64,000 nucleotides of DNA from Candidatus Melainabacteria bacterium. Lineage in GTDB: Bacteria > Cyanobacteriota > Vampirovibrionia > Obscuribacterales > Obscuribacteraceae. Every line of letters begins with the position of its first letter. Positions within the stretch are counted from its first letter, which is position 1. Under the pieces are notes generated by a model that saw only the letters and a program-made list of their open reading frames with translations, was not told the origin of the DNA and made no database searches. The stretch spans positions 310,150 to 374,149 of the forward strand of contig RXJR01000009.1 of the NCBI GenBank assembly GCA_003963305.1, given 5' to 3'. This document shows positions 1-64,000 of the stretch, piece after piece. Both the position numbers and the translations under genes were made by a program.

Positions 1-143
1 TTTTGAATCTGGGACCTGAAGAATTGGATAACATGTCCAAGAATTATGCCGCAGTGACGAAACCGCAGGTAGATGCCGCGATGAAGAAATACTTCCATCC
101 AGAAAAAGCCGTCACCGTTGTCAGTGGCACATTCGATAAATAG
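1..143 (+). CDS. C-terminal end of an M16-family (insulinase-like) peptidase, partial
   Basis: An open frame enters the window at base 3 and stops with TAG at 141-143, giving about 46 C-terminal residues. The segment contains NYAAVTKPQVDAAMKKYF followed by HPEKAVTVVSGTF. This matches the usual end of M16 zinc peptidase or processing-peptidase-like proteins, where a 'vT..qV..aa.kYf.P....vvvG' segment closes the last domain. The catalytic HxxEH half is outside the window, so activity cannot be judged. Only the C-terminus is seen; the family call rests on this short signature. Confidence 0.6.
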   Translation, partial: LNLGPEELDNMSKNYAAVTKPQVDAAMKKYFHPEKAVTVVSGTFDK

Positions 144-287
144 CCAAGCTGAAGCTTTCCGTCGGATGCAGCCGAGTTTTTAGAAGCCGCACTAACACTG
201 ATGGTTCCGGTTGTTATTTTGATTGGCATTGATTAAAAAGTGCCGTCGAAAAATATGGTATGTGCAAGTGATACTTAATCCGGTACT

Positions 288-893
288 ATGGTGATACGCA
301 CTAGAAAGCGAGTCGCTATGTCCGCAGTACCGAAGCCCTCTTTATCAGACCCTTTGAGTCTGGATGGATTAGAGCCGCTGTTGGATCAAATATTCGCTCC
401 AGCAGTTCAAAATGAATTTGCACCGGGCATCAGCACTTTTGAACGCACTAACGATCTGCAATCTAATCGTCTACAAGCGACGTCCCATGCCACTTCTCAT
501 TCCACGTTGTTTGAGACTGAGAGTGTTTCAGACCTAAATGTTACGTCTACATCCAGGCAGTCTCACGTAGACTTTTATGTGGCTGAAGTTGGTTCTGCAG
601 ACTCGGCTCGCAATGAGCTTTTGAGTAAGCAACTCACTGAGTTGAAAGAAGAACTGAAGGAATTTCAGTTTCAATATCGTCAGCTGCAATTGGAGCTGGC
701 TACGAAAGAAGATCAGTTGCAGTATTTGCCGGAACTATTCAGCAAGGTTCTTTCTCTGACTGCTGTCGAAGCTGAAAACGCTGAGTTGAGGAAGGAAAAC
801 GCCGCACTTTTGCAAACGATAGAGCACCTCACCCCAAAGCCAAACAAGCCATCGATGGGACGTCGAATTATTAACCGTTTTTTCGGCGCCTGA
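288..893 (+). CDS. Coiled-coil protein of unknown function
   Basis: The protein has 201 residues from the ATG at 288, or 191 from the ATG at 318, which has a weak GCGAG upstream. The N-terminal half is low in hydrophobics and rich in Ser/Thr/Asn, with no signal peptide or membrane segment. Residues about 108-185 form a strong heptad coiled coil (LTELKEELKEFQ and AENAELRKENAALL). The protein ends in a short basic, aromatic tail (GRRIINRFFGA), which resembles the tails of two other coiled-coil or charged proteins in this window (ending near 47166 and 53164). I recognise no family. It may be a structural or scaffold protein. Confidence 0.7.
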   Translation: MVIRTRKRVAMSAVPKPSLSDPLSLDGLEPLLDQIFAPAVQNEFAPGISTFERTNDLQSNRLQATSHATSHSTLFETESVSDLNVTSTSRQSHVDFYVAEVGSADSARNELLSKQLTELKEELKEFQFQYRQLQLELATKEDQLQYLPELFSKVLSLTAVEAENAELRKENAALLQTIEHLTPKPNKPSMGRRIINRFFGA

Positions 894-929
894 TTGGCAT
901 TCGGGCACGTGGCGTTGTCAATGAGAGCA

Positions 930-950
930 ATCCAATAAAGGTAATTGGAT
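930..950. repeat. 7-bp inverted repeat between two genes
   Basis: ATCCAAT and ATTGGAT form a perfect inverted repeat with a 7-base spacer, midway between the end of the coiled-coil gene and the start of the next gene. There is no T-run, so it is not a classic terminator. It could be an operator for the downstream exported protein or a weak hairpin. Confidence 0.35.
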
Positions 951-993
951 GTCATAGTACAATTCTCAGCCGCACTACTCGAGTGGGCTGTAT

Positions 994-2520
994 ATGCGCT
1001 CAGCGCTGCTTTCTAGCATAATCTCCATATGTTTTTTGTTCTGTCAGGCCGTGCTGGCAAAGTCCCAGCTAGACGCAGCTACTTTGAAGCAGTTGACTAT
1101 GCTCGAACAGAAATTCTTCGGACACACGTACGATAACGAAACCGACGAAGAACGCACCGAGCGTATAGAGAAATTGATTCTGGGCAGTGCAGGCGAGGGC
1201 GCAGCTCCGGTGCGTATCAAGAAACTTGCTTCAGTTACCTATCTCGACACAAGACCAGATCCTCTCGAGACGTCGACACCCCAACCGAAGGCTGCGACAA
1301 CCACTCCAGTGCCTGCTCCAGTTGTTGCTCCGGTTCCCGTTCCTGTCTCGGCTCCGGTTGCATCCAGTCCAACCCCTAAAGCGCCTTCTGTGTCGCCATC
1401 AGCACTGTCTACTAAATCCGGGCAGTCTGCAGCACTGAATGATGACTATGACGCGCCTGTCAGTAAACCCGGCGCGGATGATTATCCTCACGTCACTGCG
1501 CTTGAAAAAGACATTCTCGGTGCAACTTACGTCGGTCAACCGTTATCTGCGCGTATCGTTCGAATGGAGACTAAAGCCTTTGGTGCAGCCTCAAAGAGCG
1601 ATGATCTTGGAGAGCGCACCGATAATTTAGAGAGCTATGCTGAGCAGAAACTGCACAAGAAGCCATTCTTAGCTGATGAAACAGCAGATGCTACTATTGA
1701 AGACACGCCTTATCCTGAACAGTCGCAGTCCGGCGGTGGTTCAACTCACCTGCAGAGTGACTACCCGCACGTCACTGCGCTGGAAAATTCAATATTAGGA
1801 CAGGCTTCACCATCGCTGCCATTGGAAAAGCGAATCAGCGCAATGGAGATCAAAGCGTTCGGAGCGGTTTCCAAATCTGACGACTTAAGTGGGCGAACAG
1901 ATGCGCTGGAAAAATATGCAGAGAAAACACTGCACAAGAAGCCCTATGGTGCTGATCTGAACTATGAAACAGCAGATGGCAGCGGCGCCGGGGCAGGAAA
2001 ACCTCCTGAAAGCAAAGGAATGAAGTTGCTCAACATGGTTGGGAATTCTCTTCTGGGAATGGGCACAGGTGGTATGGGTCCTGGTGGCATGGCTGTTCCG
2101 GGGATGGGGATGATGGGTCCGGGTAGCACCGGCTTCAGTGGCATCAGAGTGCGCAGACGACAGGCACCTGCCGATGAACCTTCGGCTGCAGATGAGCCAA
2201 CCGGACCAATTGAAGACCCTATGGTGAGAGCAAAAGATCCACCGCCTGCCAGTGCAAGGTTGGCAATAAGAGTAGGTTGGTGCGAAATGCATGTGTTCGG
2301 AAGAACATCACCTAACATGCATTTAGCTGAACGTTTGACGCTGCTGAATCGGGAATTGAAGTTCGACCCCGGCAAAGGTCCCATGGAACTCATGGATCAT
2401 ATCGACGATCTGGTCAAATCGGCGCAAGCGTATCGAGCGCCTTCGATTGTTTCAACGCCTCAGAGTGCCGGAAGAACTGGTGCTGCAATTGGTGCTTCTC
2501 CTGCTGCTGCGACTCATTAG
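994..2520 (+). CDS. Exported protein with repeated 62-residue modules and a Pro/Ala linker
   Basis: The protein has 508 residues and a clear signal peptide (residues 1-22, core SSIISICFLFCQAVLA). Two near-identical modules lie at about 164-225 and 257-318, each starting YPHVTALE, continuing with an ILG...R...ME.KAFG core and ending YAE..LHKKP. Shorter relatives of the 'LE..fFG..Y....eeR...IE' core occur at about 34-64 and 420-455. The modules are joined by a Pro/Ala/Val-rich linker (about 95-145) and a Gly/Met-rich stretch (about 345-385). I recognise no named family. The layout suggests a secreted or envelope protein with repeated binding modules. The start is the ATG directly before the signal peptide. 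Confidence 0.8.
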   Translation: MRSALLSSIISICFLFCQAVLAKSQLDAATLKQLTMLEQKFFGHTYDNETDEERTERIEKLILGSAGEGAAPVRIKKLASVTYLDTRPDPLETSTPQPKAATTTPVPAPVVAPVPVPVSAPVASSPTPKAPSVSPSALSTKSGQSAALNDDYDAPVSKPGADDYPHVTALEKDILGATYVGQPLSARIVRMETKAFGAASKSDDLGERTDNLESYAEQKLHKKPFLADETADATIEDTPYPEQSQSGGGSTHLQSDYPHVTALENSILGQASPSLPLEKRISAMEIKAFGAVSKSDDLSGRTDALEKYAEKTLHKKPYGADLNYETADGSGAGAGKPPESKGMKLLNMVGNSLLGMGTGGMGPGGMAVPGMGMMGPGSTGFSGIRVRRRQAPADEPSAADEPTGPIEDPMVRAKDPPPASARLAIRVGWCEMHVFGRTSPNMHLAERLTLLNRELKFDPGKGPMELMDHIDDLVKSAQAYRAPSIVSTPQSAGRTGAAIGASPAAATH

Positions 2521-2538
2521 CATTCAGATCGTCACATA

Positions 2539-2979
2539 ATGCCTACTGACTTAAAAACTGTCGTCACTTTTAAGACAAGCAAATTCAACACGACCGAGCA
2601 CAAGAGCTACTTCATAAATCCAACGTGCTTCGGTGACGATACCTGTAATTGGCTCATAGCGAAGCTTTCCGCTGATGGCATAACCTGTGCTAAAGAGCCT
2701 GGTCAGGAGGACTTCGGTTGGTACTTCACTTTTCAGGTGAATGGAAAGGAATACTGTTTCGTATGTGGATTCCGCGAGGGCGAAGACAATAATCCAGGTG
2801 AATGGGCGGGCTGGATTGAGCGGTCGACTGGATTTTTTGAGGCGCTAATTGGTGGACGTAATAAAAACATCGATCCGCTCGCGATTTCTGCAATCGATCA
2901 GGCTTTGCGTAGTGAGCTCGCAATATCCGATGTTAAGTGGTATTCAAAGCATGATTTCGATCGGGGTTTAGAGAGCTAG
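2539..2979 (+). CDS. Conserved-looking hypothetical protein
   Basis: This 146-residue soluble protein lies 18 bases downstream of the exported repeat protein and may share its transcript. It has no signal peptide or transmembrane segment. It is rich in aromatic residues (DFGWYFTFQV, EWAGWIERSTGFF) and reads like a compact alpha/beta domain. No catalytic motif stands out. No good Shine-Dalgarno precedes the ATG, so the start is chosen by frame and spacing. Function unknown. Confidence 0.7.
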   Translation: MPTDLKTVVTFKTSKFNTTEHKSYFINPTCFGDDTCNWLIAKLSADGITCAKEPGQEDFGWYFTFQVNGKEYCFVCGFREGEDNNPGEWAGWIERSTGFFEALIGGRNKNIDPLAISAIDQALRSELAISDVKWYSKHDFDRGLES

Positions 2980-3011
2980 ATGGCTTTTGGAGAGTGATTA
3001 TCTGAAATGCG

Positions 3012-6000
3012 TCATTCTCCTACCAAAACCCAGGCCGCCCAGTTTTTAGGATCTGCCCATTGTGGCTGCCGACGGATGTAGCTCTGTGCATTGGCGAGAG
3101 CGTCTTGCTTATTCATACCTTTCTCCCAGAGGTTTGAATAGAAGTGTCTCATTAGCTCCTGGGTCGCCTCGTCAGGCACGCTCCACAGTGACATCAGAAC
3201 TGCTTTGGCTCCGGCTCCTATTATGGCCGAGCGCAATCCAATCACGCCCTGTCCACTTAACGTTCTTCCCAGTCCGGTTTCGCAAGCAGATAGAGTTAGA
3301 ATTTCGCAGCGGCTCAGGTCAAGCCCGATAATCTCATCAGCAGTGAGAATATTTGGTGCCAGGTCGCATCTTGCGTTTTTCTTGTTGTCTTTTGGAAAAG
3401 CAAGATAGATTCCGCAGTCGCTAAGGGGGTTGCGCGCAGTTGCCAGTTTGATGCCTCCGCCATCGCCGGTGGTGAGTCTGACCGATCTGTTTGTCTCGGT
3501 ATTTTCCGATTCTGCATTGTTGTTTCCAGCGAACCCATGCGTGGCTATATGTGCGCAGGCTACTTTAGTCAATTTAGACGTGACAATTTCTCTGGTTGCG
3601 TCATATTCGCTGAGGTAATCGACGTCTTTGTGGAGCGCATCTGCCAGTTTCTTTAAGGACTCGATTTCTTTTAGTGCGCCGTCCAGATTGTTCAGTCCAG
3701 CTTTTCGAAAGTCGCTCAGACCGGCAAGCAAAATTTTGCTTGAATTCTTTTGTTGAGGGTAAGTGATGTGATTCTTTTCTCTGACGGCAGCCATGGTGTC
3801 GTTTTTTTGCATGCGAAGGAATGCGAACTCTCTTGGACTGTCGACCTGGGAAATGGATTGGTACATACTGTTGCGTAGAGTCGCTACTGCGGACCAGGGC
3901 ACTTTGCTGAACTCGCCTTCTGGGGAGAGCCAGAGATGTTTTACGCTGGTGCCCAAATATTCTTGCAATTTTGCGTTACTCAGCACTAGTTCCGAGAGTT
4001 TTGCGGTGAGGTCATCAAACTCTTTGGGTTCCATTTTTGTTGTGGTTATTTCATTGTCCTGATGGATATCTCTTTCTAATTCTGCTTTTGCGCCGGTCGC
4101 ACCGAATCGCCACTTTCGTATAATTTGGTCAATATCGTCGCGTTTCCCCAGATCGAAAAACTGCGCATCGCCGCCAAGTCCGTTTTTCATGGCGACTACT
4201 GCATAGTGCTCCGAACTCTCGTTGAGCGGTCTGTAGGGCAGAATATCGATAAAAGCTTCGTCTGGTTTCAGCAAAGCTCTGAAGGAGTCCACATCTGTAT
4301 CAGAAAGAGGGTCTTTCAATATTACGCCTGAAGCGGCCGTGATCTCACGCTCCAGCCGTTCTCTTTCTGCCGTTTCTCTTCGATACTGTTCGCTTAGATC
4401 GGTACCGTGGGCAGTATTGGCACCACTTTCGGTGTCGGCGTGTCTGTTTGCAAGAGACGAGAGGAGGAGAATTTTATTTTCGAGTTGCTCTTGCTTCTGT
4501 TTGAGTTCAGGATTGCTTTGAATAGCAGCTTTAATAGCTCCCCTGGTTCGCAGCGATTCGAGCAGTAGACCTTTCCAGCGCATCATCGTGCTGTAGGCCG
4601 GTCCAATTGATTCTCTGGTCTGGCATGTCGTCAGAATGGCATCGCGTTGTTGTTTTGCGACAGCAAGGAAAGCGCACTGCTGCCCGATGGATAAACCTGG
4701 AAATGCGGACTTCAGGTATTTGTCGATGCGCTCGGAACCTGCAAGAGTGTAATATTTCGCCCTTCCTGGATCGCCATCTTTGTTTTTGGCGGAGATTTCG
4801 ACAAGCGCGAGGCCATCGTAGTCTCTTGCTGTTGCAAGCAAACCTTCTGGACTTGGGTTGTTTTGATCCCATTGCAGGGCCCACGTGAGAGTACGTTGAG
4901 CCTGCGGCAAGTCGCCCATTTGTGCAAGAACCAGTCCTCTGATGCAAGCCGCCTGTGTGAAGATAGCCTGATCTATTTCGTTGGTACCATTGTTCATGCC
5001 AGCTACTTCTTGCAGAATCTTTCGTGCATCTTCGAATGAACCATCCTGGAATTTGATGGTGCCCTTAGCGATTAAAAGGAAAACTCGTCCCTGATTGCTC
5101 AGGTCGCGCAGGTTCAGGGCTTGATCTGCATATGCGGCTGCATCATTGAGTTTGCCCATCGACAAAGCCGACTGGATGATAATTTTGTACGATTCCAGAA
5201 TAGCCTCGCTTTTGTCTGCGGTTGATCCGAGTGAAGCGACCGCTTCGTTTCCAGATTGGAGGCTTGATTTTGCACTTGTGAATGCGCCAGTGTAGTCAGC
5301 TTCCGCCAATTTTACTCTCGCGTCAAAAACTGCACAGTCATATTTTGCGATACTTGTTCTGGCAAAACCCGAAGCCTTGGCTGCCAGATCTTGAGCTTTC
5401 GAATAGTCTCCTAAATTTATCCAGGACTCGGCGAGGCTGAGTATCCTTTTGTAGAGGTCAGTTTCAGCGGCGCTTGACTGGGCGAGAAAGCACTTCTCTG
5501 ACAGGTGAAGACATTCTTTTGCTTTTGCTACTTCATGGTTAGCTGCCAGAAGATCACCGAGGCACAGCAGAGCATTCGCGGCAAAACTCTCAGCGTTTTT
5601 GTCTCCTTTCATTGACTCAATATCTACGGCTGTCGTTCTTTTGCGCTGCCACTTTTGCGCACCAGGCGTGGTGCTTGAATTGAGTGTTCCGGCGAATTTA
5701 GTCAAAGAATCATATGCTGAATTAGCTTGTTTCTTTGAATTTCCACCGAGAGATTCACTCAAGATGCCAATCTGTATGAGTACTTCAGCCGTTCTGGGAT
5801 CGTCCTTGCCGAAGTTCTTTTTTCGCGTTGCGAAGATAGTACCGAGCTTTGACATTACTCTGGCGCGCGGATTGGCGTGCAACTGTTTGAGGCATTCAAC
5901 TTCATCAGCGAGATTTAGAGTCGCAAGGGGCACCAGTATGTTGAATCGTTCTCGCCCAGCATTTACGAGAAAAGGATCTATCGCCTTTTGTCTGCCATTC

Positions 6001-7223
6001 CTATGTTCACGGATAGCCAGAGATCTCTCATAGAGGGGCTCAACCTCCTGGTACTGATCCTGACTGGCGTACAGGTCAGCCAGATTATTCAGGGCGGTGG
6101 CGACATCAGGGTGGTCTGGACGGAGTGCCTTTTCGCGAATGGTAAGAGATCTTTTTAGCAAGGGTTCTGCTTCGGGATAGCGGCCCTGATTGCTATAGAG
6201 CAAGGCCAGGTTATTGAGCGCTGTGGCGACATCTGGGTGAGCAATACCGAGTGTTTTTTCTCGAACAGCCAGGGCCCTTTTGTAAAGCGGCTCTGCCTCT
6301 GCATAGCGCCTCTCGCTCGAATAGAGCCATGCCAGGTTGTTAAGACAGTTGGCGACATAGGGGTGGTCTAGCCCGAGGGATTTTTCGCAAATAGAGAGAG
6401 CCTTTCTGTATACAGGTTCAGCCTCGTCATAGCGCCCCTCACTGGCATATATGCCAGCCAGGTTGTTGAGGGAGGTGGCGACATGGCGATGGTCTGGTCC
6501 GAGAGCCTTTTCTTGTATAGCGAGAGCCTTCTTGTACAGTGGTTCAGCTTCCGGATAGCGCTCCTGAATCGAATAAAGCAAAGCCAGGTTGTTCAATGAG
6601 GCAGCGACATCCGCGTGCTCCGGACCAAGATTTTTTTCTCGGAGGGCGAGCGCCCTTTTATAAAGGAACTGGGCTTCGGAATAGCGCCCTTCGCTGGTGT
6701 AGAGCGCTGCCAGATTATTCAGTGAAGTTGCGAAACGCGGGTTGTCTGGACCAAGCGCCGTTTCGCTTATAGAAAGAGCTCTTGCATAAAGGGGTTCCGC
6801 GTCTATATAGCGCCCTTCGCAGGCGTAGAGCCAAGCCAGGTTGTTCAACGCAGTTGCAACACGGGGGTCGCCGGCACCGAATATCTTTTCGGCAATTGAG
6901 AGAGCCCTCTTGTACAGGGGTTCAGCTTTTGTGTATTGAGCTTGCGCTAAATATACGTTGGCTAGCCACATGCAGCAGGTCGCCACATCTGTTTCGGCGG
7001 TATCGGAATTCGAAGATTCCAACCGTTTCAGAGCTGCTTCGAAGACTCGACTGGCCTCTGCATAGTTGTTGCTGTTATAGGCTTTTTGTCCTGCAGAGCG
7101 TTCAGCATCCCACTGCGAATCCGCGGCGTAACAAACCCGTTGCATGAGTGAGAGGCTCAGCGCAACTAGCATCAAGCAAGATTTTCGCTTCAGAACCGAC
7201 TTCAAGATCTTCAAGATTTCCAC
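3012..7223 (-). CDS. Exported TPR-CHAT domain protein (putative caspase-like protease)
   Basis: The protein has 1403 residues from a GTG start. It begins with a signal-like segment (LMLVALSLSLMQRVCYA, about residues 18-33). Seven 42-residue kinesin-light-chain-type TPR units follow at about 100-393 (core AEPLYKRAL...G..HP.VA..LNNLA.LY...GRY.E), flanked by more divergent helical repeats to about 800. The C-terminal part is a CHAT domain with the paired catalytic residues His1229 (in ATHGF) and Cys1314 (in LSACETGLG), then the usual GAKAVLMSLWSVPDEAT segment. CHAT domains are caspase-clan cysteine peptidases, often fused to TPRs. A proteolytic role is therefore likely, but the substrate is unknown. 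Export is inferred from the N-terminus and is unusual for a caspase-type enzyme. The gene stands alone. Confidence 0.9.
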   Translation of the reverse strand: MEILKILKSVLKRKSCLMLVALSLSLMQRVCYAADSQWDAERSAGQKAYNSNNYAEASRVFEAALKRLESSNSDTAETDVATCCMWLANVYLAQAQYTKAEPLYKRALSIAEKIFGAGDPRVATALNNLAWLYACEGRYIDAEPLYARALSISETALGPDNPRFATSLNNLAALYTSEGRYSEAQFLYKRALALREKNLGPEHADVAASLNNLALLYSIQERYPEAEPLYKKALAIQEKALGPDHRHVATSLNNLAGIYASEGRYDEAEPVYRKALSICEKSLGLDHPYVANCLNNLAWLYSSERRYAEAEPLYKRALAVREKTLGIAHPDVATALNNLALLYSNQGRYPEAEPLLKRSLTIREKALRPDHPDVATALNNLADLYASQDQYQEVEPLYERSLAIREHRNGRQKAIDPFLVNAGRERFNILVPLATLNLADEVECLKQLHANPRARVMSKLGTIFATRKKNFGKDDPRTAEVLIQIGILSESLGGNSKKQANSAYDSLTKFAGTLNSSTTPGAQKWQRKRTTAVDIESMKGDKNAESFAANALLCLGDLLAANHEVAKAKECLHLSEKCFLAQSSAAETDLYKRILSLAESWINLGDYSKAQDLAAKASGFARTSIAKYDCAVFDARVKLAEADYTGAFTSAKSSLQSGNEAVASLGSTADKSEAILESYKIIIQSALSMGKLNDAAAYADQALNLRDLSNQGRVFLLIAKGTIKFQDGSFEDARKILQEVAGMNNGTNEIDQAIFTQAACIRGLVLAQMGDLPQAQRTLTWALQWDQNNPSPEGLLATARDYDGLALVEISAKNKDGDPGRAKYYTLAGSERIDKYLKSAFPGLSIGQQCAFLAVAKQQRDAILTTCQTRESIGPAYSTMMRWKGLLLESLRTRGAIKAAIQSNPELKQKQEQLENKILLLSSLANRHADTESGANTAHGTDLSEQYRRETAERERLEREITAASGVILKDPLSDTDVDSFRALLKPDEAFIDILPYRPLNESSEHYAVVAMKNGLGGDAQFFDLGKRDDIDQIIRKWRFGATGAKAELERDIHQDNEITTTKMEPKEFDDLTAKLSELVLSNAKLQEYLGTSVKHLWLSPEGEFSKVPWSAVATLRNSMYQSISQVDSPREFAFLRMQKNDTMAAVREKNHITYPQQKNSSKILLAGLSDFRKAGLNNLDGALKEIESLKKLADALHKDVDYLSEYDATREIVTSKLTKVACAHIATHGFAGNNNAESENTETNRSVRLTTGDGGGIKLATARNPLSDCGIYLAFPKDNKKNARCDLAPNILTADEIIGLDLSRCEILTLSACETGLGRTLSGQGVIGLRSAIIGAGAKAVLMSLWSVPDEATQELMRHFYSNLWEKGMNKQDALANAQSYIRRQPQWADPKNWAAWVLVGE
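6045..6926 (-). repeat. Seven tandem 126-bp TPR-coding units
   Basis: Inside the TPR-CHAT gene, seven consecutive 126-bp units encode 42-residue TPRs with strong similarity to each other. Such arrays can expand or contract by recombination, so unit number may vary between strains. Confidence 0.8.
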
Positions 7224-7301
7224 ATCTCTTATTGATACTGCCTGAAGTGTAGTGCGTATTTGTGTGTCACCATCTTTGAAAGCGCGGCTGAATCGTACAG
7301 T

Positions 7302-7355
7302 GTTTCTGGTCAGTACTGCAATCGTTTCCGGTCAGTACTGCAATCGTTTCCGGTC
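7302..7355. repeat. 22-bp tandem repeat upstream of the TPR-CHAT gene
   Basis: Two full 22-bp units (7302-7323 and 7324-7345, differing at one base) and a 10-base third copy follow each other. The unit begins GTTTCCGGTCAG and ends TACTGCAATC. The repeat lies about 80-130 bases upstream of the TPR-CHAT start, so it could be regulatory, or it may be simple slippage. Confidence 0.6.
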
Positions 7356-7433
7356 TTTCAATAATACTAACGTAATGGCACTCCTACCGCTCTTCGATGC
7401 GCTTTAGAAAGGTCTCGCCTTTGCGGCATTAAT

Positions 7434-7472
7434 GCGAAAGCAGCCCCATTTGAGGCTGCTTTGCGGTTTTGA
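7434..7472. terminator. Hairpin terminator, probably for the SDR gene
   Basis: AGCAGCC and GGCTGCT form a 7-bp stem (extended by imperfect GCGAA/TTGCG pairs) around an 8-base loop, with short T-runs on both sides. It lies downstream of the SDR stop on the minus strand. Confidence 0.55.
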
Positions 7473-7504
7473 CGTTTAGAGGACTCAGCTATTGAAAGCG
7501 TGTT

Positions 7505-8284
7505 TTAGACAGCAATGCCACCATCGACGCCAATTACTTTTCCTGTGATCCATCGCGCTTCGTGAGAAGCAAGCCATGCCACCACATCAGCGATATCTTC
7601 CGGGGTGCCGATTCGGCCCAGAGCAGTTTTCTCTGCCATGCCTGCTCTTGCTTCCGCTGGAATGGCAGCCTCGAACATATCTGTCTGGGTGGTGCCGGGA
7701 GATACTGTGTTTACGGTAATCTGACGTTTGCCCAGGTCTTGAGCCCAGATGCGCGTAAGAGTATCGACAGCCGCTTTCGATGCTGAGTAGATGCTATAGC
7801 CTGGCATGGTCATTGTCGCCGCACCCGATGAAATATTGATGATGCGACCGCCATCGTTAAATTGAGGAAGCGCAGCGATTGTAGTGGCAATCAATCCTTT
7901 CACATTAACGTTGAAGATTTTGTCGTACTGCCCCAGTTCCACCCGATCGATTGCTCCGCCGTCGAATACGCCTGCGTTGTTGACGAGTATGTCGATTTTG
8001 CCAAACGCTTTGCTCACTTCTTTGACGAGGTTGCCGTTGTCGGCATCGGTGCCGACATTTGCTTTCACTGCAATGGCTCTGGCACCTGTTTCTTCGATTT
8101 GTTTGACGAGTTTATCTGCGGCGTCTTTGCTGTTTGCATAAGTGAGCGCCACTGCTGCACCATCTGCTGCGAGACGAAGAGCGATTGCTGCTCCAATGCC
8201 GCGAGAGCCGCCTGTAACGATTGCTACTTTGCCTTCCAGGCGCTTGCTTCCTGCCGTTTTTGGTTGTGTTTGAACTAGTGTCAT
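7505..8284 (-). CDS. Short-chain dehydrogenase/reductase (FabG-like)
   Basis: This is a 259-residue classical SDR. It carries the cofactor-binding TGGSRGIG motif near the N-terminus, NNAG in the middle, a catalytic Ser (NISSG) and YSASK with Tyr and Lys, and ends with the usual GKVIGVDGG segment. It should carry out NAD(P)-dependent reduction or oxidation of a carbonyl/hydroxyl substrate. The substrate cannot be read from sequence. I chose the ATG at 8284 over an upstream in-frame ATG at 8305 because AGGAGG lies five bases before it. A TetR-type palindrome sits within the promoter, so expression is likely induced by a small molecule. Confidence 0.9.
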   Translation of the reverse strand: MTLVQTQPKTAGSKRLEGKVAIVTGGSRGIGAAIALRLAADGAAVALTYANSKDAADKLVKQIEETGARAIAVKANVGTDADNGNLVKEVSKAFGKIDILVNNAGVFDGGAIDRVELGQYDKIFNVNVKGLIATTIAALPQFNDGGRIINISSGAATMTMPGYSIYSASKAAVDTLTRIWAQDLGKRQITVNTVSPGTTQTDMFEAAIPAEARAGMAEKTALGRIGTPEDIADVVAWLASHEARWITGKVIGVDGGIAV

Positions 8285-8322
8285 GTGTCCTCCTGGACGT
8301 CTCATTTGAATTCGCTGGCACT

Positions 8323-8352
8323 ATATTAGACCGGTCGGTCTAAGTTCGTCAA
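8323..8352 (-). promoter_or_regulatory. Promoter of the SDR gene with an embedded TetR-type operator
   Basis: On the minus strand TTGACG (8347-8352) and TAATAT (8323-8328) are separated by exactly 18 bases. Between and overlapping them lies the near-perfect palindrome TTAGACCGGTCGGTCTAA (8326-8343). The core TAGACCG-NN-CGGTCTA matches operators of TetR/NemR-type repressors. A bound repressor would directly block RNA polymerase. No TetR gene is adjacent. Confidence 0.75.
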
Positions 8353-8457
8353 CCACAGCCGTAAACTATCTGGAACGTGCTGAGAGTAGGCGTTTCGGAG
8401 CTTTCTTCTGCTCGCCGGATTATTAAAATCCATCGCTGAAATCTTAAGCCTTATTCT

Positions 8458-8859
8458 CTATTCGTTTTCGAAGCTGTCTTCAACCGGCTCTTCGTCTTCA
8501 TCTTGCTCAAAATCATATTCATCTTCGTCGTCCGAGAATTTTCCTGATGATTCTTCAAAGGAAATTTCGATATCGTCGCCATTGACATTCACCGGATACG
8601 ATGTCACGCCTCCCCCGCATGGACCGGCAACACCATTGCCGGTGGCTAAGTCGAATGAAGCGCCGTGCCACGGGCATGTCACATCTGTTGCGCTCAAGTA
8701 TCCTCCGGCGAGCGGTGCACCTTTGTGTGGACAAAAGTCGTCGAGTGCATAAAAGTTGCCGTCCACATTGAAGAGGGCAATACTTTTCCTGCCGACTTTA
8801 ACGCAAATGCCTTTGCCCTGTGCTATTTCATCTGTTTTTGCTACCGGAATATACGCCAT
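8458..8859 (-). CDS. Rieske-type [2Fe-2S] ferredoxin with acidic tail
   Basis: This 133-residue protein has both Rieske cluster motifs: CPHKG (Cys43, His45) and CPWHG (Cys62, His65), at the spacing of small NirD/dioxygenase-ferredoxin-like proteins. It should bind a [2Fe-2S] cluster and carry electrons in the cytoplasm. The last 30 residues are an added, very acidic tail (repeats of D/E with few other residues), not part of the usual domain. No oxygenase or nitrite reductase partner is adjacent, so the electron acceptor is unknown. It lies about 10 bases downstream of the hybrid kinase stop on the same strand and may be co-transcribed. Confidence 0.9.
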   Translation of the reverse strand: MAYIPVAKTDEIAQGKGICVKVGRKSIALFNVDGNFYALDDFCPHKGAPLAGGYLSATDVTCPWHGASFDLATGNGVAGPCGGGVTSYPVNVNGDDIEISFEESSGKFSDDEDEYDFEQDEDEEPVEDSFENE

Positions 8860-8869
8860 AAATCTCCAA

Positions 8870-11125
8870 TCAGACCTGTGCTTCCACAGGTTCCTGGTGT
8901 TCTGAATAGTCGCTGATCACTTCAAGGGCTTGACGAAAGGTTTCTAAAAGGATTTTGCATTGCGTCCAGTTTTTCTCCAGGCACACCTTTTGCAGCCACT
9001 CAGCTACCGCAGCCAGTTCATCTGCGCCTACAGAGTTGGATGCACCTGTGAGTTCGTATGCGACTGAGCGGATCTTGATGGGGTCATGGTCTTGTATAGC
9101 CGCGTTCAAGTTTTTTAGCAATCGCTCGGCGCTCGTCATGAACATTTCGATCATTCGTTTTGTGTCGTCGTATTCTGGACAAAGTTCTTTGAGCTTTTCG
9201 ATATCGAGCGGCGGCTCAGAATCAGGATCCCAATACCGCCTTGGAATGTATTCTTCTTTCGGTGCTGGCTCGGGCTGAACCAGAGGAACTTGCAACCACT
9301 TTTGTAGTATTTCGCTTAATACCGTTGGATTGACGGGCTTGCTCAGATAGTCGTCCATGCCTTCAGCCAGGCACTTTTCGCGATCGCCCTCCATTGCATG
9401 TGCGGTCATCGCAACAATTGGAACTTTCCGTCCGGTGCGAATTTCAGCTTTGCGTATTTCGCGTGTTGCCTGGAACCCGTCCATGACAGGCATCTGACAA
9501 TCCATGAAGATAAGGTCGTATTTGTTGTTAACTGCTGCCGCGAGCGCTTCTTCACCATTTGACACCACATCAGCATGGAAGCCGATTTGTTGCAGTTGCA
9601 GCACTGCCACACGTTGGTTGACGTGGTTGTCTTCGGCAATCAAAATACGTCTGCTGGATGAGTCGACCCTCTGCGGCGCGCTTGTGCTGTTGCTTTCAAT
9701 CTTTTGCTCGGGTTCGCGTGCAATTACGGTCGTTTTCAAAATACTTTCGAGCAGCATTGATTGGCGCAGTGGTGCAGTTAAGTAGCCGGAGAAATTGTGG
9801 AATGAGTTGGGCGCTGCAGACGGTCCGGTCGAATTGAAGAGGATGATTTTCGTGTCGCCGGCGTATTTCTCATTGACGAATCTATCGGCGAACTCGTCCG
9901 CTTTCATGTCAGACAGAGAACTTTCAATCAATACAACATTGTATGGCTGCCCTTTGTCAAAAGCTGATTTCAGCAAGGCATGTGCAACTCCGCTACTTTC
10001 AGCGGTATCGCATTTGATGCCCCAGTGTTTGGCATATGCGCTAACTACTTTTGTGGAACTGCCCGGCCCGTCTACTATGAGCATGCGAATTTCAGCAATG
10101 TTTTCTGGAATTTCCAGTTTCGCCTGCTCATTTGCTTTCTCTAGAGGAAAGGTAAACCAGATTGATGTGCCTTTACCTTCCTGGCTTTCCAAACCAATTG
10201 TGCCGCCCATCAGCTCGACCAGTTTGTTGCATATTGAAAGCCCCAGACCGGTGCCACCATATTTGCGGCTGACAGAATTATCCGCTTGTGTGAAGGGGCT
10301 GAATATTTGCTTTTGGACCTCTGGCGACATACCGATGCCTGAATCACGGACGAGAATCTTGACGAAATCATGTCCGTCGTTTGATTCAGCCATAGCGTGT
10401 ATGAACACCTCACCACTATCTGTGAATTTGATGGCGTTGCTGATTAGATTCAGGATGATCTGCCGCAGTCTAGTCGGATCGCCGCGTAAGGAGCGCTCCA
10501 ACTGCGGCTGGATGAATGTCATCAGCGATAGTTTTTTCTGATGCGCTTTTTCCGCATGTAATTCTGCGGCGCCTTCGACGAGTTGCACGAGGTCTAGATC
10601 ACATAATTCGAGCTGAACTTTTCCCGCTTCGACTTTTGAAAAATCCAGAATATCGTTGACTATAGCGAGTAAAGCCGCGGCTGAGTCGCGAATCATGTTT
10701 GCATATTCTTGCTGCTCGCGTGTCAGATGTGTGCGCAACATCAGATCGCTGACTCCGATCAGGGCATTCATGGGAGTGCGAATCTCATGGCTCATGTTAG
10801 CGAGAAACTGAGATTTGAACTTCGAAGCTTCTACTGCCTGGTCGCGCGCCTTCACCAGCCTCTGACTGGATGCCTTCAGTTCAGCCGTCAGCACATGTAA
10901 CTGGGTGAACTGATTCTCGACTCGCTTGTGAATAGCGATTGTGCGCTCTTGCTCGGCTACGCGCGCTTCTAGCTCCGAGATGAGTTGCTTGAGTTTGTTA
11001 TTCTCATTTATCAGCCCTTGCGTGTCTGTTTCCGGACAAACCTCGTCGCTTTCGACGATAGTTGCGTCGTTATCGTTTTTTTCAGGCTCAGGTTCCGATT
11101 TTGGGTCTTCGTGGTCCATAAACAT
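8870..11125 (-). CDS. Soluble hybrid histidine kinase with degenerate first receiver and HPt
   Basis: The protein has 751 residues from the ATG at 11125; an ATG at 11119 and a TTG at 11158 are alternatives. No transmembrane segment is seen. An N-terminal coiled coil leads to HisKA with NMSHEIRTPMNALIG (His113), then HATPase with the usual DSGIGMSPE and GGTGLGLSI motifs. A first receiver-like domain follows that has lost its phospho-Asp region (VVLIESSLSDM). A second, intact receiver has IFMDCQMPVMDGF (Asp542) and the SKP Lys. The C-terminal domain resembles HPt, but the phospho-His position reads AYELTGAS (Tyr690) instead of AHxLKG. The phosphorelay probably ends at the receiver or passes to a separate HPt. 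The input signal is unknown. Confidence 0.9.
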   Translation of the reverse strand: MFMDHEDPKSEPEPEKNDNDATIVESDEVCPETDTQGLINENNKLKQLISELEARVAEQERTIAIHKRVENQFTQLHVLTAELKASSQRLVKARDQAVEASKFKSQFLANMSHEIRTPMNALIGVSDLMLRTHLTREQQEYANMIRDSAAALLAIVNDILDFSKVEAGKVQLELCDLDLVQLVEGAAELHAEKAHQKKLSLMTFIQPQLERSLRGDPTRLRQIILNLISNAIKFTDSGEVFIHAMAESNDGHDFVKILVRDSGIGMSPEVQKQIFSPFTQADNSVSRKYGGTGLGLSICNKLVELMGGTIGLESQEGKGTSIWFTFPLEKANEQAKLEIPENIAEIRMLIVDGPGSSTKVVSAYAKHWGIKCDTAESSGVAHALLKSAFDKGQPYNVVLIESSLSDMKADEFADRFVNEKYAGDTKIILFNSTGPSAAPNSFHNFSGYLTAPLRQSMLLESILKTTVIAREPEQKIESNSTSAPQRVDSSSRRILIAEDNHVNQRVAVLQLQQIGFHADVVSNGEEALAAAVNNKYDLIFMDCQMPVMDGFQATREIRKAEIRTGRKVPIVAMTAHAMEGDREKCLAEGMDDYLSKPVNPTVLSEILQKWLQVPLVQPEPAPKEEYIPRRYWDPDSEPPLDIEKLKELCPEYDDTKRMIEMFMTSAERLLKNLNAAIQDHDPIKIRSVAYELTGASNSVGADELAAVAEWLQKVCLEKNWTQCKILLETFRQALEVISDYSEHQEPVEAQV

Positions 11126-11393
11126 CTGCCAGGGGTAAACGAACGTCCGCCGGACCAACGCAGTCGGTCATGAGCTGGTATTTTTCAAACTAGTAAATAT
11201 GTACCCTTTGCTCAATAGTTGCCCATTTTGCCCCCCGTGAATAACCTTCGCGAGATTAAGTCTGTGCCGGAAGAGGCTGTCTGGATTGGTTTTCAGCATT
11301 CCTCCAGGATTGTGGAACCAAAGGACATCGTTTGACGACATAGCTGATGCCGGCGAACTGCGGTTTCCGTGCCGCTATAAGTGGAGTTTGATT

Positions 11394-11630
11394 ATGAAAA
11401 GACTGGCAATCGCGTTGATATTAACCGCAGCCGCTCCAGCCGTTGTTTCCGCCAGTTCCCGTCTGGTGGGCGAAATTACCGGCAGGAATGAGCTTGTGTC
11501 TGAGAGCATGCCCTCCGGCAATTTTGATTTGATTAGTGACTCCAAATCGAGCCGACCGCGACCCAGACATCATTACGACAGTTCGGTCGAGCAACCGCTC
11601 GACAGCAAACTGACGGCAGGGTGGCTCTAA
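11394..11630 (+). CDS. Small exported protein of unknown function
   Basis: This 78-residue protein has a signal peptide (MKRLAIALILTAAAPAVVSA) followed by a short polar mature part of about 55 residues ending TAGWL. The ATG at 11394 follows GTGGAG; an upstream in-frame GTG/ATG extension from 11286 would bury the signal peptide and is less likely. It has no cysteines and no family that I recognise. It lies on the opposite strand to its neighbours, converging with the metalloprotease gene, with only six bases between them. Confidence 0.65.
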   Translation: MKRLAIALILTAAAPAVVSASSRLVGEITGRNELVSESMPSGNFDLISDSKSSRPRPRHHYDSSVEQPLDSKLTAGWL

Positions 11631-11636
11631 TCTCAG

Positions 11637-13226
11637 TCATATTGGCTGCGCTGGTGCAGCCGCGCTCTGTTGTGGGTAGGATTCGTAGAGCCTGAGCAAA
11701 GTTGCTTTGTCTCTCTTGGATAGGACTGGCCAGACCGTGGGCGAGACCGAGTAAAACATGATGTCGTGATTGTTGCTCGAATGCCCTCTCAGACCGAGAG
11801 CGTGCCCCAGCTCATGGAGGCAGGTCTTCTTCATATCGTCTTCGCCGAGCGGTTTTTCGGTTTCCCGGTCGATAGTGCAGATTCTCAACCGCGCTGTTGC
11901 AATGAACTCGTCGCCCGTGCGTGTGCGCTTGTTCGTAAATGCTTGCATAAAGCAAACGCCTTGCTCTACGTCTGTGCCGGTCTGTCTGACCTCGTAAGGG
12001 TTAGCCGTCCAATCGCAGGTGATGTCCGCACCATCGGGCGTTGGAACCAGCAAAAATGTCAATCTGTTCTGGGACGCAGTGGACCAGGAACTGAGAGCCT
12101 CGAGAAAACCGCTTCGATATCCCTCTTTGAAGTTTGGAACCGTGGAGCCGCTCCCAACAAAGACCTTTAGTGGTAAACGGTTGAGCGGCCAGCGATAGTA
12201 TTTGCCGTTTTCGGTTATGGATTCCATGTAGTCGGCAGTGTGGGGATCTGCGCTGAGCTGCGAACCTTTTTCTTGCAGTTTGGCGATCATGTGTTCGATC
12301 GTGGGCCGGTCAGCTGCATTCGGTTCGGCAACCAGATACTTTTGGAACCACGCGACGGCGTCATCGGTGCGCCCTAAGGTTTGATAACAACCCGCCATGT
12401 TGAATATTGCGGGGGAAAAATCTGGTTTTAACCGCAAACAAGTTTCGTATTCACGAATGGCTCGCTGTGTGTCGCCGAGTTCGTCGCAGGCCCCAGCCAG
12501 CTTGAAGTGCATAGTGTGAGAGGTTGGATTGATCTGGCAGGCTTGTTCCAGAAGTTTTTTAGCGTCATAAAAGCGTTTCGCTTTGGATGCCTGGGCTGCC
12601 TGCGCTTTCAGCATTTGCGATTTAGCTTCGGCTAAATTTGTTGCGTTGGGATATTCGCGTAAGTATCGATTAAACCAGGGCATTGCGTTGTCGTATTCAC
12701 CGGCGTTGACATATGCGTAAGCGGCATTGAGGACGGCTGCTGGAAAGCGCGGCTGAAGACGTAAGGCGTCTGTGTATGCATTGATCGCTGCGGGATAGTT
12801 TTTGGCATCCGAATAGCCGTTGCCAATCTGGAACTGAATTTCTGCAGATTCTGGAAATCGACTTCTTGCTTGCTGCAAGTAGGTGACAGCGTCCATTGGT
12901 CGACCGGCTTTGAGCATCTGGACCGAATTGCCGAGAATCTGGCTGAGCTCCTGTCGAGCGGCTTGCCCTGCGGCAGATGATGAGCCTGACAGGCTTAGTC
13001 CAGGGCCGCCCGGCATGGCTTGTGCGCTGGCAGATCGTATGTCGGGCTGGCTTCGACCCGGCAAACTCGGCACACCTTGCCGTTGTTGCCTACTACTTGG
13101 AAATTGCTGTTGTGCTCCGACCAGCAGTCCCGACGAAAGGACCACGGATAGAGATAAAGCAACAGAAATGAAAATTGCAGAGCGCATACAGGTCACACTG
13201 GTACTCTCAAAATTTACCCTTTTCAT
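11637..13226 (-). CDS. Exported TPR protein with matrixin-like zinc metalloprotease domain
   Basis: The protein has 529 residues from the ATG at 13226, which follows AAGG at good spacing; an ATG at 13187 would also retain the signal peptide (SAIFISVALSLSVVLSSG). After a Gln/Ser/Gly-rich stretch, several TPR units cover about residues 95-315. The C-terminal third holds HELGHALGLRGH (first His about 471), the HExxHxxGxxH zinc site of M10-type metallopeptidases. It is followed by DIMFYS, a good Met-turn candidate. It probably cleaves proteins outside the cytoplasm, with the TPRs recruiting substrate or partner. TPR plus matrixin is an uncommon arrangement. Confidence 0.88.
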   Translation of the reverse strand: MKRVNFESTSVTCMRSAIFISVALSLSVVLSSGLLVGAQQQFPSSRQQRQGVPSLPGRSQPDIRSASAQAMPGGPGLSLSGSSSAAGQAARQELSQILGNSVQMLKAGRPMDAVTYLQQARSRFPESAEIQFQIGNGYSDAKNYPAAINAYTDALRLQPRFPAAVLNAAYAYVNAGEYDNAMPWFNRYLREYPNATNLAEAKSQMLKAQAAQASKAKRFYDAKKLLEQACQINPTSHTMHFKLAGACDELGDTQRAIREYETCLRLKPDFSPAIFNMAGCYQTLGRTDDAVAWFQKYLVAEPNAADRPTIEHMIAKLQEKGSQLSADPHTADYMESITENGKYYRWPLNRLPLKVFVGSGSTVPNFKEGYRSGFLEALSSWSTASQNRLTFLLVPTPDGADITCDWTANPYEVRQTGTDVEQGVCFMQAFTNKRTRTGDEFIATARLRICTIDRETEKPLGEDDMKKTCLHELGHALGLRGHSSNNHDIMFYSVSPTVWPVLSKRDKATLLRLYESYPQQSAAAPAQPI

Positions 13227-13317
13227 TTGATGCCTTAAACGCCCTGCGACGGTTCCGATTAAGGAGTGAGGGATGCACAACCTCTGATGAGGTGGTAAAA
13301 ACTATGTAGAGGTTTTG

Positions 13318-13884
13318 ATGTTCGACTTTCGACTGACAACAGTTTTGCTTTCCATTGCCATTGTCGGCGGTGCACAGTTGGTCTGGGCCGATGGAGATTG
13401 GGCGCAAATCAGTTCTGATGCTCAACAGGCATACGATAGCGGCAATTTTGATGAAGCGGAAACTAAGTGGACGGAAGCTCTCAAGCAGGCAGAATCAAGT
13501 AAGGCGGTCGAGCCAGGCATGGTAACTTGTCTTTGCAAGCTTGCTCTGGTCAACGATAAAAAGCACAACTCTTTCGAAGCAGAACGCCTGTACGAATTAG
13601 CTATGAGAACAATGGAAGGATTAGCTGGACCGAACAGCACACGCTTTGCAGATTGGATGCCGGACCTCGCCTGGATGTATCTTGGTCATGGTCGACCTGA
13701 TAAATCGGAAGTACTTTTCAAACGTGCGCTGAAAATCAAGGAGTCTGCTTATGGTGCTGATGACGAACGCGTCGCGCAAGCGCTCGACGATTATGCGCGC
13801 TTTCTGCGTAAGGAAAACCGGGGCACTGAGGCATCTGCTCTGGAGCAACGTGCAAGAAATATTCGTAGCAAAGCAAATCCGTAA
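13318..13884 (+). CDS. Exported TPR protein
   Basis: This 188-residue protein has a signal peptide (TTVLLSIAIVGGAQLVWA) and two to three kinesin-light-chain-type TPR units (e.g. AERLYELAM, SEVLFKRALKIKESAYG followed by VAQALDDYARFL). The ATG at 13318 follows AGAGG; a TTG one codon earlier is less likely. It is divergent from the metalloprotease gene. Its stop lies two bases from the stop of the converging gene on the other strand. It probably mediates protein-protein contacts in the periplasm; no enzyme motif is seen. Confidence 0.82.
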   Translation: MFDFRLTTVLLSIAIVGGAQLVWADGDWAQISSDAQQAYDSGNFDEAETKWTEALKQAESSKAVEPGMVTCLCKLALVNDKKHNSFEAERLYELAMRTMEGLAGPNSTRFADWMPDLAWMYLGHGRPDKSEVLFKRALKIKESAYGADDERVAQALDDYARFLRKENRGTEASALEQRARNIRSKANP

Positions 13885-13886
13885 TG

Positions 13887-16010
13887 CTAGTTGCTTGATT
13901 CGGCCAGTATTGTGTCTAACGCAGGTAAAAGTTTTGAGTGCGCCCAAAAATTGTTTGGTTTGGAGAATTTGCTGATTGCCTCGCAAAGAACGAGTCTTAT
14001 CTCTTCTGCTACTCTTTCGTGTTGCGCATTTGCTTTGACTATATTTTTGATCTCGTCATAAAAGACCAACCTGCCCCGATTGACGTGCGGCATTCGAAGA
14101 TCGATTGCTGTTAGATTTACTAAAGCTTCGACGTAGCTTGGGATGGTGCTGGCACCGCAGTTGATGCCACTCAAATCGCTCAGATTCATGAGCTGAACTC
14201 GCTCTATAATGTCGAGCGCATCTCTGACAGCGTTAACGCGAGCATACTGTGACGCGAGTGCTGATAAAAGTGGAAGCAAACTGGGCGAGTTGTGACCATC
14301 GACTGATTCTCTTAGTCCAATTAAAATTCGCCAGAAGACGATCAGCTGCTGACTTTCCAGTCCGGATTTTTTGAGCTCTTCGAAGATGTGCGAATAGTAC
14401 TTGTAAGATTTTGGTGTGCTGCTTCCAAGCTGCTGCTCTGTGATGATTAATAGTGGCTGTATGTAGTGATTATAGATTTTTACAAGTGGAGAATTGAAGG
14501 CACCGTTCCAGAGAACATCCAGTACACCCGGCACATACTGTTTGTTGATGCGTGCCTGAAGCAATTCAGCAATGTATGGCAATATGTCGATAAAGAACGG
14601 CGAACCGATCGAATTTCGGCAGAGCTCGACAAGTGTATTCATGCTTGCTATGCACTGCAGATCAAGCTTTTCGTCTCCGTTGGCAAGCGCACTAAGCAAT
14701 CGATGATGCAATGTCGTCTGACTGTGAGTAATAGCAAATGCGTCCGATTCGTCAGCTTGTAGGGCAAGTAATTTCAAAACGTCCTCTAGCTTTGCTGCCC
14801 AAAGAGCGTATTGTTTCGATGTTAGTCCTTGAATTGCCATCTCCATGATTTCTTCATTCGTTGATTTTTCGAATCTCCGAGCTCGAATACTTGCGCAAAC
14901 TGCCTCAAAGAAAAATTCGCAGGCTTCTTCTTTGAGGTCTCGAACAAACAGTTTGTAACCGAGCGCGGATAGAAGTTCCATCATGAGGCCGTCTGAGCTG
15001 GATGTACCTGTTCTAGAAGAGGCTGGCAAACTATTAAGTACTTGTTGGCAAACAATTTTGGCTTGCCAAATCTTTCCTTCATCCAGTAAGGTCACAGCTA
15101 AATCACTTAGAATCCTTACACCGTCCACTGGACTGTGCTCAAACTGTGCTGCCTTGAATATAGCTTCTAGGTCTGCCATTGATTCTAAGTCAGGTTCAGA
15201 GTCCGAGTCCGATTCCGATTCCGGTTCCGGTTCAGATTCAGATTCAGATTCAGATTCAGAATTGCAAGCCTCGGTGGGCATTCGCTTATTGCTCTTCTTG
15301 CTTTTGAATGCCTCAATTGCTTCGGAAAGTTTTGCAAGTTTTTGACTATTCAAGTGATCGTTGATCACGTCGAGGTCAGAAGATTTCTTTATTAATGAGA
15401 GGGCGTCTGTTACGGCTAACTTGTTCTCTTTAATCTGTGCAGTAAAAGCCACTGCAGACTTTGTCAGACATTTTTGCAATAATTCTCGCTTGAAGGATTC
15501 TTCTGTTTCATCTTGCAACTCCACCATGATGCTACACAACACGCGAATAGCGCTTAAAATGTCTGTGGCCGTGAACGATGACAGGTACTGGTCAAGGCAT
15601 TTGAGAGTCGTTTCGCATTCTTCAGTTTGTCCAATTAGGGCGTAACTGCGCACAAGAGCCAGATAGATGCCGGTCGCCGCACTCAATCGCCCGGAACGCA
15701 AATCAGACGTTCCGCGACGCCATGAGTGCATCGGTTCCCAACTGCGGGCCTGCACAAACGCCCGCTCCAACTCGGTTTTCGGTTGAAGTTCTTGTTCAAT
15801 CACGCAATCGTGACCTGGTTTGTATGATGTTCCCATCGCCACTCTAATCGTACAACCGACGGCAGATATTGGCAACGGCTCCAACGGCTGTAGCTGGTCT
15901 GTCCAGCTGTACCCTGAGGTTGTCTTTTCAGGCACCGCATATGGTGCGATAAAGTTGCTTCGGCGAAGTTTACCTCTCTCCACGCGCACCGAATACGGTG
16001 TAATTGACAA
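13887..16010 (-). CDS. Large helical-repeat protein with Ser-Glu/Asp linker, function unknown
   Basis: The protein has 707 residues if the TTG at 16010 is used; the first internal ATG is at residue 59, so the N-terminus is uncertain. It has no signal peptide or transmembrane segment. Most of the sequence is alpha-helical with TPR-like patterns of Leu/Ala but no clean consensus. At about residues 250-275 there is a run of alternating Ser-Glu, Ser-Asp and Pro-Glu, encoded by a 6-bp repeat. This separates an N-terminal helical part from a longer C-terminal one. I recognise no family; a scaffold role is plausible. Confidence 0.75.
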   Translation of the reverse strand: MSITPYSVRVERGKLRRSNFIAPYAVPEKTTSGYSWTDQLQPLEPLPISAVGCTIRVAMGTSYKPGHDCVIEQELQPKTELERAFVQARSWEPMHSWRRGTSDLRSGRLSAATGIYLALVRSYALIGQTEECETTLKCLDQYLSSFTATDILSAIRVLCSIMVELQDETEESFKRELLQKCLTKSAVAFTAQIKENKLAVTDALSLIKKSSDLDVINDHLNSQKLAKLSEAIEAFKSKKSNKRMPTEACNSESESESESEPEPESESDSDSEPDLESMADLEAIFKAAQFEHSPVDGVRILSDLAVTLLDEGKIWQAKIVCQQVLNSLPASSRTGTSSSDGLMMELLSALGYKLFVRDLKEEACEFFFEAVCASIRARRFEKSTNEEIMEMAIQGLTSKQYALWAAKLEDVLKLLALQADESDAFAITHSQTTLHHRLLSALANGDEKLDLQCIASMNTLVELCRNSIGSPFFIDILPYIAELLQARINKQYVPGVLDVLWNGAFNSPLVKIYNHYIQPLLIITEQQLGSSTPKSYKYYSHIFEELKKSGLESQQLIVFWRILIGLRESVDGHNSPSLLPLLSALASQYARVNAVRDALDIIERVQLMNLSDLSGINCGASTIPSYVEALVNLTAIDLRMPHVNRGRLVFYDEIKNIVKANAQHERVAEEIRLVLCEAISKFSKPNNFWAHSKLLPALDTILAESSN
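15187..15262. repeat. Hexanucleotide-type repeat encoding the Ser-acidic linker
   Basis: Tandem GATTCA/GATTCC/GAGTCC-like hexamers encode alternating Ser and Glu/Asp on the minus strand. Four exact GATTCA-type copies near 15238-15262 suggest recent slippage expansion. Confidence 0.75.
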
Positions 16011-16089
16011 GTGATGTCAGTATATTTTGTAGTGATGCATCTCGTGCGCAGAATTGCTATGCTTACGCAATTCGTTCGGAACACGGGTT

Positions 16090-17280
16090 ATGGTTACAAA
16101 CAAACGAACTCCTAAAATTCTCATTGGCGATTTGCTGGTCAAATCGGGGCTTATCGAACTGGCAGATCTCGCTGATGCCATTCCGATTTCTACTAAAACT
16201 GGGCTGCCAGTCGGGCGAGTTCTTGTAGGGTCTGGCTTTTTGACTGACGAAAAGCTTCAGTCGGCGCTTCGTGCTCAGTCGCTGATTCGAGATAACTTCC
16301 TTACCGTTGATATGGCAATCAAGGCGTTGCAAGCGCTTGCGACAACTGGTGCCTCGCTGGACGATGCTCTATCCAATTTAGGATGGCGTTCAGAATACTA
16401 TGAACTTACAAACAGGCTGGGGCAGCTGCTGAAAGATTCTGGTTTGGTCAATGGCGATACCATCGACGAAGCTTTACAGACTTGCTTTTCAACTGGGCTG
16501 CCTCTGGGTCGCATTTTGGTTTTGAAGGGAATCATCTCCGATTCAGTGGCAAACGCCGCTGTCTCTTCGCAGATCCTCGTGCGGGATAAGAAAATCAACC
16601 GCGACCAGGCCGTCGCCGCGCTTAAATCTGCAGCAGAACGTCATACCAGCATTGAAGAATCTCTAGATTTCCACGGATTCTTACAACAGAAGACTGCCAA
16701 GACAGTTCGACTGGGCGAACTCTTGATGATGGCGGAGATGGTCTCCGACATCGATTTGCTCTCCTCGGTCGAAAAGGGTCTGGTTGATGACATTCCTATT
16801 GGTCAGGTTCTGGTCGATGCTCGATTGATCACCCAGGCTACTCTTGATCAAGCACTGCAAATGCAAGCCATGGTCAATACTTTCGAAATCACGCCAAAGC
16901 AGGGTGCCGAGGTTGTGAAAATGCTTCGATTGCACGATATTCCGATTGCTAAGGCGCTTGCTGAAGTCAAGAAAAAGGACGAGAAGGAAGCGCCGCCACC
17001 GACGCTGGAGTTTGCTGAGCTGATCAGGCTGGTTGGCATAGTTCCTGGCAAGGAAATGACTATAGCGCGCGCACTCAGTCACAGCACCGGCAACCCTTTG
17101 CCTCAGGTGCTTCTATCTAAGAATTTGATCGATAAGCCCACACTGGCAGCCGTCGAACGCACCCTGGAGATGCTAGGAGAGCAGAAGATGAGCGCTGAAC
17201 AGGCAATCTTCGCACTTCACAGCTGGCTATGGACCCGCGGCGATTTCAACGAAATGTTGAAGAGCCTCGGCTGGACGTAA
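16090..17280 (+). CDS. Four-repeat MshEN-like (GspE N-terminal-like) domain protein
   Basis: The protein has 396 residues from the ATG at 16090. It contains four related segments of about 60 residues with the MshEN/GspE-N pattern 'rLGelL...Gl......l..al......lpiGrvLv..glit...l..al..Q'. They begin near ILIGDLLVKSG, RLGQLLKDSG, RLGELLMMAE and EFAELIRLVG. MshEN domains bind c-di-GMP in type II secretion and MSHA ATPases. Here the ATPase part is absent and the usual central Gln is replaced (Ser, Cys or Gly in repeats 1-3), so c-di-GMP binding is not assured. Short linkers with RDKKINRDQAVAAL-like helices separate the repeats. It converges with a degenerate GGDEF gene 45 bases away. Confidence 0.8.
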   Translation: MVTNKRTPKILIGDLLVKSGLIELADLADAIPISTKTGLPVGRVLVGSGFLTDEKLQSALRAQSLIRDNFLTVDMAIKALQALATTGASLDDALSNLGWRSEYYELTNRLGQLLKDSGLVNGDTIDEALQTCFSTGLPLGRILVLKGIISDSVANAAVSSQILVRDKKINRDQAVAALKSAAERHTSIEESLDFHGFLQQKTAKTVRLGELLMMAEMVSDIDLLSSVEKGLVDDIPIGQVLVDARLITQATLDQALQMQAMVNTFEITPKQGAEVVKMLRLHDIPIAKALAEVKKKDEKEAPPPTLEFAELIRLVGIVPGKEMTIARALSHSTGNPLPQVLLSKNLIDKPTLAAVERTLEMLGEQKMSAEQAIFALHSWLWTRGDFNEMLKSLGWT

Positions 17281-17325
17281 ACCCTTCGGTTGCCCTGGTG
17301 AGCCTGAAAGGCTTACTGCAAGGTC

Positions 17326-18039
17326 TTATTGCTGCAATTCAGACAGTGAATAGGTGTTTCCACCGCGTCGGATCGCATCATGCATAGCATTAGTGGCGGC
17401 TCTGAAGAGTTCTTCTTCTTTCTGACCGCTGACTGGATAAGCCGCCAGTCCCATGCTGACAGTGACTGTCCAGTTCTGCCCGATATCCGAAATTCTTTCA
17501 GTGAAGATCTTCGAACGAATACGTTCTGCAAGGACGGAGGCGCCAGCCAAGTCTGTCTGGGGGCAGATGATGACGAGAGTGTTGCCATCGAAGCGACCGG
17601 GGATATCTACGTCACGAATAGTATTCATGAGGAAGTTCGCCGTTCCCTTGAGAACCCCGTTGGATGCCAAATTACCGAACCGGCCGGCAATTTCGTCGAA
17701 TCCATCGACGCGTAGCATGACCACGGTCGTGCCGTACTTGTAACGGCGCGAGCGCTTCAGCTCATCTTTGATAATTCTCACAATTGACTTGTGATTGTAG
17801 AGTTCTGTTACCTGGTCGAGCAGAGTCAGGCGATCCATTTCTACCGGATCCGTCTGAATCAAGGTGTTATGCAGGTTGTCGAGGTAATTACTTTTCTCGA
17901 GCTCCCGTGTGCGCCGCACGCTATCTGAGCTCGGCAGCGCATTCAAATGCCCTTCTGTACGAAGCTGATTGAGCTTCTTACGGAAAATTGACTCTCTGCC
18001 CATTACGGGTTGGTCTTGATCTCTAGGGCCGGGTGCCAT
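17326..18039 (-). CDS. GGDEF-domain protein with degenerate active site
   Basis: This 237-residue soluble protein has an N-terminal helical region of about 70 residues and a C-terminal diguanylate-cyclase fold. The fold is recognisable from LLDQVTELYNHKSI, the IRDVDIPGR segment, LAERIRSKI and VTVSMGLAAYP. The GGDEF signature is lost: the position after PGR reads FDGNTLVIICP (residues 150-160), and the upstream substrate-binding motif is also altered. It is therefore probably not a cyclase and may bind nucleotide or a partner. A paralogue with the same architecture lies at 51084-51800. The ATG at 18039 follows GAGG. Confidence 0.85.
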   Translation of the reverse strand: MAPGPRDQDQPVMGRESIFRKKLNQLRTEGHLNALPSSDSVRRTRELEKSNYLDNLHNTLIQTDPVEMDRLTLLDQVTELYNHKSIVRIIKDELKRSRRYKYGTTVVMLRVDGFDEIAGRFGNLASNGVLKGTANFLMNTIRDVDIPGRFDGNTLVIICPQTDLAGASVLAERIRSKIFTERISDIGQNWTVTVSMGLAAYPVSGQKEEELFRAATNAMHDAIRRGGNTYSLSELQQ

Positions 18040-18283
18040 CAGATGTGCCTCGCTGCTTCCATAGTGTTGTCGAATTATACTCTAGCTTTTTCAGAATGCG
18101 TAGTCCCGGCTCAGTCCGAGCTTGGACACGTTTTGTTGAATAAAGTAGAAATTTCTGCCGTCGCTTAATTAACCCAATTTGAGGAACTTGTATTATTGGT
18201 TCTCGAAACGGTGTGCGGAACGCTTTTGTTCTGCCTATCATCGACTTTCGCGTCCGCGAAGGTACTTACTTTGGAGAAATGAA

Positions 18284-18829
18284 ATGACTCGATTGAAACC
18301 AGTTGACCAGGCGACCGCGTCAGGTGCTACGAAAGAAGCGTTAGACAAGATTCAGGCCAAGATGGGCAGAGTGCCTAATATTTTCGCGTTGATGGGAAAT
18401 TCACCAGCCGCCGTCAACGCTTACCTGGCGATGAGTGAAGCGTTGTCCCACGGTGCTCTTGATGCTCATATGCGCGAGAGAATTGCAATCAGTGCGGCAG
18501 AAATTCACCACTGCGAATATTGTCTGTCTGCACATACAGCCATTGCGAAGAGTGTTGGCTTGAGTGACGATGAGCAGGTTAAGGCTCGCCAATCACAGTC
18601 TGCTGATGCTAAAGCAGACGTCGGTTTGACCTTCGTTCGTAACATTCTTTTGCGCAAAGCTGATGTTCAGGACTCAGACATTGCAGATTTGCATGCAGCC
18701 GGTTACACAGATGGTGAAATTGCTGAATTGATAGCGAATACCGCTCTGAATGTATTCACGAACTACTTCAATTTGATCGCCAAAACAGAAAACGATTTCC
18801 CGAAGGTGCCGTTGTTGTTCCCAGCTTAA
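18284..18829 (+). CDS. Carboxymuconolactone decarboxylase/AhpD-like protein
   Basis: This 181-residue protein has the AhpD core EIHHCEYCLSAHT (Cys77, Cys80, His84), the redox-active CxxC and proton-relay His of this family. These proteins act as alkylhydroperoxidases or as decarboxylase-like enzymes; the CxxC favours peroxide or thiol redox. The ATG at 18284 is preceded by GGAG at good spacing; an ATG five bases earlier hits a stop at once. It is followed by a strong terminator at 18914, so it is a single-gene unit. No AhpC is adjacent. Confidence 0.88.
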   Translation: MTRLKPVDQATASGATKEALDKIQAKMGRVPNIFALMGNSPAAVNAYLAMSEALSHGALDAHMRERIAISAAEIHHCEYCLSAHTAIAKSVGLSDDEQVKARQSQSADAKADVGLTFVRNILLRKADVQDSDIADLHAAGYTDGEIAELIANTALNVFTNYFNLIAKTENDFPKVPLLFPA

Positions 18830-18913
18830 GCAACTCAGGCAGCGAACTGCTTGAGGGAGAAACATTCTCAATGGCTGATTCGCTAGTGTCTTGAACTAAG
18901 TGAATATTGAGAG

Positions 18914-18942
18914 ATGCGGATGGATTATCATCCGCATTTTTT
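18914..18942 (+). terminator. Rho-independent terminator
   Basis: ATGCGGATG and CATCCGCAT form a perfect 9-bp stem around a 6-base loop, followed by a run of six T. It lies about 85 bases after the AhpD-like gene and could also serve the converging carboxypeptidase gene. Confidence 0.85.
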
Positions 18943-18975
18943 CTGCGTACTTTTTTATCGCGCGATTTTGTTGAT

Positions 18976-20538
18976 TTAGTGCTTGCGCCGTTTATGAGAG
19001 GAATGTCGGGTGGCGTGACGTGGTGCTGCAGGAGCCGGGCTTGCCATAGTGATTAAAACCGGTCCGTTTACATCAGAAGTAGGCATCTCCGTAACTTCGG
19101 GTTTTCCCGGCTCTTTAATGGTGATTGTTTTGATGCGACCCACGATGTTTACCAATTCGCCCAGTGCGCTGCGCAAATCTTTGATGGATGGAGTGTGATT
19201 ATTGACCATGATCGTCACTGCAAGGCTCTGTCCGCCTGCAGTCGTGACGACACCGGTAATTGACCTTGCCGTGTCCATCGAGCCCGTCTTGTATCTGTAA
19301 TTATCACCATTCTTCAGCAATGAGAGATACGGTCCGTTCAGCGTCGGTCCTGCCATATGTTTCAGCACCGTATTAAGTGCATGCGGCGTGATACCGTTTT
19401 TACGTGTCAAACCACACCCGTCCAATATGACTGCTTCGTTTGGCGGCACGCCCACTGACGCCAGCCAGGTCGTCAGTCGATACAGTCCTCGTTGTTCAAG
19501 AGTCGTGTCGTCTTCTTTGTTTTTGCTTTTTTCCATCTGCTCCGGCGTCAGCATGCCCAGTGTTCTTAAGAGCTGCTGCGCGTAGAGATTGTCGCTTTCA
19601 TGCAGTGTGATGGTGCAGATTTTGGAGAGCGGATTGGAAACATGCTCGGCAAGCAATGTTGTCGCACCATCACTGGTATTGCTCTTGTCTCGTGACATGA
19701 GTGCATTCTTCTCAACATGGATGCCTCGATCGGCAAGCGCTTGCTCTACGATGGCGACGTTATATTCATCTGGGTCTGCAATCATCAGAGGGCTTTTTTG
19801 ACTGGTCCCATCCCCGCAGTATGTGCGAATTGTTTTGTTGCCAGGATCATAAGTCAACCATGCCGATGCTACGTCAGCTTTCATCAGGCTGCGCGTCAGG
19901 GCATTGATCTCATATGTAGAGCTCATGTCGAAAACTTTCATGCCTTTCATGGCTGAAACACCCTGAGCGATGTTGTGATCGATGACGAAGTTGGAGCACA
20001 CCGGCATGTATATCTGACCGAAATCTTCCACCAGCCAACCGGGCAGATATTGTTCGAAGCCGCCCGGCGTCTTAGCTAGCCGCACGCGGCCGTCAACCGT
20101 GTGTATTTTTTTCGTATCAATTTTTGACACCAGTTGTCTGATGTCGTCACGTGACAGACTTGGATCCTGTGAGGGATTGATCACCAGGTCACCGTGCAAC
20201 CTGCCGTCAGTTGTGGTGCCCGCTGACAATAGCTGCGTTTTGTATGTATAGGCACCGCCAAGTGTTTCAAAGGCGCAAGCGGTAGTGAATACCTTTGCTG
20301 TAGATGCAGGTACGAATCGCTTGCGACCGTTATATGAATAAAGAACTTTGCCTGATGGCAATTCCATTACTTCTACGCCGACGTTCGAGTGCTGCAGAGT
20401 CTGCGCTTTGAGCCAGCCTCCTAGCACGCCTTCCAGAGTCTGTGGCGCTGCTGTGGTCGCTCGGCAGGGGACTGAGCCGACGATTAACAGAATTAATGAA
20501 AATACTATTGAAAGGCGCTTAGTTATGACGGTTTCCAA
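18976..20538 (-). CDS. dacB: D-alanyl-D-alanine carboxypeptidase/endopeptidase, PBP4 (S13) family
   Basis: This 520-residue protein has an N-terminal signal peptide (IVFSLILLIVGSVPCRA). It holds the three active-site motifs of class C penicillin-binding proteins: STAK (Ser79-Lys82), SDN in HESDNLYAQQL, and KTG at Lys417 (YRYKTGSMDTARSITG). It should trim peptidoglycan stem peptides in the periplasm. The last 75 residues are an extra tail rich in Pro/Thr/Ala, ending in a strongly basic His/Arg/Lys segment that may contact the cell wall. The start is a TTG at 20538, because no ATG lies upstream of the signal peptide in frame. Confidence 0.92.
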   Translation of the reverse strand: METVITKRLSIVFSLILLIVGSVPCRATTAAPQTLEGVLGGWLKAQTLQHSNVGVEVMELPSGKVLYSYNGRKRFVPASTAKVFTTACAFETLGGAYTYKTQLLSAGTTTDGRLHGDLVINPSQDPSLSRDDIRQLVSKIDTKKIHTVDGRVRLAKTPGGFEQYLPGWLVEDFGQIYMPVCSNFVIDHNIAQGVSAMKGMKVFDMSSTYEINALTRSLMKADVASAWLTYDPGNKTIRTYCGDGTSQKSPLMIADPDEYNVAIVEQALADRGIHVEKNALMSRDKSNTSDGATTLLAEHVSNPLSKICTITLHESDNLYAQQLLRTLGMLTPEQMEKSKNKEDDTTLEQRGLYRLTTWLASVGVPPNEAVILDGCGLTRKNGITPHALNTVLKHMAGPTLNGPYLSLLKNGDNYRYKTGSMDTARSITGVVTTAGGQSLAVTIMVNNHTPSIKDLRSALGELVNIVGRIKTITIKEPGKPEVTEMPTSDVNGPVLITMASPAPAAPRHATRHSSHKRRKH

Positions 20539-20640
20539 TGATTACTGCACTTTTATTCTTCTCAATAAGTATGTCACGGTCGAGACATTCTGTCCGAATC
20601 GTCGGCAAGATTTTATCAAATCGTTTTGATGAGATCGGCA

Positions 20641-21078
20641 CTAGGCTTTGTTCTTAGCTTCTTCTTCTTGAGCTCTTCTGAATTTGTCTATGACTACCGT
20701 CGGGGTACGGCGCGGCTTCATCGTTTCACTGTCGACAAAGACTCCCGTGTGAGTTGCTCTGGTGGTTAGCTGGTCGTCAACATAAATTTCGCCATAAAAC
20801 TTGATGCTTGCTGCGCGAATTTCGGTCAAGTACATGTGCCCAACTGGCTTGTCGAACAATCTGATTGCCCTTTTGTACTCGATGCTGGACGCGGCTATCA
20901 CAGGAGTGTAGCCCTGGTCGACGAACTCTTCAAAGGAGAAGTGTTCTTCGAAGAGCTGGAGACGGAGGTCTTCAAGCCAGCGAAAATAGACGATGTTTGA
21001 CACGTGACCAGCAGAGTCGATGTCATATGTTCTCACCTTTATTTTCATCTGAATGCCAAGGTAGCCGGCAGTTTCCAT
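20641..21078 (-). CDS. Acyl-CoA thioesterase, hotdog fold (YbgC/4HBT-like)
   Basis: This 145-residue single-domain protein has the 4HBT signature TYDIDSAGHVSNIVYFRWLE near the N-terminus, with Asp, Gly-His and Asn at the usual places. IEYKRAIRLFD and the second strand set follow. It should hydrolyse a thioester such as acyl-CoA or acyl-ACP. The ATG at 21078 follows GAGGG. It is divergent from rpiB. The C-terminal Lys/Glu-rich helix is ordinary for this family. The substrate is not determined. Confidence 0.88.
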   Translation of the reverse strand: METAGYLGIQMKIKVRTYDIDSAGHVSNIVYFRWLEDLRLQLFEEHFSFEEFVDQGYTPVIAASSIEYKRAIRLFDKPVGHMYLTEIRAASIKFYGEIYVDDQLTTRATHTGVFVDSETMKPRRTPTVVIDKFRRAQEEEAKNKA

Positions 21079-21178
21079 TTGTTATCCCTCGACAAGCTGG
21101 AGTGTGGGGCGCTTCTTAGTCTACATGAGGAGGAGCCGGTGCGTTATGATTGTCGGGCATCTTGATGTTGGAGGAGCA

Positions 21179-21646
21179 ATGGCAAGCAGAATTGTTATAG
21201 GTGCCGACCATGGCGGGTACGAGCTGAAAGATGTCGTTCGCGATTTTCTCGAACAGCAGAAATATGACGTGATTGATGTCGGTACTTTCAGTGCTGATTC
21301 TGTCGATTATCCTGACTACGCTGCGAAGGTCGGTCAGACAATTCTGGATGGCAAGGCGGATCTTGGTATCATGATTTGTGGTAGCGGGGTTGGTGCCTGC
21401 GTTGCTATCAATAAAATGCCCGGAATTCGCGCTGGGCTCTGTCATGACACATTTTCGGCTCACCAGGGCCGAGAAGATGATGATGTAAATGTTCTGTGCC
21501 TGGGCGCCAGAGTAATTGGTCATCAACTCGCTCTGGAAATTGTCAAAACTTTTCTGAATGCGAAATTCTCGGGACTCGAAAGACATGTTCGACGCTTATC
21601 GAAAGTGCATGAACTTGAACTCAAGTATGCCGGACAACTGAAATAA
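21179..21646 (+). CDS. rpiB: Ribose-5-phosphate isomerase B
   Basis: This 155-residue RpiB/LacAB-family protein begins MASRIVIGADHGGYELKD, with Asp10/His11 in the substrate loop. It carries the catalytic Cys67 in ICGSGVGACVAINKMPGIRA, and ends with the usual DVNVLCLGARVIG segment. It interconverts ribose 5-phosphate and ribulose 5-phosphate in the pentose phosphate pathway. The ATG at 21179 has GGAGG directly upstream; an extension to 21104 is not supported. This is the expected family length. Confidence 0.95.
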   Translation: MASRIVIGADHGGYELKDVVRDFLEQQKYDVIDVGTFSADSVDYPDYAAKVGQTILDGKADLGIMICGSGVGACVAINKMPGIRAGLCHDTFSAHQGREDDDVNVLCLGARVIGHQLALEIVKTFLNAKFSGLERHVRRLSKVHELELKYAGQLK

Positions 21647-21721
21647 GGCCGTCCGGCCATTCGCTAATTCTTGATGGAAAAATGGTGGCACTATCAGTGC
21701 TGGCCGACGCAGTGTTGGCTC

Positions 21722-21776
21722 GAAGCAAGGAAAAGGCAGTTCGATTTGGTTCGAACTGCCTACGTTCCTTTGCTTC
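21722..21776. terminator. Long hairpin between converging genes, probable bidirectional terminator
   Basis: A perfect 10-bp inner stem (GGCAGTTCGA with TCGAACTGCC) sits inside an outer, nearly perfect stem (GAAGCAAGGAA with TTCCTTTGCTTC). It lies between the stops of rpiB and the FMN reductase gene. T-runs are short, so termination strength is uncertain, but position and symmetry fit. Confidence 0.65.
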
Positions 21777-21783
21777 TACCTGG

Positions 21784-22347
21784 TTACATCGACTTAGAGG
21801 TCGGGTTTGCTCTGTTGGCTTGCTCATTCACTTGATGTGTCAGTCCGATTGCTGTCTCCACTAATTCTTCGATGCGAGTTTTAACCAGAGCATCACTGAC
21901 TGCATTGTCGTCGAATGAAGAACCGTCGGCATAAACGAAGCGGGGAATGATAAGCGATCTGAAATCCAGCATCAAACTGTTCCCGAGAGACATTACAGAC
22001 ATGTAGCTTGATTTACCGCCGGCAGCGCAGAGGAAACCTACTACCTTTTCTGTCCACGCTCGACCTGTCAATTCGATCAGATTTTTGGCTGCCGCGTTCA
22101 CGTCAAAGTTATAGATTGGCACGCCGAGCAGGATGCATTTTGCATCTCTTATTTTTTGTGCCACCACTTCAACATTTTTGTGACTGTATGCGGAACCACC
22201 GTCGCATAAGGGCAGCTCGTATTCTCGCAAATCCAGCCATTCGGCACCGCCGCGCTGGTTGAGAATTTCGAAAGCAGAAAGGGCCATTTTTCGGCTGTTA
22301 CTTTCCGGATTCAAACTGCAACTGATAACCAGATATTCGGACTTCAT
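21784..22347 (-). CDS. NAD(P)H-dependent FMN reductase family protein
   Basis: This 187-residue flavodoxin-like protein has an N-terminal phosphate-binding loop region (ISCSLNPESNSRKMA) and the signature GVPIYNFDVNAAAKNLIEL seen in NADPH-dependent FMN reductases. FLCAAGGKSSYMSVMSL forms the next loop. It probably reduces FMN or a quinone/metal substrate with NAD(P)H. The ATG at 22347 follows GGAG. It lies 20 bases downstream of rubrerythrin on the same strand, hence may be part of the peroxide-stress transcript. Confidence 0.88.
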   Translation of the reverse strand: MKSEYLVISCSLNPESNSRKMALSAFEILNQRGGAEWLDLREYELPLCDGGSAYSHKNVEVVAQKIRDAKCILLGVPIYNFDVNAAAKNLIELTGRAWTEKVVGFLCAAGGKSSYMSVMSLGNSLMLDFRSLIIPRFVYADGSSFDDNAVSDALVKTRIEELVETAIGLTHQVNEQANRANPTSKSM

Positions 22348-22367
22348 TAGTTACTCTCCTTTGATGC

Positions 22368-22865
22368 TTACGAGGCTTTAGCTGTCACTTCTGGTTCAGT
22401 TGATTGCTGCACCTTTTCCAGAGCTTTTTGATATTTGTTGGCATGATACCGTTCGACCAGGGTCAGCGCCTTGAAACGTTTTGCGGCTTGTTCGAAAATT
22501 TTTGCATGCTCCGCAGATTCTGCACCTTGTTCAACGAACTCTTCTGCTGCATCTAGTTTTCCTTCTTCCACAGCGGTTCTTTCGAATTCCGGATACATCT
22601 GATTCGTTTCGTAAAGCTCGCCCTCGATTGCCAGTTCCAGGATGCGTTCAATAGTCAGGTCTTTGGATGGGTAGAGAAGTTCAAGATGAGAAAAGGCATG
22701 TCCGGTTTCTTGATGTGCTGTTTCTTCAAATAGCCTGGCTATCTCTTCATTGCCTAACTTTCTGGCTACTTTTGCAAAATAGAGATATTTTCGGTTTGCC
22801 ATTGATTCCCCAGCAAACGCTGAATGCAAATTGTCTGCAGTTTTTGAATTGTCCAGTTTTTTCAT
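22368..22865 (-). CDS. rbr: Rubrerythrin-type diiron protein lacking the rubredoxin domain
   Basis: This 165-residue protein begins with the rubrerythrin start TADNLHSAFAGESMANRKY. It carries the diiron ligands in AGES, EETAHQETGHAFSH, EGELYETNQMYPEF and AESAEHAKIF. The C-terminal rubredoxin domain with two CxxC motifs is missing, so electrons for peroxide reduction must come from another donor. The ATG at 22865 follows GGAG. The promoter contains a PerR-like palindrome, and the perR gene is directly upstream, as expected for a peroxide-defence gene. FMN reductase follows on the same strand and is a candidate electron source. Confidence 0.92.
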   Translation of the reverse strand: MKKLDNSKTADNLHSAFAGESMANRKYLYFAKVARKLGNEEIARLFEETAHQETGHAFSHLELLYPSKDLTIERILELAIEGELYETNQMYPEFERTAVEEGKLDAAEEFVEQGAESAEHAKIFEQAAKRFKALTLVERYHANKYQKALEKVQQSTEPEVTAKAS

Positions 22866-22891
22866 GATTTCACTCCAGTAAACTCTGTCCA

Positions 22892-22920
22892 AAGTTAGAT
22901 TCAATCTAACTGCTGGGCAA
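22892..22920 (-). promoter_or_regulatory. PerR-like box in the rubrerythrin promoter
   Basis: The perfect palindrome GTTAGATTCAATCTAAC (22894-22910) has the 7-1-7 layout of PerR/Fur boxes (TTAnAATnATTnTAA type). On the minus strand it fills the space between TTGCCC (22915-22920) and TAACTT (22892-22897), which are 17 bases apart. Confidence 0.75.
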
Positions 22921-22939
22921 AAATTTTTGACTTAATTGG

Positions 22940-23341
22940 CTACTTTTTGACTTCGCCGAAAATCGTCACATGATAGCTGTTGACCGAAAATTCAGGTGCC
23001 AGGTCAAGTTTCAGGGCTGAAACTTTGTGAGCGTCTATGTCGTACACCTGTCCGGTTTTCACATCTACAAAGTGATGGTGATCGGAAACGTTCGCGTCAT
23101 ACCGAACCCTACCGGGGTCAGTGATGACTTCCTTGATTACTCCGGCCTCGACCAGGGCGTTCAGTGTGTTGTAAACAGTTGCTCTGGAAAGCGATACAGG
23201 CAGTTTTGTTGATACAGCCTGGAATACTTCGTCGGCAGTCGGGTGGCAATCAGTGCCAACAAGATACTCAGCAATCACAGCTCGTTGAGCGGTTGGCTTG
23301 ACGCCATGAGTAGTTAATAGCTCTTCTATGTGACTGGTCAT
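22940..23341 (-). CDS. perR: Peroxide-responsive Fur-family repressor (PerR-like)
   Basis: The protein has 133 residues from the ATG at 23341. A TTG at 23395 is rejected because it coincides with the -35 box. The winged-helix part has HGVKPTAQRAVIAEYL and the recognition helix SLSRATVYNTLNALVEAGV. The metal site is suggested by HPTADEVF, RYDANVSDHHHFVD and YDIDAH. The CxxC pairs that hold structural zinc in Bacillus PerR are absent; only one Cys remains. It should repress peroxide-defence genes and lose DNA binding on oxidation of a ligand His, as known for PerR. It likely controls itself and rubrerythrin through the two matching boxes. Confidence 0.88.
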   Translation of the reverse strand: MTSHIEELLTTHGVKPTAQRAVIAEYLVGTDCHPTADEVFQAVSTKLPVSLSRATVYNTLNALVEAGVIKEVITDPGRVRYDANVSDHHHFVDVKTGQVYDIDAHKVSALKLDLAPEFSVNSYHVTIFGEVKK

Positions 23342-23363
23342 ATCCGGTTGGACTCCTTCTGTA

Positions 23364-23395
23364 CTTAGAATAAGTCTAAGTTGCGACTTTGTCAA
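23364..23395 (-). promoter_or_regulatory. Promoter of perR with an autoregulatory PerR-like box
   Basis: On the minus strand TTGACA (23390-23395) and TATTCT (23367-23372) are 17 bases apart. The palindrome CTTAGAATAAGTCTAAG (23364-23380) overlaps the -10 and has the same 7-1-7 layout as the box before rubrerythrin, with one mismatch between arms. Confidence 0.78.
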
Positions 23396-23573
23396 CAGTG
23401 GATCGCGAAATTCAATACTTTCCTTATTTTAGCTGGTATGTGGGGCGTTCATGTAGTGCGAAGATTCAATATATTGATTCTGCCGCTTCAACTGCGATAG
23501 TCTGTGACTCCCGTGGAGCGAATGGCTGCTTGTTGGTCCCAGCTATTTCGGGCAGTACAGTTTCGGAGGTTGC

Positions 23574-23807
23574 ATGTCACTACAGACTATTAAACAAGCG
23601 ATTGCGGACAAGAAAATGACTTGCCCCGAGTGCAAGAAGCCCATCAAAGAGTTTGAGAAGTTTGTTGAGATGACTGCTTCAGTCTGGGATGGTGCCGGAG
23701 ACTCCGGGCTCGAAACGAAAGGTTCCAAAGTCACTTTGATCTGCGGCAACAAGCCTTGCGCATGGAAAGAGCGCACCGAATTCTGGGAGAGTTTTATCGA
23801 AGAGTAG
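23574..23807 (+). CDS. Small zinc-ribbon-like protein
   Basis: This 77-residue protein has CPEC (Cys17, Cys20) and CGNKPC (Cys57, Cys62), four cysteines that could hold one zinc ion. An acidic/amphipathic C-terminus (WKERTEFWESFIEE) follows. The ATG is preceded by CGGAGG at good spacing. It is divergent from perR and converges with the next TPR gene. No named family; probably a nucleic-acid or protein-binding mini-domain. Confidence 0.75.
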   Translation: MSLQTIKQAIADKKMTCPECKKPIKEFEKFVEMTASVWDGAGDSGLETKGSKVTLICGNKPCAWKERTEFWESFIEE

Positions 23808-23815
23808 AGGTGGCG

Positions 23816-24895
23816 TTATTCCGCTTTGGTTTTCGATTCTTCAACGGCTTCAACGTAGCGAATCTTCTTTTCTTCAGCAGGTCGACTCTCGGCAGCAGCA
23901 GCTGCTGCGCTGGGTCCGGGATTTGATGAAACCGCCTTCTCTGCAATTTCGCGAGATTTTTCAGGCTCGGAGAGCGGCACTGTTTCTCTCGCTGCCAGAG
24001 CGTGAGATGCGGTTTGTTCGGTTTCAGCTGTAACTTTCGGTGCGTATTTCGCCTCTATTGCGTGAGCGCGTTTCAGATAGTTTGCAGCCTCTTGAGAGTT
24101 GCCGTTCATCTGATAAAGTTCTGCCAGACTTCGCAGTGCATCAGCTACTTGAGGGTTTTCAGGTCCGTAGAGCTTTTCGCGCGCGGCCAGAGATTTTTTC
24201 AAAAGTGGCTCAGCCAGCGTTGATTGACCCTGAAGTTTGTAGACCTCACCCAGTTTGCTGAGGTTGTGCATGTAGTCCTGATCGCCTTCAGGAGCAGAAG
24301 CTTTGTTTTGAATTGCTTGTTGATACTCAGCTTGAATGGCTGTCAGCTTTGTTTCCCGCGCCGCCAGACTTTCGAGAGCATCTGAAAGAGCCTTCGTCGC
24401 GATGCCGCGTTCATGCGCGTTGCCGTTCTCAACCATTGATTGCAGAGCTGAGACAGTGCCTGTGCTGGCGAAAATGTTGGCAAACTTGCCGGCTAGTTCC
24501 GGATTGGTCAGCTGAGACATGGCTAAAATAGCTGCTTTCTTGCTCTGCTCACTGCCCATCAAGTGGGGAATGAATTTTTCGATGGTCTGAATTTCTTGCA
24601 ATCGCAGCTGCTGTTGGTTGAAGGCGTACGTGAAGTAGCCTCCCATCAAGAATATCAACATGCCTGAGATGATCGGCGCTACAGCGGCGATCTTGTCCCA
24701 GTTGTCTTTTACTATCGGTCTTGCAGCGTTGTTATCGCTGCTTGTGGTCGCAACAGAGGCTGTTTTGGTTGGTAAAGGTTGCTGCTCTTTAATTGAAAGA
24801 TTTCGATCGTCGATTATCAGTTTCGCTGGTTTGTTTTTTTCTGAATCAGGTCGACTGTTGTTCTCAGCAATTTTAGTTACCGTTTCTACGCCCAT
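23816..24895 (-). CDS. Membrane-anchored TPR protein
   Basis: This 359-residue protein has a polar N-terminal segment of about 68 residues, then one transmembrane helix (APIISGMLIFLMGGYFTYAF, about 73-92), a helical region, and two to three kinesin-light-chain-type TPRs (AEPLLKKSLAAREKLYGPE, VADALRSLAELYQ) to about residue 290. The tail is Ala/Glu-rich and disordered. It is probably a bitopic inner-membrane scaffold with the TPRs on one side. No catalytic motif. GAGG precedes the ATG at a slightly long spacing. Confidence 0.82.
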   Translation of the reverse strand: MGVETVTKIAENNSRPDSEKNKPAKLIIDDRNLSIKEQQPLPTKTASVATTSSDNNAARPIVKDNWDKIAAVAPIISGMLIFLMGGYFTYAFNQQQLRLQEIQTIEKFIPHLMGSEQSKKAAILAMSQLTNPELAGKFANIFASTGTVSALQSMVENGNAHERGIATKALSDALESLAARETKLTAIQAEYQQAIQNKASAPEGDQDYMHNLSKLGEVYKLQGQSTLAEPLLKKSLAAREKLYGPENPQVADALRSLAELYQMNGNSQEAANYLKRAHAIEAKYAPKVTAETEQTASHALAARETVPLSEPEKSREIAEKAVSSNPGPSAAAAAAESRPAEEKKIRYVEAVEESKTKAE

Positions 24896-25137
24896 TACAA
24901 TGTTACCTCTGTGAAAGTGGCTTGCGCTCTATGTCGGGGCACTCGTCACCACAAAAGTATAAAACGCTGCTGACATCAGTGCAAACAAAAATTTCGATCT
25001 ATCGATCGCTGATCTTTGCTATCGCAGGCTGCGTTTGCCGATTCGTAAGTATGTAAATGTGTGAAGTGATTGCATCGTTCAGACCGTGTAAACTTTGCGA
25101 TCTGTTCGGTTAACTGAATCTTTTTGGAGGCTTATCT

Positions 25138-26115
25138 ATGCGGGCGATTGTGATTGCTAGGGGTGGCGCGGACGTGCTTGAATGCGCCGACGTAGAGAAG
25201 CCGGTTGCCCAGAGAGGCGAAGTACTCGTCAGGGTACACGCCACTGCCGTTAACCGTGCCGACATCGTCCAGCGTGAAGGGCGGTATCCTGCACCGGCAG
25301 GAGTGCCGGCCAACATCCCTGGTCTGGAGTATGCCGGACAGGTGGAGGATGTCGGAGATGCCGTGACTGATCTCAAAGTCGGAGACAGGGTCTTCGGGCT
25401 TGTTGGCGGCGGCGCATATGCTGAATATCTGGTCGTGCATGCTCGCGCCACGAGCAAAATACCAGCGCATCTGTCATATGAAGAAGCAGCCGCATATCCT
25501 GAGGCTTTTATCACCGCATATGATGCCATGGTGTCGCAATGTCGCCTGAGTGCCGGGGAGACTGTGTTGATTAGTGCCGCCGCCAGTGGTGTCGGCACGG
25601 CTGCCGTTCAAATTGCCAATGCCATCGGCGCACGTCCGATTGGCACTACAAGAAGTGCAGTAAAAGCCAAGCGTCTCAGAGAATTAGGTTTGGAAGAGGT
25701 GATAGTAAGCGCCGATTCCAATTTTGCAGACGATGTTCTGAAAGCGACAAAGGGTGCTGGTGTGGATGTAGCGCTGGAGCTGGTCGGTGGCGACTACATC
25801 TCTCAAAATCTCAAGTGTGTGGCGTCTCGTGGTCGAATCGTGCTGGTAGGTCTGGTGGGCGGGGTTTCCTGTCAGTTGAATCTGGGGCTGTTACTGAGCA
25901 AGCGCATTGAGCTGCGTGGTACTTCATTGCGCGCTCGTCCTCTCGAAGAGAAGATTGCGGTAGCTCAAACGTTCAGTCGTTCTCTAGTTCCATTGATTGA
26001 AGAAGGCAAGCTGAAAGGCGTGATCGATAAAACGTTCCCGCTCGAAGATGCGGCGGCAGCGCACAAATTTCTCGAGAGCAATGAAAGTTTTGGGAAAGCA
26101 GTCTTGAAAGTCTAG
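25138..26115 (+). CDS. NAD(P)H:quinone oxidoreductase, zinc-independent MDR family
   Basis: This 325-residue medium-chain dehydrogenase/reductase of the QOR/PIG3 type has no zinc-binding Cys set. The NADPH-binding site is AAASGVGTAAVQIA in the middle, preceded by the catalytic domain (HATAVNRADIVQREGRYP, PGLEYAGQVEDVG). It probably reduces quinones or alpha,beta-unsaturated carbonyls with NADPH. The ATG follows GGAGG. Its stop codon overlaps the stop of the small gene on the other strand by four bases. Confidence 0.92.
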   Translation: MRAIVIARGGADVLECADVEKPVAQRGEVLVRVHATAVNRADIVQREGRYPAPAGVPANIPGLEYAGQVEDVGDAVTDLKVGDRVFGLVGGGAYAEYLVVHARATSKIPAHLSYEEAAAYPEAFITAYDAMVSQCRLSAGETVLISAAASGVGTAAVQIANAIGARPIGTTRSAVKAKRLRELGLEEVIVSADSNFADDVLKATKGAGVDVALELVGGDYISQNLKCVASRGRIVLVGLVGGVSCQLNLGLLLSKRIELRGTSLRARPLEEKIAVAQTFSRSLVPLIEEGKLKGVIDKTFPLEDAAAAHKFLESNESFGKAVLKV

Positions 26116-26378
26116 ACAGGAAAATTTGGGTCGAACTTATGCAGCTTCTGGGCAAGGCGTTCATAGTAAGATTGCAGCCACTTCCCTGCCAGTGACTGTT
26201 CTTCGCCACTTATGTCTGCGCTTTGTGTATTGCTGTCCTGGGCCAGCTTGAATCGTTTGGCGCGCTCCTGATTCTTGCTGGAACGCAAATTTTGCAGGTC
26301 AGCCAGTTGTGGATAACGCTGCTGGAGCTGTTCAAGACTGGCGTCTATCGCAAAGTCCGGCGAGTGCTCTTCGCTCAT
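26112..26378 (-). CDS. Small hypothetical protein
   Basis: This 88-residue, highly charged, probably all-helical protein has segments LEQLQQRYPQLADLQNL and GKWLQSYYERLAQKLHKFDP. It has no signal peptide, membrane segment or cysteine. The Shine-Dalgarno is weak. It overlaps the stop of the quinone oxidoreductase gene by four bases tail to tail. No family recognised; the composition is protein-like, so I consider it real but unproven. Confidence 0.5.
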   Translation of the reverse strand: MSEEHSPDFAIDASLEQLQQRYPQLADLQNLRSSKNQERAKRFKLAQDSNTQSADISGEEQSLAGKWLQSYYERLAQKLHKFDPNFPV

Positions 26379-26731
26379 TAGTTTATGTCCAAGGGGTAGA
26401 TGCAGACTAATTTAAAGGGTTTTCAAGGGTTTGTCACTACGGCAAATACGCAAAATTTTCCAATAATCGATACCGGAAGTGGTGGCGACAGATTCGTGCC
26501 CTTTCGAGTTCGAAATCCTCAAATCGCGCACGACGCTCAGGTTTGATTGTAGTCGGCACGTCGTGAGTATTTAGTGACAAACTGGGTGAGCGGCCGCTTT
26601 TTGTCGATTTTCAGGGGTCGGTAGGGTCCTTGTATATCTGGTGGACATGCCGGAGTGCTGGGCTGAGAACCCACAAGCTTAGAAATCAGAGCTTGGAAAT
26701 CAGAGCTTAGAACCGCTTATAACTACCGCGT
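26379..26731. other. 353-base intergenic region with short repeats
   Basis: No convincing gene or RNA is seen. It holds an imperfect inverted repeat (CACGACG near 26530 with CGTCGTG near 26567) and a 14-bp direct repeat (26681-26708). A T-arm-like GAGTTCGAAATCC near 26497 does not extend to a tRNA fold. The 5' part probably contains the promoter of the small gene. Confidence 0.5.
26681..26708. repeat. 14-bp direct repeat just downstream of the KdsD-like gene
   Basis: AGAAATCAGAGCTT is directly followed by GGAAATCAGAGCTT, with flanking AAGCTT and AGAACC that look like partial further copies. Position after the kdsD stop; no function evident. Confidence 0.55.
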
Positions 26732-27772
26732 TTAAATGATTCCAGCCTTGAGCAAATCTTTCAAATGAATCAAACCAGTCGGTCGTTCTTTCTCATCTAG
26801 AATGAGCAGGTCTGAAATAGCGTGCTTTTCCATGACTCGCAATGCTTCGACTGCCAGTGACCTGGTCGAGATTGTTTTCGGATTTTTGGTCATAATCTGT
26901 TCTGCAGTTTTTTCAAATGCAGCGGCAGCGTGATTGACTAAGGCCCGACGTAAATCACCGTCGGTGATGATGCCTTGTAGTTTGCCGTCGTCATCACATA
27001 CCGAAGTGAAGCCCAGTCGACGTTTGTCAATTTCCTGAAGCACGTTTGTATAGCCGGAAGATATATGCACAGTTGGAACTTCCTGCTCCGGACGCATGAT
27101 GTCGGCTACCGTAATGAGTTGCTGCCCAAGACTTCCGCCGGGATGGCTGCGAGCAAAGTCTTCGGCTCTAAAACCTTTTTGCGACATCAGCACCATAGCT
27201 AGTGCGTCTCCCATCGCCAGAGCTGCAGTCGTGGAAGAGGTGGGTGCCAGATTGAGTGGGCAAGCTTCTCGAGCCACACCAACATCTAGAATTGCATTAC
27301 TGTGTTTCGCCAGGGTGGAGTTTTTGTTGCCGGTCAGAGCAATGATGGGAATACCGAGACGTTTAATTGGGTCCAGAGCCAGTTTGATTTCGCTAGTTTC
27401 ACCGGAGCCAGACAGGGCAACGACGATATCTTTCTCGTCGAGCATGCCGAAATCACCGTGCCGCAACTCGGCAGGATGAACAAAAAATGCCGGAGTGCCA
27501 GTTGATGCGAAAGTGGCGGCAAGTTTCGTAGCTATATGCCCAGACTTGCCCATGCCGGTAACAACGACCTTGCCCGCGCAGGCGCTGAGGAGCTTAACGG
27601 CCAGGTCGAACTGTTCGTCGAGTCTCTGGGCTACCGCTGCAATCGCCAGTGCTTCCATCTCGAGCACAGCTTTGCCCTGGGCTCTTAAGGCCGATTCTGT
27701 CGGCGCGTGGCTGGGTTCGAAATTGACCGCTGGCGTTGGAATTTCCTGTGCTGACTCTTTAGAATTAGGCAT
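26732..27772 (-). CDS. kdsD: Arabinose-5-phosphate isomerase, KpsF/GutQ/KdsD family
   Basis: The protein has 346 residues from the ATG at 27772; a TTG eight codons earlier is possible. The N-terminal SIS domain has VVVTGMGKSGHIATKLAATF, HPAELRHGDFGML and ALSGSGETSE, typical of sugar-phosphate isomerases. Two CBS domains follow (IMRPEQEVPTV to RRALV, and IMTKNPKTIS to the end). The family converts ribulose 5-phosphate to arabinose 5-phosphate, the first step to KDO of lipopolysaccharide. This suggests an outer membrane with KDO. No other KDO genes are adjacent. The N-terminal 30 residues are a polar extension beyond the usual start. Confidence 0.93.
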   Translation of the reverse strand: MPNSKESAQEIPTPAVNFEPSHAPTESALRAQGKAVLEMEALAIAAVAQRLDEQFDLAVKLLSACAGKVVVTGMGKSGHIATKLAATFASTGTPAFFVHPAELRHGDFGMLDEKDIVVALSGSGETSEIKLALDPIKRLGIPIIALTGNKNSTLAKHSNAILDVGVAREACPLNLAPTSSTTAALAMGDALAMVLMSQKGFRAEDFARSHPGGSLGQQLITVADIMRPEQEVPTVHISSGYTNVLQEIDKRRLGFTSVCDDDGKLQGIITDGDLRRALVNHAAAAFEKTAEQIMTKNPKTISTRSLAVEALRVMEKHAISDLLILDEKERPTGLIHLKDLLKAGII

Positions 27773-27964
27773 CCTGGTCTCTTTGATTCTTGACAAGCCG
27801 TCTTGTCGAACATGGGCATTCTAGCTTTTATGGCTCATCGTTTTCTTGACAAATATTCAGGTTGGGCGGAGGTGCCGGTACCTGAGCAAAATAATGGGGT
27901 ATGAAGCCAGTAGCAGTGAACCTTTTCAGTGTCCAAGATAAATAAAGGAATTTGAATAACTCTG

Positions 27965-30505
27965 ATGGCTGTCATTTTTTCGCGTGGCGACAAGCTAGAA
28001 AACGGTCACTACACGGTAGTCAAAGAGCTCGGCGTGGGCGGCATGGGTGTTGTCTACCATTGCCGAGACGAGCAACTGATGAGGGATGTGGCTATCAAAA
28101 TGCTGCTGCCCGAGTTGATGACCGATAAGTCAAACGTTGAAATTTTCAGACAGGAAGCCAGGCTTGCCGCGCAATTAGAACATCCCAATATCGTTACGGT
28201 GTACGAAATTGGTGTAGAGGAGCGGCAAAAGAAGCAACACCATTACGTGTCAATGGAATATTTGCCGGGCGGAAACCTCGCCAATCGTGTCGTGAGTGGA
28301 CCTCTAGCTGTCGAGCACTGTCTCAACTGGATGAAGCAATTGGCTTCGGGGCTTACTTTCGCCCATAAGCGCGGGGTGATTCACCAGGACATCAAAGCTG
28401 ACAACATTTTCATAACCACCGAAGGTGATTTGAAGATTGGAGATTTCGGTCTGGCCAGACTTCTTGTTGGTCGGGTTCACTACAACTCGGCCACCAAAGG
28501 CATGGGCACTCCTGCCTACATGTCACCTGAACTGTGCAGGGGAGAGCCTCAGGATCACCGGTCGGATATTTATTCACTGGGAGTTCTTTTCTTCGAAATG
28601 GCCACCGGGCAGTTGCCGTTTCGTGCGGGCGGAATGATCGAGATGGCAACTAAACATTCGTCTGCGCCGATTCCTTCCGCTAAGCGGATCAATCCGCTTA
28701 TCCCCGACATCTTAGACAAAGTAATCCGTCGCATGATGGCTAAAACGCCTGAAGAACGCTATTCAAACATGTCGGAAGTTTTGACCATTCTTGATGACTT
28801 GATTTTTGAATTGCGTGTCGCCAGGTTAGGGCTGGGCAATCGACCTTTGTTGCGTTCAGGACCGGTGCAAGTCGACCCCCTGTTGCAGCAGCAGTTTATT
28901 CAGGCTAAAAGCGCTGAAGTCGAGACAAGTGCCAGTTTGAGCCCGGTCACTGCTCTGGATGGCACGTGGGCGCGCTCGCCTGGCGACGTGGCTCGGTCAG
29001 AGTCTCAAAATTTGAGACTGCCTGAGGTGGCAGAAGTGCGCACCGGTCAGTCGAATCTACCCAGATCCGAGTCGGAAGAGTTGATGGCTCAACTGGAAAG
29101 CAGCGTTGCCGAGCAGGCGCGACTTGAAAAATTGACCGGCAAGCCGCATACGGAGCCGGTTCGTCAGCCTCGTAAACAGACAGATTTTGTTGTATCGCAG
29201 CGAATATCTAAGCAGCCGAACAGCTCCAACATCTCTGCTGCACCCATAGATCAGCGCCGTGTCGACCAGCCGGGAACGAATGCGCCTGTGGTCAATGCTG
29301 CGAAGGAGTCGACTTCAGCCAGCAAGAACACGCATGGACAGCCTGATTTTAATCAACCGTCAGGAAAAACTCCTCTCGCTGCTCCCAGGAGCGGGGCACC
29401 TCCTGTAACACCATCGCAGGCGGCGCCAGTTTCTGCTGGAGCACCACCGACGATACCGTCGGTGACGCAGCCGCGTATTTCCTCGTCTGGGCTCAAGGCT
29501 GTACCGGCTGGATCATTGCGAGCACCGATCGACCAGATCTGGACCTTTAAAACTCGCGGTCCAATTGGCTGGTCTTCGTCTCCGGTCATCGATAAAGACA
29601 ATAGGATTATTTATTGTGCTTCCTCTGACTGTCATGTATATGCGCTCGACGCCAATTCTGGAGAACTAATCTGGAAGTACGATAGCGGCGGTCCAATTTT
29701 GTCGAGCCCGGTGATTAGCGGAGACAGGATATCTGTCTTTAACGCCACCGGTAAAGTTGTCACTTTGTCAGCAAAAACTGGCGCTAAGGCCTGGAGTTTC
29801 TCTTGTGAGGATGAGTTGCTCACCACGGCTGTAAGTTACAAAGATTGTTTGATTGTGCCAACAGCCAAGGGTCGTCTCGTATGTCTGGATCAAGCCAGTG
29901 GCATTATTCGTTGGCAGCAGCAAATGAATGAGCCGATAGTTTCAGCTCCACAACGCCACGCCGATCTTTTGCTTTTTGGCACCAAGAGTGGTTACTTCCA
30001 CGCAGTTTCTGCCGACAATGGCAAAAGCATCTGGACGTTTGAGACTGCGTCGGCAATTGTCGCCAGTCCTGCTGCTTCAGTTGACAGTGTCTATTTCGGA
30101 ACCTCTAACGGAGTCTTTTATGCGCTTGAGGCAGACAACGGCAATTTGATCTGGGAGTATCCAACCGATAAGCCGGTTGTCTCGCGCGCTGTGATTGCTT
30201 TTACTTCGGTGATTTTTGCCAGCCACGATAAATGGCTATACTGCTGCGAGAAGTATGACGGCAGCTTGAAGTGGAAGGGTGCGGTGCGCGGCAAGGTGAT
30301 AGCCAATCTCATTGTCTACAAAGACCTTGTTCTCAGCGCCAGTCATGAAGGATGGCTGCAAGCATTCTCTTCTAAGACTGGAGAAATAAAATGGCAGAAA
30401 GATACCGAGCGCTGCCTTGAATCTGCACCGCTTGTGGTGAATGACAAGCTCTATATGGGCTCTGTTGAAGGTGAACTGGCTGCCTACTCTTTTCATGACG
30501 TTTGA
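27965..30505 (+). CDS. Ser/Thr protein kinase with C-terminal PQQ-type beta-propeller
   Basis: This 846-residue protein has a Hanks-type kinase at residues 13-290: glycine loop GVGGMGVV (22-30), Lys45, Glu64, catalytic loop HQDIKADN (Asp142), DFG (160-162) and GTPAYMSPE. The usual HRD Arg is replaced by Gln, making it a non-RD kinase. A Pro/Ser/Gln-rich linker (about 300-525) has no membrane segment. The C-terminal 320 residues form repeated PQQ-like blades (YALDANSGELIWKYDSG, VSADNGKSIWTFET, ALEADNGNLIWEYPT), a probable seven- or eight-blade propeller for ligand or protein binding. The target is unknown. No phosphatase is adjacent. Confidence 0.93.
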   Translation: MAVIFSRGDKLENGHYTVVKELGVGGMGVVYHCRDEQLMRDVAIKMLLPELMTDKSNVEIFRQEARLAAQLEHPNIVTVYEIGVEERQKKQHHYVSMEYLPGGNLANRVVSGPLAVEHCLNWMKQLASGLTFAHKRGVIHQDIKADNIFITTEGDLKIGDFGLARLLVGRVHYNSATKGMGTPAYMSPELCRGEPQDHRSDIYSLGVLFFEMATGQLPFRAGGMIEMATKHSSAPIPSAKRINPLIPDILDKVIRRMMAKTPEERYSNMSEVLTILDDLIFELRVARLGLGNRPLLRSGPVQVDPLLQQQFIQAKSAEVETSASLSPVTALDGTWARSPGDVARSESQNLRLPEVAEVRTGQSNLPRSESEELMAQLESSVAEQARLEKLTGKPHTEPVRQPRKQTDFVVSQRISKQPNSSNISAAPIDQRRVDQPGTNAPVVNAAKESTSASKNTHGQPDFNQPSGKTPLAAPRSGAPPVTPSQAAPVSAGAPPTIPSVTQPRISSSGLKAVPAGSLRAPIDQIWTFKTRGPIGWSSSPVIDKDNRIIYCASSDCHVYALDANSGELIWKYDSGGPILSSPVISGDRISVFNATGKVVTLSAKTGAKAWSFSCEDELLTTAVSYKDCLIVPTAKGRLVCLDQASGIIRWQQQMNEPIVSAPQRHADLLLFGTKSGYFHAVSADNGKSIWTFETASAIVASPAASVDSVYFGTSNGVFYALEADNGNLIWEYPTDKPVVSRAVIAFTSVIFASHDKWLYCCEKYDGSLKWKGAVRGKVIANLIVYKDLVLSASHEGWLQAFSSKTGEIKWQKDTERCLESAPLVVNDKLYMGSVEGELAAYSFHDV

Positions 30506-30552
30506 TTCTTGCGAGAACCTTGTATTTAACCAGCTAATTGATGGGCGTCTCG

Positions 30553-30558
30553 TATAAT
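30553..30558 (+). promoter_or_regulatory. Candidate -10 box before the exported protein gene
   Basis: A perfect TATAAT lies 35 bases before the ATG at 30593, in the short gap after the kinase gene. No good -35 hexamer is at the right spacing, so confidence is limited. Confidence 0.45.
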
Positions 30559-30592
30559 TAGCGGTTCGATTTATTACTAACAAGGAAGAATC

Positions 30593-31168
30593 ATGACAAG
30601 AATCGTTGCTGGGCTCGTATCGCTTGTGACGGCCCTGGTTTGTTGCTCCGCGGCACTAGCTGTTGACTATCCTAAAAAGGCATTTGACGCCTCTTATGAC
30701 CTGACCGCCCCGACCGGGAACAACACGATGCGCATGTGTTCTGATGGCAAGGGGCGCATGAGAACTGAGACCGTTACCCCAGGCGCCAGAGTCGTTACCA
30801 TCTCTGATTATCCGAACCTTGTCTCCATTACTATTCTTGACGCTCAGAAAATGGCCATCAAGAGCAAACTAACAGCCGACAGTTATCAGGGGTCCGAGAG
30901 TGCCGATATGAAAAAGAAGGGCGCCAAGGACATCGGTAATAAAGTGGTAGCTGGACATCCATGCCACGGCTGGGAATATAACCAACCTGCAACCAAAACC
31001 GTCACTCAAGTCTGGATAGGTAATGACATCGATTGGTTGGTGCAATCAAATACTCAACTTCCAAACGGCAAAAGTGTAATGACACTGAAGACTTTTGCAG
31101 CGAAAGCTCCGGATGCGTCTTTGTTTTCGATGACGGTGCCGGCCGGCTATAAAGTGAACGGACCTTAG
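30593..31168 (+). CDS. Exported protein of unknown function
   Basis: This 191-residue protein has a clear signal peptide (AGLVSLVTALVCCSAALA). The mature part is beta-rich, with repeated short strands (MRMCSDGKGRMRTE, RVVTISDYPNLVSITILD, VTQVWIGNDIDWLV). The layout resembles periplasmic DUF4412/LolA-like proteins, but I cannot name a family with confidence. AAGGA precedes the ATG. It stands between the kinase gene and the YbaB-like pair. Confidence 0.78.
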   Translation: MTRIVAGLVSLVTALVCCSAALAVDYPKKAFDASYDLTAPTGNNTMRMCSDGKGRMRTETVTPGARVVTISDYPNLVSITILDAQKMAIKSKLTADSYQGSESADMKKKGAKDIGNKVVAGHPCHGWEYNQPATKTVTQVWIGNDIDWLVQSNTQLPNGKSVMTLKTFAAKAPDASLFSMTVPAGYKVNGP

Positions 31169-31237
31169 GTTCCCTCCGCCCGTCCCACTTTTGTCGGTGT
31201 CAGTCTATCTAGGCGCTGAATAGCTTCAGGGGAAGAT

Positions 31238-32197
31238 ATGGGAAACTTCTACTCAAACATAACTCTCAGTACTGGTGAACGGGATAAAGTCATCAACTTT
31301 CTGATAGAGCAGAAACGGCATACGTTCGTCTATCCCATCGATGACTTTATCTGCGTTTTTCCAAAACACGACTCAGTCCTATTCGAATTGGCTGAACAGT
31401 TATCGGCGCTTCTAAAGTGTCCTGCTTTCGCAGTCATGATTCATGACGATGACTTGCTCATTTACAAGCTGTTTGATTCGGGCAAACTGCTTGATCAGTA
31501 CAATTCCTGCCCTGGTTATTTTTCGGGCGTTGATCAACCAAGCTCGGGCGGAGACCCTGAAAAGCTCTGCCTGGTTTATTCTGCACCTGATGAGGTGGAA
31601 GCTCTAGAAGAGATCTTGCGGAAGAATTATACTTTCGAATCCAATCGTCATGATGCAATTATTGCAAAACTGAACTTGCCATATTGCACCGTAGGTAGTG
31701 GCTTCGGGTATCTGGAGAGAGATGAGACTCCAGACGATCTTGTCGTTGCCGATCTGATCGAAACTGCACCAAATGATCAAGCCGGTGACACTGATCCTGA
31801 ATCCGGCAGTAGCTCGTCGAAGGGTCGAGGTTTCGTCGACCTGGACGAGGGATCTCATTTGACCAAAAATGCTGTGGCAAGCATGCTTAATGATCCCGAA
31901 CTGCTCCAGCGTGCCTGGGCCAAAGCAAAAGCTGGTGCTGATGATTATGTGAAAGCAATGATGGAAACCGAGGTGAAGGGATCTTCGGGTGGTGGTGCCG
32001 TTGTTATTACCAGTAAAGGTAACTTGCAATTTACCGGCGTCAAACTCTCTCCTGAAGCAATTAACGCTGAAGATGTCGGTATGCTGGAAGACCTGGTGCT
32101 GTGTGCGCTCAACGATGTAGCTCAGCAAACGCGAGTAAAGATGGAAGCAACTAAGAAGAGTGTTTTGAACCAGCAATTGGGTCAGCTCGGGCTCTGA
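31238..32197 (+). CDS. Unknown N-terminal domain fused to a YbaB/EbfC-like domain
   Basis: This 319-residue protein starts at an ATG after GGGGAAG. Residues about 222-319 resemble the nucleoid-associated YbaB/EbfC family: an amphipathic helix, then VKGSSGGGAVVITSKGN and MLEDLVLCALNDVAQQTR at the positions of the family's 'veGeaGgGaVkVt.nG' and 'mLEDLi.aAvNdA' motifs. Residues 1-100 form a separate alpha/beta domain (TFVYPIDDFICVF, FAVMIHDDDLLIYKLFDSG, DQYNSCPGYF) that I do not recognise as a named family. A second, short YbaB-like gene follows 19 bases downstream. YbaB proteins bind DNA; the fusion suggests a sensor or partner-binding module. Confidence 0.75.
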   Translation: MGNFYSNITLSTGERDKVINFLIEQKRHTFVYPIDDFICVFPKHDSVLFELAEQLSALLKCPAFAVMIHDDDLLIYKLFDSGKLLDQYNSCPGYFSGVDQPSSGGDPEKLCLVYSAPDEVEALEEILRKNYTFESNRHDAIIAKLNLPYCTVGSGFGYLERDETPDDLVVADLIETAPNDQAGDTDPESGSSSSKGRGFVDLDEGSHLTKNAVASMLNDPELLQRAWAKAKAGADDYVKAMMETEVKGSSGGGAVVITSKGNLQFTGVKLSPEAINAEDVGMLEDLVLCALNDVAQQTRVKMEATKKSVLNQQLGQLGL

Positions 32198-32216
32198 TAA
32201 CCATGCAGCAATTGAC

Positions 32217-32516
32217 ATGACTAATTTCTCCAATGAAAATCCGTTGCCCCGGATGCATCAGCTTCTGCTCAAGATCAGACGTGAACTTGATGCTATCAAG
32301 GTTGAGGGGGTGTCCGGAGACGGGGCGGTTCGCATAGTCTTAAGCGGCGGCACCAGATTTGAATCAGTAAAGATCGATCCGTCGCTAGTTTCCGAGGCAA
32401 ACAAAGAGCAACTCGAGCAACTTCTGCTCGAGGCAACTCAAGATGCGGTTAAACAGGTGCTTCTTGAAGTAAAACTGAAGACTGATGCTTTGCGGCAAGA
32501 ATTCGGATTTCAGTGA
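32217..32516 (+). CDS. YbaB/EbfC-like protein
   Basis: This 99-residue protein has an N-terminal helix (MHQLLLKIRRELDAI), the strand motif VEGVSGDGAVRIVLSGG and SVKIDPSLV, and a C-terminal helix (EQLEQLLLEATQDAVKQVL), in the order and size of YbaB/EbfC nucleoid-associated proteins. Canonical YbaB genes sit by dnaX and recR; this one instead follows a YbaB fusion gene and is likely co-transcribed with it. The two may form a heterodimer, since the family is dimeric (inference). Confidence 0.7.
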   Translation: MTNFSNENPLPRMHQLLLKIRRELDAIKVEGVSGDGAVRIVLSGGTRFESVKIDPSLVSEANKEQLEQLLLEATQDAVKQVLLEVKLKTDALRQEFGFQ

Positions 32517-32606
32517 GCGTGATACTTGATGTGATATCAGGCTCGAATTTGAAAAAACGAAGTCAAGTGTCGTGCTAGGGACTGTTTTTTTGGTTTAATA
32601 GACAGT

Positions 32607-33038
32607 ATGGATACAAGCGGTGTGCACACCTGGTTAGTTCTCTGGAAGGCTTATGATGCCTGCCACAGTCAGGCCGAGCGTAGTATCGAAACTTTCGGCA
32701 TGTGTTACTCTGACTTCGCTGTGATGGAGTGTCTTCTCCATCGCGGTTCGCAAACTATAAACGCAATTGGAACGAAGGTGTCGCTCACCAGTGGTTCGAT
32801 TACCACAGCTGTTGATCGTCTCGAGCGTCGCGGTTTTGTCGAGCGTTCCAGCTCAGACGAAGATCGTCGAGCCAAGGTGGTGAGTTTGACTGAAGAAGGG
32901 ACGAGAGTGATACGGGAAGCGTTTGAAAAGCATCAAGTTGATATGGAGCAAATGGCAGCTCCACTCAGCGTTGCTGAGCGTCAGACTCTTCTCAAGCTCC
33001 TGAAAAAACTAGGTAAGTCGGCAGCTTCTTCCGACTGA
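32607..33038 (+). CDS. MarR-family transcriptional regulator
   Basis: This 143-residue winged-helix protein has INAIGTKVSLTSGSITTAVDRLERRGF for the recognition region and SSSDEDRRAKVVSLTEEG for the wing, the standard MarR signature. It should bind DNA as a dimer and respond to small phenolic or oxidant signals. It stands before ppk2 on the same strand, 87 bases apart; control of ppk2 is possible but not shown. No clean operator palindrome was found near either gene. Confidence 0.9.
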   Translation: MDTSGVHTWLVLWKAYDACHSQAERSIETFGMCYSDFAVMECLLHRGSQTINAIGTKVSLTSGSITTAVDRLERRGFVERSSSDEDRRAKVVSLTEEGTRVIREAFEKHQVDMEQMAAPLSVAERQTLLKLLKKLGKSAASSD

Positions 33039-33125
33039 CAATTTTTTGATTACAAGAATCAGTTAAAGCGTGAGAATTACTGCTGACTGGTGAACAATGA
33101 CTTTGATGGCTTGAGGTTAGTTTAA

Positions 33126-34259
33126 ATGGCTAAATCTACTAACAATGGTCGAGGTCGTGCACCATCCCTTCGTGCGGCTCAGACAAGACGGACAGGCACG
33201 GTGGGTATCGCGCGCCGGAGAAGAAACTCGAAAGCGGTTACCGATGCTGTTATTGAGCAGACCAGTGCAGACCTGATGTCTGATAATGCAGGTGCTGCAA
33301 ATGGCAAAGCCAGCTCGCAGAGGAGCTCTGTCAAATCAACGGCTGTCGAAAAGAACGGACGGAACGGTATCAGGGACAACGACGCCGAGATTCAGTCTGA
33401 AAAGCCCGAGACGGGAAAAATTGACGCTGATGATCTGGCTCGGGTGAACACCCAGCGTGGTCTGCTCAAATTGTTGAAATCCAAGAACATTAAACTCAAG
33501 TCTGTTCTCAATGAGATGAATTATGAAGAAGAGCTGGTGCTCTTACAGATTGAGTTAGTCAAATTGCAGCGGTGGGCACAGAAGAACGGCAAGCGCATTG
33601 CAATTTTGTTTGAGGGTAGAGATGCTGCCGGAAAAGGCGGTGCTATTCGCAGATTTACCGAGCATCTGAATCCGCGTTCCATGCGGGTTGTAGCACTACC
33701 TAAGCCAAGTGAAGTGGAAACGGGGCAATGGTACTTCCAGCGCTACAGTGTGCAACTGCCAAGTGCAGGCGAGATTGTTTTCTTCGACCGCAGCTGGTAC
33801 AACCGAGCTGTAGTCGAGCCTGTGAACGGATTTTGTACTGAAGAAGAGTACGATCGGTTTATGCAGCAAGTGACTGAATATGAGCACATGCTCTACGAAG
33901 ACGGCATTACGATTATAAAATTCTGGTTCTCTATAACGCGAGAAGAGCAGATGGCCAGATTTACATCGCGTCGTGTCAATCCGCTCAAGCAATGGAAGCT
34001 GAGCCCGATTGATGAGAAAGCGCAGGATCTCTGGCAAAAGTACAGCCATTATAAAGAGCTGATGTTCAGTCGTACGCATACGTCATTCAGCCCCTGGATC
34101 ATTGTGCAAGCTAACAACAAGAAAAAAGCCAGACTGGAAAGTATTCGCTATGTGTTGAGCACTTTAGATTATTCTGGAAAAGATACTCCCAAAACCCAGC
34201 TCTTTCCTGATCCCAACATTGTTCAGCGCTATCATCGAAACAGCGCCAACCAGGATTGA
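33126..34259 (+). CDS. ppk2: Polyphosphate kinase 2 family protein
   Basis: This 377-residue protein has a PPK2 domain from about residue 105. It shows Walker A in FEGRDAAGKGG (164-172), Walker B IVFFDRSWYNR (Asp221), the lid region around FTSRRVNPLKQWKLSP, and the family end VLSTLDYSGKD. PPK2 enzymes transfer phosphate between polyphosphate and nucleotides, usually making GTP/ATP. The first 100 residues are a disordered, strongly basic extension (RGRAPSLRAAQTRR, ARRRRNSK) not found in standard PPK2, perhaps for polyphosphate or nucleic-acid contact. This fits a polyphosphate-storing organism. Confidence 0.93.
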   Translation: MAKSTNNGRGRAPSLRAAQTRRTGTVGIARRRRNSKAVTDAVIEQTSADLMSDNAGAANGKASSQRSSVKSTAVEKNGRNGIRDNDAEIQSEKPETGKIDADDLARVNTQRGLLKLLKSKNIKLKSVLNEMNYEEELVLLQIELVKLQRWAQKNGKRIAILFEGRDAAGKGGAIRRFTEHLNPRSMRVVALPKPSEVETGQWYFQRYSVQLPSAGEIVFFDRSWYNRAVVEPVNGFCTEEEYDRFMQQVTEYEHMLYEDGITIIKFWFSITREEQMARFTSRRVNPLKQWKLSPIDEKAQDLWQKYSHYKELMFSRTHTSFSPWIIVQANNKKKARLESIRYVLSTLDYSGKDTPKTQLFPDPNIVQRYHRNSANQD

Positions 34260-34281
34260 AACCTGGTCAGCAGGTCAGGTG

Positions 34282-34305
34282 CAATGCACAACTGTGTGTG
34301 CATTG
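34282..34305 (+). repeat. Inverted repeat covering a start codon
   Basis: CAATGCACA (34282-34290) and TGTGCATTG (34297-34305) are perfectly complementary around a 6-base loop. The ATG at 34284 lies in the left arm, so the mRNA hairpin could hide the start codon. Confidence 0.6.
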
Positions 34306-34943
34306 TAAGAGAAGGATTGGATCTATTTGAAAGTGAGTGCACCAGTCAGTTGAACGGCGACGAAATATTCGAACGTATGGCTCAGAAGTACGGCGATTGC
34401 GGTACTTATTCAGACTCGGGCAAAATCGAAGCAACACGGGGTGTAATGACGTTCAAGACGTATTTTGTACGCCCTAATCTTTTCAGATTCGAATTTAGCC
34501 ATCAAGCTGAGGAAACTGGACTGTCGGAATTTATCTGGTCCGACGGGAATGAGCTTTTCACTAGCTACAACAATGATTTCAATCATCTTCCCTGTGACAA
34601 TATTCCCAGATTACTTGATGAAATCGGCACGGCCGCTCAAGAGGCATCATATCTGGTGCCAATGATGTTGATGCCGGATTACGCGGGACCTGCCGCCCTC
34701 ATCAACGCTTCACCGTACGTTCAAATCGAGCACACTTCCATTGCCGACAGATCGTGTCATCGCATTAAGTCAACCAATCCCGAAGCTTCTTACGTAGCCG
34801 ATTTATTGATCGACAGCCTTGGCTATAAGCTTCGACGAATGATCATTGAATTCAAATCAGGCGACAAAGCGGAAGTGATCTTTGGAGATGTGAGTTTTGA
34901 CAGACAAATCTCCGAAGATATCTTCAATCTGAAACATCTCTAG
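34284..34943 (+). CDS. Hypothetical protein, LolA/DUF2092-like fold possible
   Basis: This 219-residue protein has no signal peptide. It is beta-rich: TFKTYFVRPNLFRFEFSHQ, FIWSDGNELFTSYN, then a helical insert and paired strands (YKLRRMIIEFKSGDKAEVIFGDVSFDRQI). The 'RPNLFRFEF...SDGNELFTSYN' pattern resembles periplasmic LolA or DUF2092 proteins. Here it lacks an export signal with the chosen start, so it could be cytoplasmic, or the start may be wrong. Its stop overlaps the stop of the converging prenyltransferase gene by four bases. Confidence 0.7.
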   Translation: MHNCVCIVREGLDLFESECTSQLNGDEIFERMAQKYGDCGTYSDSGKIEATRGVMTFKTYFVRPNLFRFEFSHQAEETGLSEFIWSDGNELFTSYNNDFNHLPCDNIPRLLDEIGTAAQEASYLVPMMLMPDYAGPAALINASPYVQIEHTSIADRSCHRIKSTNPEASYVADLLIDSLGYKLRRMIIEFKSGDKAEVIFGDVSFDRQISEDIFNLKHL

Positions 34944-35839
34944 AACAGTTTGTCGAGCAAGATGGCGACAAACATGAGGATGCTGACCACACCGTTTACA
35001 GTGAAGAATGCTGCGTTAACGCGAGACAAATCATTCGGTTTGACGATGCTGTGTTCATAAATCAGCATGCCTACGACGATTGCAAAACCAATCCAATAAA
35101 ATGCACCAAGCTGACAGAGCAGGCCTACGGCAATCAGACTTAAAACCGTCACTACGTGTAGCGCCGAAGAGATAATCAGGGCGTTGGCGATGCCGAATTT
35201 AGCTGGAATGCTGTGCAACTTTTCATTGCGATCGATTTCTACATCCTGGCATGCGTAGATAATGTCGAAGCTGCCTACCCAGGTCGCTACAGCCAGCATT
35301 AGCAACCAGGCGGCAGGGGCGTCGAGACCACCTCCCGCCGCTACCCAACCGCCCAGGGCAGCGCCACCAATGGCGATACCAAGAACAATGTGGCAGAACC
35401 AGGTGAATCTCTTGGTAAAGGAATAGAAGCTCAGCCAGATAACGGCTATGGGCAGCAGTTGCACGCAAAGTGAAGGCAGCCTGGTAGCGGCAATCGCCAT
35501 GATCGTAAATGAGCCTATAGTAAACAGAACTGCTTGTTTTACTGTAATTCGACCGGCTGGAATAGAGCGATCTTTGGTGCGTGGATTGCGTGCATCTATT
35601 TTGGCGTCGATCAATCTGTTCAGCGTCATTGATGCCGCTCGTGCACCGGCGAAAGCAGCTATCGTCCAGAAGACAGTGGCAAGCGAAGGCCAGGCTGCCG
35701 ACGCGAGAAGCAGTCCAGAAAGGGCGAATGGCAGGGCGAAGACAGTGTGCTCGAGCTTGATCATCTCAGACCATTCGGCGAAGAGCCCGCGAGCAGGCGG
35801 GCTGGTTGATTGATTGAGCGGCTCGGTGGCGTTATTCAT
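34940..35839 (-). CDS. UbiA-family prenyltransferase, candidate menaquinone (MqnP-type) enzyme
   Basis: This 299-residue polytopic membrane protein has about nine hydrophobic segments. The first Asp-rich motif lies in NRLIDAKIDARNPRTKDR and the second in YACQDVEIDRNEKLHSIPA, the Mg-diphosphate sites of UbiA enzymes. The N-terminal IKLEHTVFALPFALSGLLLA is typical of the UbiA/MqnP branch. The enzyme attaches a polyprenyl chain to an aromatic acid in ubiquinone or menaquinone synthesis. No neighbouring quinone genes are present, so the pathway branch is an inference. Confidence 0.9.
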   Translation of the reverse strand: MNNATEPLNQSTSPPARGLFAEWSEMIKLEHTVFALPFALSGLLLASAAWPSLATVFWTIAAFAGARAASMTLNRLIDAKIDARNPRTKDRSIPAGRITVKQAVLFTIGSFTIMAIAATRLPSLCVQLLPIAVIWLSFYSFTKRFTWFCHIVLGIAIGGAALGGWVAAGGGLDAPAAWLLMLAVATWVGSFDIIYACQDVEIDRNEKLHSIPAKFGIANALIISSALHVVTVLSLIAVGLLCQLGAFYWIGFAIVVGMLIYEHSIVKPNDLSRVNAAFFTVNGVVSILMFVAILLDKLF

Positions 35840-35900
35840 AAGGTCTGATTTGGGTAGTCAAGTGTTCGTGGCTGTCTGAGATGAAGCCCGGCTGAGCTAT

Positions 35901-36593
35901 TCAGCCCCTGGCTTTTGGCGTTTTAAGCCGGTAACCGATACGAGCGACGTTCTCGATCATTGAGTTTGACTGATCTTCGCCAGTATCGATCACTTTTCTG
36001 ATTCTTCTGATTGCAGATCTTAACCCTTCAGAAGACGCATCTGAGTCGTAGCTCCATACGCGTGACATTATTGTCGGCACGCTGAAGACCTGGTCGGGAT
36101 TACGCATGAAAAATTCCAGCAAGGCAAAATCTTTGGGCGCCAGATGTAAATCAACGCCGCCCTTTGTGATTGTATATTTGCCGGGGTCGAGCTCAAGGTC
36201 GCCCACGCAAATCTTATTGCTGGCAGCACCACTGGCACGTCGTAACAGCGCTTTCAATCGCGCTTTCAGTTCACGCATTTCAAAAGGTTTGCAGAGGTAG
36301 TCGTCTGCGCCCGATTCCATGCCCTCTTCTTTGTTGTCGATATGTGTGCGGCCGGTCAGCATAATGATTGGAGTCGTTTTGCCCCTGGCGCGAAACTCGC
36401 GCAAAATATCCACACCTGATCTGCCCGGCAGATCCCAGTCCAAAATAATCACGTCGAAATCTTCAGATTTCAGGAGCTGTGCACCATCATTGCCATTGTC
36501 TACAGACTCGACCACATATCTCTCATCACGCAGTGCGTCGACCACTGTTGTTGACAGATCGCTATCGTCTTCGACCAGTAGAACTTTTGCCAA
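35901..36593 (-). CDS. OmpR/PhoB-family response regulator
   Basis: This 230-residue protein has a receiver domain with acidic pocket VEDD (8-10), phospho-Asp52 in ILDWDLPG, Thr80 and Lys102 (CKPFE), then a winged-helix DNA-binding domain (about 125-228, ending in NVARIGYRLKTP). The start is a TTG: an in-frame TAA lies two codons upstream, so no longer form is possible. It is divergent from the membrane sensor kinase gene with overlapping -10 boxes, which makes the two a likely cognate pair. Confidence 0.93.
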   Translation of the reverse strand: MAKVLLVEDDSDLSTTVVDALRDERYVVESVDNGNDGAQLLKSEDFDVIILDWDLPGRSGVDILREFRARGKTTPIIMLTGRTHIDNKEEGMESGADDYLCKPFEMRELKARLKALLRRASGAASNKICVGDLELDPGKYTITKGGVDLHLAPKDFALLEFFMRNPDQVFSVPTIMSRVWSYDSDASSEGLRSAIRRIRKVIDTGEDQSNSMIENVARIGYRLKTPKARG

Positions 36594-36621
36594 TGGTTAA
36601 TGCGTGAGGGATTGAAGCGCC

Positions 36622-36631
36622 TATAATTATA
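36622..36631. promoter_or_regulatory. Overlapping divergent -10 boxes
   Basis: TATAATTATA provides TATAAT on both strands (36622-36627 plus, 36626-36631 minus). It lies 30 bases before the kinase ATG and about 32 bases before the regulator TTG. The two promoters must compete for one polymerase site. -35 boxes are poor on both sides, so an activator is likely. Confidence 0.55.
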
Positions 36632-36656
36632 ACTTCGATCTCAAAGTAGCGGTTCG

Positions 36657-38426
36657 ATGCGCAGAATTCCCGTAGCGGCGCAAGTTCTAATTTTAGCCAT
36701 TGTTCCTCTGGTGATGCAGCTTTTGCTGCTTCTGTGGATGGCTGATTTGCAGTCGCAGGCTGAGCAGCAGTTAAATCAGGCGGTCAGACAACGAGAGATA
36801 GCCGAGAGCATATCCAAGTTGATGTCGCTGGCTTATGACGTAGCCAGGCATGCAGCTGATGATCCTGATTCTCAGTTGAAAGCGGTTGAGGAAATAACGT
36901 CGCGCACCCGCAGTGCCTACGAAGAACTCAAAACTGTAATCGAGCCCGGTTCGGATCTGCAAAAGGCTGTAGAGCGTTCCGAAAAAGCCAGCTTGCAAGT
37001 GCAGCAGACTTTTAAAATGATCGTTTCGACTCCCGATGGTAAGTTGCGCAAGCCGCTGTGGGTAAGCTTGCGGGGCTCGGTCAAAGAGATGATTTTCGGA
37101 GGTCTTCTCAGTGCTGAGAAAGAGCTGAAAGCTATGGCCGAAAAGGGCATGCTGACTGAGTCTGCGCTGCGCGAAAAATTTCAACGTGTGGCGCTCTTTG
37201 GAAGCACAGCTACATTGATTGTCTCTGGCACTCTGGCTTTACTGTTAGCTTCAAATATTTCCCGGCGCTTAAAGCGGCTCGACGACAATAATTTGAGAAT
37301 GGCTAGCAATTTGCCTCTACCTGCGCCAATGAGTGGTGGCGATGAAATTGCGCGCATCGATCAAACATTTCACGAAATGGTCAAAGTGTTGAAAGAAACA
37401 GCCACGAAAGAGCATCTCGTTATAGAGGGAGCACGCGACGTTATTTGCTCAATTGAGAAGAGCGGTCGAATTGTAGCCATCAATCCTGCTTGCACTGAGA
37501 TGCTTGGATTTACACCTGAGGAGCTGATTGGCGCTCGTTTGATCAATTTAATTGCTGAGGAGCCGGAAGTTGCTCAGTCATTTCTCGAGCAGTTGCAGAA
37601 GATTAAGCAAAGTGAGCCTGTTGAGATCAAGTTGCGTCACCGCGATCTGCGCCCGATCGATACTTCCTGGTCTGTGCAGTGGTCTGAAGATGAGCACACG
37701 GCATTTTGTGTCGTTCACGATATCAGCGAGCGACGCGCTGCTGAACGTCTGCGCGAAGAAGTCTTGTACATGGTCAGTCATGATTTGCGCACACCGCTTA
37801 CCACTTTGAATCATGTCTTCGAAGTGTTGTCCAGTACAAATTCGCAATTGCAAGAGCGACGAGCGCACTATGTTCAGCTTGGTGAGCGCAATGTCGAGAG
37901 ACTGATTAGATTGATCAGTGATTTGCTCGACATTGAAAAAATTCGCTCAGGCAAGATGGTGCTCGAGACCGAGTCTGTTCATCTCGATGAGTGTTTTCAG
38001 GCTTGCCTGGAAGCACTGGCGCCGGCAGCAGAGGGCAAAGGTGTTCACTTGAGCGCTGACGAAACATCCATTGTTGTTTCAGGTGATGCCGATAAGATCG
38101 ATCGTGTCATCATTAATCTGGTAGGCAACGCTATAAAGTACTCCAACTCAGGTGACTCTGTGAGAGTAGCGGCTGAAGCCGACAGCGAAAAGGTCACTGT
38201 TTCAATTATTGATGAGGGACCGGGGATTCCTGCGGACCAACTCGACAAAGTGTTTGAACGCTTCCATCAGGTGCAAGGTGATGATCAGGCTAAGGGCTCC
38301 GGATTAGGGTTGACCATTTGCAAGGCTTTTGTCGAATTGCATGGTGGAAAGATCTGGGCGGAGCGGGTAAGCCCCAGGGGCACCAAATTTGCTTTCACAC
38401 TGCCTCGGCAAGCAGAAGCCGGCTGA
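36657..38426 (+). CDS. Membrane sensor histidine kinase with HAMP and PAS
   Basis: This 589-residue protein has TM1 at about 8-28, a helical extracytoplasmic domain (30-178), TM2 at 179-199, HAMP (200-250) and PAS (252-360, with GRIVAINPACTEMLGF). HisKA with VSHDLRTPL follows (His375), then HATPase with DEGPGIPADQLDKVFERF and GSGLGLTICKAF. It should phosphorylate the OmpR-type regulator encoded divergently. The periplasmic helical domain may sense a ligand or envelope state; nothing in the sequence names the signal. The stop is 18 bases from the converging rodA stop. Confidence 0.93.
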   Translation: MRRIPVAAQVLILAIVPLVMQLLLLLWMADLQSQAEQQLNQAVRQREIAESISKLMSLAYDVARHAADDPDSQLKAVEEITSRTRSAYEELKTVIEPGSDLQKAVERSEKASLQVQQTFKMIVSTPDGKLRKPLWVSLRGSVKEMIFGGLLSAEKELKAMAEKGMLTESALREKFQRVALFGSTATLIVSGTLALLLASNISRRLKRLDDNNLRMASNLPLPAPMSGGDEIARIDQTFHEMVKVLKETATKEHLVIEGARDVICSIEKSGRIVAINPACTEMLGFTPEELIGARLINLIAEEPEVAQSFLEQLQKIKQSEPVEIKLRHRDLRPIDTSWSVQWSEDEHTAFCVVHDISERRAAERLREEVLYMVSHDLRTPLTTLNHVFEVLSSTNSQLQERRAHYVQLGERNVERLIRLISDLLDIEKIRSGKMVLETESVHLDECFQACLEALAPAAEGKGVHLSADETSIVVSGDADKIDRVIINLVGNAIKYSNSGDSVRVAAEADSEKVTVSIIDEGPGIPADQLDKVFERFHQVQGDDQAKGSGLGLTICKAFVELHGGKIWAERVSPRGTKFAFTLPRQAEAG

Positions 38427-38444
38427 CTCGGGTGTGAGTCATGG

Positions 38445-39809
38445 CTATCTGCGGCTCTCAGCTCGCCCGTTGCGGCTGTAGGCATAGACTGACTCCATCA
38501 GTCCAATCGAAACGAGATCGACAAGCAAAGCTGTGCCCCCGTAGCTGAGGAAGGGCAGGGGCACTCCGGCAACAGGCATGATGCCTATGGTCATGCCGAT
38601 GTTGATGAAGACGTGAAACAAAAACATGCACATCAGACCGATAGCCATGACACTGCCGGCCGGATCACCGCGGCTCTGGTAGGCGATAATCAGTCCTCTG
38701 GCGCAGATTACTGCGTAGGCCAGCACAACGAAAAATGCAATTTTGAATCCCAGCTCTTCGCCCAGAACAGCAAAAATAAAGTCGGTGTGCCGCTCGGGAA
38801 TGAATGCTCCTTGCGATTGATTGCCTTTACCGAGCCCGGTGCCGTTTATGCCACCACTGCCGATGGCAATCAGGCTCTGCAGAATGTGATAACCGGATCC
38901 TCTCGGGTCTTCGTAAGGATTGACGAAACTAGTCAGTCGCTTCTGCTGATACTCTTTGAGCAGATTCCACATGTGTGGTCTGGCCAGCCCGGCGCCGTAA
39001 TTTGCAGCGACCACCACGGCTATGAGCAGAATTCTTACTGCCCAGTGCCAGTTTTTATGTCGCCAGAAGAGCAGCAGAATCACTCCCAGTGTGGGCAGGA
39101 AATACAACCACCACTGGGGATTGACCGCATCAAGAACGAGGCTAATCAGGGGGCTTATCAGAATCAAGATATCGGTTATGGTGCCACCAGACCAGAAAAC
39201 AGTTCCCAAGAAGACGGCGCCGAATGTCAACGATGTGCCAAGGTCAGGCTGTTTAAAAACGAGCACGGCAGGCGGAATGATGATTCCGATAACTTTGAAG
39301 ATATCGAAAAAGCTTTTGATCGGAAATTTTTTCAGCCAGGCTGAGATTGTAAAAATGACGACGATTTTGGCAATTTCTGAAGGTTGGAGAGTGATTGGAC
39401 CAAGCGCCAGCCAGCGCTGGGCGCCCTGGGCGCTATGTCCTTTAATCATGACCGCAAGAAGCAGACCCAGATTGGCTACGTAAATTACCGGCACAACCCA
39501 TTTTGAGGTCCAAAAATAGTAAGGAATGCGGGCGAAAATGATAGCCAGCGCCACTCCCGCCCACATGAATTCCATCTGCTTGTTGTAATAATCAAGCGTG
39601 TGTTGTGAGTAGTGAAGGATGTTCAGCCCGGTGAATACGAGAAAAGCTGTCGCGCCAACCAGATACCAATCTACTGCCGACAGGAAGTTGTAAATTGTTC
39701 GAATGTAATAGCCAGCCGGAGAGGCTTGCAAGATCGAGTTCAAATTAGTTCCGATACGCGCCCCGAACGGCTTTATGGTAGCACTTGTGAGCCTTTTGTT
39801 GCCTCGCAA
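38445..39809 (-). CDS. rodA: RodA/FtsW-type SEDS peptidoglycan polymerase
   Basis: The protein has 454 residues if the TTG at 39809 is used; the exact start is uncertain. About ten transmembrane helices are seen. The SEDS signatures are QPSEIAKI, FKQPDLGTS, GKGNQSQGAFIPERHTDFIFAVLGEE and the C-terminal GVPLPFLSYGGTALL. It polymerises glycan strands for wall elongation, normally with a class B PBP and MreB; those genes are not adjacent. It lies downstream of minE on the same strand, so cell-shape and division genes are clustered. The RodA rather than FtsW call rests on the SQG.FIPERHTDFIF segment. Confidence 0.9.
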   Translation of the reverse strand: MRGNKRLTSATIKPFGARIGTNLNSILQASPAGYYIRTIYNFLSAVDWYLVGATAFLVFTGLNILHYSQHTLDYYNKQMEFMWAGVALAIIFARIPYYFWTSKWVVPVIYVANLGLLLAVMIKGHSAQGAQRWLALGPITLQPSEIAKIVVIFTISAWLKKFPIKSFFDIFKVIGIIIPPAVLVFKQPDLGTSLTFGAVFLGTVFWSGGTITDILILISPLISLVLDAVNPQWWLYFLPTLGVILLLFWRHKNWHWAVRILLIAVVVAANYGAGLARPHMWNLLKEYQQKRLTSFVNPYEDPRGSGYHILQSLIAIGSGGINGTGLGKGNQSQGAFIPERHTDFIFAVLGEELGFKIAFFVVLAYAVICARGLIIAYQSRGDPAGSVMAIGLMCMFLFHVFINIGMTIGIMPVAGVPLPFLSYGGTALLVDLVSIGLMESVYAYSRNGRAESRR

Positions 39810-39941
39810 TCGGGCTTGCTAAAACATCTTTGACAAAAGCTCAGCCGGTTGCGCTTCTCAGGGCGCTGTTAAATGCGAATGCGCACCCCCGAGAGGATGC
39901 GCAAAGCAGAGTTGTTGTATGGTCAGGTGAAAATCAGTAGG

Positions 39942-40202
39942 TCAACATTTCGAACGGAGCAAGCGGAAGTTGGCTACCAGTGAGGCGCGGCGTTCGTAGT
40001 GCTCGAGGTCGAATTTGGTTGTGTCTTTGTCGAGTTCGAAGTAGCGAGATACTACTGCGATCAACTCTTCTTCAAGAGATTCTAATCTGCCGGCGGGAAG
40101 TTCCAGGCGGTCATGCGTGAGCATATTGCGCATGCGGTCTTTGGCTGTATCGCGAGCAGTGTCTGTCTGGGTTCGGAAGAACCAGTTAATTACTTTTTGC
40201 AA
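39942..40202 (-). CDS. minE: Cell division topological factor MinE
   Basis: This 86-residue MinE has an N-terminal amphipathic membrane-targeting helix (VINWFFRT), the anti-MinCD part (AKDRMRNMLTHDRLEL), and the topological domain LEELIAVVSRYFELD. The start is a TTG at 40202 with a strong AAGGAGG nine bases upstream, lying in the 14-base gap after minD. MinE drives MinD ATPase and pole-to-pole oscillation so that MinC inhibits FtsZ away from mid-cell. Confidence 0.95.
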   Translation of the reverse strand: MQKVINWFFRTQTDTARDTAKDRMRNMLTHDRLELPAGRLESLEEELIAVVSRYFELDKDTTKFDLEHYERRASLVANFRLLRSKC

Positions 40203-40216
40203 TTTCCTAGCCCTCC

Positions 40217-41032
40217 TTAAACGCGCACTGAGGGATTGAAGAACTTGACGAGACGTGTCATCCAGGTGCCGTTGAGAGCATCCAGATCCATGAGGGGCAC
40301 ATCTTCACCGCGAATTCTTCTGGCGATGTTGCGATAGGCCAGACCGGAGCGAACATTCTCCGTTCCTGATACCGGTTCGCCTTTGTTGGTCGAGATGATG
40401 ATGTCTTCGTCTTCCGGCACGACTCCAAGGAGCTTGACCGAGAGAATTTCCAGTACGTCTTCGACGCTCATCATGTCGCTGTTCTTCACCATGTTCGGGC
40501 GAAGGCGGTTGATCACCAGGCGATATTGAGAGATTTCGTCTTTGCGTGCTTCGAGCAAGCCGATGATGCGGTCTGCGTCTCTGACTGCCGACATCTCGGG
40601 AGTGGTGATCACGATTGCTTCTTCAGCACCTGCGACAGCGTTCTGGAAGCCGCTTTCGATACCGGCAGGACTGTCAACCAGAACGAAATCGAATATCGCT
40701 TTCAGCTCATTGCATAGAGCTTTCATCTGGTCTGAGTTTACGGCAGTTTTGTCGCGAGTCTGGGCGGCCGGCAGAAGACTCAAATTAGGCAATTTTTTGT
40801 CTTTGACCAGAGCCTGGCGCAATTTGCAGCGCTCCTCGATGACGTCTACAAGGTTGTAAACGACTCGATTTTCCAGACCCATGAGAATGTCCAAATTGCG
40901 CAGACCTATGTCCATGTCGACAAGGCATACGCTCGCTCCGGTGTTGGCGAGAGCCACACCGAGGTTGGCAGAGGCGGTGGTTTTGCCAACGCCGCCTTTT
41001 CCGGAAGTGATTACTATTACTCGACCACTCAT
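40217..41032 (-). CDS. minD: Septum site-determining ATPase MinD
   Basis: This 271-residue ParA/MinD ATPase has the deviant Walker A SGKGGVGKTT near residue 10, the switch region DMDIGLRNLD, Walker B FVLVDSPAGIE, and a C-terminal amphipathic membrane helix (MTRLVKFFNPSVRV). It binds the membrane in the ATP form and recruits MinC; MinE triggers release. It is 114 bases downstream of minC and 14 bases upstream of minE. Confidence 0.97.
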   Translation of the reverse strand: MSGRVIVITSGKGGVGKTTASANLGVALANTGASVCLVDMDIGLRNLDILMGLENRVVYNLVDVIEERCKLRQALVKDKKLPNLSLLPAAQTRDKTAVNSDQMKALCNELKAIFDFVLVDSPAGIESGFQNAVAGAEEAIVITTPEMSAVRDADRIIGLLEARKDEISQYRLVINRLRPNMVKNSDMMSVEDVLEILSVKLLGVVPEDEDIIISTNKGEPVSGTENVRSGLAYRNIARRIRGEDVPLMDLDALNGTWMTRLVKFFNPSVRV

Positions 41033-41146
41033 TCAATTTACCCGTTTGGCTGGAGTGTGATTACTGACTTTCTAGGGGGACCAGTGGCAGTGCCGCCGGT
41101 TTCCGTTGATCTTCCAACATCGCTGCCAGTCGATCGGTGGGGAATA

Positions 41147-42253
41147 TCAATCAATGCTGCTTTTCGCAATTTTGATTTTGCCATCGATGATTCTGGCCGT
41201 TTCGGGACCCGAATTAGCGAAGCGAGAGAACTTGTACCGTGGTTTGTCTGGTGACCGGGCGATGGCATTGGCGATGCGAATCTGGATTGGTTGCAACTTG
41301 AGCGCTCTTATTTCAGCGTCAGTGTTGCCGCCGATTCCAGCGTGTGCGATGCCTCTTAAGGCACCCCATACGGTGACATCTCCTTCTGCCATCACTTCTG
41401 CTCCCGGATTGACGTCGCCTATGATCACGAGGTGACCTTTATGGCTGACGGTTTGTCCGGAACGCAAATGCTGTCTCAAATAGAGGACCGCCGGTACCGG
41501 TGGCACTGCCGGTTTGGGTGGAGATTGACGTTCCTCGTCTTCATCGTCGATATCGTCTGCACTGCTGTCCGCAGCTGACTCCACTTGCGAGTCGGCTGAT
41601 TGATCAGCGTCTGCAAGAGCATCTACGACAGCATCTGTATCTGTCACAGCCTCAGCCGCTGCGTCAGCAACACCGTCTTCAGTTTCATTGAACGATTGCC
41701 GGGTTACCTTCACCAGTTTTTTAGTATCGCCTGCAGTGGCGGCAGCTGCTTCAGCTGTGACCCCTACTGAAACTTCCGCAGGGATGCTTTCATGAGTTAA
41801 AGTCGACGCGAATTCAACAGCTTCGTCCGTCTCGTATACAGTTACGGATTCTGCTTTCTTTGCCGAACCCATTTGCATGGATGATGACTCTTCCTCTTCC
41901 ACGAGCTCATGCTGAGTAAGAGCATCAATTTTAATCTCAGGAAGCCTCATTGGCTTGCCTCGACCAATTTTCACTTGCAATGAGCGAAGCGATGCTCTGG
42001 TCGGCTCGTTTTCAGAAAAAACGTGTCGCGGCGCGGCCCCCACGCCTTTGGCGATGGCCAGGATCTGTGCCACCTGCGGTGGTGTTAGTTCCAGTGTTCC
42101 GAGATTGAGCGCGACGTCAACACCCTTCCAAAACTGGTTGGAAACTTGCAACGTATTTGATAGATGCGAGACGGCTTCTTGCAAGCTTCCGCAGCCGCCG
42201 ACGTCGATCAGAACGCCTTGATCCGGTTGACTGATAATAGCGATTTTAGACAT
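41147..42253 (-). CDS. minC: Septum site-determining protein MinC with long acidic linker
   Basis: This 368-residue protein is longer than most MinC (about 220-270). An N-terminal MinC-N domain covers 1-100. A 140-residue linker rich in Ala/Asp/Glu/Thr (about 105-245) is acidic and probably disordered. The C-terminal MinC-C beta-helix domain (about 250-350) has VLYLRQHLRSGQTVSHKGHL, GDVNPGAEVMAEGDVTVWG and AHAGIGGNTDAEIRAL. It inhibits FtsZ assembly with MinD. First gene of the minC-minD-minE group; divergent from a permease gene. Confidence 0.95.
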   Translation of the reverse strand: MSKIAIISQPDQGVLIDVGGCGSLQEAVSHLSNTLQVSNQFWKGVDVALNLGTLELTPPQVAQILAIAKGVGAAPRHVFSENEPTRASLRSLQVKIGRGKPMRLPEIKIDALTQHELVEEEESSSMQMGSAKKAESVTVYETDEAVEFASTLTHESIPAEVSVGVTAEAAAATAGDTKKLVKVTRQSFNETEDGVADAAAEAVTDTDAVVDALADADQSADSQVESAADSSADDIDDEDEERQSPPKPAVPPVPAVLYLRQHLRSGQTVSHKGHLVIIGDVNPGAEVMAEGDVTVWGALRGIAHAGIGGNTDAEIRALKLQPIQIRIANAIARSPDKPRYKFSRFANSGPETARIIDGKIKIAKSSID

Positions 42254-42501
42254 GCAGATATCAACTCCGCCCAGAATCTTGTATAGTCGGCGAACTGCTC
42301 AGGCAATTTCACCATTGCCACATCGTATGAGCTGGAAACCCGCACGTCAAGCCAATCCAGATAGAGAACGGATATATAACGGCATACTAATTTGATGACA
42401 TAACAGTAAGGTAGTGTTTTGCTTGGTACTATGCCGTGTTTCGGAAAGATAAGAGTATTCAGAGAAACTAGTGATTGATTTTGTTTTGAGAGGTGCTGCG
42501 A

Positions 42502-43971
42502 ATGACGACCGGACATTTCAAGCGTGAAATAGGGCTCCTGGACGCCACCGCGGTGGTTGTCGGCTCAATGATAGGCTCTGGAATTTTTATTGTTTCTGCT
42601 GAAACTTCCCGGCTGCTCGGTGCACCAGGATGGCTGTTAATGGCTTGGATAGCCGCTTCCCTGATGACTTTCTCTGCGGCTGTCTGCTATGGCGAACTGG
42701 CAGCGATGTATCCGCAAGCGGGCGGACAGTATATATTTCTCCGTCAAGCTTATGGTCCACTCTTCGGTTTTTTATATGGATGGACTTTATTTGCCGTTAT
42801 TCAATGTGGAACGATTGCGGCCGTGGCTGTCGCTTTCGCCAAGTTCCTTGGTGTTTTTGTGCCTTTTGTTTCTGCCAAAACCATCCTCTTAGAGGTTGGT
42901 GGTTGGCATTTTACTGCACTGCAAATGGTGGCATTGCTGGTAATTGCATTGCTAACGTATATCAACTGTCAGGGTGTCAGCACTGCTAAGAAGATACAAA
43001 CTGTATTTACAGTCACCAAAGTGACGGCGGTATTTTTGTTGATTGCGTGCGGGCTCTGCATGGCGGGAGCATGGCAGGGAATCTCACACAACTTCGGAGC
43101 CGATTTCTGGTCGGCTCAAAATGTCAAAGGAGAGGCGTTGACCGGGCTGCCTCTTGTTGCAGTCTTCTCACTGGCTATGGTTGGACCGCTTTTTTCCAGT
43201 GACGCATGGAACAACGTCACATTCGCCGGAGAAGAAGTGAAAAACGCTGAGAAGGTTTTGCCCCGCAGTTTGATGTACGGCACTTTGCTTGTCGGCTTGC
43301 TATATGCTTTGTGCAACGTTGTATATCTTCTGGTGCTGCCTCTGCATGGTAACTCTGATCCAGGTGCCGGCGGTGATATCGTCTCTTCGCTGATTGGCAG
43401 AGGCATTCAATATGCTGCCGAAGATAGAGTCGGTACTGCCGTCGCCCAGATGTTGTTCGGACCAAGTGGTGCGCAGATCATGGCAGGTGCCATCATGATC
43501 TCTACATTTGGTGCATTGAACGGCTGCATCTTGTCTGGTCCGCGCGCTTATTACGCGATGGCCAAAGACGGACTGTTTTTCAAAGCCGCGTCGATTTTGC
43601 ATGTGGAAAAAGGAGTGCCGACATTTGGCTTGATCATTCAAGGTGTCTGGGCGGCGATATTGACTACCACCGGCACCTACAGCAATCTACTTGAATACGT
43701 TGTTTTCGCGGCTGTGCTTTTCTACATTCTGACGGTTGCTGCGCTGATGGTTTTGCGGAAGAAAGAACCCACCAGAGAGCGACCTTTTAAAGTGCCTGCT
43801 TATCCGCTCCTGCCGGTTGTTTACGTGCTCTTTGCTAGCGTAGTCATGATCGGACAGATTTACTCGTCGCCTCAGTACAGTGGCTTCGGTCTATTAATAA
43901 TCCTCTCCGGACTTCCTGCATATCTCTTCTGGCGCCGTAAAATTAGTGTCGGCACGGATAAAGCGCAGTAA
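42502..43971 (+). CDS. APC-family amino acid permease
   Basis: This 489-residue polytopic protein has about twelve transmembrane helices. The first helix has GSMIGSGIFIVSAE, the substrate-binding GSGIF loop of APC/LAT-type amino acid transporters. NVTFAGEEVKNAEKVLPRSLMYG and the GPRAYYAMAKDGLFF segment follow as expected. It probably imports or exchanges amino acids; specificity cannot be read. The ATG at 42502 is preceded by GAGAGG; a GTG at 42493 is less likely. An SDR gene follows 14 bases later and is probably co-transcribed. Confidence 0.92.
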   Translation: MTTGHFKREIGLLDATAVVVGSMIGSGIFIVSAETSRLLGAPGWLLMAWIAASLMTFSAAVCYGELAAMYPQAGGQYIFLRQAYGPLFGFLYGWTLFAVIQCGTIAAVAVAFAKFLGVFVPFVSAKTILLEVGGWHFTALQMVALLVIALLTYINCQGVSTAKKIQTVFTVTKVTAVFLLIACGLCMAGAWQGISHNFGADFWSAQNVKGEALTGLPLVAVFSLAMVGPLFSSDAWNNVTFAGEEVKNAEKVLPRSLMYGTLLVGLLYALCNVVYLLVLPLHGNSDPGAGGDIVSSLIGRGIQYAAEDRVGTAVAQMLFGPSGAQIMAGAIMISTFGALNGCILSGPRAYYAMAKDGLFFKAASILHVEKGVPTFGLIIQGVWAAILTTTGTYSNLLEYVVFAAVLFYILTVAALMVLRKKEPTRERPFKVPAYPLLPVVYVLFASVVMIGQIYSSPQYSGFGLLIILSGLPAYLFWRRKISVGTDKAQ

Positions 43972-43985
43972 TAAGGAAGTTCTCA

Positions 43986-44741
43986 ATGGACGATTTGGTA
44001 GCCCTTGTAACGGGCGGTGGTTCGGGTATCGGTTTTGCCACTGCCAGGTGTCTACTGGAGATGGGCGCGCGCGTCATGATTGTCGGGCGCGAACTGGGGA
44101 AACTGAAAAAGGCTGCCGAGGCTCTCGGTTATCCTGCCGAGAAATTGCGTATTACCGCCGGTGATGTTTCCAGCGAAGGTTACGCCAATAAAATTGTCAG
44201 GGATACTATCGCTGCGTTTGGTCGGCTTGATATTTTGGTCAACAATGCCGGTGTTTTCCAGTCTCAAAGTTTGCTTGACATGAGCGAGGAAGATTTCGAC
44301 TATGTCGTCGATATCAATTTGAAAGGCACATGGTTCATGTGCAAGTTTGCCGCTCGCCCGCTAATAGAAACTGCCGGTTCGATCGTCAATGTGTCATCGC
44401 TTCTGGCCATGCAAAGTTTTCACGGCTTGCCCTCCAGTGCCTATTCGGCAGCTAAAGGCGGGGTTCTGGCTCTGACGCGCGAGCTGGCAGTCGAGCTTGC
44501 ACCGCATAAGGTGCGCTGTAATGCAGTTTTGCCGGCGCTCGTGAACACGCCAATGCTGGAAAATTTGATGGGGCATGATAACGCTGATCGTATTTTGGAG
44601 AAGAGCAAAAAGATTTACCCACTTGGTCGCGCCGGTGAACCGGACGACGTGGCAAAGACAATCTGTTTTTTAGCCGATCCTCGCAATGGCTGGATTACTG
44701 GTGCTGAAATCAAAGTAGACGGCGGTGTGCACCTGGTTTGA
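43986..44741 (+). CDS. Short-chain dehydrogenase/reductase
   Basis: This 251-residue classical SDR has TGGGSGIG at the N-terminus, NNAG, catalytic Ser in VSSLL, YSAAKGG with Tyr/Lys, and the C-terminal WITGAEIKVDGG. It is an NAD(P)-dependent oxidoreductase of unknown substrate. AAGGAAG precedes the ATG. The gene lies 14 bases after the amino acid permease, so its substrate may relate to the transported compound (inference). It is a different SDR subfamily member from the one at 7505. Confidence 0.92.
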   Translation: MDDLVALVTGGGSGIGFATARCLLEMGARVMIVGRELGKLKKAAEALGYPAEKLRITAGDVSSEGYANKIVRDTIAAFGRLDILVNNAGVFQSQSLLDMSEEDFDYVVDINLKGTWFMCKFAARPLIETAGSIVNVSSLLAMQSFHGLPSSAYSAAKGGVLALTRELAVELAPHKVRCNAVLPALVNTPMLENLMGHDNADRILEKSKKIYPLGRAGEPDDVAKTICFLADPRNGWITGAEIKVDGGVHLV

Positions 44742-44958
44742 TTCTCCTGGATCGACTTGCTTGGCGGCGTTTCTTACGGCATCATCCGACCCACAAACAG
44801 GGCCGGGGTTTACGAGTACTGACAGAAAGCAAACGAGCAGATACCGCGGTTGTCATTCAGGGTAAACACCATGTTGTTTGGCGCCGGCTTGGCGCAAAAT
44901 ATCGATACTTACTATTTGCGAATTCACCTTTCGAATTCATTCAAACAGGGCTACCAAA

Positions 44959-45420
44959 ATGAGAATTTCAAGAATCGCAGCTCCGGCTGTTAGTTTTGCT
45001 ATGACATCAATTGTCTCGATTAGTTGCCTCCAGTCCATGGCACAAGAATCTGCTGCAGTGCTGCCTGCTTATCAGCCACCATCGGCTGATTCAGCTACCC
45101 TGGTTGAGGCGCCGAATGCGCCCAAATTGCAGGGTGCAACATGCGGGACGATTGGACCTCAAGGTCTGGATACTCAGTCGGTCAACGACTCGACAGTCGC
45201 TGAAACGGAGGCGCCTGCAGTTACAACATTTGATGCCAACGCGCTATTGCGCGGTTTGGATCTGGGGCAGTTAAAAGGTAAATTGACTGAAACTGCATTT
45301 GCGTTTATCGAATCGCTGCAGAAGGCAAGTCAGAATAAGCCTGGCAATTATGCTGTTCCGGGCGGTTATACCTTAATTCAAAAAACAGTCGCGCCGGTAT
45401 CGCCCATGGTGCTCAAGTAG
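44959..45420 (+). CDS. Exported protein of unknown function
   Basis: This 153-residue protein has a signal peptide (APAVSFAMTSIVSISCLQSMAQ). The mature part is Ala/Pro/Thr-rich with one possible helix (GQLKGKLTETAFAFIESLQKA) and ends with a Val/Pro-rich tail. AGGG precedes the ATG at 44959. Its stop overlaps the stop of the converging meaB gene by eight bases. No family recognised. Confidence 0.68.
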   Translation: MRISRIAAPAVSFAMTSIVSISCLQSMAQESAAVLPAYQPPSADSATLVEAPNAPKLQGATCGTIGPQGLDTQSVNDSTVAETEAPAVTTFDANALLRGLDLGQLKGKLTETAFAFIESLQKASQNKPGNYAVPGGYTLIQKTVAPVSPMVLK

Positions 45421-46378
45421 CAGGTTGACCGAAGAGATCGTGCACCAGCCCTTGTGCGGCAGTGTGCGGATCGAGTTCGTGTGATGCCACCTGGTGGAGA
45501 ATTTTTTGCACTTCCTGGGATTTTTCCATAGATGTGCGCAGGTTGTCTCTGGCGATAGCGGCCACCAGTTCCGAGAGCTCAGCCTGCACTTTGAACTTGC
45601 GTCTTTCGAGAATCAAACCTGATTCGTCAAGGAAGGCTTTGTGAGCTTTTGCTGACTTCCAGATCTGGTCAACGCCTTTGCCTGACTCTGACACTGCCGT
45701 AATCACAGGTGGTCGCCATGCGGTGGCGAACGTGGTCAATTCCAAACTGCTTGAGATTTCGCTTGCTGATTTGTCTGCACCAGGCAGGTCGCCTTTGTTG
45801 ACGACGAATATGTCGCCCACTTCCATGATGCCTGATTTGATTGCCTGAATGTCGTCGCCTGAGCCCGGCATGAGTACGAGAATGGTTGTATCCGCGGTTT
45901 GTGTAATGGCAAGCTCGGACTGCCCTACACCGACAGTTTCAATTAGCACTACGTCGTATCCGGACGCTTCCAGCATGCGTACTGCGTCGTATGTTGCCAG
46001 GGCGACCCCTCCGGCATGGTTGTGGTTGGCCATCGAGCGGATGAAAACGTTCTTGTCCAGCGTATGTCCTTGCATTCTGATTCTGTCGCCCAGAATGGCG
46101 CCGCCCGTGAATGGACTCGAAGGGTCGATGGCAAGAACCCCGACTTTCAGTCCATCTTTACGGATTTCGCTGATCAGAGCGTCGACCAGAGTCGATTTGC
46201 CGACTCCCGGCGACCCTGTAATGCCAATCAGGTGCGCTTTGCCTGAGTGCGGAAAGAGTGTTTTGACAAGTTTTGTAGCCTCCGGTCCGCCGTCTTCGAC
46301 GACACTGATGGCTCGTGCAAGGGCGCGCCGATTTCCGGACAAAAGGTCGGTTGATAAGGTATCCAAGTCCATTTCCAA
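45413..46378 (-). CDS. meaB: MeaB/ArgK-type GTPase (methylmalonyl-CoA mutase chaperone)
   Basis: The protein has 321 residues from a TTG, or two fewer from the ATG at 46372. G3E-type motifs are Walker A GSPGVGKSTLVDAL, AIDPSSPFTGGAILGDR, the IETVGVGQSE switch and the NKGDLPGA specificity motif. MeaB loads and protects B12 in methylmalonyl-CoA mutase or related mutases. No mutase is adjacent in this window, so the partner must lie elsewhere. The otherwise conserved RSMA-segment continues NHNHAGGVA, a small deviation. Confidence 0.92.
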   Translation of the reverse strand: MEMDLDTLSTDLLSGNRRALARAISVVEDGGPEATKLVKTLFPHSGKAHLIGITGSPGVGKSTLVDALISEIRKDGLKVGVLAIDPSSPFTGGAILGDRIRMQGHTLDKNVFIRSMANHNHAGGVALATYDAVRMLEASGYDVVLIETVGVGQSELAITQTADTTILVLMPGSGDDIQAIKSGIMEVGDIFVVNKGDLPGADKSASEISSSLELTTFATAWRPPVITAVSESGKGVDQIWKSAKAHKAFLDESGLILERRKFKVQAELSELVAAIARDNLRTSMEKSQEVQKILHQVASHELDPHTAAQGLVHDLFGQPAT

Positions 46379-46485
46379 TATTGCCTGACTATAAGGTCAT
46401 GATCTTAGCAAGCCCGGGTAAGTAGGGAACAATTGGAATCACAGGCTGTCCACAGATCTAGAGCCAAATTGAGGTACATGCTGTG

Positions 46486-47094
46486 ATGAAAGGTTTAAGG
46501 ATCGCATTGAGTCTGGCGGCACTGGTTGCCCTGCAGTCAGCAGCTGTGGCCAAAGGCGGCGGTAATTACAACATCACAGATGGTTACGGCGATGGATTTG
46601 TCATTCACCATGGATTGTTCGGCTTAACTGAGCAGAAGGGCGTGCAAGACAGACTTGGCGACCACTATGTGAAAGAAAAGGGTCTTTTCAGCAATAAGAC
46701 CGATGTCAACTTTCTTGGCAACAAGTATCAAAGGAAGCACGGGTTGATCGGTGGCACTCAGGTCGGAATGGCTGACATGTTGGGCGACAGCATACAGTCC
46801 CGCAAGACCTGGTTTGGTCTGGGACGGCGTCAAACCAATGTTAACCTCAGCGGTGTGGGCGGAATTGTGCAGTCATTTGTCGGCGGTAAGATGGGCGGCG
46901 GCAGTCGCGGTACTCTTGGTTCGGTCGACCCCAACAGTCTGAGTGCGCAAACTTCGAGCACAACAAACCCGGCCGATTTTGCTGTTGATCCAGCTTTCAA
47001 CCTGGGCGGCAATCAAGGTGCGGGTTCGTCTGCAACGGGCGGAGCTGCCTCGGCTGCAACAGGTGCAACAGCGGCACCGTTCAGCACTCCTTAA
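46486..47094 (+). CDS. Exported protein with four short GLFG-like repeats
   Basis: This 202-residue protein has a signal peptide (MKGLRIALSLAALVALQSAAVA). Residues about 37-124 hold four repeats of 20-23 residues with the pattern 'xxxxxxGLFGxxTxVxxLG' (HHGLFGLTEQKG, KEKGLFSNKTDV, RKHGLIGGTQVG, RKTWFGLGRRQT). The C-terminal 75 residues are Gly/Ala/Ser/Thr-rich and likely disordered. I recognise no family. It may be a surface or envelope protein; GAGG is upstream of the ATG at 46486. Confidence 0.72.
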   Translation: MKGLRIALSLAALVALQSAAVAKGGGNYNITDGYGDGFVIHHGLFGLTEQKGVQDRLGDHYVKEKGLFSNKTDVNFLGNKYQRKHGLIGGTQVGMADMLGDSIQSRKTWFGLGRRQTNVNLSGVGGIVQSFVGGKMGGGSRGTLGSVDPNSLSAQTSSTTNPADFAVDPAFNLGGNQGAGSSATGGAASAATGATAAPFSTP

Positions 47095-47165
47095 ACACTC
47101 AGTCAGACTCTTTGCAAACTCTCTGATGTCACTAAATGTGGTGGCGATTCGAGCCGTATGGTGGA

Positions 47166-47630
47166 CTATTTCTTGGGCTTGAATGGACGCAACCAGCCGG
47201 CGTTGTTTTGCTGTTGATCTTTCTCATTGATGTAAGTTTCTTCAGCCCGACGTTGAGCATTCTCTGCTTCATTGAGCATAACTGCCAGCAAGTCGCGTTC
47301 CGACTCGCGCATCTTCAGTTGTTGCTGCAACTCCATTACGGCTGCTCGCAACTCTTCCACTTCGTTGAGCTTGGTATCCAGCACGGTTGTAACGCGGGAT
47401 AGTTCCTGATGTAAGTGTTTGTTTTCGCGACTTTTATCAGTCAGTAAAAGCGTTTGTGCGGTGAGTTCGGCCTTCATGTCCTCTGCATCGCGAGCGACTC
47501 GTTCAAGCTCGCGGGTTTGAGCCGACAAAAGCAGGTTTTTCTCTTGCGCCTGCAAGAGCTCGTCCTGGAGCTCAACCACGCGCTCCATGAGATTTCCGTT
47601 TCCGGCTGCTTTTTTATCTTCTTCGGGCAT
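47166..47630 (-). CDS. Coiled-coil protein with GWLRPF tail
   Basis: The protein has 154 residues from the ATG at 47630 (AGGAG close upstream); a GTG at 47654 has no ribosome-binding site. A continuous heptad coiled coil covers about residues 15-140 (LQDELLQAQEKNLLL, VEELRAAVMELQQQLKM). A short basic, aromatic tail ends the protein: AGWLRPFKPKK. No membrane segment. The tail resembles those of the proteins at 288-893 and 53164-53730, which suggests a shared docking motif. Confidence 0.75.
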   Translation of the reverse strand: MPEEDKKAAGNGNLMERVVELQDELLQAQEKNLLLSAQTRELERVARDAEDMKAELTAQTLLLTDKSRENKHLHQELSRVTTVLDTKLNEVEELRAAVMELQQQLKMRESERDLLAVMLNEAENAQRRAEETYINEKDQQQNNAGWLRPFKPKK

Positions 47631-47733
47631 TGGCTCCTGAGGCCTTGTGATCACGCCATTTCAGACAGTAATATTCCCAGAGTTCAAATTAACCAATCGA
47701 ATTGACACAGGTTACCTACATCTAGCACCTCTA

Positions 47734-47762
47734 TCGATGAAATATTATAGAAATTTCATCGA
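47734..47762. promoter_or_regulatory. Inverted repeat upstream of nagA
   Basis: TCGATGAAAT and ATTTCATCGA form a perfect 10-bp inverted repeat around ATTATAGAA, ending 24 bases before the nagA ATG. A TATTAT overlaps the left arm's end and could be a -10 box. It could be an operator for a sugar-responsive regulator or an mRNA hairpin. Confidence 0.55.
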
Positions 47763-47785
47763 ACGCGCAAGCAGAAATCACACAC

Positions 47786-48898
47786 ATGAAACCACTGGCA
47801 CTTATTGGCGGCACCGTAATCACTCCACTCGAGGAGCGCGTTACTGATTTGATTGTAGACGACGGCCTCGTCGTAAATGTTGGCACTTTGGACCATGGTT
47901 CAACAAAACTTGAAACTTTAGATGTGAGCGGCTGTTATGTGACGCCGGGTCTGATCGATCTGCAACTCAATGGCGGACCGGCTTGTAACTTCTGGACCGA
48001 CCCGACCGACAAAGAACTATCGGCTTTCTGTCGTGCTCAGGTTGCAGCCGGGGTAACAGCATTTTTGCCTACGATAATTACTGACGACGTCAAACATATT
48101 ATGAAGAACGTCAAGTTCCTCGAGTCGCTTGGAGTGGGCGAGAGCGGTATCGGCAAAGATTTCGGTCGTGTGGCCGCATGTGATTCTCGTATGCCTGGCA
48201 TTCACCTGGAAGGTCCCTGCCTTTCGCCTCAGCGTCCTGGAGTGCACCCTCCCGAGTGGATAAAACCGTTTTCCCGGTCGATTGCCGAACAGTTGAATTC
48301 GCCCTCGGTGCGTTTGATGACCATCGCTCCCGAATCGGATAGTTCAGACGAGGGGGTGAAGTTTCTTTTGTCCAATAATGTCGTTCCCTCCCTGGGGCAT
48401 TCCAATGCTACTTTTGAGGAAGCGAATCTGGCTTTTGATCGGGGCGTTCGATTAATGACACACACTTACAATGCTCTTCCGCCCTTGCATCATCGTGCAC
48501 CGGGGGCGGTGACAGCAGCGATGCTCGACGAGAGAGTCACCTGTTGTGTCATTTGTGATGGATTGCACGTTGACGCGGCGGCAGTCAAAATTTTGTTTAA
48601 GTTGAAGGGCGCGGAAAAGATGATTCTGGTGACCGATGCGGCACAGATAGGAACGACCGGGGGCGGGCTGGTTGGCTCGTCAATCGTTTTGAGTGAAGCA
48701 GTTCGGAATGTTGTTGACTGGAGGGTTGCCACATTTGCAGAAGCGATCCGCATGGCTACTTACAATCCAGCTCGCATCATGGGTTGGCTCGACAGAATTG
48801 GTGAGCTGTCCGAGGGCAAGTGTGCAGACATAGTGGTCTGGGACAGAGAGACATTGAAGATCAAGCACGTTTTTGTTTCAGGCGAAAAGGTAGCGTGA
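47786..48898 (+). CDS. nagA: N-acetylglucosamine-6-phosphate deacetylase
   Basis: This 370-residue amidohydrolase has the NagA motifs PGLIDLQLNGG (54-64), HLEGP (140-144), SLGHSNAT, THTYNALPPLHHR, CDGLHVD and the catalytic Asp in VTDAAQIG. The enzyme removes acetate from GlcNAc-6-phosphate in amino-sugar use and cell-wall recycling. No nagB, nagK or phosphotransferase gene is adjacent. The ribosome-binding site is weak. It converges with the large permease gene, whose stop is eight bases away. Confidence 0.93.
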   Translation: MKPLALIGGTVITPLEERVTDLIVDDGLVVNVGTLDHGSTKLETLDVSGCYVTPGLIDLQLNGGPACNFWTDPTDKELSAFCRAQVAAGVTAFLPTIITDDVKHIMKNVKFLESLGVGESGIGKDFGRVAACDSRMPGIHLEGPCLSPQRPGVHPPEWIKPFSRSIAEQLNSPSVRLMTIAPESDSSDEGVKFLLSNNVVPSLGHSNATFEEANLAFDRGVRLMTHTYNALPPLHHRAPGAVTAAMLDERVTCCVICDGLHVDAAAVKILFKLKGAEKMILVTDAAQIGTTGGGLVGSSIVLSEAVRNVVDWRVATFAEAIRMATYNPARIMGWLDRIGELSEGKCADIVVWDRETLKIKHVFVSGEKVA

Positions 48899-48906
48899 GA
48901 CCAGCG

Positions 48907-50829
48907 CTAACCAACGTGTACTCTTGGTCTTTTGCTCGGGTCGTGTTCGACTTCTCGCAGAATTTCGCGAGTCAGAGGGGCCGTTTCTCCCTCGCCGACA
49001 AACAAATATTTGAGTATGTACATGATCGGGTTTCCCTCTGTCCAACCCAGGTAAACATGCGGCTGTTTGTGGGTCTTGTCTCTTAGATAAAGCAGCAGTG
49101 CTGCCATCGCATTTGGTACTGCCGGACTTTCGCAGCGCAAGATTCTGTATGAATCCTGGATATATCCGCTGACAGAAAGAATCTCGTCGTCGAAATCGGA
49201 GGCGTCGCTGACTTTGATTTCCAGGAAGATGATCTGGTCTTGCGGAATGTTGTGCAGCTTTACACACTCGGCTGCTTTGGTAGCGTAATCGGAGGGGCCG
49301 CCTGGTCGGTGGGCAACCAGCCGGATAGCTTTTTTGCTTGCCTCGTTGATGAATTCTTCCGCGACATTATCAAGCATTACTTGTTTGACACGCAATTCAG
49401 TCGAGCGTCTGACACGAGATACAAGTGATGTAAGCAGCATCACTGCTATAAAGAAGGAGGCGATTCGTATCCCGTCAGGCCTTTCAAAAACGTTGACTAC
49501 AGTGGTGTAAAGAAACACAAGTGTGATGCAGGAAAAGAGTACTCGTTGAGTTTTTTTCTTTTTCCAGACGCTCAGTGTGCAGGCTACTGCTGCCGATGAC
49601 ATGAGCACCAGCACTCCGGTTGCATAAGCACCCGCTTGAGCATCAACGTCGGCGTTGAACATCCATGTAAAGACGAATGCAACGCATGTGAAAAACAGTA
49701 CCAGCGGGCGAGTGGCGCGGGCCCAATCTGGTGCCATACCGAAGCGCGGCAGATATCTCGGTACTAAAACGAGCAATCCTTCCATGGCTGATGCGCCGGC
49801 GAACCAGAGAATCAAAACGGTGCTGATGTCGTACGCCGTGCCGAACTGATGCCCGAGATAGATGTGCGCCAGGTAGGCGAGTGCCCGTCCGTTGGCTGCT
49901 TCACCCGGCAAAAAGAGGACCTGAGGTATTAAAACCGTTGTGACGAAACTGGACGAAATTAAGAACAGACTCATGATCGCCGCAGCTGTTCGCAGAAGCC
50001 AGCGAGTGTACCGAATTCTTCCTCTTGGATGTTCCGGGTCATCATCCTTGTCTCCCTTGATGTAAGGCATAACTGCAACACCAGTTTCGAAGCCTGACAT
50101 ACCAAGAGCTAGTTTCGGGAAGCATAAACAGGAAAATCCGAGCATGCTGAGAATTGAGCCGTGAACGCGATAGTCCGTCCAGACGAGGTTTTGCCAGTTA
50201 AGTAGCAGCCAGGGTTGTTTGGCTACTTCAGCAAAGGCGACTCCCACTACAATTGCATTCATGACTAGATAGAGTCCGACCAGCACGACTGAAAGCCCGA
50301 TCGCTTCTCTGAAGCCTTTCATGTACATGCCGCACAAGACGGCCAACAAAGTGAAGGTAAGAATCAAACGATGCTCCAAATAAACGGGCATCAATGGATT
50401 TTGCACAAGATGTGTGGTGGCGTCTGCTGCCGACAAAGTGATTGTGATAATGAAGTCTGTGCAGGCAAAACCTAACAGGCAGAGTACGAACACCTTGCCA
50501 GGCCAGCCTGGAATCAGGTTTTCGAGCATAAAGATGCTGCCCAATCCTTGCGGGCTTTTATCTGCGACTTTGCTGTAGACCGGCAATGCGCCCAGTAGTG
50601 TGAGCAGCACCAGGAAAATCGTGGCAATCGGTGACAGGACTCCGGCAGCAATGAAGGCGATTGCCGGTGCATAACCGAGAGAAGAAAAGTAGTCGACCCC
50701 GGTCAAGCACATGACTTTGTACCAGCTGTCTTGCTCTTTTCTAAATTCGGTTCGGCGCGGAAGGTCTCTCATTCCTTCCAGGAACCAGGCCGTTAGTCGA
50801 TGTTTGAGTTTCTTAGTGGACGAAACCAC
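48907..50829 (-). CDS. Large APC-superfamily permease with cytosolic C-terminal domain
   Basis: This 640-residue protein has about twelve transmembrane helices in residues 40-470. The N-terminal LTGVDYFSSLGYAPAIAFIAAG and GFACTDFIITITLSAADATTHL are characteristic of a broad APC permease group also related to the KimA potassium importers. Residues 480-640 form a soluble alpha/beta domain (IIFLEIKVSDASDFDDEILSV). Substrate is not clear: amino acid or potassium are both possible. The start is a GTG at 50829, since the first ATG would cut into the conserved N-terminus. No partner gene adjacent. Confidence 0.88.
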   Translation of the reverse strand: MVSSTKKLKHRLTAWFLEGMRDLPRRTEFRKEQDSWYKVMCLTGVDYFSSLGYAPAIAFIAAGVLSPIATIFLVLLTLLGALPVYSKVADKSPQGLGSIFMLENLIPGWPGKVFVLCLLGFACTDFIITITLSAADATTHLVQNPLMPVYLEHRLILTFTLLAVLCGMYMKGFREAIGLSVVLVGLYLVMNAIVVGVAFAEVAKQPWLLLNWQNLVWTDYRVHGSILSMLGFSCLCFPKLALGMSGFETGVAVMPYIKGDKDDDPEHPRGRIRYTRWLLRTAAAIMSLFLISSSFVTTVLIPQVLFLPGEAANGRALAYLAHIYLGHQFGTAYDISTVLILWFAGASAMEGLLVLVPRYLPRFGMAPDWARATRPLVLFFTCVAFVFTWMFNADVDAQAGAYATGVLVLMSSAAVACTLSVWKKKKTQRVLFSCITLVFLYTTVVNVFERPDGIRIASFFIAVMLLTSLVSRVRRSTELRVKQVMLDNVAEEFINEASKKAIRLVAHRPGGPSDYATKAAECVKLHNIPQDQIIFLEIKVSDASDFDDEILSVSGYIQDSYRILRCESPAVPNAMAALLLYLRDKTHKQPHVYLGWTEGNPIMYILKYLFVGEGETAPLTREILREVEHDPSKRPRVHVG

Positions 50830-51083
50830 GCGCGGGACGCCTATGTGCTACTTAACCTGTGAATCATATCAAGCGCCTCAGGTCAGGGATCAATGTTTAT
50901 TGAATAACGTTATGTTCCGAATTGGTCATAGACGCTTCCTCTCTAGTATCGTATTTGGTGGTGTGTCTGCCTTAGAAACAATTTGGTTTGCTTGATTACA
51001 AAGTTAGACTGCGGTCGTTAAAGGCAGTTCAGGAGAGGGCATGAAGGTCGAGATCGTCTTTTACATGGGCAACTCATCTACTT

Positions 51084-51800
51084 ATGTACAACGACCCAAA
51101 GAAAAACCAGTTTCAAAACAAAGCCAAGGAGGCTTTGTTTCACCAACGGCTGGCTGATTTGCGCAGCCAGAATGCTCAGTTCCCCTGGTCAACTCCAGGC
51201 GAATTGCCTCAATTCGATATTCCTAAAGAGGAATCAAAGTTGCTCGCCAATCGCGAGGTTGAAGGGCCCGGTGTGTCTGACGCGGAACTGGAGCGGCGTG
51301 CGCTTTTAGACTTGACTTCACTGTCCTCCAGTTTCAATCAATTTTATAAACGTCTTAATTACGAAATCCAGCGTGCCCGGCGTTACAAGCGTCCTCTTTC
51401 CATCATCCTCGTCGGTATAGACGACCTGGAGAAGATCGGTCTCAAGTGCAGCAGTGAAACAAAAAATGCAGTCGTCGAGTCGGTTGCAAAAATGTTGCTC
51501 GCCTCAATCCGGGATGTCGATGTGCCAGGTCGCTGTCGCGAAGATTGTTTCGGCGTAATCCTTCCTGAGACTCCCGTGTCGGGTGCTGAGGTGGCGGCTG
51601 AACGCATCCGCACTAAGATGGAGCAGATGACTGTGCAACAACAGTGGCAAGCGACCCTTGTGATAACGGTCAGCGTGGGTGCTGCATCGTATCCTGAGGA
51701 TGGCGACGTGGTTGAAGAGCTGTTTGCCGCCTGTGTTGAAGCACTGATGTCAGCCATGCAGCAGGGCGGCAATGCGGTTAATTTTGCCGGTCGTAGTTAG
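51084..51800 (+). CDS. Second GGDEF-domain protein with degenerate active site
   Basis: This 238-residue paralogue of the protein at 17326 has a polar N-terminus of about 75 residues and a GGDEF fold (LNYEIQRARRYKRPLSIILV, SIRDVDVPGR, AAERIRTKMEQM, VTVSVGAASYPEDG). The signature after PGR reads CREDCF (151-156), so the two Gly and the Glu of GGDEF are lost, while the Asp and Phe remain. Cyclase activity is unlikely; a regulatory binding role is possible. No PAS, EAL or membrane part. Weak ribosome-binding site. The next gene is separate. Confidence 0.85.
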   Translation: MYNDPKKNQFQNKAKEALFHQRLADLRSQNAQFPWSTPGELPQFDIPKEESKLLANREVEGPGVSDAELERRALLDLTSLSSSFNQFYKRLNYEIQRARRYKRPLSIILVGIDDLEKIGLKCSSETKNAVVESVAKMLLASIRDVDVPGRCREDCFGVILPETPVSGAEVAAERIRTKMEQMTVQQQWQATLVITVSVGAASYPEDGDVVEELFAACVEALMSAMQQGGNAVNFAGRS

Positions 51801-51880
51801 GTCTTAGAGGTACTACTTTAGCTGCAGAGGGTACACTAGAGTTGGGTGCCCCCCTTTACTATCGGATAGGAGTTTCTGCC

Positions 51881-53047
51881 ATGAGTGAATGGAAAGCGTT
51901 GCGTGCAGCCCTTTTATGCATGTCTATCTCGCTTGTGACAACGTTACCTGCCATGGCGCAAGGCATTTCCGAGATGGGCGCTGTTCATTCTATGAGCGCC
52001 ACTATGGGTGCCGGTCTGCACTCTCAAAGTGGTGCTGCTTCAGGCGGGCTGAATAGCGTGTACGGCTCCCTTAACAAACAACTTGGTGCGGCTGCTTCTG
52101 GTTCCGGCGGCTCTGCCGGCGGCTCCGGCGCTAATATGGCACTGGGCAGCACTGGTGACTTTCCAAATGTGCCTGTTGATCCTCGTTTGACTGTAGTGAC
52201 AGCCGGCAAGGAATCAAATCGGCTTTATGATCTGGCGGTACAAAAGCAAAAGGCTGGCAAAAACGCCGAGGCAGAACAACTTTTCCTGCGTTCTGCAGCG
52301 ATTCGGCAGACTATCTGGGGAAATAAAGATCCGGCAGTCTGGAAAATTATGGAACAGATTGGCGCCCTCAAAACCAAGCGGGGCGACTTTGCCGGTGCCG
52401 AACAATGGTATCGTGTGGTTTTGACGGCGGAGCTGAAACATTACGGTGCTGGTACTTATGAGCTGGTTCCGATTCTGGAGAAGATGGGTCAGGTATCGCT
52501 GGCTCAGAAGAAATATTCTGATGCCCAGAATTATTTGCAGCAAGTCTACACTCAGCGCGCCCGCAAATTCGGTAAAGACAATGCCGAAACCGTTGCCAGT
52601 GCTCTGGAGCTGGCGCGAGCCTATTCAGAGTCAGGAGATTTAAGTAGTGCCGCAGATTTATTGGGCAAGACAGTTGATGCGAAGTTGAACGATGCTGGCT
52701 CGCCCCAGATGATTAAGTTGCTGGAAGCATACATGGCAGTGCTGAAGAAACAAAACAAGCAGGAAGAATTCACTCGCATAGAATCAAAGCTGAATACCAT
52801 GAAACCTGCACCAATAGCCAAGTCTGAGAGTAATCCGGAGACGGCAAGCGGAAATTCAGGCAGCACTGATGGGTCCAAATCGGCAACAAGCAGCGTCGAT
52901 GCGACAAAAACTGCAGACGCTAAGACTCCTGATCTGAAAGCCGGAACCGCAGAGAATAAATCTTCAAGCAGTGCTGCGGAAGCCGATAAAAAGCCTGCTG
53001 CTAAGCCTCTGGAAAAGCAGGACGAATGGGTTAAGAAGGGCGACTAA
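51881..53047 (+). CDS. Exported TPR protein
   Basis: The protein has 388 residues from the ATG at 51881, which has AGGAG upstream. The signal peptide is LRAALLCMSISLVTTLPAMAQ. A Gly/Ser-rich stretch (about 35-90) precedes four kinesin-light-chain-type TPR units (about 110-275; AEQLFLRSAAIRQTIWG, AEQWYRVVLTAELKHYG). A Ser/Thr/Lys/Ala-rich disordered tail (285-388) ends the protein. Probably a periplasmic scaffold. It is followed by an unusual 11-bp tandem repeat. Confidence 0.82.
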   Translation: MSEWKALRAALLCMSISLVTTLPAMAQGISEMGAVHSMSATMGAGLHSQSGAASGGLNSVYGSLNKQLGAAASGSGGSAGGSGANMALGSTGDFPNVPVDPRLTVVTAGKESNRLYDLAVQKQKAGKNAEAEQLFLRSAAIRQTIWGNKDPAVWKIMEQIGALKTKRGDFAGAEQWYRVVLTAELKHYGAGTYELVPILEKMGQVSLAQKKYSDAQNYLQQVYTQRARKFGKDNAETVASALELARAYSESGDLSSAADLLGKTVDAKLNDAGSPQMIKLLEAYMAVLKKQNKQEEFTRIESKLNTMKPAPIAKSESNPETASGNSGSTDGSKSATSSVDATKTADAKTPDLKAGTAENKSSSSAAEADKKPAAKPLEKQDEWVKKGD

Positions 53048-53068
53048 TCAGTCACTGGCGCGTCAATG

Positions 53069-53123
53069 GTACGTCACTTGTACTTCACTTGTACGTGACT
53101 GGTACGTCACTAGTATGTGACTG
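53069..53123. repeat. Five tandem 11-bp repeats
   Basis: Five contiguous 11-bp units (GTACGTCACTT, GTACTTCACTT, GTACGTGACTG, GTACGTCACTA, GTATGTGACTG) lie in the gap between two converging genes. The unit is close to one helical turn, and units alternate between GTCAC and GTGAC, so neighbouring copies are partly inverted. It may be a protein-binding array, a folded RNA or slippage product. Confidence 0.8.
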
Positions 53124-53163
53124 GTATCGCATGTGATATCGCACAACCTGCCATGAGTCTGGT

Positions 53164-53730
53164 TCAAGTTTTGCCGAAGAGCCAGTTGATGAAGGGGCGA
53201 AACCAGCCTTTGTTAGTGTGTTTGAGTTGCTGGAAGCTCTTGCTTTGTTCTTGTCCGCGTCGCCGGGCGCCGAGGCACAGGTCGTATGTGATGGCGACGT
53301 TTTTTTCCTTGTCAAACTCCGCTCTCAGAACGACGTATGCCACCATGGTCGTACGTCGCCAGTAAGCCAGTCTCAGGGCTTTGCAAGTACAACCGGGTGT
53401 TTTGCTTTTGCCGTTGCTCCATGGTGGTACGACGTTCCTGAGCTTTTTCTTTTTCCGAACCGCATCTCCACCTTGAGTTGTAGATTGCTCTTCGGCCGAT
53501 TCTTCTTCTTCCTCTTCTTCCTCTACCGGGTCGTCCATTCCAGGCACAGTGCTGTTGAACTGCGGCTTGCCCCAGACGTTGGTTATCTCTTTTACGAGCA
53601 GGTCGAAGCTCTCGCTAAATCTTCTTTCGACGTTCGAAACGTGGCGCGAGGCTGTTTCAATCACGTGTTCGTTTGATTGCACCGAGGACTCGCCGAGCAA
53701 TCGTTCAATGATAGTGATTGCATTTGTCAT
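53164..53730 (-). CDS. Charged protein with acidic run and GWFRPF tail, unknown
   Basis: The protein has 188 residues from the ATG at 53730 (GAGG upstream); an extension to 53832 is not supported. Residues 70-77 are eight Glu, followed by a basic KKKKLR stretch near 93-98, and a compact domain (CTCKALRLAYWRRTTMVAYVVLRAEF and ITYDLCLGARRRG) to about 160. The C-terminus is GWFRPFINWLFGKT, an amphipathic aromatic/basic tail. No family recognised. The tail resembles those of two other proteins in this window. Confidence 0.7.
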   Translation of the reverse strand: MTNAITIIERLLGESSVQSNEHVIETASRHVSNVERRFSESFDLLVKEITNVWGKPQFNSTVPGMDDPVEEEEEEEESAEEQSTTQGGDAVRKKKKLRNVVPPWSNGKSKTPGCTCKALRLAYWRRTTMVAYVVLRAEFDKEKNVAITYDLCLGARRRGQEQSKSFQQLKHTNKGWFRPFINWLFGKT

Positions 53731-53862
53731 GATCTTGCGCCTCAGGAAAATAATCGGCCGCCAGTAGTTTAACAAAAGATTGCGCTTAAACCAAATTTCT
53801 CGGCAAAGGGAGCCAAACCTTTTGTGGTACAAAGCAATGACGAGCGCTACAGGAGTTAGACC

Positions 53863-54537
53863 ATGAAATTGCTGCAGATGTTAGCTGCGCTTACGGCGAT
53901 CGCACTTTTCAGTGTTCCGGTTCTTGCCGAAGGCCGTCCATTTCCCGGCAAAGGTGAAGAGGCAAAATGGTCACAGGCTTGTGTTCCGTTCAATCAAGGT
54001 ATTACTTTCTATCGTGCCGGCAACTACCCTAAGGCAATCGAGAAATATAAAGAGGCAATTGCCATATATCCGCACGATTATGACTTCTATAACAATCTCG
54101 GTTTGACCTACAAAAAGAACAACGAGCTTGATCTGGCTGCCGAAGCGTTGAAGAAATCAATTGAATTGAAGCCGAATGTCTGGGAGAGCTGGAGTAATCT
54201 TGGCAGCGTGTATAAACATCAGAAGAAGGCGAAAGAAGCAGTAGACGCATTCTCAAAGGCGCTGCAATATAATCCTCCAGCCAACAAAAAAACTTTGATA
54301 ATGCAAAACCTGAATGCTATGAAGGTGGAAGAGGCACAGACGGCTGTAGCAAAAGATACGTCTTCTGAAGTCGGTGCTGCCGCTTCGGGCTCGGCGGCTC
54401 CCAGGGGAGCAGCGTCGACATCAGTTCCAGCGGCGTCTATGTCATCATCATCAGCATCGCCATCGCCCGGAGCACCTCCGGCGATGGCTCCTGCAGCTAA
54501 ACCGGCTGCTTCAGATCCTGTACCCATTGCTCATTAG
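53863..54537 (+). CDS. Exported TPR protein
   Basis: This 224-residue protein has a signal peptide (LLQMLAALTAIALFSVPVLA), then three canonical TPRs (about 43-145: FNQGITFYRAGNYPKAIEKY, YNNLGLTYKKNNELDLAAEAL, WSNLGSVYKHQKKAKEAVDAF). A Ser/Ala/Pro-rich disordered tail ends in PVPIAH. AGGAG precedes the ATG. A periplasmic protein-interaction role is likely. It converges with the Lon-N gene. Confidence 0.85.
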   Translation: MKLLQMLAALTAIALFSVPVLAEGRPFPGKGEEAKWSQACVPFNQGITFYRAGNYPKAIEKYKEAIAIYPHDYDFYNNLGLTYKKNNELDLAAEALKKSIELKPNVWESWSNLGSVYKHQKKAKEAVDAFSKALQYNPPANKKTLIMQNLNAMKVEEAQTAVAKDTSSEVGAAASGSAAPRGAASTSVPAASMSSSSASPSPGAPPAMAPAAKPAASDPVPIAH

Positions 54538-54562
54538 GTTAGTATCGTTAGTTCGCATTGAC

Positions 54563-54615
54563 CACGTCCGCACGCGACTGTGCCGTAATCACGTCCGCAC
54601 CATATGCAGTGCGGA
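54563..54615. repeat. Direct repeat and hairpin between converging genes
   Basis: CACGTCCGCAC occurs at 54563-54573 and 54590-54600. The second copy starts a hairpin (TCCGCAC at 54594-54600 with GTGCGGA at 54609-54615). No long T-run follows; it may still act as a weak terminator. Confidence 0.45.
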
Positions 54616-54639
54616 GGGGTGCGGCTTTAAATAAGATGT

Positions 54640-55281
54640 TTAACCGACTGCGTCTTTTAAGGCTGTTCTTGCAGCCAGTTGATTTCGGCTGCCTGTAAGA
54701 ATCTCTACTTCACGTTTTAGTCGCAGAGAGGTATCTTGCAATTCCAGCAATTTCTGTTGCTCCGAGGCCAGGTCGTACAGATTGCTGGCAACCCAAAACG
54801 ATAGTTTCTCTGCCGTTTCCGGAAGGTTCTCGGGGAGTTCGACTGTTTTATCAGTCAATTTTGCCAGCAGGTAGGCTATGTCTTTTAAAAGTTGTGATAC
54901 TTCGGTTGCCAGCGTATTCACCTCAGGACCTGGTGCAGTATCTTCCAACCATTCCACCAGACCTATCTTGTAGGGCGTTTCCTGAATGTATTCGAGCACT
55001 CTAAAGCGCTTTCTACCAACCGTCATAATGTTCAGGCGTCCATCATTTAGTCTTCTGAAATCCGTAATTTCGGCGCTGCATCCGACACGAGCCGGCTCGT
55101 GATTGACAGGGTCCCAGAGCTGAATGCCGAAGCTCTTATCGCCATCCAGGATGGTATTGACCATGAGCCGATATCGGGGCTCAAAAATGTGCAACGGCAT
55201 TGGTCTGTCAGGAAAAAGAACCACCTCCGGTAACGGAAAAAGTGGCAGTTCACGCACAGATACTGAAGAGGGGTTCGCCAT
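54640..55281 (-). CDS. Stand-alone Lon N-terminal (LON substrate-binding) domain protein
   Basis: This 213-residue protein has the Lon-N domain without the ATPase or protease parts. It starts RELPLFPLPEVVLFPDRPMP and continues HIFEPRYRLMVNTI, GIQLWDP and DGRLNIMTVGRKRFRVLEY. A long C-terminal helical region follows (EQQKLLELQDTSLRLKREVEIL). Such proteins occur in cyanobacteria and other bacteria and probably bind protein substrates. The ribosome-binding site is weak. No lon gene is adjacent. Confidence 0.9.
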   Translation of the reverse strand: MANPSSVSVRELPLFPLPEVVLFPDRPMPLHIFEPRYRLMVNTILDGDKSFGIQLWDPVNHEPARVGCSAEITDFRRLNDGRLNIMTVGRKRFRVLEYIQETPYKIGLVEWLEDTAPGPEVNTLATEVSQLLKDIAYLLAKLTDKTVELPENLPETAEKLSFWVASNLYDLASEQQKLLELQDTSLRLKREVEILTGSRNQLAARTALKDAVG

Positions 55282-55378
55282 ACTTACTACTTTACAGCAA
55301 CCCGCGGATGATTAATAAGTTCGTTGCGTAGTTAGAAGTGTGTTACTTTTTTCAAACTGAGCAAAGCCCTTTAGACGT

Positions 55379-56089
55379 TTGAGAGGGCTGCGCGATGGGG
55401 ATAAATTGTCATGGGACCGTGATGGCGGCGGCTTGCGAGTGGATAGCGACTGGGATCACTATAAGGAACTGGCTGAGAGGGCAATGCAGGCGGGAGACTA
55501 TCCTGATGCAGAGTCTCTGTGGTTTGCGGCGCTGCAGATTGTCGAATTTGATGGAGAAGGCGACCCTCGCCTGGCTACCACACTGGACGGACTGGCTGCT
55601 GCCTGTTCCGGCCAGCGCAAATACGGACAGGCACAAAACCTATACTGGGATGCCATAAAGATCAAAGAAAAATATGACGGCTATGACAGTTTAAATACGG
55701 CTATAAGCCTGAGAGGCCTGGCCGGCGTCTATTACGAGCAGGGCAAGTATACCGAGGCTGAAGCGCTCGGTAAACGCGTACTGAACATATTCGAGCAGAT
55801 TCACGGTCCTCATCATGCCGATGTAGGGGAAATTGCGATGAATCTGGCTGCCCTGTACCACAAGCAAAAAAATGTCGAACAGGCCCAGATTTTTTATCAG
55901 AGAGCGCTGGAAATTAAGGAACAGACCAACAGCGGTACGCAGCCGAAGATATCGACGCCGTTCAGTCAGCGCACAGCAAAACCGACGTCTGTTTGCCCTG
56001 TTTGCGAGCGAACATACGTCGGTGATACGTGTTTGAAGTGCACTCAAACCACCTTAAAGGCGATAGAAGCACCGAGCGGCAGCTCTTAG
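55379..56089 (+). CDS. Cytoplasmic TPR protein with C-terminal zinc ribbon
   Basis: The protein has 236 residues from the TTG at 55379; TTG at 55403 or GTG at 55438 are alternatives, so the N-terminus is uncertain. Three kinesin-light-chain-type TPRs (AESLWFAALQIVEFDGEGDPR, AQNLYWDAIKIKEKYDG, AEALGKRVLNIFEQIHGPHH) cover about 25-185. The end has four Cys in CPVCERTYVGDTCLKC, a zinc-ribbon pattern. No signal peptide, unlike most other TPR proteins here. Probably an adaptor for protein or nucleic-acid complexes. Confidence 0.78.
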   Translation: MRGLRDGDKLSWDRDGGGLRVDSDWDHYKELAERAMQAGDYPDAESLWFAALQIVEFDGEGDPRLATTLDGLAAACSGQRKYGQAQNLYWDAIKIKEKYDGYDSLNTAISLRGLAGVYYEQGKYTEAEALGKRVLNIFEQIHGPHHADVGEIAMNLAALYHKQKNVEQAQIFYQRALEIKEQTNSGTQPKISTPFSQRTAKPTSVCPVCERTYVGDTCLKCTQTTLKAIEAPSGSS

Positions 56090-56113
56090 TTCTAGTTCAG
56101 ACCTGCTCAGGTT

Positions 56114-56395
56114 TTAGCTGTTCAGACTTGCCTGCATGCCTGCTTGCTGTTGAATAGAAGCTTGCTGTTGCTGCACTTGTTCTGATTCAGATGCCAGGCG
56201 CGCTGCCCTGCTACGTCCTCTACTCTGACCGCCTTTGCGCCCCGCTTCAGCCGCTTCGGCGGAGGTGAATTCGTGAGCGGTGCCGCGCGCGTGTGCGGCT
56301 TTTCCTCCCATGGAAGCAATCTGGCGTTGTTCGTCTTTATTCATGGAAGCGAATCCGCGATTGCTCTTCTTTGGTTTTTCTGTTTCGTAAGACAT
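56114..56395 (-). CDS. KGG-repeat (GsiB/con-10-like) stress protein
   Basis: This 93-residue protein carries the KGG-type repeats: RGFASMNKDEQRQIASMGGK followed by AAHARGTAHEFTSAEAAEAG and RKGGQSRGRSR. These repeats define small hydrophilic stress proteins such as GsiB. A Gln-rich tail (SEQVQQQQASIQQQAG) follows. GAGG lies upstream of the ATG. The family is linked to general stress or desiccation; the exact role is unknown. Confidence 0.88.
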   Translation of the reverse strand: MSYETEKPKKSNRGFASMNKDEQRQIASMGGKAAHARGTAHEFTSAEAAEAGRKGGQSRGRSRAARLASESEQVQQQQASIQQQAGMQASLNS

Positions 56396-56583
56396 TTTTT
56401 TGAACCTCGTCGAATGTTTATGTCATCTTCCGTACGTCGTTCCGCAGGCTTATGCACCACATGCGGTGCTTGGTAACCAGAATTTGATGGAGCGTAAAAA
56501 ACCTTATTGATGAACGTGTCGAAAAATAGTAACTAAACTGCTTTCTCGATCGAATTCGATTTTTCACAGTGGTCTTGTAGAGT

Positions 56584-56637
56584 TCCAGAGATGCTGGCGA
56601 AATGGAATTAGTTCCCAGATCTGGATAGTGTTTTTTT
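56584..56637 (+). terminator. Possible terminator or small-RNA 3' end
   Basis: TCCAGA...CTGG pairs with CCAG-A-TCTGGA through a stem with an uneven bulge, and about five bases later T7 follows. No coding gene lies directly upstream on the plus strand, so it may end a small RNA transcribed from about 56470-56560. Confidence 0.35.
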
Positions 56638-56946
56638 AAGGTCCTACCTTGAGTACCTCATAGTCTACACTTATGCCGCCAAATTGGCAAATCTCGACAG
56701 TAAGTTGCTGAAGAGCTGATTAGCCTTGCGTTTAGCGGATTTCGCTCTGTCCGGTGAAGGAAGGCGTGTCGTCTTTAATATACTTTGCGAGCGATTTGGT
56801 CTTTCAAACGTCTTTCAACTGAACGAATTAATGTGTAGGCGGCATATAAAACTCAAGTTTGAAGAAAAAATATATTTTGCCAGGGAGCCTTTTGAAGTTT
56901 TTGTAGATTGAATTTGTGAGGGTTCGTGTGGCTCTCGGGCACTATT

Positions 56947-56969
56947 TGGGGCACCTAAGAATCGCCCCA
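56947..56969 (+). promoter_or_regulatory. Hairpin abutting the dnaK Shine-Dalgarno site
   Basis: TGGGGC (56947-56952) and GCCCCA (56964-56969) can pair around an 11-base loop. The right arm directly joins the AGGAGGG ribosome-binding site (56969-56975) of dnaK. It could act as a translation control element, such as a simple thermosensor. Confidence 0.4.
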
Positions 56970-56981
56970 GGAGGGATGTAG

Positions 56982-58934
56982 ATGACTAAGGCAGTAGGTA
57001 TTGATTTGGGCACGACAAACTCGGTGGTAGCTGTAATGGAAGGCGGCAAGCCGATTGTCATCGCCAATACTGAGGGTGCTAGAACAACACCGTCCATCGT
57101 CGCATTCACCAAAACAGGCGAAAGATTGGTCGGACAGCTGGCAAGACGCCAATCAGTTCTAAATCCCGAAAGCACGATTTATTCAATTAAGCGCTTCATT
57201 GGTCGACGTTTCGACGAAGTCGGCGAAGAGATGAAGACTGTCTCTTATAAAGTACGCAATGGCAACGATGGCGGTTGCAAAGTCTCGATTCAAGGCAAGG
57301 AGTATACCCCGGAAGAGATTTCTGCGATGGTACTGCGGAAGCTAAAGGAAGATGCAGAAAAGTACCTGGGTGAGAAAGTGACATCTGCAGTCATAACTGT
57401 GCCTGCATACTTTAATGATTCGCAAAGACAGGCAACTAAAAACGCGGGTGCGATTGCCGGTCTCGATGTTTTGCGCATCATCAACGAGCCGACAGCAGCC
57501 GCTCTTGCATACGGAATTGAGAAGAAAAGCAATGAGACGGTGCTTGTATTTGACCTCGGTGGCGGCACGTTCGACGTGTCTATTCTAGAGGTCGGGGACG
57601 GAGTCTTCGAAGTACGGTCAACCGCGGGTGACTCTCACTTGGGCGGAGACGACTTTGACCACTGCATCGTCGCCTGGTTGGCCGATGAATTCAAAAAGGC
57701 AGAGGGTATCGATTTGCGCAACGACTCGCAGGCGCTACAGCGTCTGACAGAAGCTGCGGAGAAAGCCAAGATTGAACTTTCATCTGTGACCGAAACAACG
57801 ATTTCGTTGCCCTTCATTACAGCAAATGCAGACGGACCTAAGCATCTGGACACGCGATTGACGAGAGCGAAGTTTAATGAATTGACCAGGCATCTTGTGG
57901 AACGGTGCCGCAAGCCCGTGCTTCAGGCGCTGGAAGATGCGAAATTGAGTTTGAAGGACCTTCAAGAAGTGGTTCTTGTAGGAGGTTCCACTCGTATTCC
58001 GGCAGTGCAAGAACTGGTCAAAAATCTGACCGGTGGTAAGGAGCCGAACCAGAGTGTGAACCCTGACGAGGTCGTAGCGATCGGTGCCGCGATTCAGGCC
58101 GGTGTGCTGGCGGGCGATGTGAAAGATGTCGTCTTGCTCGATGTGACACCGCTTTCCCTGGGAATCGAAACCATGGGAGGAGTCTTCACCAAATTGGTTG
58201 AACGCAACACCACTATTCCAACTCATAAATCTGAGGTCTTCTCTACCGCAGAAGATAATCAGCCGGGAGTAGATGTGCAGATCTTCCAGGGTGAGCGAGC
58301 TATGGCTCGGGCGAACAAATTGCTTGGAAACTTCAAGCTGGAGGGCATTCGCCCTGCACCGCGGGGAGTGCCTCAAATTGAAGTCTCGTTCGACATTGAT
58401 GCCAACGGTATCCTGCATGTGACTGCGAAAGATAAAGGCAGCGGCAGTGAGCAGAAGATTACGATCACAGCGAGCACGAATTTGTCAAAAGATGATATTG
58501 CTCGCATGGTTAAGGAAGCGCAGGAGCATGCTGCTGAAGATTCTAAGACGAAGGAAGACGCGGATGCTCGCAACCGTGCCGACCAGATGTGTTACATGAT
58601 CGAGAAGCAGGTGCAAGAGTCAGGTCTTTCCAGCTCGCCGAATCGTTCCAGAGCGGAGACCCTGATTGCAGAAATTCGGGAAAAAACAGCTGCTCGTGCT
58701 GATGCTTCAACATTGAAGCCGCTCTTGGACGAACTGCAAAGTGTTGCAACGCAACTGCAACAGGAGGCAGCCAGTCAGTCTTCCTTCAATGCGCAACAGC
58801 AACAACAGTCGAATAATGACTGCAGTCCGAACGACAATGTCCGCTTCCATAACGGAAACGTCAACAAAAGCGGGTTCAATCAGGCGCATTCCGGAGCGGG
58901 AGGTGATGATGTCATCGATGTAGAAGTCGCCTGA
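56982..58934 (+). CDS. dnaK: Hsp70 chaperone DnaK
   Basis: This 650-residue Hsp70 has all signature motifs: [16 protein letters not shown] (N-terminal), [30 protein letters not shown], and the substrate-binding domain from the linker [18 protein letters not shown]. The tail is Gln/Asn-rich (before the DDVIDVEVA end), a feature of bacterial DnaK tails. It folds proteins with DnaJ and GrpE, but neither gene is adjacent. AGGAGGG precedes the ATG. A strong terminator follows. No CIRCE element was seen upstream. Confidence 0.98.
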
Positions 58935-58960
58935 TCATCGAACAGTCAATGTGGGAACAA

Positions 58961-58992
58961 AAAACAACCTGGGGAACCAGGTTGTTTTTTTT
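58961..58992 (+). terminator. Rho-independent terminator of dnaK
   Basis: A perfect 10-bp stem (AACAACCTGG with CCAGGTTGTT) closed by a GGAA loop is followed by a run of eight T. It starts 27 bases after the dnaK stop. Confidence 0.93.
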
Positions 58993-59034
58993 ACGTCGCA
59001 GGAAGCATTACCCTATTTCGGCAGTCTTCGACTT

Positions 59035-59073
59035 TCTACTGGGACTATCTACTGGGACATTCGACTGGGACTG
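59035..59073. repeat. Three tandem 13-bp repeats
   Basis: TCTACTGGGACTA, TCTACTGGGACAT and TCGACTGGGACTG follow each other between the dnaK terminator and the next stop codon, with a partial fourth copy. No coding role. Confidence 0.7.
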
Positions 59074-59085
59074 TCGGACTTTCGG

Positions 59086-59748
59086 CTAGAACGTAGGACT
59101 GGATAGACCAGCCGTCTGCCCGTTGGCTCGCATTGCTTCTTGAATCGAGATGTTGAGTCCGGTCAATCCCCGTTCGATGGTATCAATATCCGACTTCGAT
59201 TCAGTGCGGTTGAGGATCATCTGACCCAGTCGTGAACTGTCCGCTCGCAAGTTCTCGGCTTGATATGCGGTTATCCAGCCATTTGCAACCGAGCGATCGA
59301 TTTGTTCGTTCATGGCCGCCAATCTGTTGCCATAGACGGGAAATGGACTGATCATCGCCGCCGAAGTCGTCTCAGACGAAACGCTGGCTGGTTTAGAGCC
59401 CATCATGATGACACTGCGGCGAATTGTTTCAGGTTCGCTAACGATGGTCGGTTGGATATTAGGTGTTGTAGTCGTCACAGTCGTCTTAGTCGTTTTCACT
59501 GTCTGAGCCGGCAAAACTGCTGCTGGTGCGATATATGCAGGTTCGACTATGGCTGTCGTGGGTGCTACTATCACTTTTGACGCCGGCACGATTTGCATCA
59601 TTGGTGCGGGCGCGACATAAGTTGTCGTGTTAGTTGCCGGTTCGACGTAAGTTGTAGTTTTCGTGATGCAGTCAGCGTTTGCTGGGGTAAGCGAAGTTAC
59701 TCCGCCTACAAGTGCCAGCAACGTTAAAATGTTGCGTCTGGTTTTCAT
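59086..59748 (-). CDS. Exported protein rich in Thr/Val/Pro, unknown function
   Basis: The protein has 220 residues from the ATG at 59748 (GAGG directly upstream); the longer frame to 59907 is rejected. The signal peptide is RNILTLLALVGGVTSLTPANA. A Thr/Val/Ala/Pro-rich stretch with YVEPAT/YVAPAP repeats (about 28-100) is followed by a helical C-terminal part (MNEQIDRSVANGWITAYQAE, IERGLTGLNISIQEAMRA). No family recognised. It may be an envelope or surface protein. Confidence 0.75.
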   Translation of the reverse strand: MKTRRNILTLLALVGGVTSLTPANADCITKTTTYVEPATNTTTYVAPAPMMQIVPASKVIVAPTTAIVEPAYIAPAAVLPAQTVKTTKTTVTTTTPNIQPTIVSEPETIRRSVIMMGSKPASVSSETTSAAMISPFPVYGNRLAAMNEQIDRSVANGWITAYQAENLRADSSRLGQMILNRTESKSDIDTIERGLTGLNISIQEAMRANGQTAGLSSPTF

Positions 59749-59929
59749 GTCCTCACCTCTTCTCTTGCTCTCGGTGGGAAACCTGACGGAGAGTGAAGAA
59801 TGTGTGTTCCAAAAGTCTGAACAAATGTTTTCTTCAAAATGGCTTAGCGAGCGGCTTGAGCCGCTAAACATAAGGTTTACAATGACTCGACTATGGATCC
59901 TGACCACTCACCTGTTCGTTTGGAATAAC

Positions 59930-61357
59930 TCAGCTATGTGTCAATAGCGTTCTGTCAGGTGCACCTGTTTCGCTATGTGGCTTCGCAAGCGGTAGTAAGA
60001 CCCAGAAGGTGGCACCGTTTCCGAGAGTGCTGCTGACGCCCATGGTGCCGCTCATGAGGGAGACGAGGCTCTTGCAAATCGACAAGCCCAGTCCAGTTCC
60101 CCCGTAGACGCGTGTGGTGGACCCGTCGGCTTGTACAAACGGTTGAAATAACTTCTCCTGGACGTCTGGCGCAATACCGATGCCGGTATCAGTGACCTGG
60201 ATGCGAGTGCGATCGTTTTCTGACTTTATGGAAATGGTGATGCCACCATGAGCGGTGAATTTTATGGCGTTGTAGACAAGATTTAGTATTACTTGCTTGA
60301 TGCGAATTTTGTCTCCGATGAGACTTTCACTTACCGACGGTTCCACAACTGTATTCATGAACAAGCCTTTGCGGCTGGCATCGTTGTTGGTTATCGTGAG
60401 GACTTCTTGCAACAGTTCGCGCGGAGAGAATTCATGATGTTCCAGCACCATTTTGCCGGCTTCCAATTTTGAAAAATCCAGAAGGTCATTGACGATGACC
60501 AAGAGGTGCTTGGTAGATTCATGGAGGTGTTGTGCTATTTCTTGCCCCTCTGAGTCAAGCTCTTTCAGATTTAGCAATTCAGACATCCCCAGGATGCCGC
60601 TTAGTGGAGTACGAATTTCGTGGCTCATATTCGTAACGAACTCTGACTTCAGCCGAGAACCTTCAAGTGCTTTGTCGCGAGCGTCTTTCAATTGTTGCTC
60701 TGATTCGAGCAATAACTTTTGCGATCTCAAGTTTGCCACCAGTTGCCGAAACACAACGATAAACAGTGCCAGCATTGCTAAACCCAGTGTGGGGAATAAA
60801 CCTCTAGCGAAAAGTGTCTTGCTGTTTGAACGACTCAGGTACTGATCGAGTTTGTTCAGACTGGCGATGTCTATCGGGTCATAGAGTTCATGGATTTTAT
60901 CCATATTGTCTTTTTGGCGATCCAGTGCTTCTTCTATCTCTGCGGCGGATGCCTTATCAGCACGTAATTGCACAAGTTTCTTGAGCGAAATCTGCTCAGC
61001 ATCGATGGCCTTTTTAACAGCGGCAACGGCCGCCTGCTGAGCGGGATCGGTCTGTGCCGAAATATCGATTTTAGCAATGGCCTCAGGTAGCTTATTCAGT
61101 GCTTCGTTGTATGGCTTCAGGTAGGATGTTTTACCGGTCAGCACATAGCCGCGTGCTCCGTTTTCAGAGTCCCGCAGTAGCGAAATTACGTCGACGATTC
61201 TGACGCGATATTGATGGGTGAGGTCGAGAAATTTTTCGAGTTTGACTATGTCAAAGATCGTCAGGTAGGCGCTCAAATAGATAGTGCCGGTGACCAGGAA
61301 AAGAACTGCGAAACCGGCAAATAACTGTTGTTCTGTGCTGAGTCTTGACTTGAGCAT
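59930..61357 (-). CDS. Membrane sensor histidine kinase with CHASE3 domain
   Basis: This 475-residue protein has TM1 at about 14-34, a CHASE3-type helical periplasmic domain (40-180, with the typical RDSENGARGYVLTG motif) and TM2 at 184-204. HisKA follows with NMSHEIRTPLSGILGMSELL (His246), then HATPase with DTGIGIAPDVQEKLFQPF and GGTGLGLSICKSL. No receiver domain is present and no response regulator gene is adjacent, so it is an orphan kinase. It may feed a regulator elsewhere. Confidence 0.93.
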   Translation of the reverse strand: MLKSRLSTEQQLFAGFAVLFLVTGTIYLSAYLTIFDIVKLEKFLDLTHQYRVRIVDVISLLRDSENGARGYVLTGKTSYLKPYNEALNKLPEAIAKIDISAQTDPAQQAAVAAVKKAIDAEQISLKKLVQLRADKASAAEIEEALDRQKDNMDKIHELYDPIDIASLNKLDQYLSRSNSKTLFARGLFPTLGLAMLALFIVVFRQLVANLRSQKLLLESEQQLKDARDKALEGSRLKSEFVTNMSHEIRTPLSGILGMSELLNLKELDSEGQEIAQHLHESTKHLLVIVNDLLDFSKLEAGKMVLEHHEFSPRELLQEVLTITNNDASRKGLFMNTVVEPSVSESLIGDKIRIKQVILNLVYNAIKFTAHGGITISIKSENDRTRIQVTDTGIGIAPDVQEKLFQPFVQADGSTTRVYGGTGLGLSICKSLVSLMSGTMGVSSTLGNGATFWVLLPLAKPHSETGAPDRTLLTHS

Positions 61358-61566
61358 AGTTTATCGAGTGTTCTCAGGCACTTCTAAACGTACCGTCTCA
61401 AGTATCGCATGAACGCGACTGCGTGTGACTTCCGGGGATGTTGAGATAGTTGAGCTTGTGGTCAGTAATCCTCAACAGATTGGAAAAAAGAATTTTCAAA
61501 ATTATTTGAACTTTTTTGCCCTGGATGACGTTATATAAGACATAGGTCAGCAATGAGGTGACGACG

Positions 61567-61842
61567 ATGAAATCTATACCGAAGCGACTGGTGCCGATTA
61601 TATTACTGCTGGCAGCACTGATTGTCGGGCCGCTGACAAGCTGTCTGCTGCCCGCTCATGCCGAATCAGAGGCTAGCTCATCAGCTGGATCAGAGGCAGG
61701 GTTGGAGGCTGGCACGCCCGGGCGGGGGCGGAGAGGCGGACGAAGAGCTTACTGGCGACGCATGCGCGCTCAGGCGAACAAAGAGGCGCGTAAAGAGGAG
61801 CAGAAGTATCGTGCCACTCATTGGACGGGCGACCATCATTAG
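61567..61842 (+). CDS. Small exported basic protein
   Basis: The protein has 91 residues from the ATG at 61567 (GAGGTG upstream); a GTG three codons earlier is possible. The N-terminus is a signal peptide that may be cut after AHA; LTSC (lipobox-like) makes a lipoprotein possible. The mature part has a Ser/Ala/Glu stretch, then a very Arg-rich segment (GRGRRGGRRAYWRRMRAQ) and ends HWTGDHH. The positive charge suggests binding to polyanions, such as DNA, lipopolysaccharide or polyphosphate (inference). No family recognised. Confidence 0.65.
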   Translation: MKSIPKRLVPIILLLAALIVGPLTSCLLPAHAESEASSSAGSEAGLEAGTPGRGRRGGRRAYWRRMRAQANKEARKEEQKYRATHWTGDHH

Positions 61843-61854
61843 GTTTGCATCGCA

Positions 61855-63507
61855 TTAAATTATCTGGTGACTGACTATCGAAAGAGGCATGTCCGGTTCG
61901 ATGATGACGTTCTGACCGGCAGCTCTCATTCTGATAATTTCCGAAAGAAGCACGCTAATTCGGTCGTATGTCATGACGTCCAGATTTTGCCAGAGCTGCT
62001 CTTTCGCTGCATTTTTCAGTTCGAGGGAATCGTCTGAGTGTACGATTTCGCCACTGCGCACCTCTAGTCTGCGGATTTTTGATTTCTCCTGGAAAATTAT
62101 TCGTGAATTGAGAAGTCGTGTCAGAACTTTTCCGCGTAAATATGATTTGGCAATGCGTTTGAAGAGCCTGCCAAACTTCCCAGACACATCCTCGGGGGTG
62201 TATTCGACCAGTGAATCGTCTGAATCTTCGTCCTCGAGATCATCGTCGTCGGGTTCGCCTGTGTCCAGGGGATTTGTAGCTTCACCATTGGACTGCTGTG
62301 ACAGTCTGGCTGACTTACGGATAAATCTTATACAGAAAGCCATCAGATCTCGGGGAGTAGCAAGCAAAGTTGGATCGAGATTGTGCTCAGCGCAGAATAG
62401 TTCAAAGCCACTGGAAATTAGATCTGTGGGCACTTCATCGAAAAATATCAACGGGTCATCTTCACCCGTGGTAAGCCAGGTGTGTACACGCGTGAACTGT
62501 TCAAGAGCAAAGTGACCCGAAAATGGACCGATCGGGTGATCTATAGATTGTATGTAAGACATGGAGGATAAGTTTTCATCGAAAAAAGCCAGTTGCCGTT
62601 GCTTCCGCTTCAAGCTGTAGTTGTAAGGTGGGTCGTGTCTTTTTATCTCGTCCGTTTCCAGTATCGCTGCCTCTAGTGCTGAGCCGCATTCGATGTGGTC
62701 AATATTGTGCGTTTGAGTGAGCATCTCAAGCTTTCGTGGATCCTTATTGCGTTGTCCGCGAAAGTAGCTGTTGACTCGACTTTTCAATGATGTTGCCTTG
62801 CCTACATAGAGAATTTCACCCCTGGCGTTCATCATTTTGTATACGCCAGGTTTATCTGGTAGTGAAAGGCGCTTTTCGCTTTCGAGTGGGTATTGATATT
62901 TTGTGCGCTTGGTTTTTACCGGTTCCTTAAGCCAATCGCGGAGCTCCTCGACACTGTAGATGCCCTGTTTGGCGAGTTCGGCTACAAGTCCCTGCCAGAT
63001 TGAAAAAGTCATTTCGACGTGGTGAGAAGAGCGTTTCAATTCACAGTTTGATGCACCAAAGAAGCCACCAAGACCGCGTATTCCGCGTGTGGGTAGATTA
63101 GGAAACAGCCGTCTGGCAATTTGATACGTGCATATCAGATCAAGCGGAAACGGCTCGTCACCGTGCTTTTCAAAGAGTTCATGGAGAAAGGGCTTTTCAA
63201 ATGATGCATAATGCACCACTGCCGCATTTATTTGGTTTTCGGCACAATGTTTCTTCAGCGAGAAATATATTTCGCGTTCATGCACCGCATTGACCATCTC
63301 CTCATCTGATATTCCTGTAATTACCTGAATTCGAAATGGAATTTCCTTTTTGTCGGGTTGACTGACTAGTTTGCATTGAATCTTTCCCGGCTGCTGTTCG
63401 CTTGCGCTTGAGTCGCACCAGGCGATTTCAAGGATGCTGCCCAATACGGGATTTGCAGCTGTTGTCTGACAATCCAGAAACAAAAAGCGGTCACGCAATA
63501 GATTCAT
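61855..63507 (-). CDS. DnaQ-like exonuclease domain fused to a GIY-YIG nuclease domain
   Basis: The protein has 550 residues from the ATG at 63507. The N-terminal 190 residues resemble a DnaQ-type exonuclease (FLFLDCQTTAANP, VVHYASFEKPFL, SHHVEMTFSIW). The catalytic set is altered: DxE reads DCQ, and the later acidic positions are Glu and Thr, so exonuclease activity is doubtful. A GIY-YIG domain follows (about 215-300) with GVY, ILYVGKATSLKSRVNSYF, the catalytic Glu in AAILETDEI and the Asn in PPYN, as in UvrC/Cho. The rest has a strongly acidic stretch. The gene overlaps the helicase gene by 17 bases, so the two are translationally coupled. Confidence 0.88.
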   Translation of the reverse strand: MNLLRDRFLFLDCQTTAANPVLGSILEIAWCDSSASEQQPGKIQCKLVSQPDKKEIPFRIQVITGISDEEMVNAVHEREIYFSLKKHCAENQINAAVVHYASFEKPFLHELFEKHGDEPFPLDLICTYQIARRLFPNLPTRGIRGLGGFFGASNCELKRSSHHVEMTFSIWQGLVAELAKQGIYSVEELRDWLKEPVKTKRTKYQYPLESEKRLSLPDKPGVYKMMNARGEILYVGKATSLKSRVNSYFRGQRNKDPRKLEMLTQTHNIDHIECGSALEAAILETDEIKRHDPPYNYSLKRKQRQLAFFDENLSSMSYIQSIDHPIGPFSGHFALEQFTRVHTWLTTGEDDPLIFFDEVPTDLISSGFELFCAEHNLDPTLLATPRDLMAFCIRFIRKSARLSQQSNGEATNPLDTGEPDDDDLEDEDSDDSLVEYTPEDVSGKFGRLFKRIAKSYLRGKVLTRLLNSRIIFQEKSKIRRLEVRSGEIVHSDDSLELKNAAKEQLWQNLDVMTYDRISVLLSEIIRMRAAGQNVIIEPDMPLSIVSHQII

Positions 63508-64000
63508 GTGCTGGCTCAATTTGTTGCTCGCTTTCTTTCCAGAACTGTTGGATATCTGACAAAATGCTGCTCGAAACTAACTCGTTGACTGAAGTGTCGA
63601 ACCAGTCGTCTGGCATTGTGTCCACATAACTTGTTTCGACAAATCTTCTATCCATAAGCACTATCAAACCGCGATCGTTTTCTGAGCGAATTACTCTGCC
63701 TGCAGACTGGATTACCTTGGCCATTGCCGGATATGTATATGCATATTCGAAGCCAGAGCCGTAGTACTTTTCATAGTAACCGCGCAATAGTTCGCGTTCA
63801 AGATTGTAGTTCGGCAGGGCTGGTCCAACTATAATGGCGCCGATCACCGAATCTCCGGGATAGTCGACTCCTTCGGAAAAAACACCTCCCTGTACGGCGA
63901 AGATTAAAGTTGGCTCCTGTTGCGCTTTCAGCTGTTCGATGTAACGATTGACTTCGGTTGGGCGCATCTCAGGGGACTGTTTGATGAGAACAAATTTGTC
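63491..64000 (-). CDS. XPD/DinG-type DNA helicase, C-terminal part (gene runs off the window)
   Basis: The frame enters at the right window edge and ends at 63491, giving 169 C-terminal residues. It has motif V (AVQGGVFSEGVDYPGD), VGPALPN with a following REL, and motif VI (KVIQSAGRVIRSENDRG), as in the C-terminal helicase domain of XPD/Rad3/DinG superfamily-2 helicases. The N-terminal motor domain and any iron-sulfur domain are outside the window. It lies directly before the DnaQ-like/GIY-YIG gene and overlaps its start, pointing to a shared DNA repair task. Confidence 0.88.
   Translation of the reverse strand, partial: DKFVLIKQSPEMRPTEVNRYIEQLKAQQEPTLIFAVQGGVFSEGVDYPGDSVIGAIIVGPALPNYNLERELLRGYYEKYYGSGFEYAYTYPAMAKVIQSAGRVIRSENDRGLIVLMDRRFVETSYVDTMPDDWFDTSVNELVSSSILSDIQQFWKESEQQIEPAHESIA

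What the first reader, a model, noticed from the sequence alone, without database searches (positions are those of the whole stretch)
31238..32516. YbaB/EbfC-like domain fused to an unrecognised domain, next to a second YbaB-like gene
The 319-residue protein has a YbaB-type C-terminal part (residues ~222-319) and an unrelated N-terminal alpha/beta domain (1-100). A second short YbaB-like gene follows 19 bases later. YbaB is normally a short, single-domain DNA-binding protein near dnaX/recR. A paired arrangement with a fused accessory domain suggests a specialised heteromeric chromatin or DNA-regulation unit.
Basis: partly seen in the sequence, partly recalled or inferred. Interest (0 to 1): 0.62.

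Follow-up and report, generated by a model that had tools for sequence, protein, structure and literature searches.

The report
Fused YbaB protein with YbaB partner
A small group of uncultured non-photosynthetic relatives of cyanobacteria carries, besides its normal YbaB gene, two extra, strongly diverged YbaB genes side by side, one of them fused to an undescribed domain; they probably form a mixed pair with a specialised job, but which job, DNA binding or protein handling, is not shown.

Summary
The 319-aa protein (31238-32197) ends in a YbaB/EbfC domain (residues 229-310, PF02575, E 2e-15), and the 99-aa protein 19 bases downstream is a second one (E 3e-17). Both are extra copies: the same genome has an ordinary YbaB next to recR. 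In 292 genomes of the phylum no other has more than one YbaB, and in 50 genomes of the family only four have the fused gene, always with the partner gene directly behind it. Each of the two genes forms its own fully supported clade with the same branching order, on long branches. Flanking genes are not conserved with the pair in the fourth genome. The N-terminal domain is larger than stated (about 1-166), folds confidently as a ferredoxin-like alpha/beta domain (pLDDT 92), has no Pfam family and no significant match among solved structures, and occurs elsewhere alone or fused to DUF1877 or ankyrin repeats. A single-chain model of a relative's two YbaB domains gives two YbaB folds with pTM 0.68, compatible with a mixed dimer. 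A DNA-related role is only inherited from the family name; other YbaB-fold proteins act as chaperones or bind ribosomes. New variant of a known kind; function open.

The parts
31238..31735 (+). N-terminal domain of the fused protein, residues 1-166 (MGNFYSN ... HDDD ... DxYNSCPGYF ... GGD); predicted ferredoxin-like alpha/beta fold, no Pfam family
   Evidence: no Pfam, PHROGs or PADLOC match; 10-sequence alignment; AlphaFold2 mean pLDDT 91.8, pTM 0.88; no PDB or viral fold match at E<=1e-3
31736..31885 (+). variable linker of the fused protein, residues 167-216
   Evidence: poorly conserved and gapped region between the two conserved blocks in the four-genome alignment
31886..32194 (+). YbaB/EbfC domain of the fused protein, residues 217-319 (PF02575 match at residues 229-310)
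   Evidence: PF02575 57.0 bits; the homologous part of locus L046 shows the helix-strand-strand-strand-helix topology
31238..32197 (+). coding sequence of the fused 319-aa protein
   Evidence: ORF; orthologues of 313-321 aa in G037, G036, G029
32217..32516 (+). coding sequence of the 99-aa YbaB-like partner
   Evidence: ORF; PF02575 63.2 bits, TIGR00103 53.5 bits; matches solved YbaB structures 1j8b and 1pug

Best explanation
The two genes encode a dedicated pair of diverged YbaB paralogues that assemble into an asymmetric YbaB dimer (one fused chain, one short chain) in place of, or beside, the usual symmetrical homodimer. The helical 'tweezer' arms of the dimer grip the target, most likely DNA as in studied YbaB/EbfC proteins. 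The fused chain adds, on a flexible linker, a ferredoxin-like domain with invariant His/Asp/Tyr residues that probably binds a ligand or another protein and so recruits or modulates the dimer. Shown: YbaB domains, fusion, adjacency, parallel divergence, extra copies beside the normal YbaB. Inferred: heterodimer, DNA target, sensing or recruiting role of the N-domain.
For: PF02575 in both; normal YbaB next to recR elsewhere in the genome; three copies only in G000, G036, G037, G029 of 50 family genomes and only in G000 of 292 phylum genomes; pair adjacent in 4 of 4 with small gaps (19, 21, 10 and about 71 bases); fused and partner clades each 100% supported with the same branching order; model of the two YbaB domains of L046 in one chain: cores pLDDT about 88-95, pTM 0.68, with fold matches to 1j8b, 1ybx, 1pug; YbaB/EbfC proteins bind DNA as dimers through the helical arms (PMC9610160).
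Against: No direct evidence of hetero- over homodimer: only two of five AlphaFold models were good, the single-chain device forces the two domains together, and coordinates or PAE could not be inspected. Net charges of the arms are not raised relative to the normal YbaB, so DNA binding gains no support from them. The fused domain fails the TIGR00103 equivalog cut-off. The N-domain exists in ten family genomes, six of them without any fused YbaB, so its function does not depend on YbaB.
Confidence: 0.42

Rival explanations
1. The pair is a YbaB-fold chaperone or ribosome-side factor: the mixed dimer holds a protein client or a nascent chain, and the N-domain gives client specificity. DNA is not the target.
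For: YbaB-like EspL and EspH stabilise specific ESX-1 substrates (PMC6319747; PMC6107294); the chloroplast YbaB homologue STIC2 binds ribosome-nascent chain complexes and Alb3/Alb4 tails (PMC11480477); kinetoplastid mitoribosomal protein mS60 is detected by the YbaB profile (E 0.0015-0.0021) and a second mitoribosomal chain by fold. Strong divergence from the ordinary paralogue.
Against: No WXG100 protein over the cut-off in the genome, so the ESX version is unlikely; no client gene is conserved next to the pair; upstream secreted proteins differ between genera.
Confidence: 0.25
2. Plain duplication: two extra YbaB copies, each making its own homodimer, with a fused accessory domain of little consequence; adjacency reflects tandem origin only.
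For: A common origin of the two extra YbaB domains (one duplication) is not rejected (p-AU 0.31); both are YbaB-fold.
Against: Pair kept together in 4 of 4 genomes across two genera with different flanks; partners never found apart; both under constraint over deep divergence (dN 0.13-0.38 with dS mostly saturated).
Confidence: 0.2
3. The N-domain is a conflict-system or immunity-like domain and the fused YbaB only serves to dimerise or anchor it; the pair neutralises a toxin or foreign protein.
For: The N-domain is patchy, found alone (Prosthecobacter L050), fused to DUF1877 (L039) and to ankyrin repeats (L052), and next to a DUF4419 gene with a sub-threshold SMI1/KNR4 match (L037).
Against: No PADLOC match, no toxin gene recognised next to the copies examined, sequence is conserved (78-80 and 64-65% identity in the two sister species) rather than fast-evolving.
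Confidence: 0.13

Closest known systems
YbaB/EbfC nucleoid-associated proteins (PF02575, TIGR00103; structures 1j8b, 1pug, 1ybx)
   Same: domain, helix-strand-strand-strand-helix topology, significant profile and fold matches
   Different: extra copies not next to recR; one is 319 aa with an added domain, whereas 99% of reviewed family members are 94-133 aa (PMC9610160); strongly diverged; two different proteins encoded side by side
EspL / EspH, YbaB-like ESX-1 chaperones of mycobacteria
   Same: diverged YbaB-fold paralogues with a specialised role; EspH also carries sequence beyond the YbaB part
   Different: no ESX (WXG100) genes over the cut-off in this genome; different accessory domain
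STIC2, chloroplast YbaB homologue; mS60 of kinetoplastid mitoribosomes
   Same: YbaB fold used outside DNA compaction; mS60 is a longer protein with a YbaB-like part
   Different: no evidence here for ribosome or insertase contact; organellar proteins
YubB/Api92 ferredoxin-like domain proteins
   Same: weak fold resemblance of the N-domain (2ijr rank 4, prob 0.84, E 0.098; phage YubB-like E 0.0098, prob 0.99)
   Different: no sequence similarity; E-values not significant; TM-scores 0.24-0.35

Membership tests
YbaB/EbfC family (PF02575) | profile match above Pfam gathering score | tested here: met
   57.0 and 63.2 bits against 25.5
YbaB/EbfC family (PF02575) | NCBIfam equivalog TIGR00103 above cut-off 49.45 | tested here: inconclusive
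   partner 53.5 bits met; fused 40.7 bits not met
YbaB/EbfC family (PF02575) | alpha1-beta1-beta2-beta3-alpha2 topology | tested here: met
   model of both domains of locus L046 and fold matches to YbaB crystal structures
YbaB/EbfC family (PF02575) | short single-domain protein | tested here: inconclusive
   partner 99 aa met; fused 319 aa not met
YbaB/EbfC family (PF02575) | gene next to dnaX or recR | tested here: not met
   neighbours are kinase, DUF4412, MarR, PPK2 genes; the recR-linked copy is elsewhere
YbaB/EbfC family (PF02575) | homodimer that binds DNA through helical arms | not testable with these tools
   needs biochemistry; arm charges not informative
ESX-associated YbaB-like chaperones (EspL/EspH) | encoded in a type VII (WXG100) locus | tested here: not met
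   no WXG100 protein over the cut-off in the genome
YubB/Api92 ferredoxin-like domain | significant structural or profile match of the N-domain | tested here: not met
   no Pfam match; best fold matches above E 1e-3
known anti-phage defence families | PADLOC profile match | tested here: not met
   none

The most novel reading that the evidence does not exclude
An obligate asymmetric YbaB heterodimer in which one arm carries a ligand- or protein-binding ferredoxin-like domain, i.e. a YbaB-based switch that ties nucleoid (or nascent-chain) binding to a signal; it would be a heteromeric, multi-domain member of a family studied so far as small homodimers.
Probability: 0.33. Interest if true: 0.6.

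Novelty: new variant of a known kind. Interest (0 to 1): 0.42.

Why it matters
YbaB is one of the most widespread bacterial nucleoid proteins, yet its function is unsettled: DNA binding in some species, chaperone or ribosome-linked roles in relatives. A natural fusion with a dedicated partner, beside an intact ordinary copy, offers a genetic handle on what the fold can do, and the N-domain is an undescribed domain family that can be defined from these sequences.

Tried and rejected
ESX-type chaperone: no WXG100 over the cut-off in the genome. Defence or phage origin: no PADLOC or PHROGs match, no relative of the N-domain in viral contigs, only YbaB-domain hits in plasmids. Functional link to the neighbours: MarR lies next to a pirin-like gene (recognised by eye, no profile run) in other genomes, including G029, away from the pair; DUF4412 relatives are common in the family without the pair; PPK2 is not next to the pair in the two sister species. 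Caspase-3 sequence hits of the N-domain (E 0.15 and above) are chance. Charge comparison of the helical arms was not informative. dS is saturated in most comparisons, so dN/dS could not be given for most pairs.

Full report
Setting. The window lies in a 7.48 Mb genome (window = contig C9, 310150-374149) whose named relatives are metagenome bins labelled Candidatus Obscuribacterales, Candidatus Melainabacteria or Cyanobacteria bacterium, i.e. non-photosynthetic relatives of cyanobacteria.

Observation. The fused gene (31238-32197, 319 aa) and the partner gene (32217-32516, 99 aa) are as described, 19 bases apart. PF02575 is found in the fused protein at residues 229-310 (57.0 bits, E 2.2e-15) and in the partner at residues 12-90 (63.2 bits, E 2.6e-17), both far above the cut-off. 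The stricter NCBIfam equivalog TIGR00103 accepts the partner (53.5 against 49.45) but not the fused domain (40.7). The partner matches solved YbaB structures directly (1j8b, 1pug, E about 3e-8). The stated refuter (no significant YbaB match) therefore did not occur. One correction: the N-terminal domain spans about residues 1-166, not 1-100, and is joined by a variable linker.

Extra copies. The same genome has an ordinary 106-aa YbaB directly upstream of recR (L001 1477-1797 and 1993-2589; the recR name is from the sequence, not from a profile run). Of 50 genomes of the family, 43 have a YbaB; only G000, G036, G037 and G029 have three, and in each the two additional ones are the fused gene and the partner (a low-scoring further hit in G000 was below the cut-off). 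Of 292 genomes drawn across the phylum, 284 have YbaB and none except G000 has more than one. The extra pair is thus a rare, lineage-restricted addition.

The pair is the unit. In G037 (SZAS-4), G036 (palsa_1080) and the window's genome the order is kinase with beta-propeller, DUF4412 protein, fused gene, partner, MarR. In G029 the fused gene and partner are again adjacent, but between other genes. The gaps are 19, 21, 10 and about 71 bases. The MarR neighbour sits by a pirin-like gene in other genomes, G029 included, without the pair, so it is probably a bystander.

Descent. In a tree of 49 YbaB domains the four fused domains form one clade (100/99) and the four partners another (100/100), with the same inner branching order (G029, then G036, then G037 with the window) and long stems (0.78 and 1.57 changes per site, against mostly under 0.5 for ordinary copies). 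A single origin of the two extra domains is not rejected (p-AU 0.31); grouping the partners with the genus's own ordinary YbaB is rejected (p-AU 0.011), grouping the fused domains with it is not (0.43). Long branches make these placements uncertain. Protein identity between the window and SZAS-4 is 73% (fused) and 79% (partner), with synonymous sites mostly saturated, so both are kept by selection.

N-terminal domain. No Pfam, PHROGs or PADLOC family. AlphaFold2 with ten sequences gives mean pLDDT 91.8, pTM 0.88, with order strand-helix-strand-strand-helix-strand-strand-strand followed by helices. Foldseek finds nothing at E<=1e-3 in the PDB or in viral models; the best interpretable leads are Api92/YubB-type ferredoxin-like proteins (2ijr, prob 0.84, E 0.098; phage YubB-like proteins, prob up to 0.99, E 0.0098). 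'Ferredoxin-like' is therefore a reading of the element order and of these weak leads. Invariant residues in ten sequences include G2, N7, H69, D70, G82, D86, Y88, S90 and P92. In the model's secondary structure H69/D70 end strand 4 and D86-S90 end strand 6; I infer one functional patch but could not inspect coordinates. The domain is found in 10 of 50 family genomes, in 1 of 339 genomes across the phylum, namely the window's own, and in a Prosthecobacter and another bacterium; it occurs alone, fused to DUF1877, to ankyrin repeats, or to unknown regions. It is thus a portable domain that was joined to YbaB at least once. The collection scan used one short peptide pattern, so more members probably exist.

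Do they form a mixed dimer? In SZAS-4 (L046) the two genes are in one frame, so the fused protein's YbaB part plus the partner could be modelled in one chain. The cores reach block pLDDT 88-95, both show the helix-strand-strand-strand-helix order, and pTM is 0.68; fold search returns YbaB structures. I read the pTM as pointing to a defined arrangement of the two domains, which fits a YbaB dimer, but only two of five models were good and a tether favours contact. This is compatible evidence, not proof.

What it does. YbaB/EbfC proteins form tweezer-shaped homodimers whose helical arms bind DNA in Borrelia, E. coli, Haemophilus, Deinococcus and Caulobacter (PMC9610160). It is not secure: EspL and EspH, also YbaB-like, stabilise secretion substrates, STIC2 binds ribosome-nascent chains, and mS60 is a mitoribosomal protein. 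The arm charges do not decide. I give the DNA-linked heterodimer 0.42, the chaperone or ribosome model 0.25, plain duplication 0.2, and a conflict-system role 0.13.

Novelty. The YbaB part is a known family; the architecture (ferredoxin-like domain plus YbaB, with a dedicated YbaB partner) was not found described in the papers searched, in a library that lacks most subscription journals. I rate it a new variant of a known kind.

Noticed in passing
L035:3055-4215, L057:1495-2034 (same genome), L036, L037, L038, L039, L050, L052: An undescribed portable domain (MG[NS][FS][YF]xN ... HD[DS] ... DxYxSxPxYF ... GG) occurs alone or fused to DUF1877, ankyrin repeats or unknown regions in Obscuribacterales, a Prosthecobacter and another bacterium; it has no Pfam model.
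   Followed up: partly
L048, L054 (Centralia_MAG_505): The record is titled 'Proteobacteria bacterium', but the corresponding genome (G029) is held in the same family as the window's genome, and its genes are closest to Obscuribacterales; the title looks wrong.
   Followed up: partly
L037:2965-4737: A DUF4419 protein with a weak SMI1/KNR4 match lies next to a large paralogue of the N-terminal domain.
   Followed up: no
PDB 7aor/7ane chains an (mS60) and ak: Two different kinetoplastid mitoribosomal proteins resemble YbaB by fold, mS60 also by profile (E 0.0015); possibly a eukaryotic case of two YbaB-fold proteins in one complex.
   Followed up: no
window 27965-31168: Serine/threonine kinase with a C-terminal PQQ-type beta-propeller followed by a DUF4412-like protein with a signal-like start; DUF4412 relatives are found in most genomes of the family, in tandem in some.
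   Followed up: partly
window 33126-34259: PPK2-family polyphosphate kinase with a long N-terminal extension; not next to the YbaB pair in the sister species.
   Followed up: no
window 32607-33038: MarR regulator whose relatives in several other genomes of the family lie next to a pirin-like gene; here it stands by the YbaB pair.
   Followed up: partly
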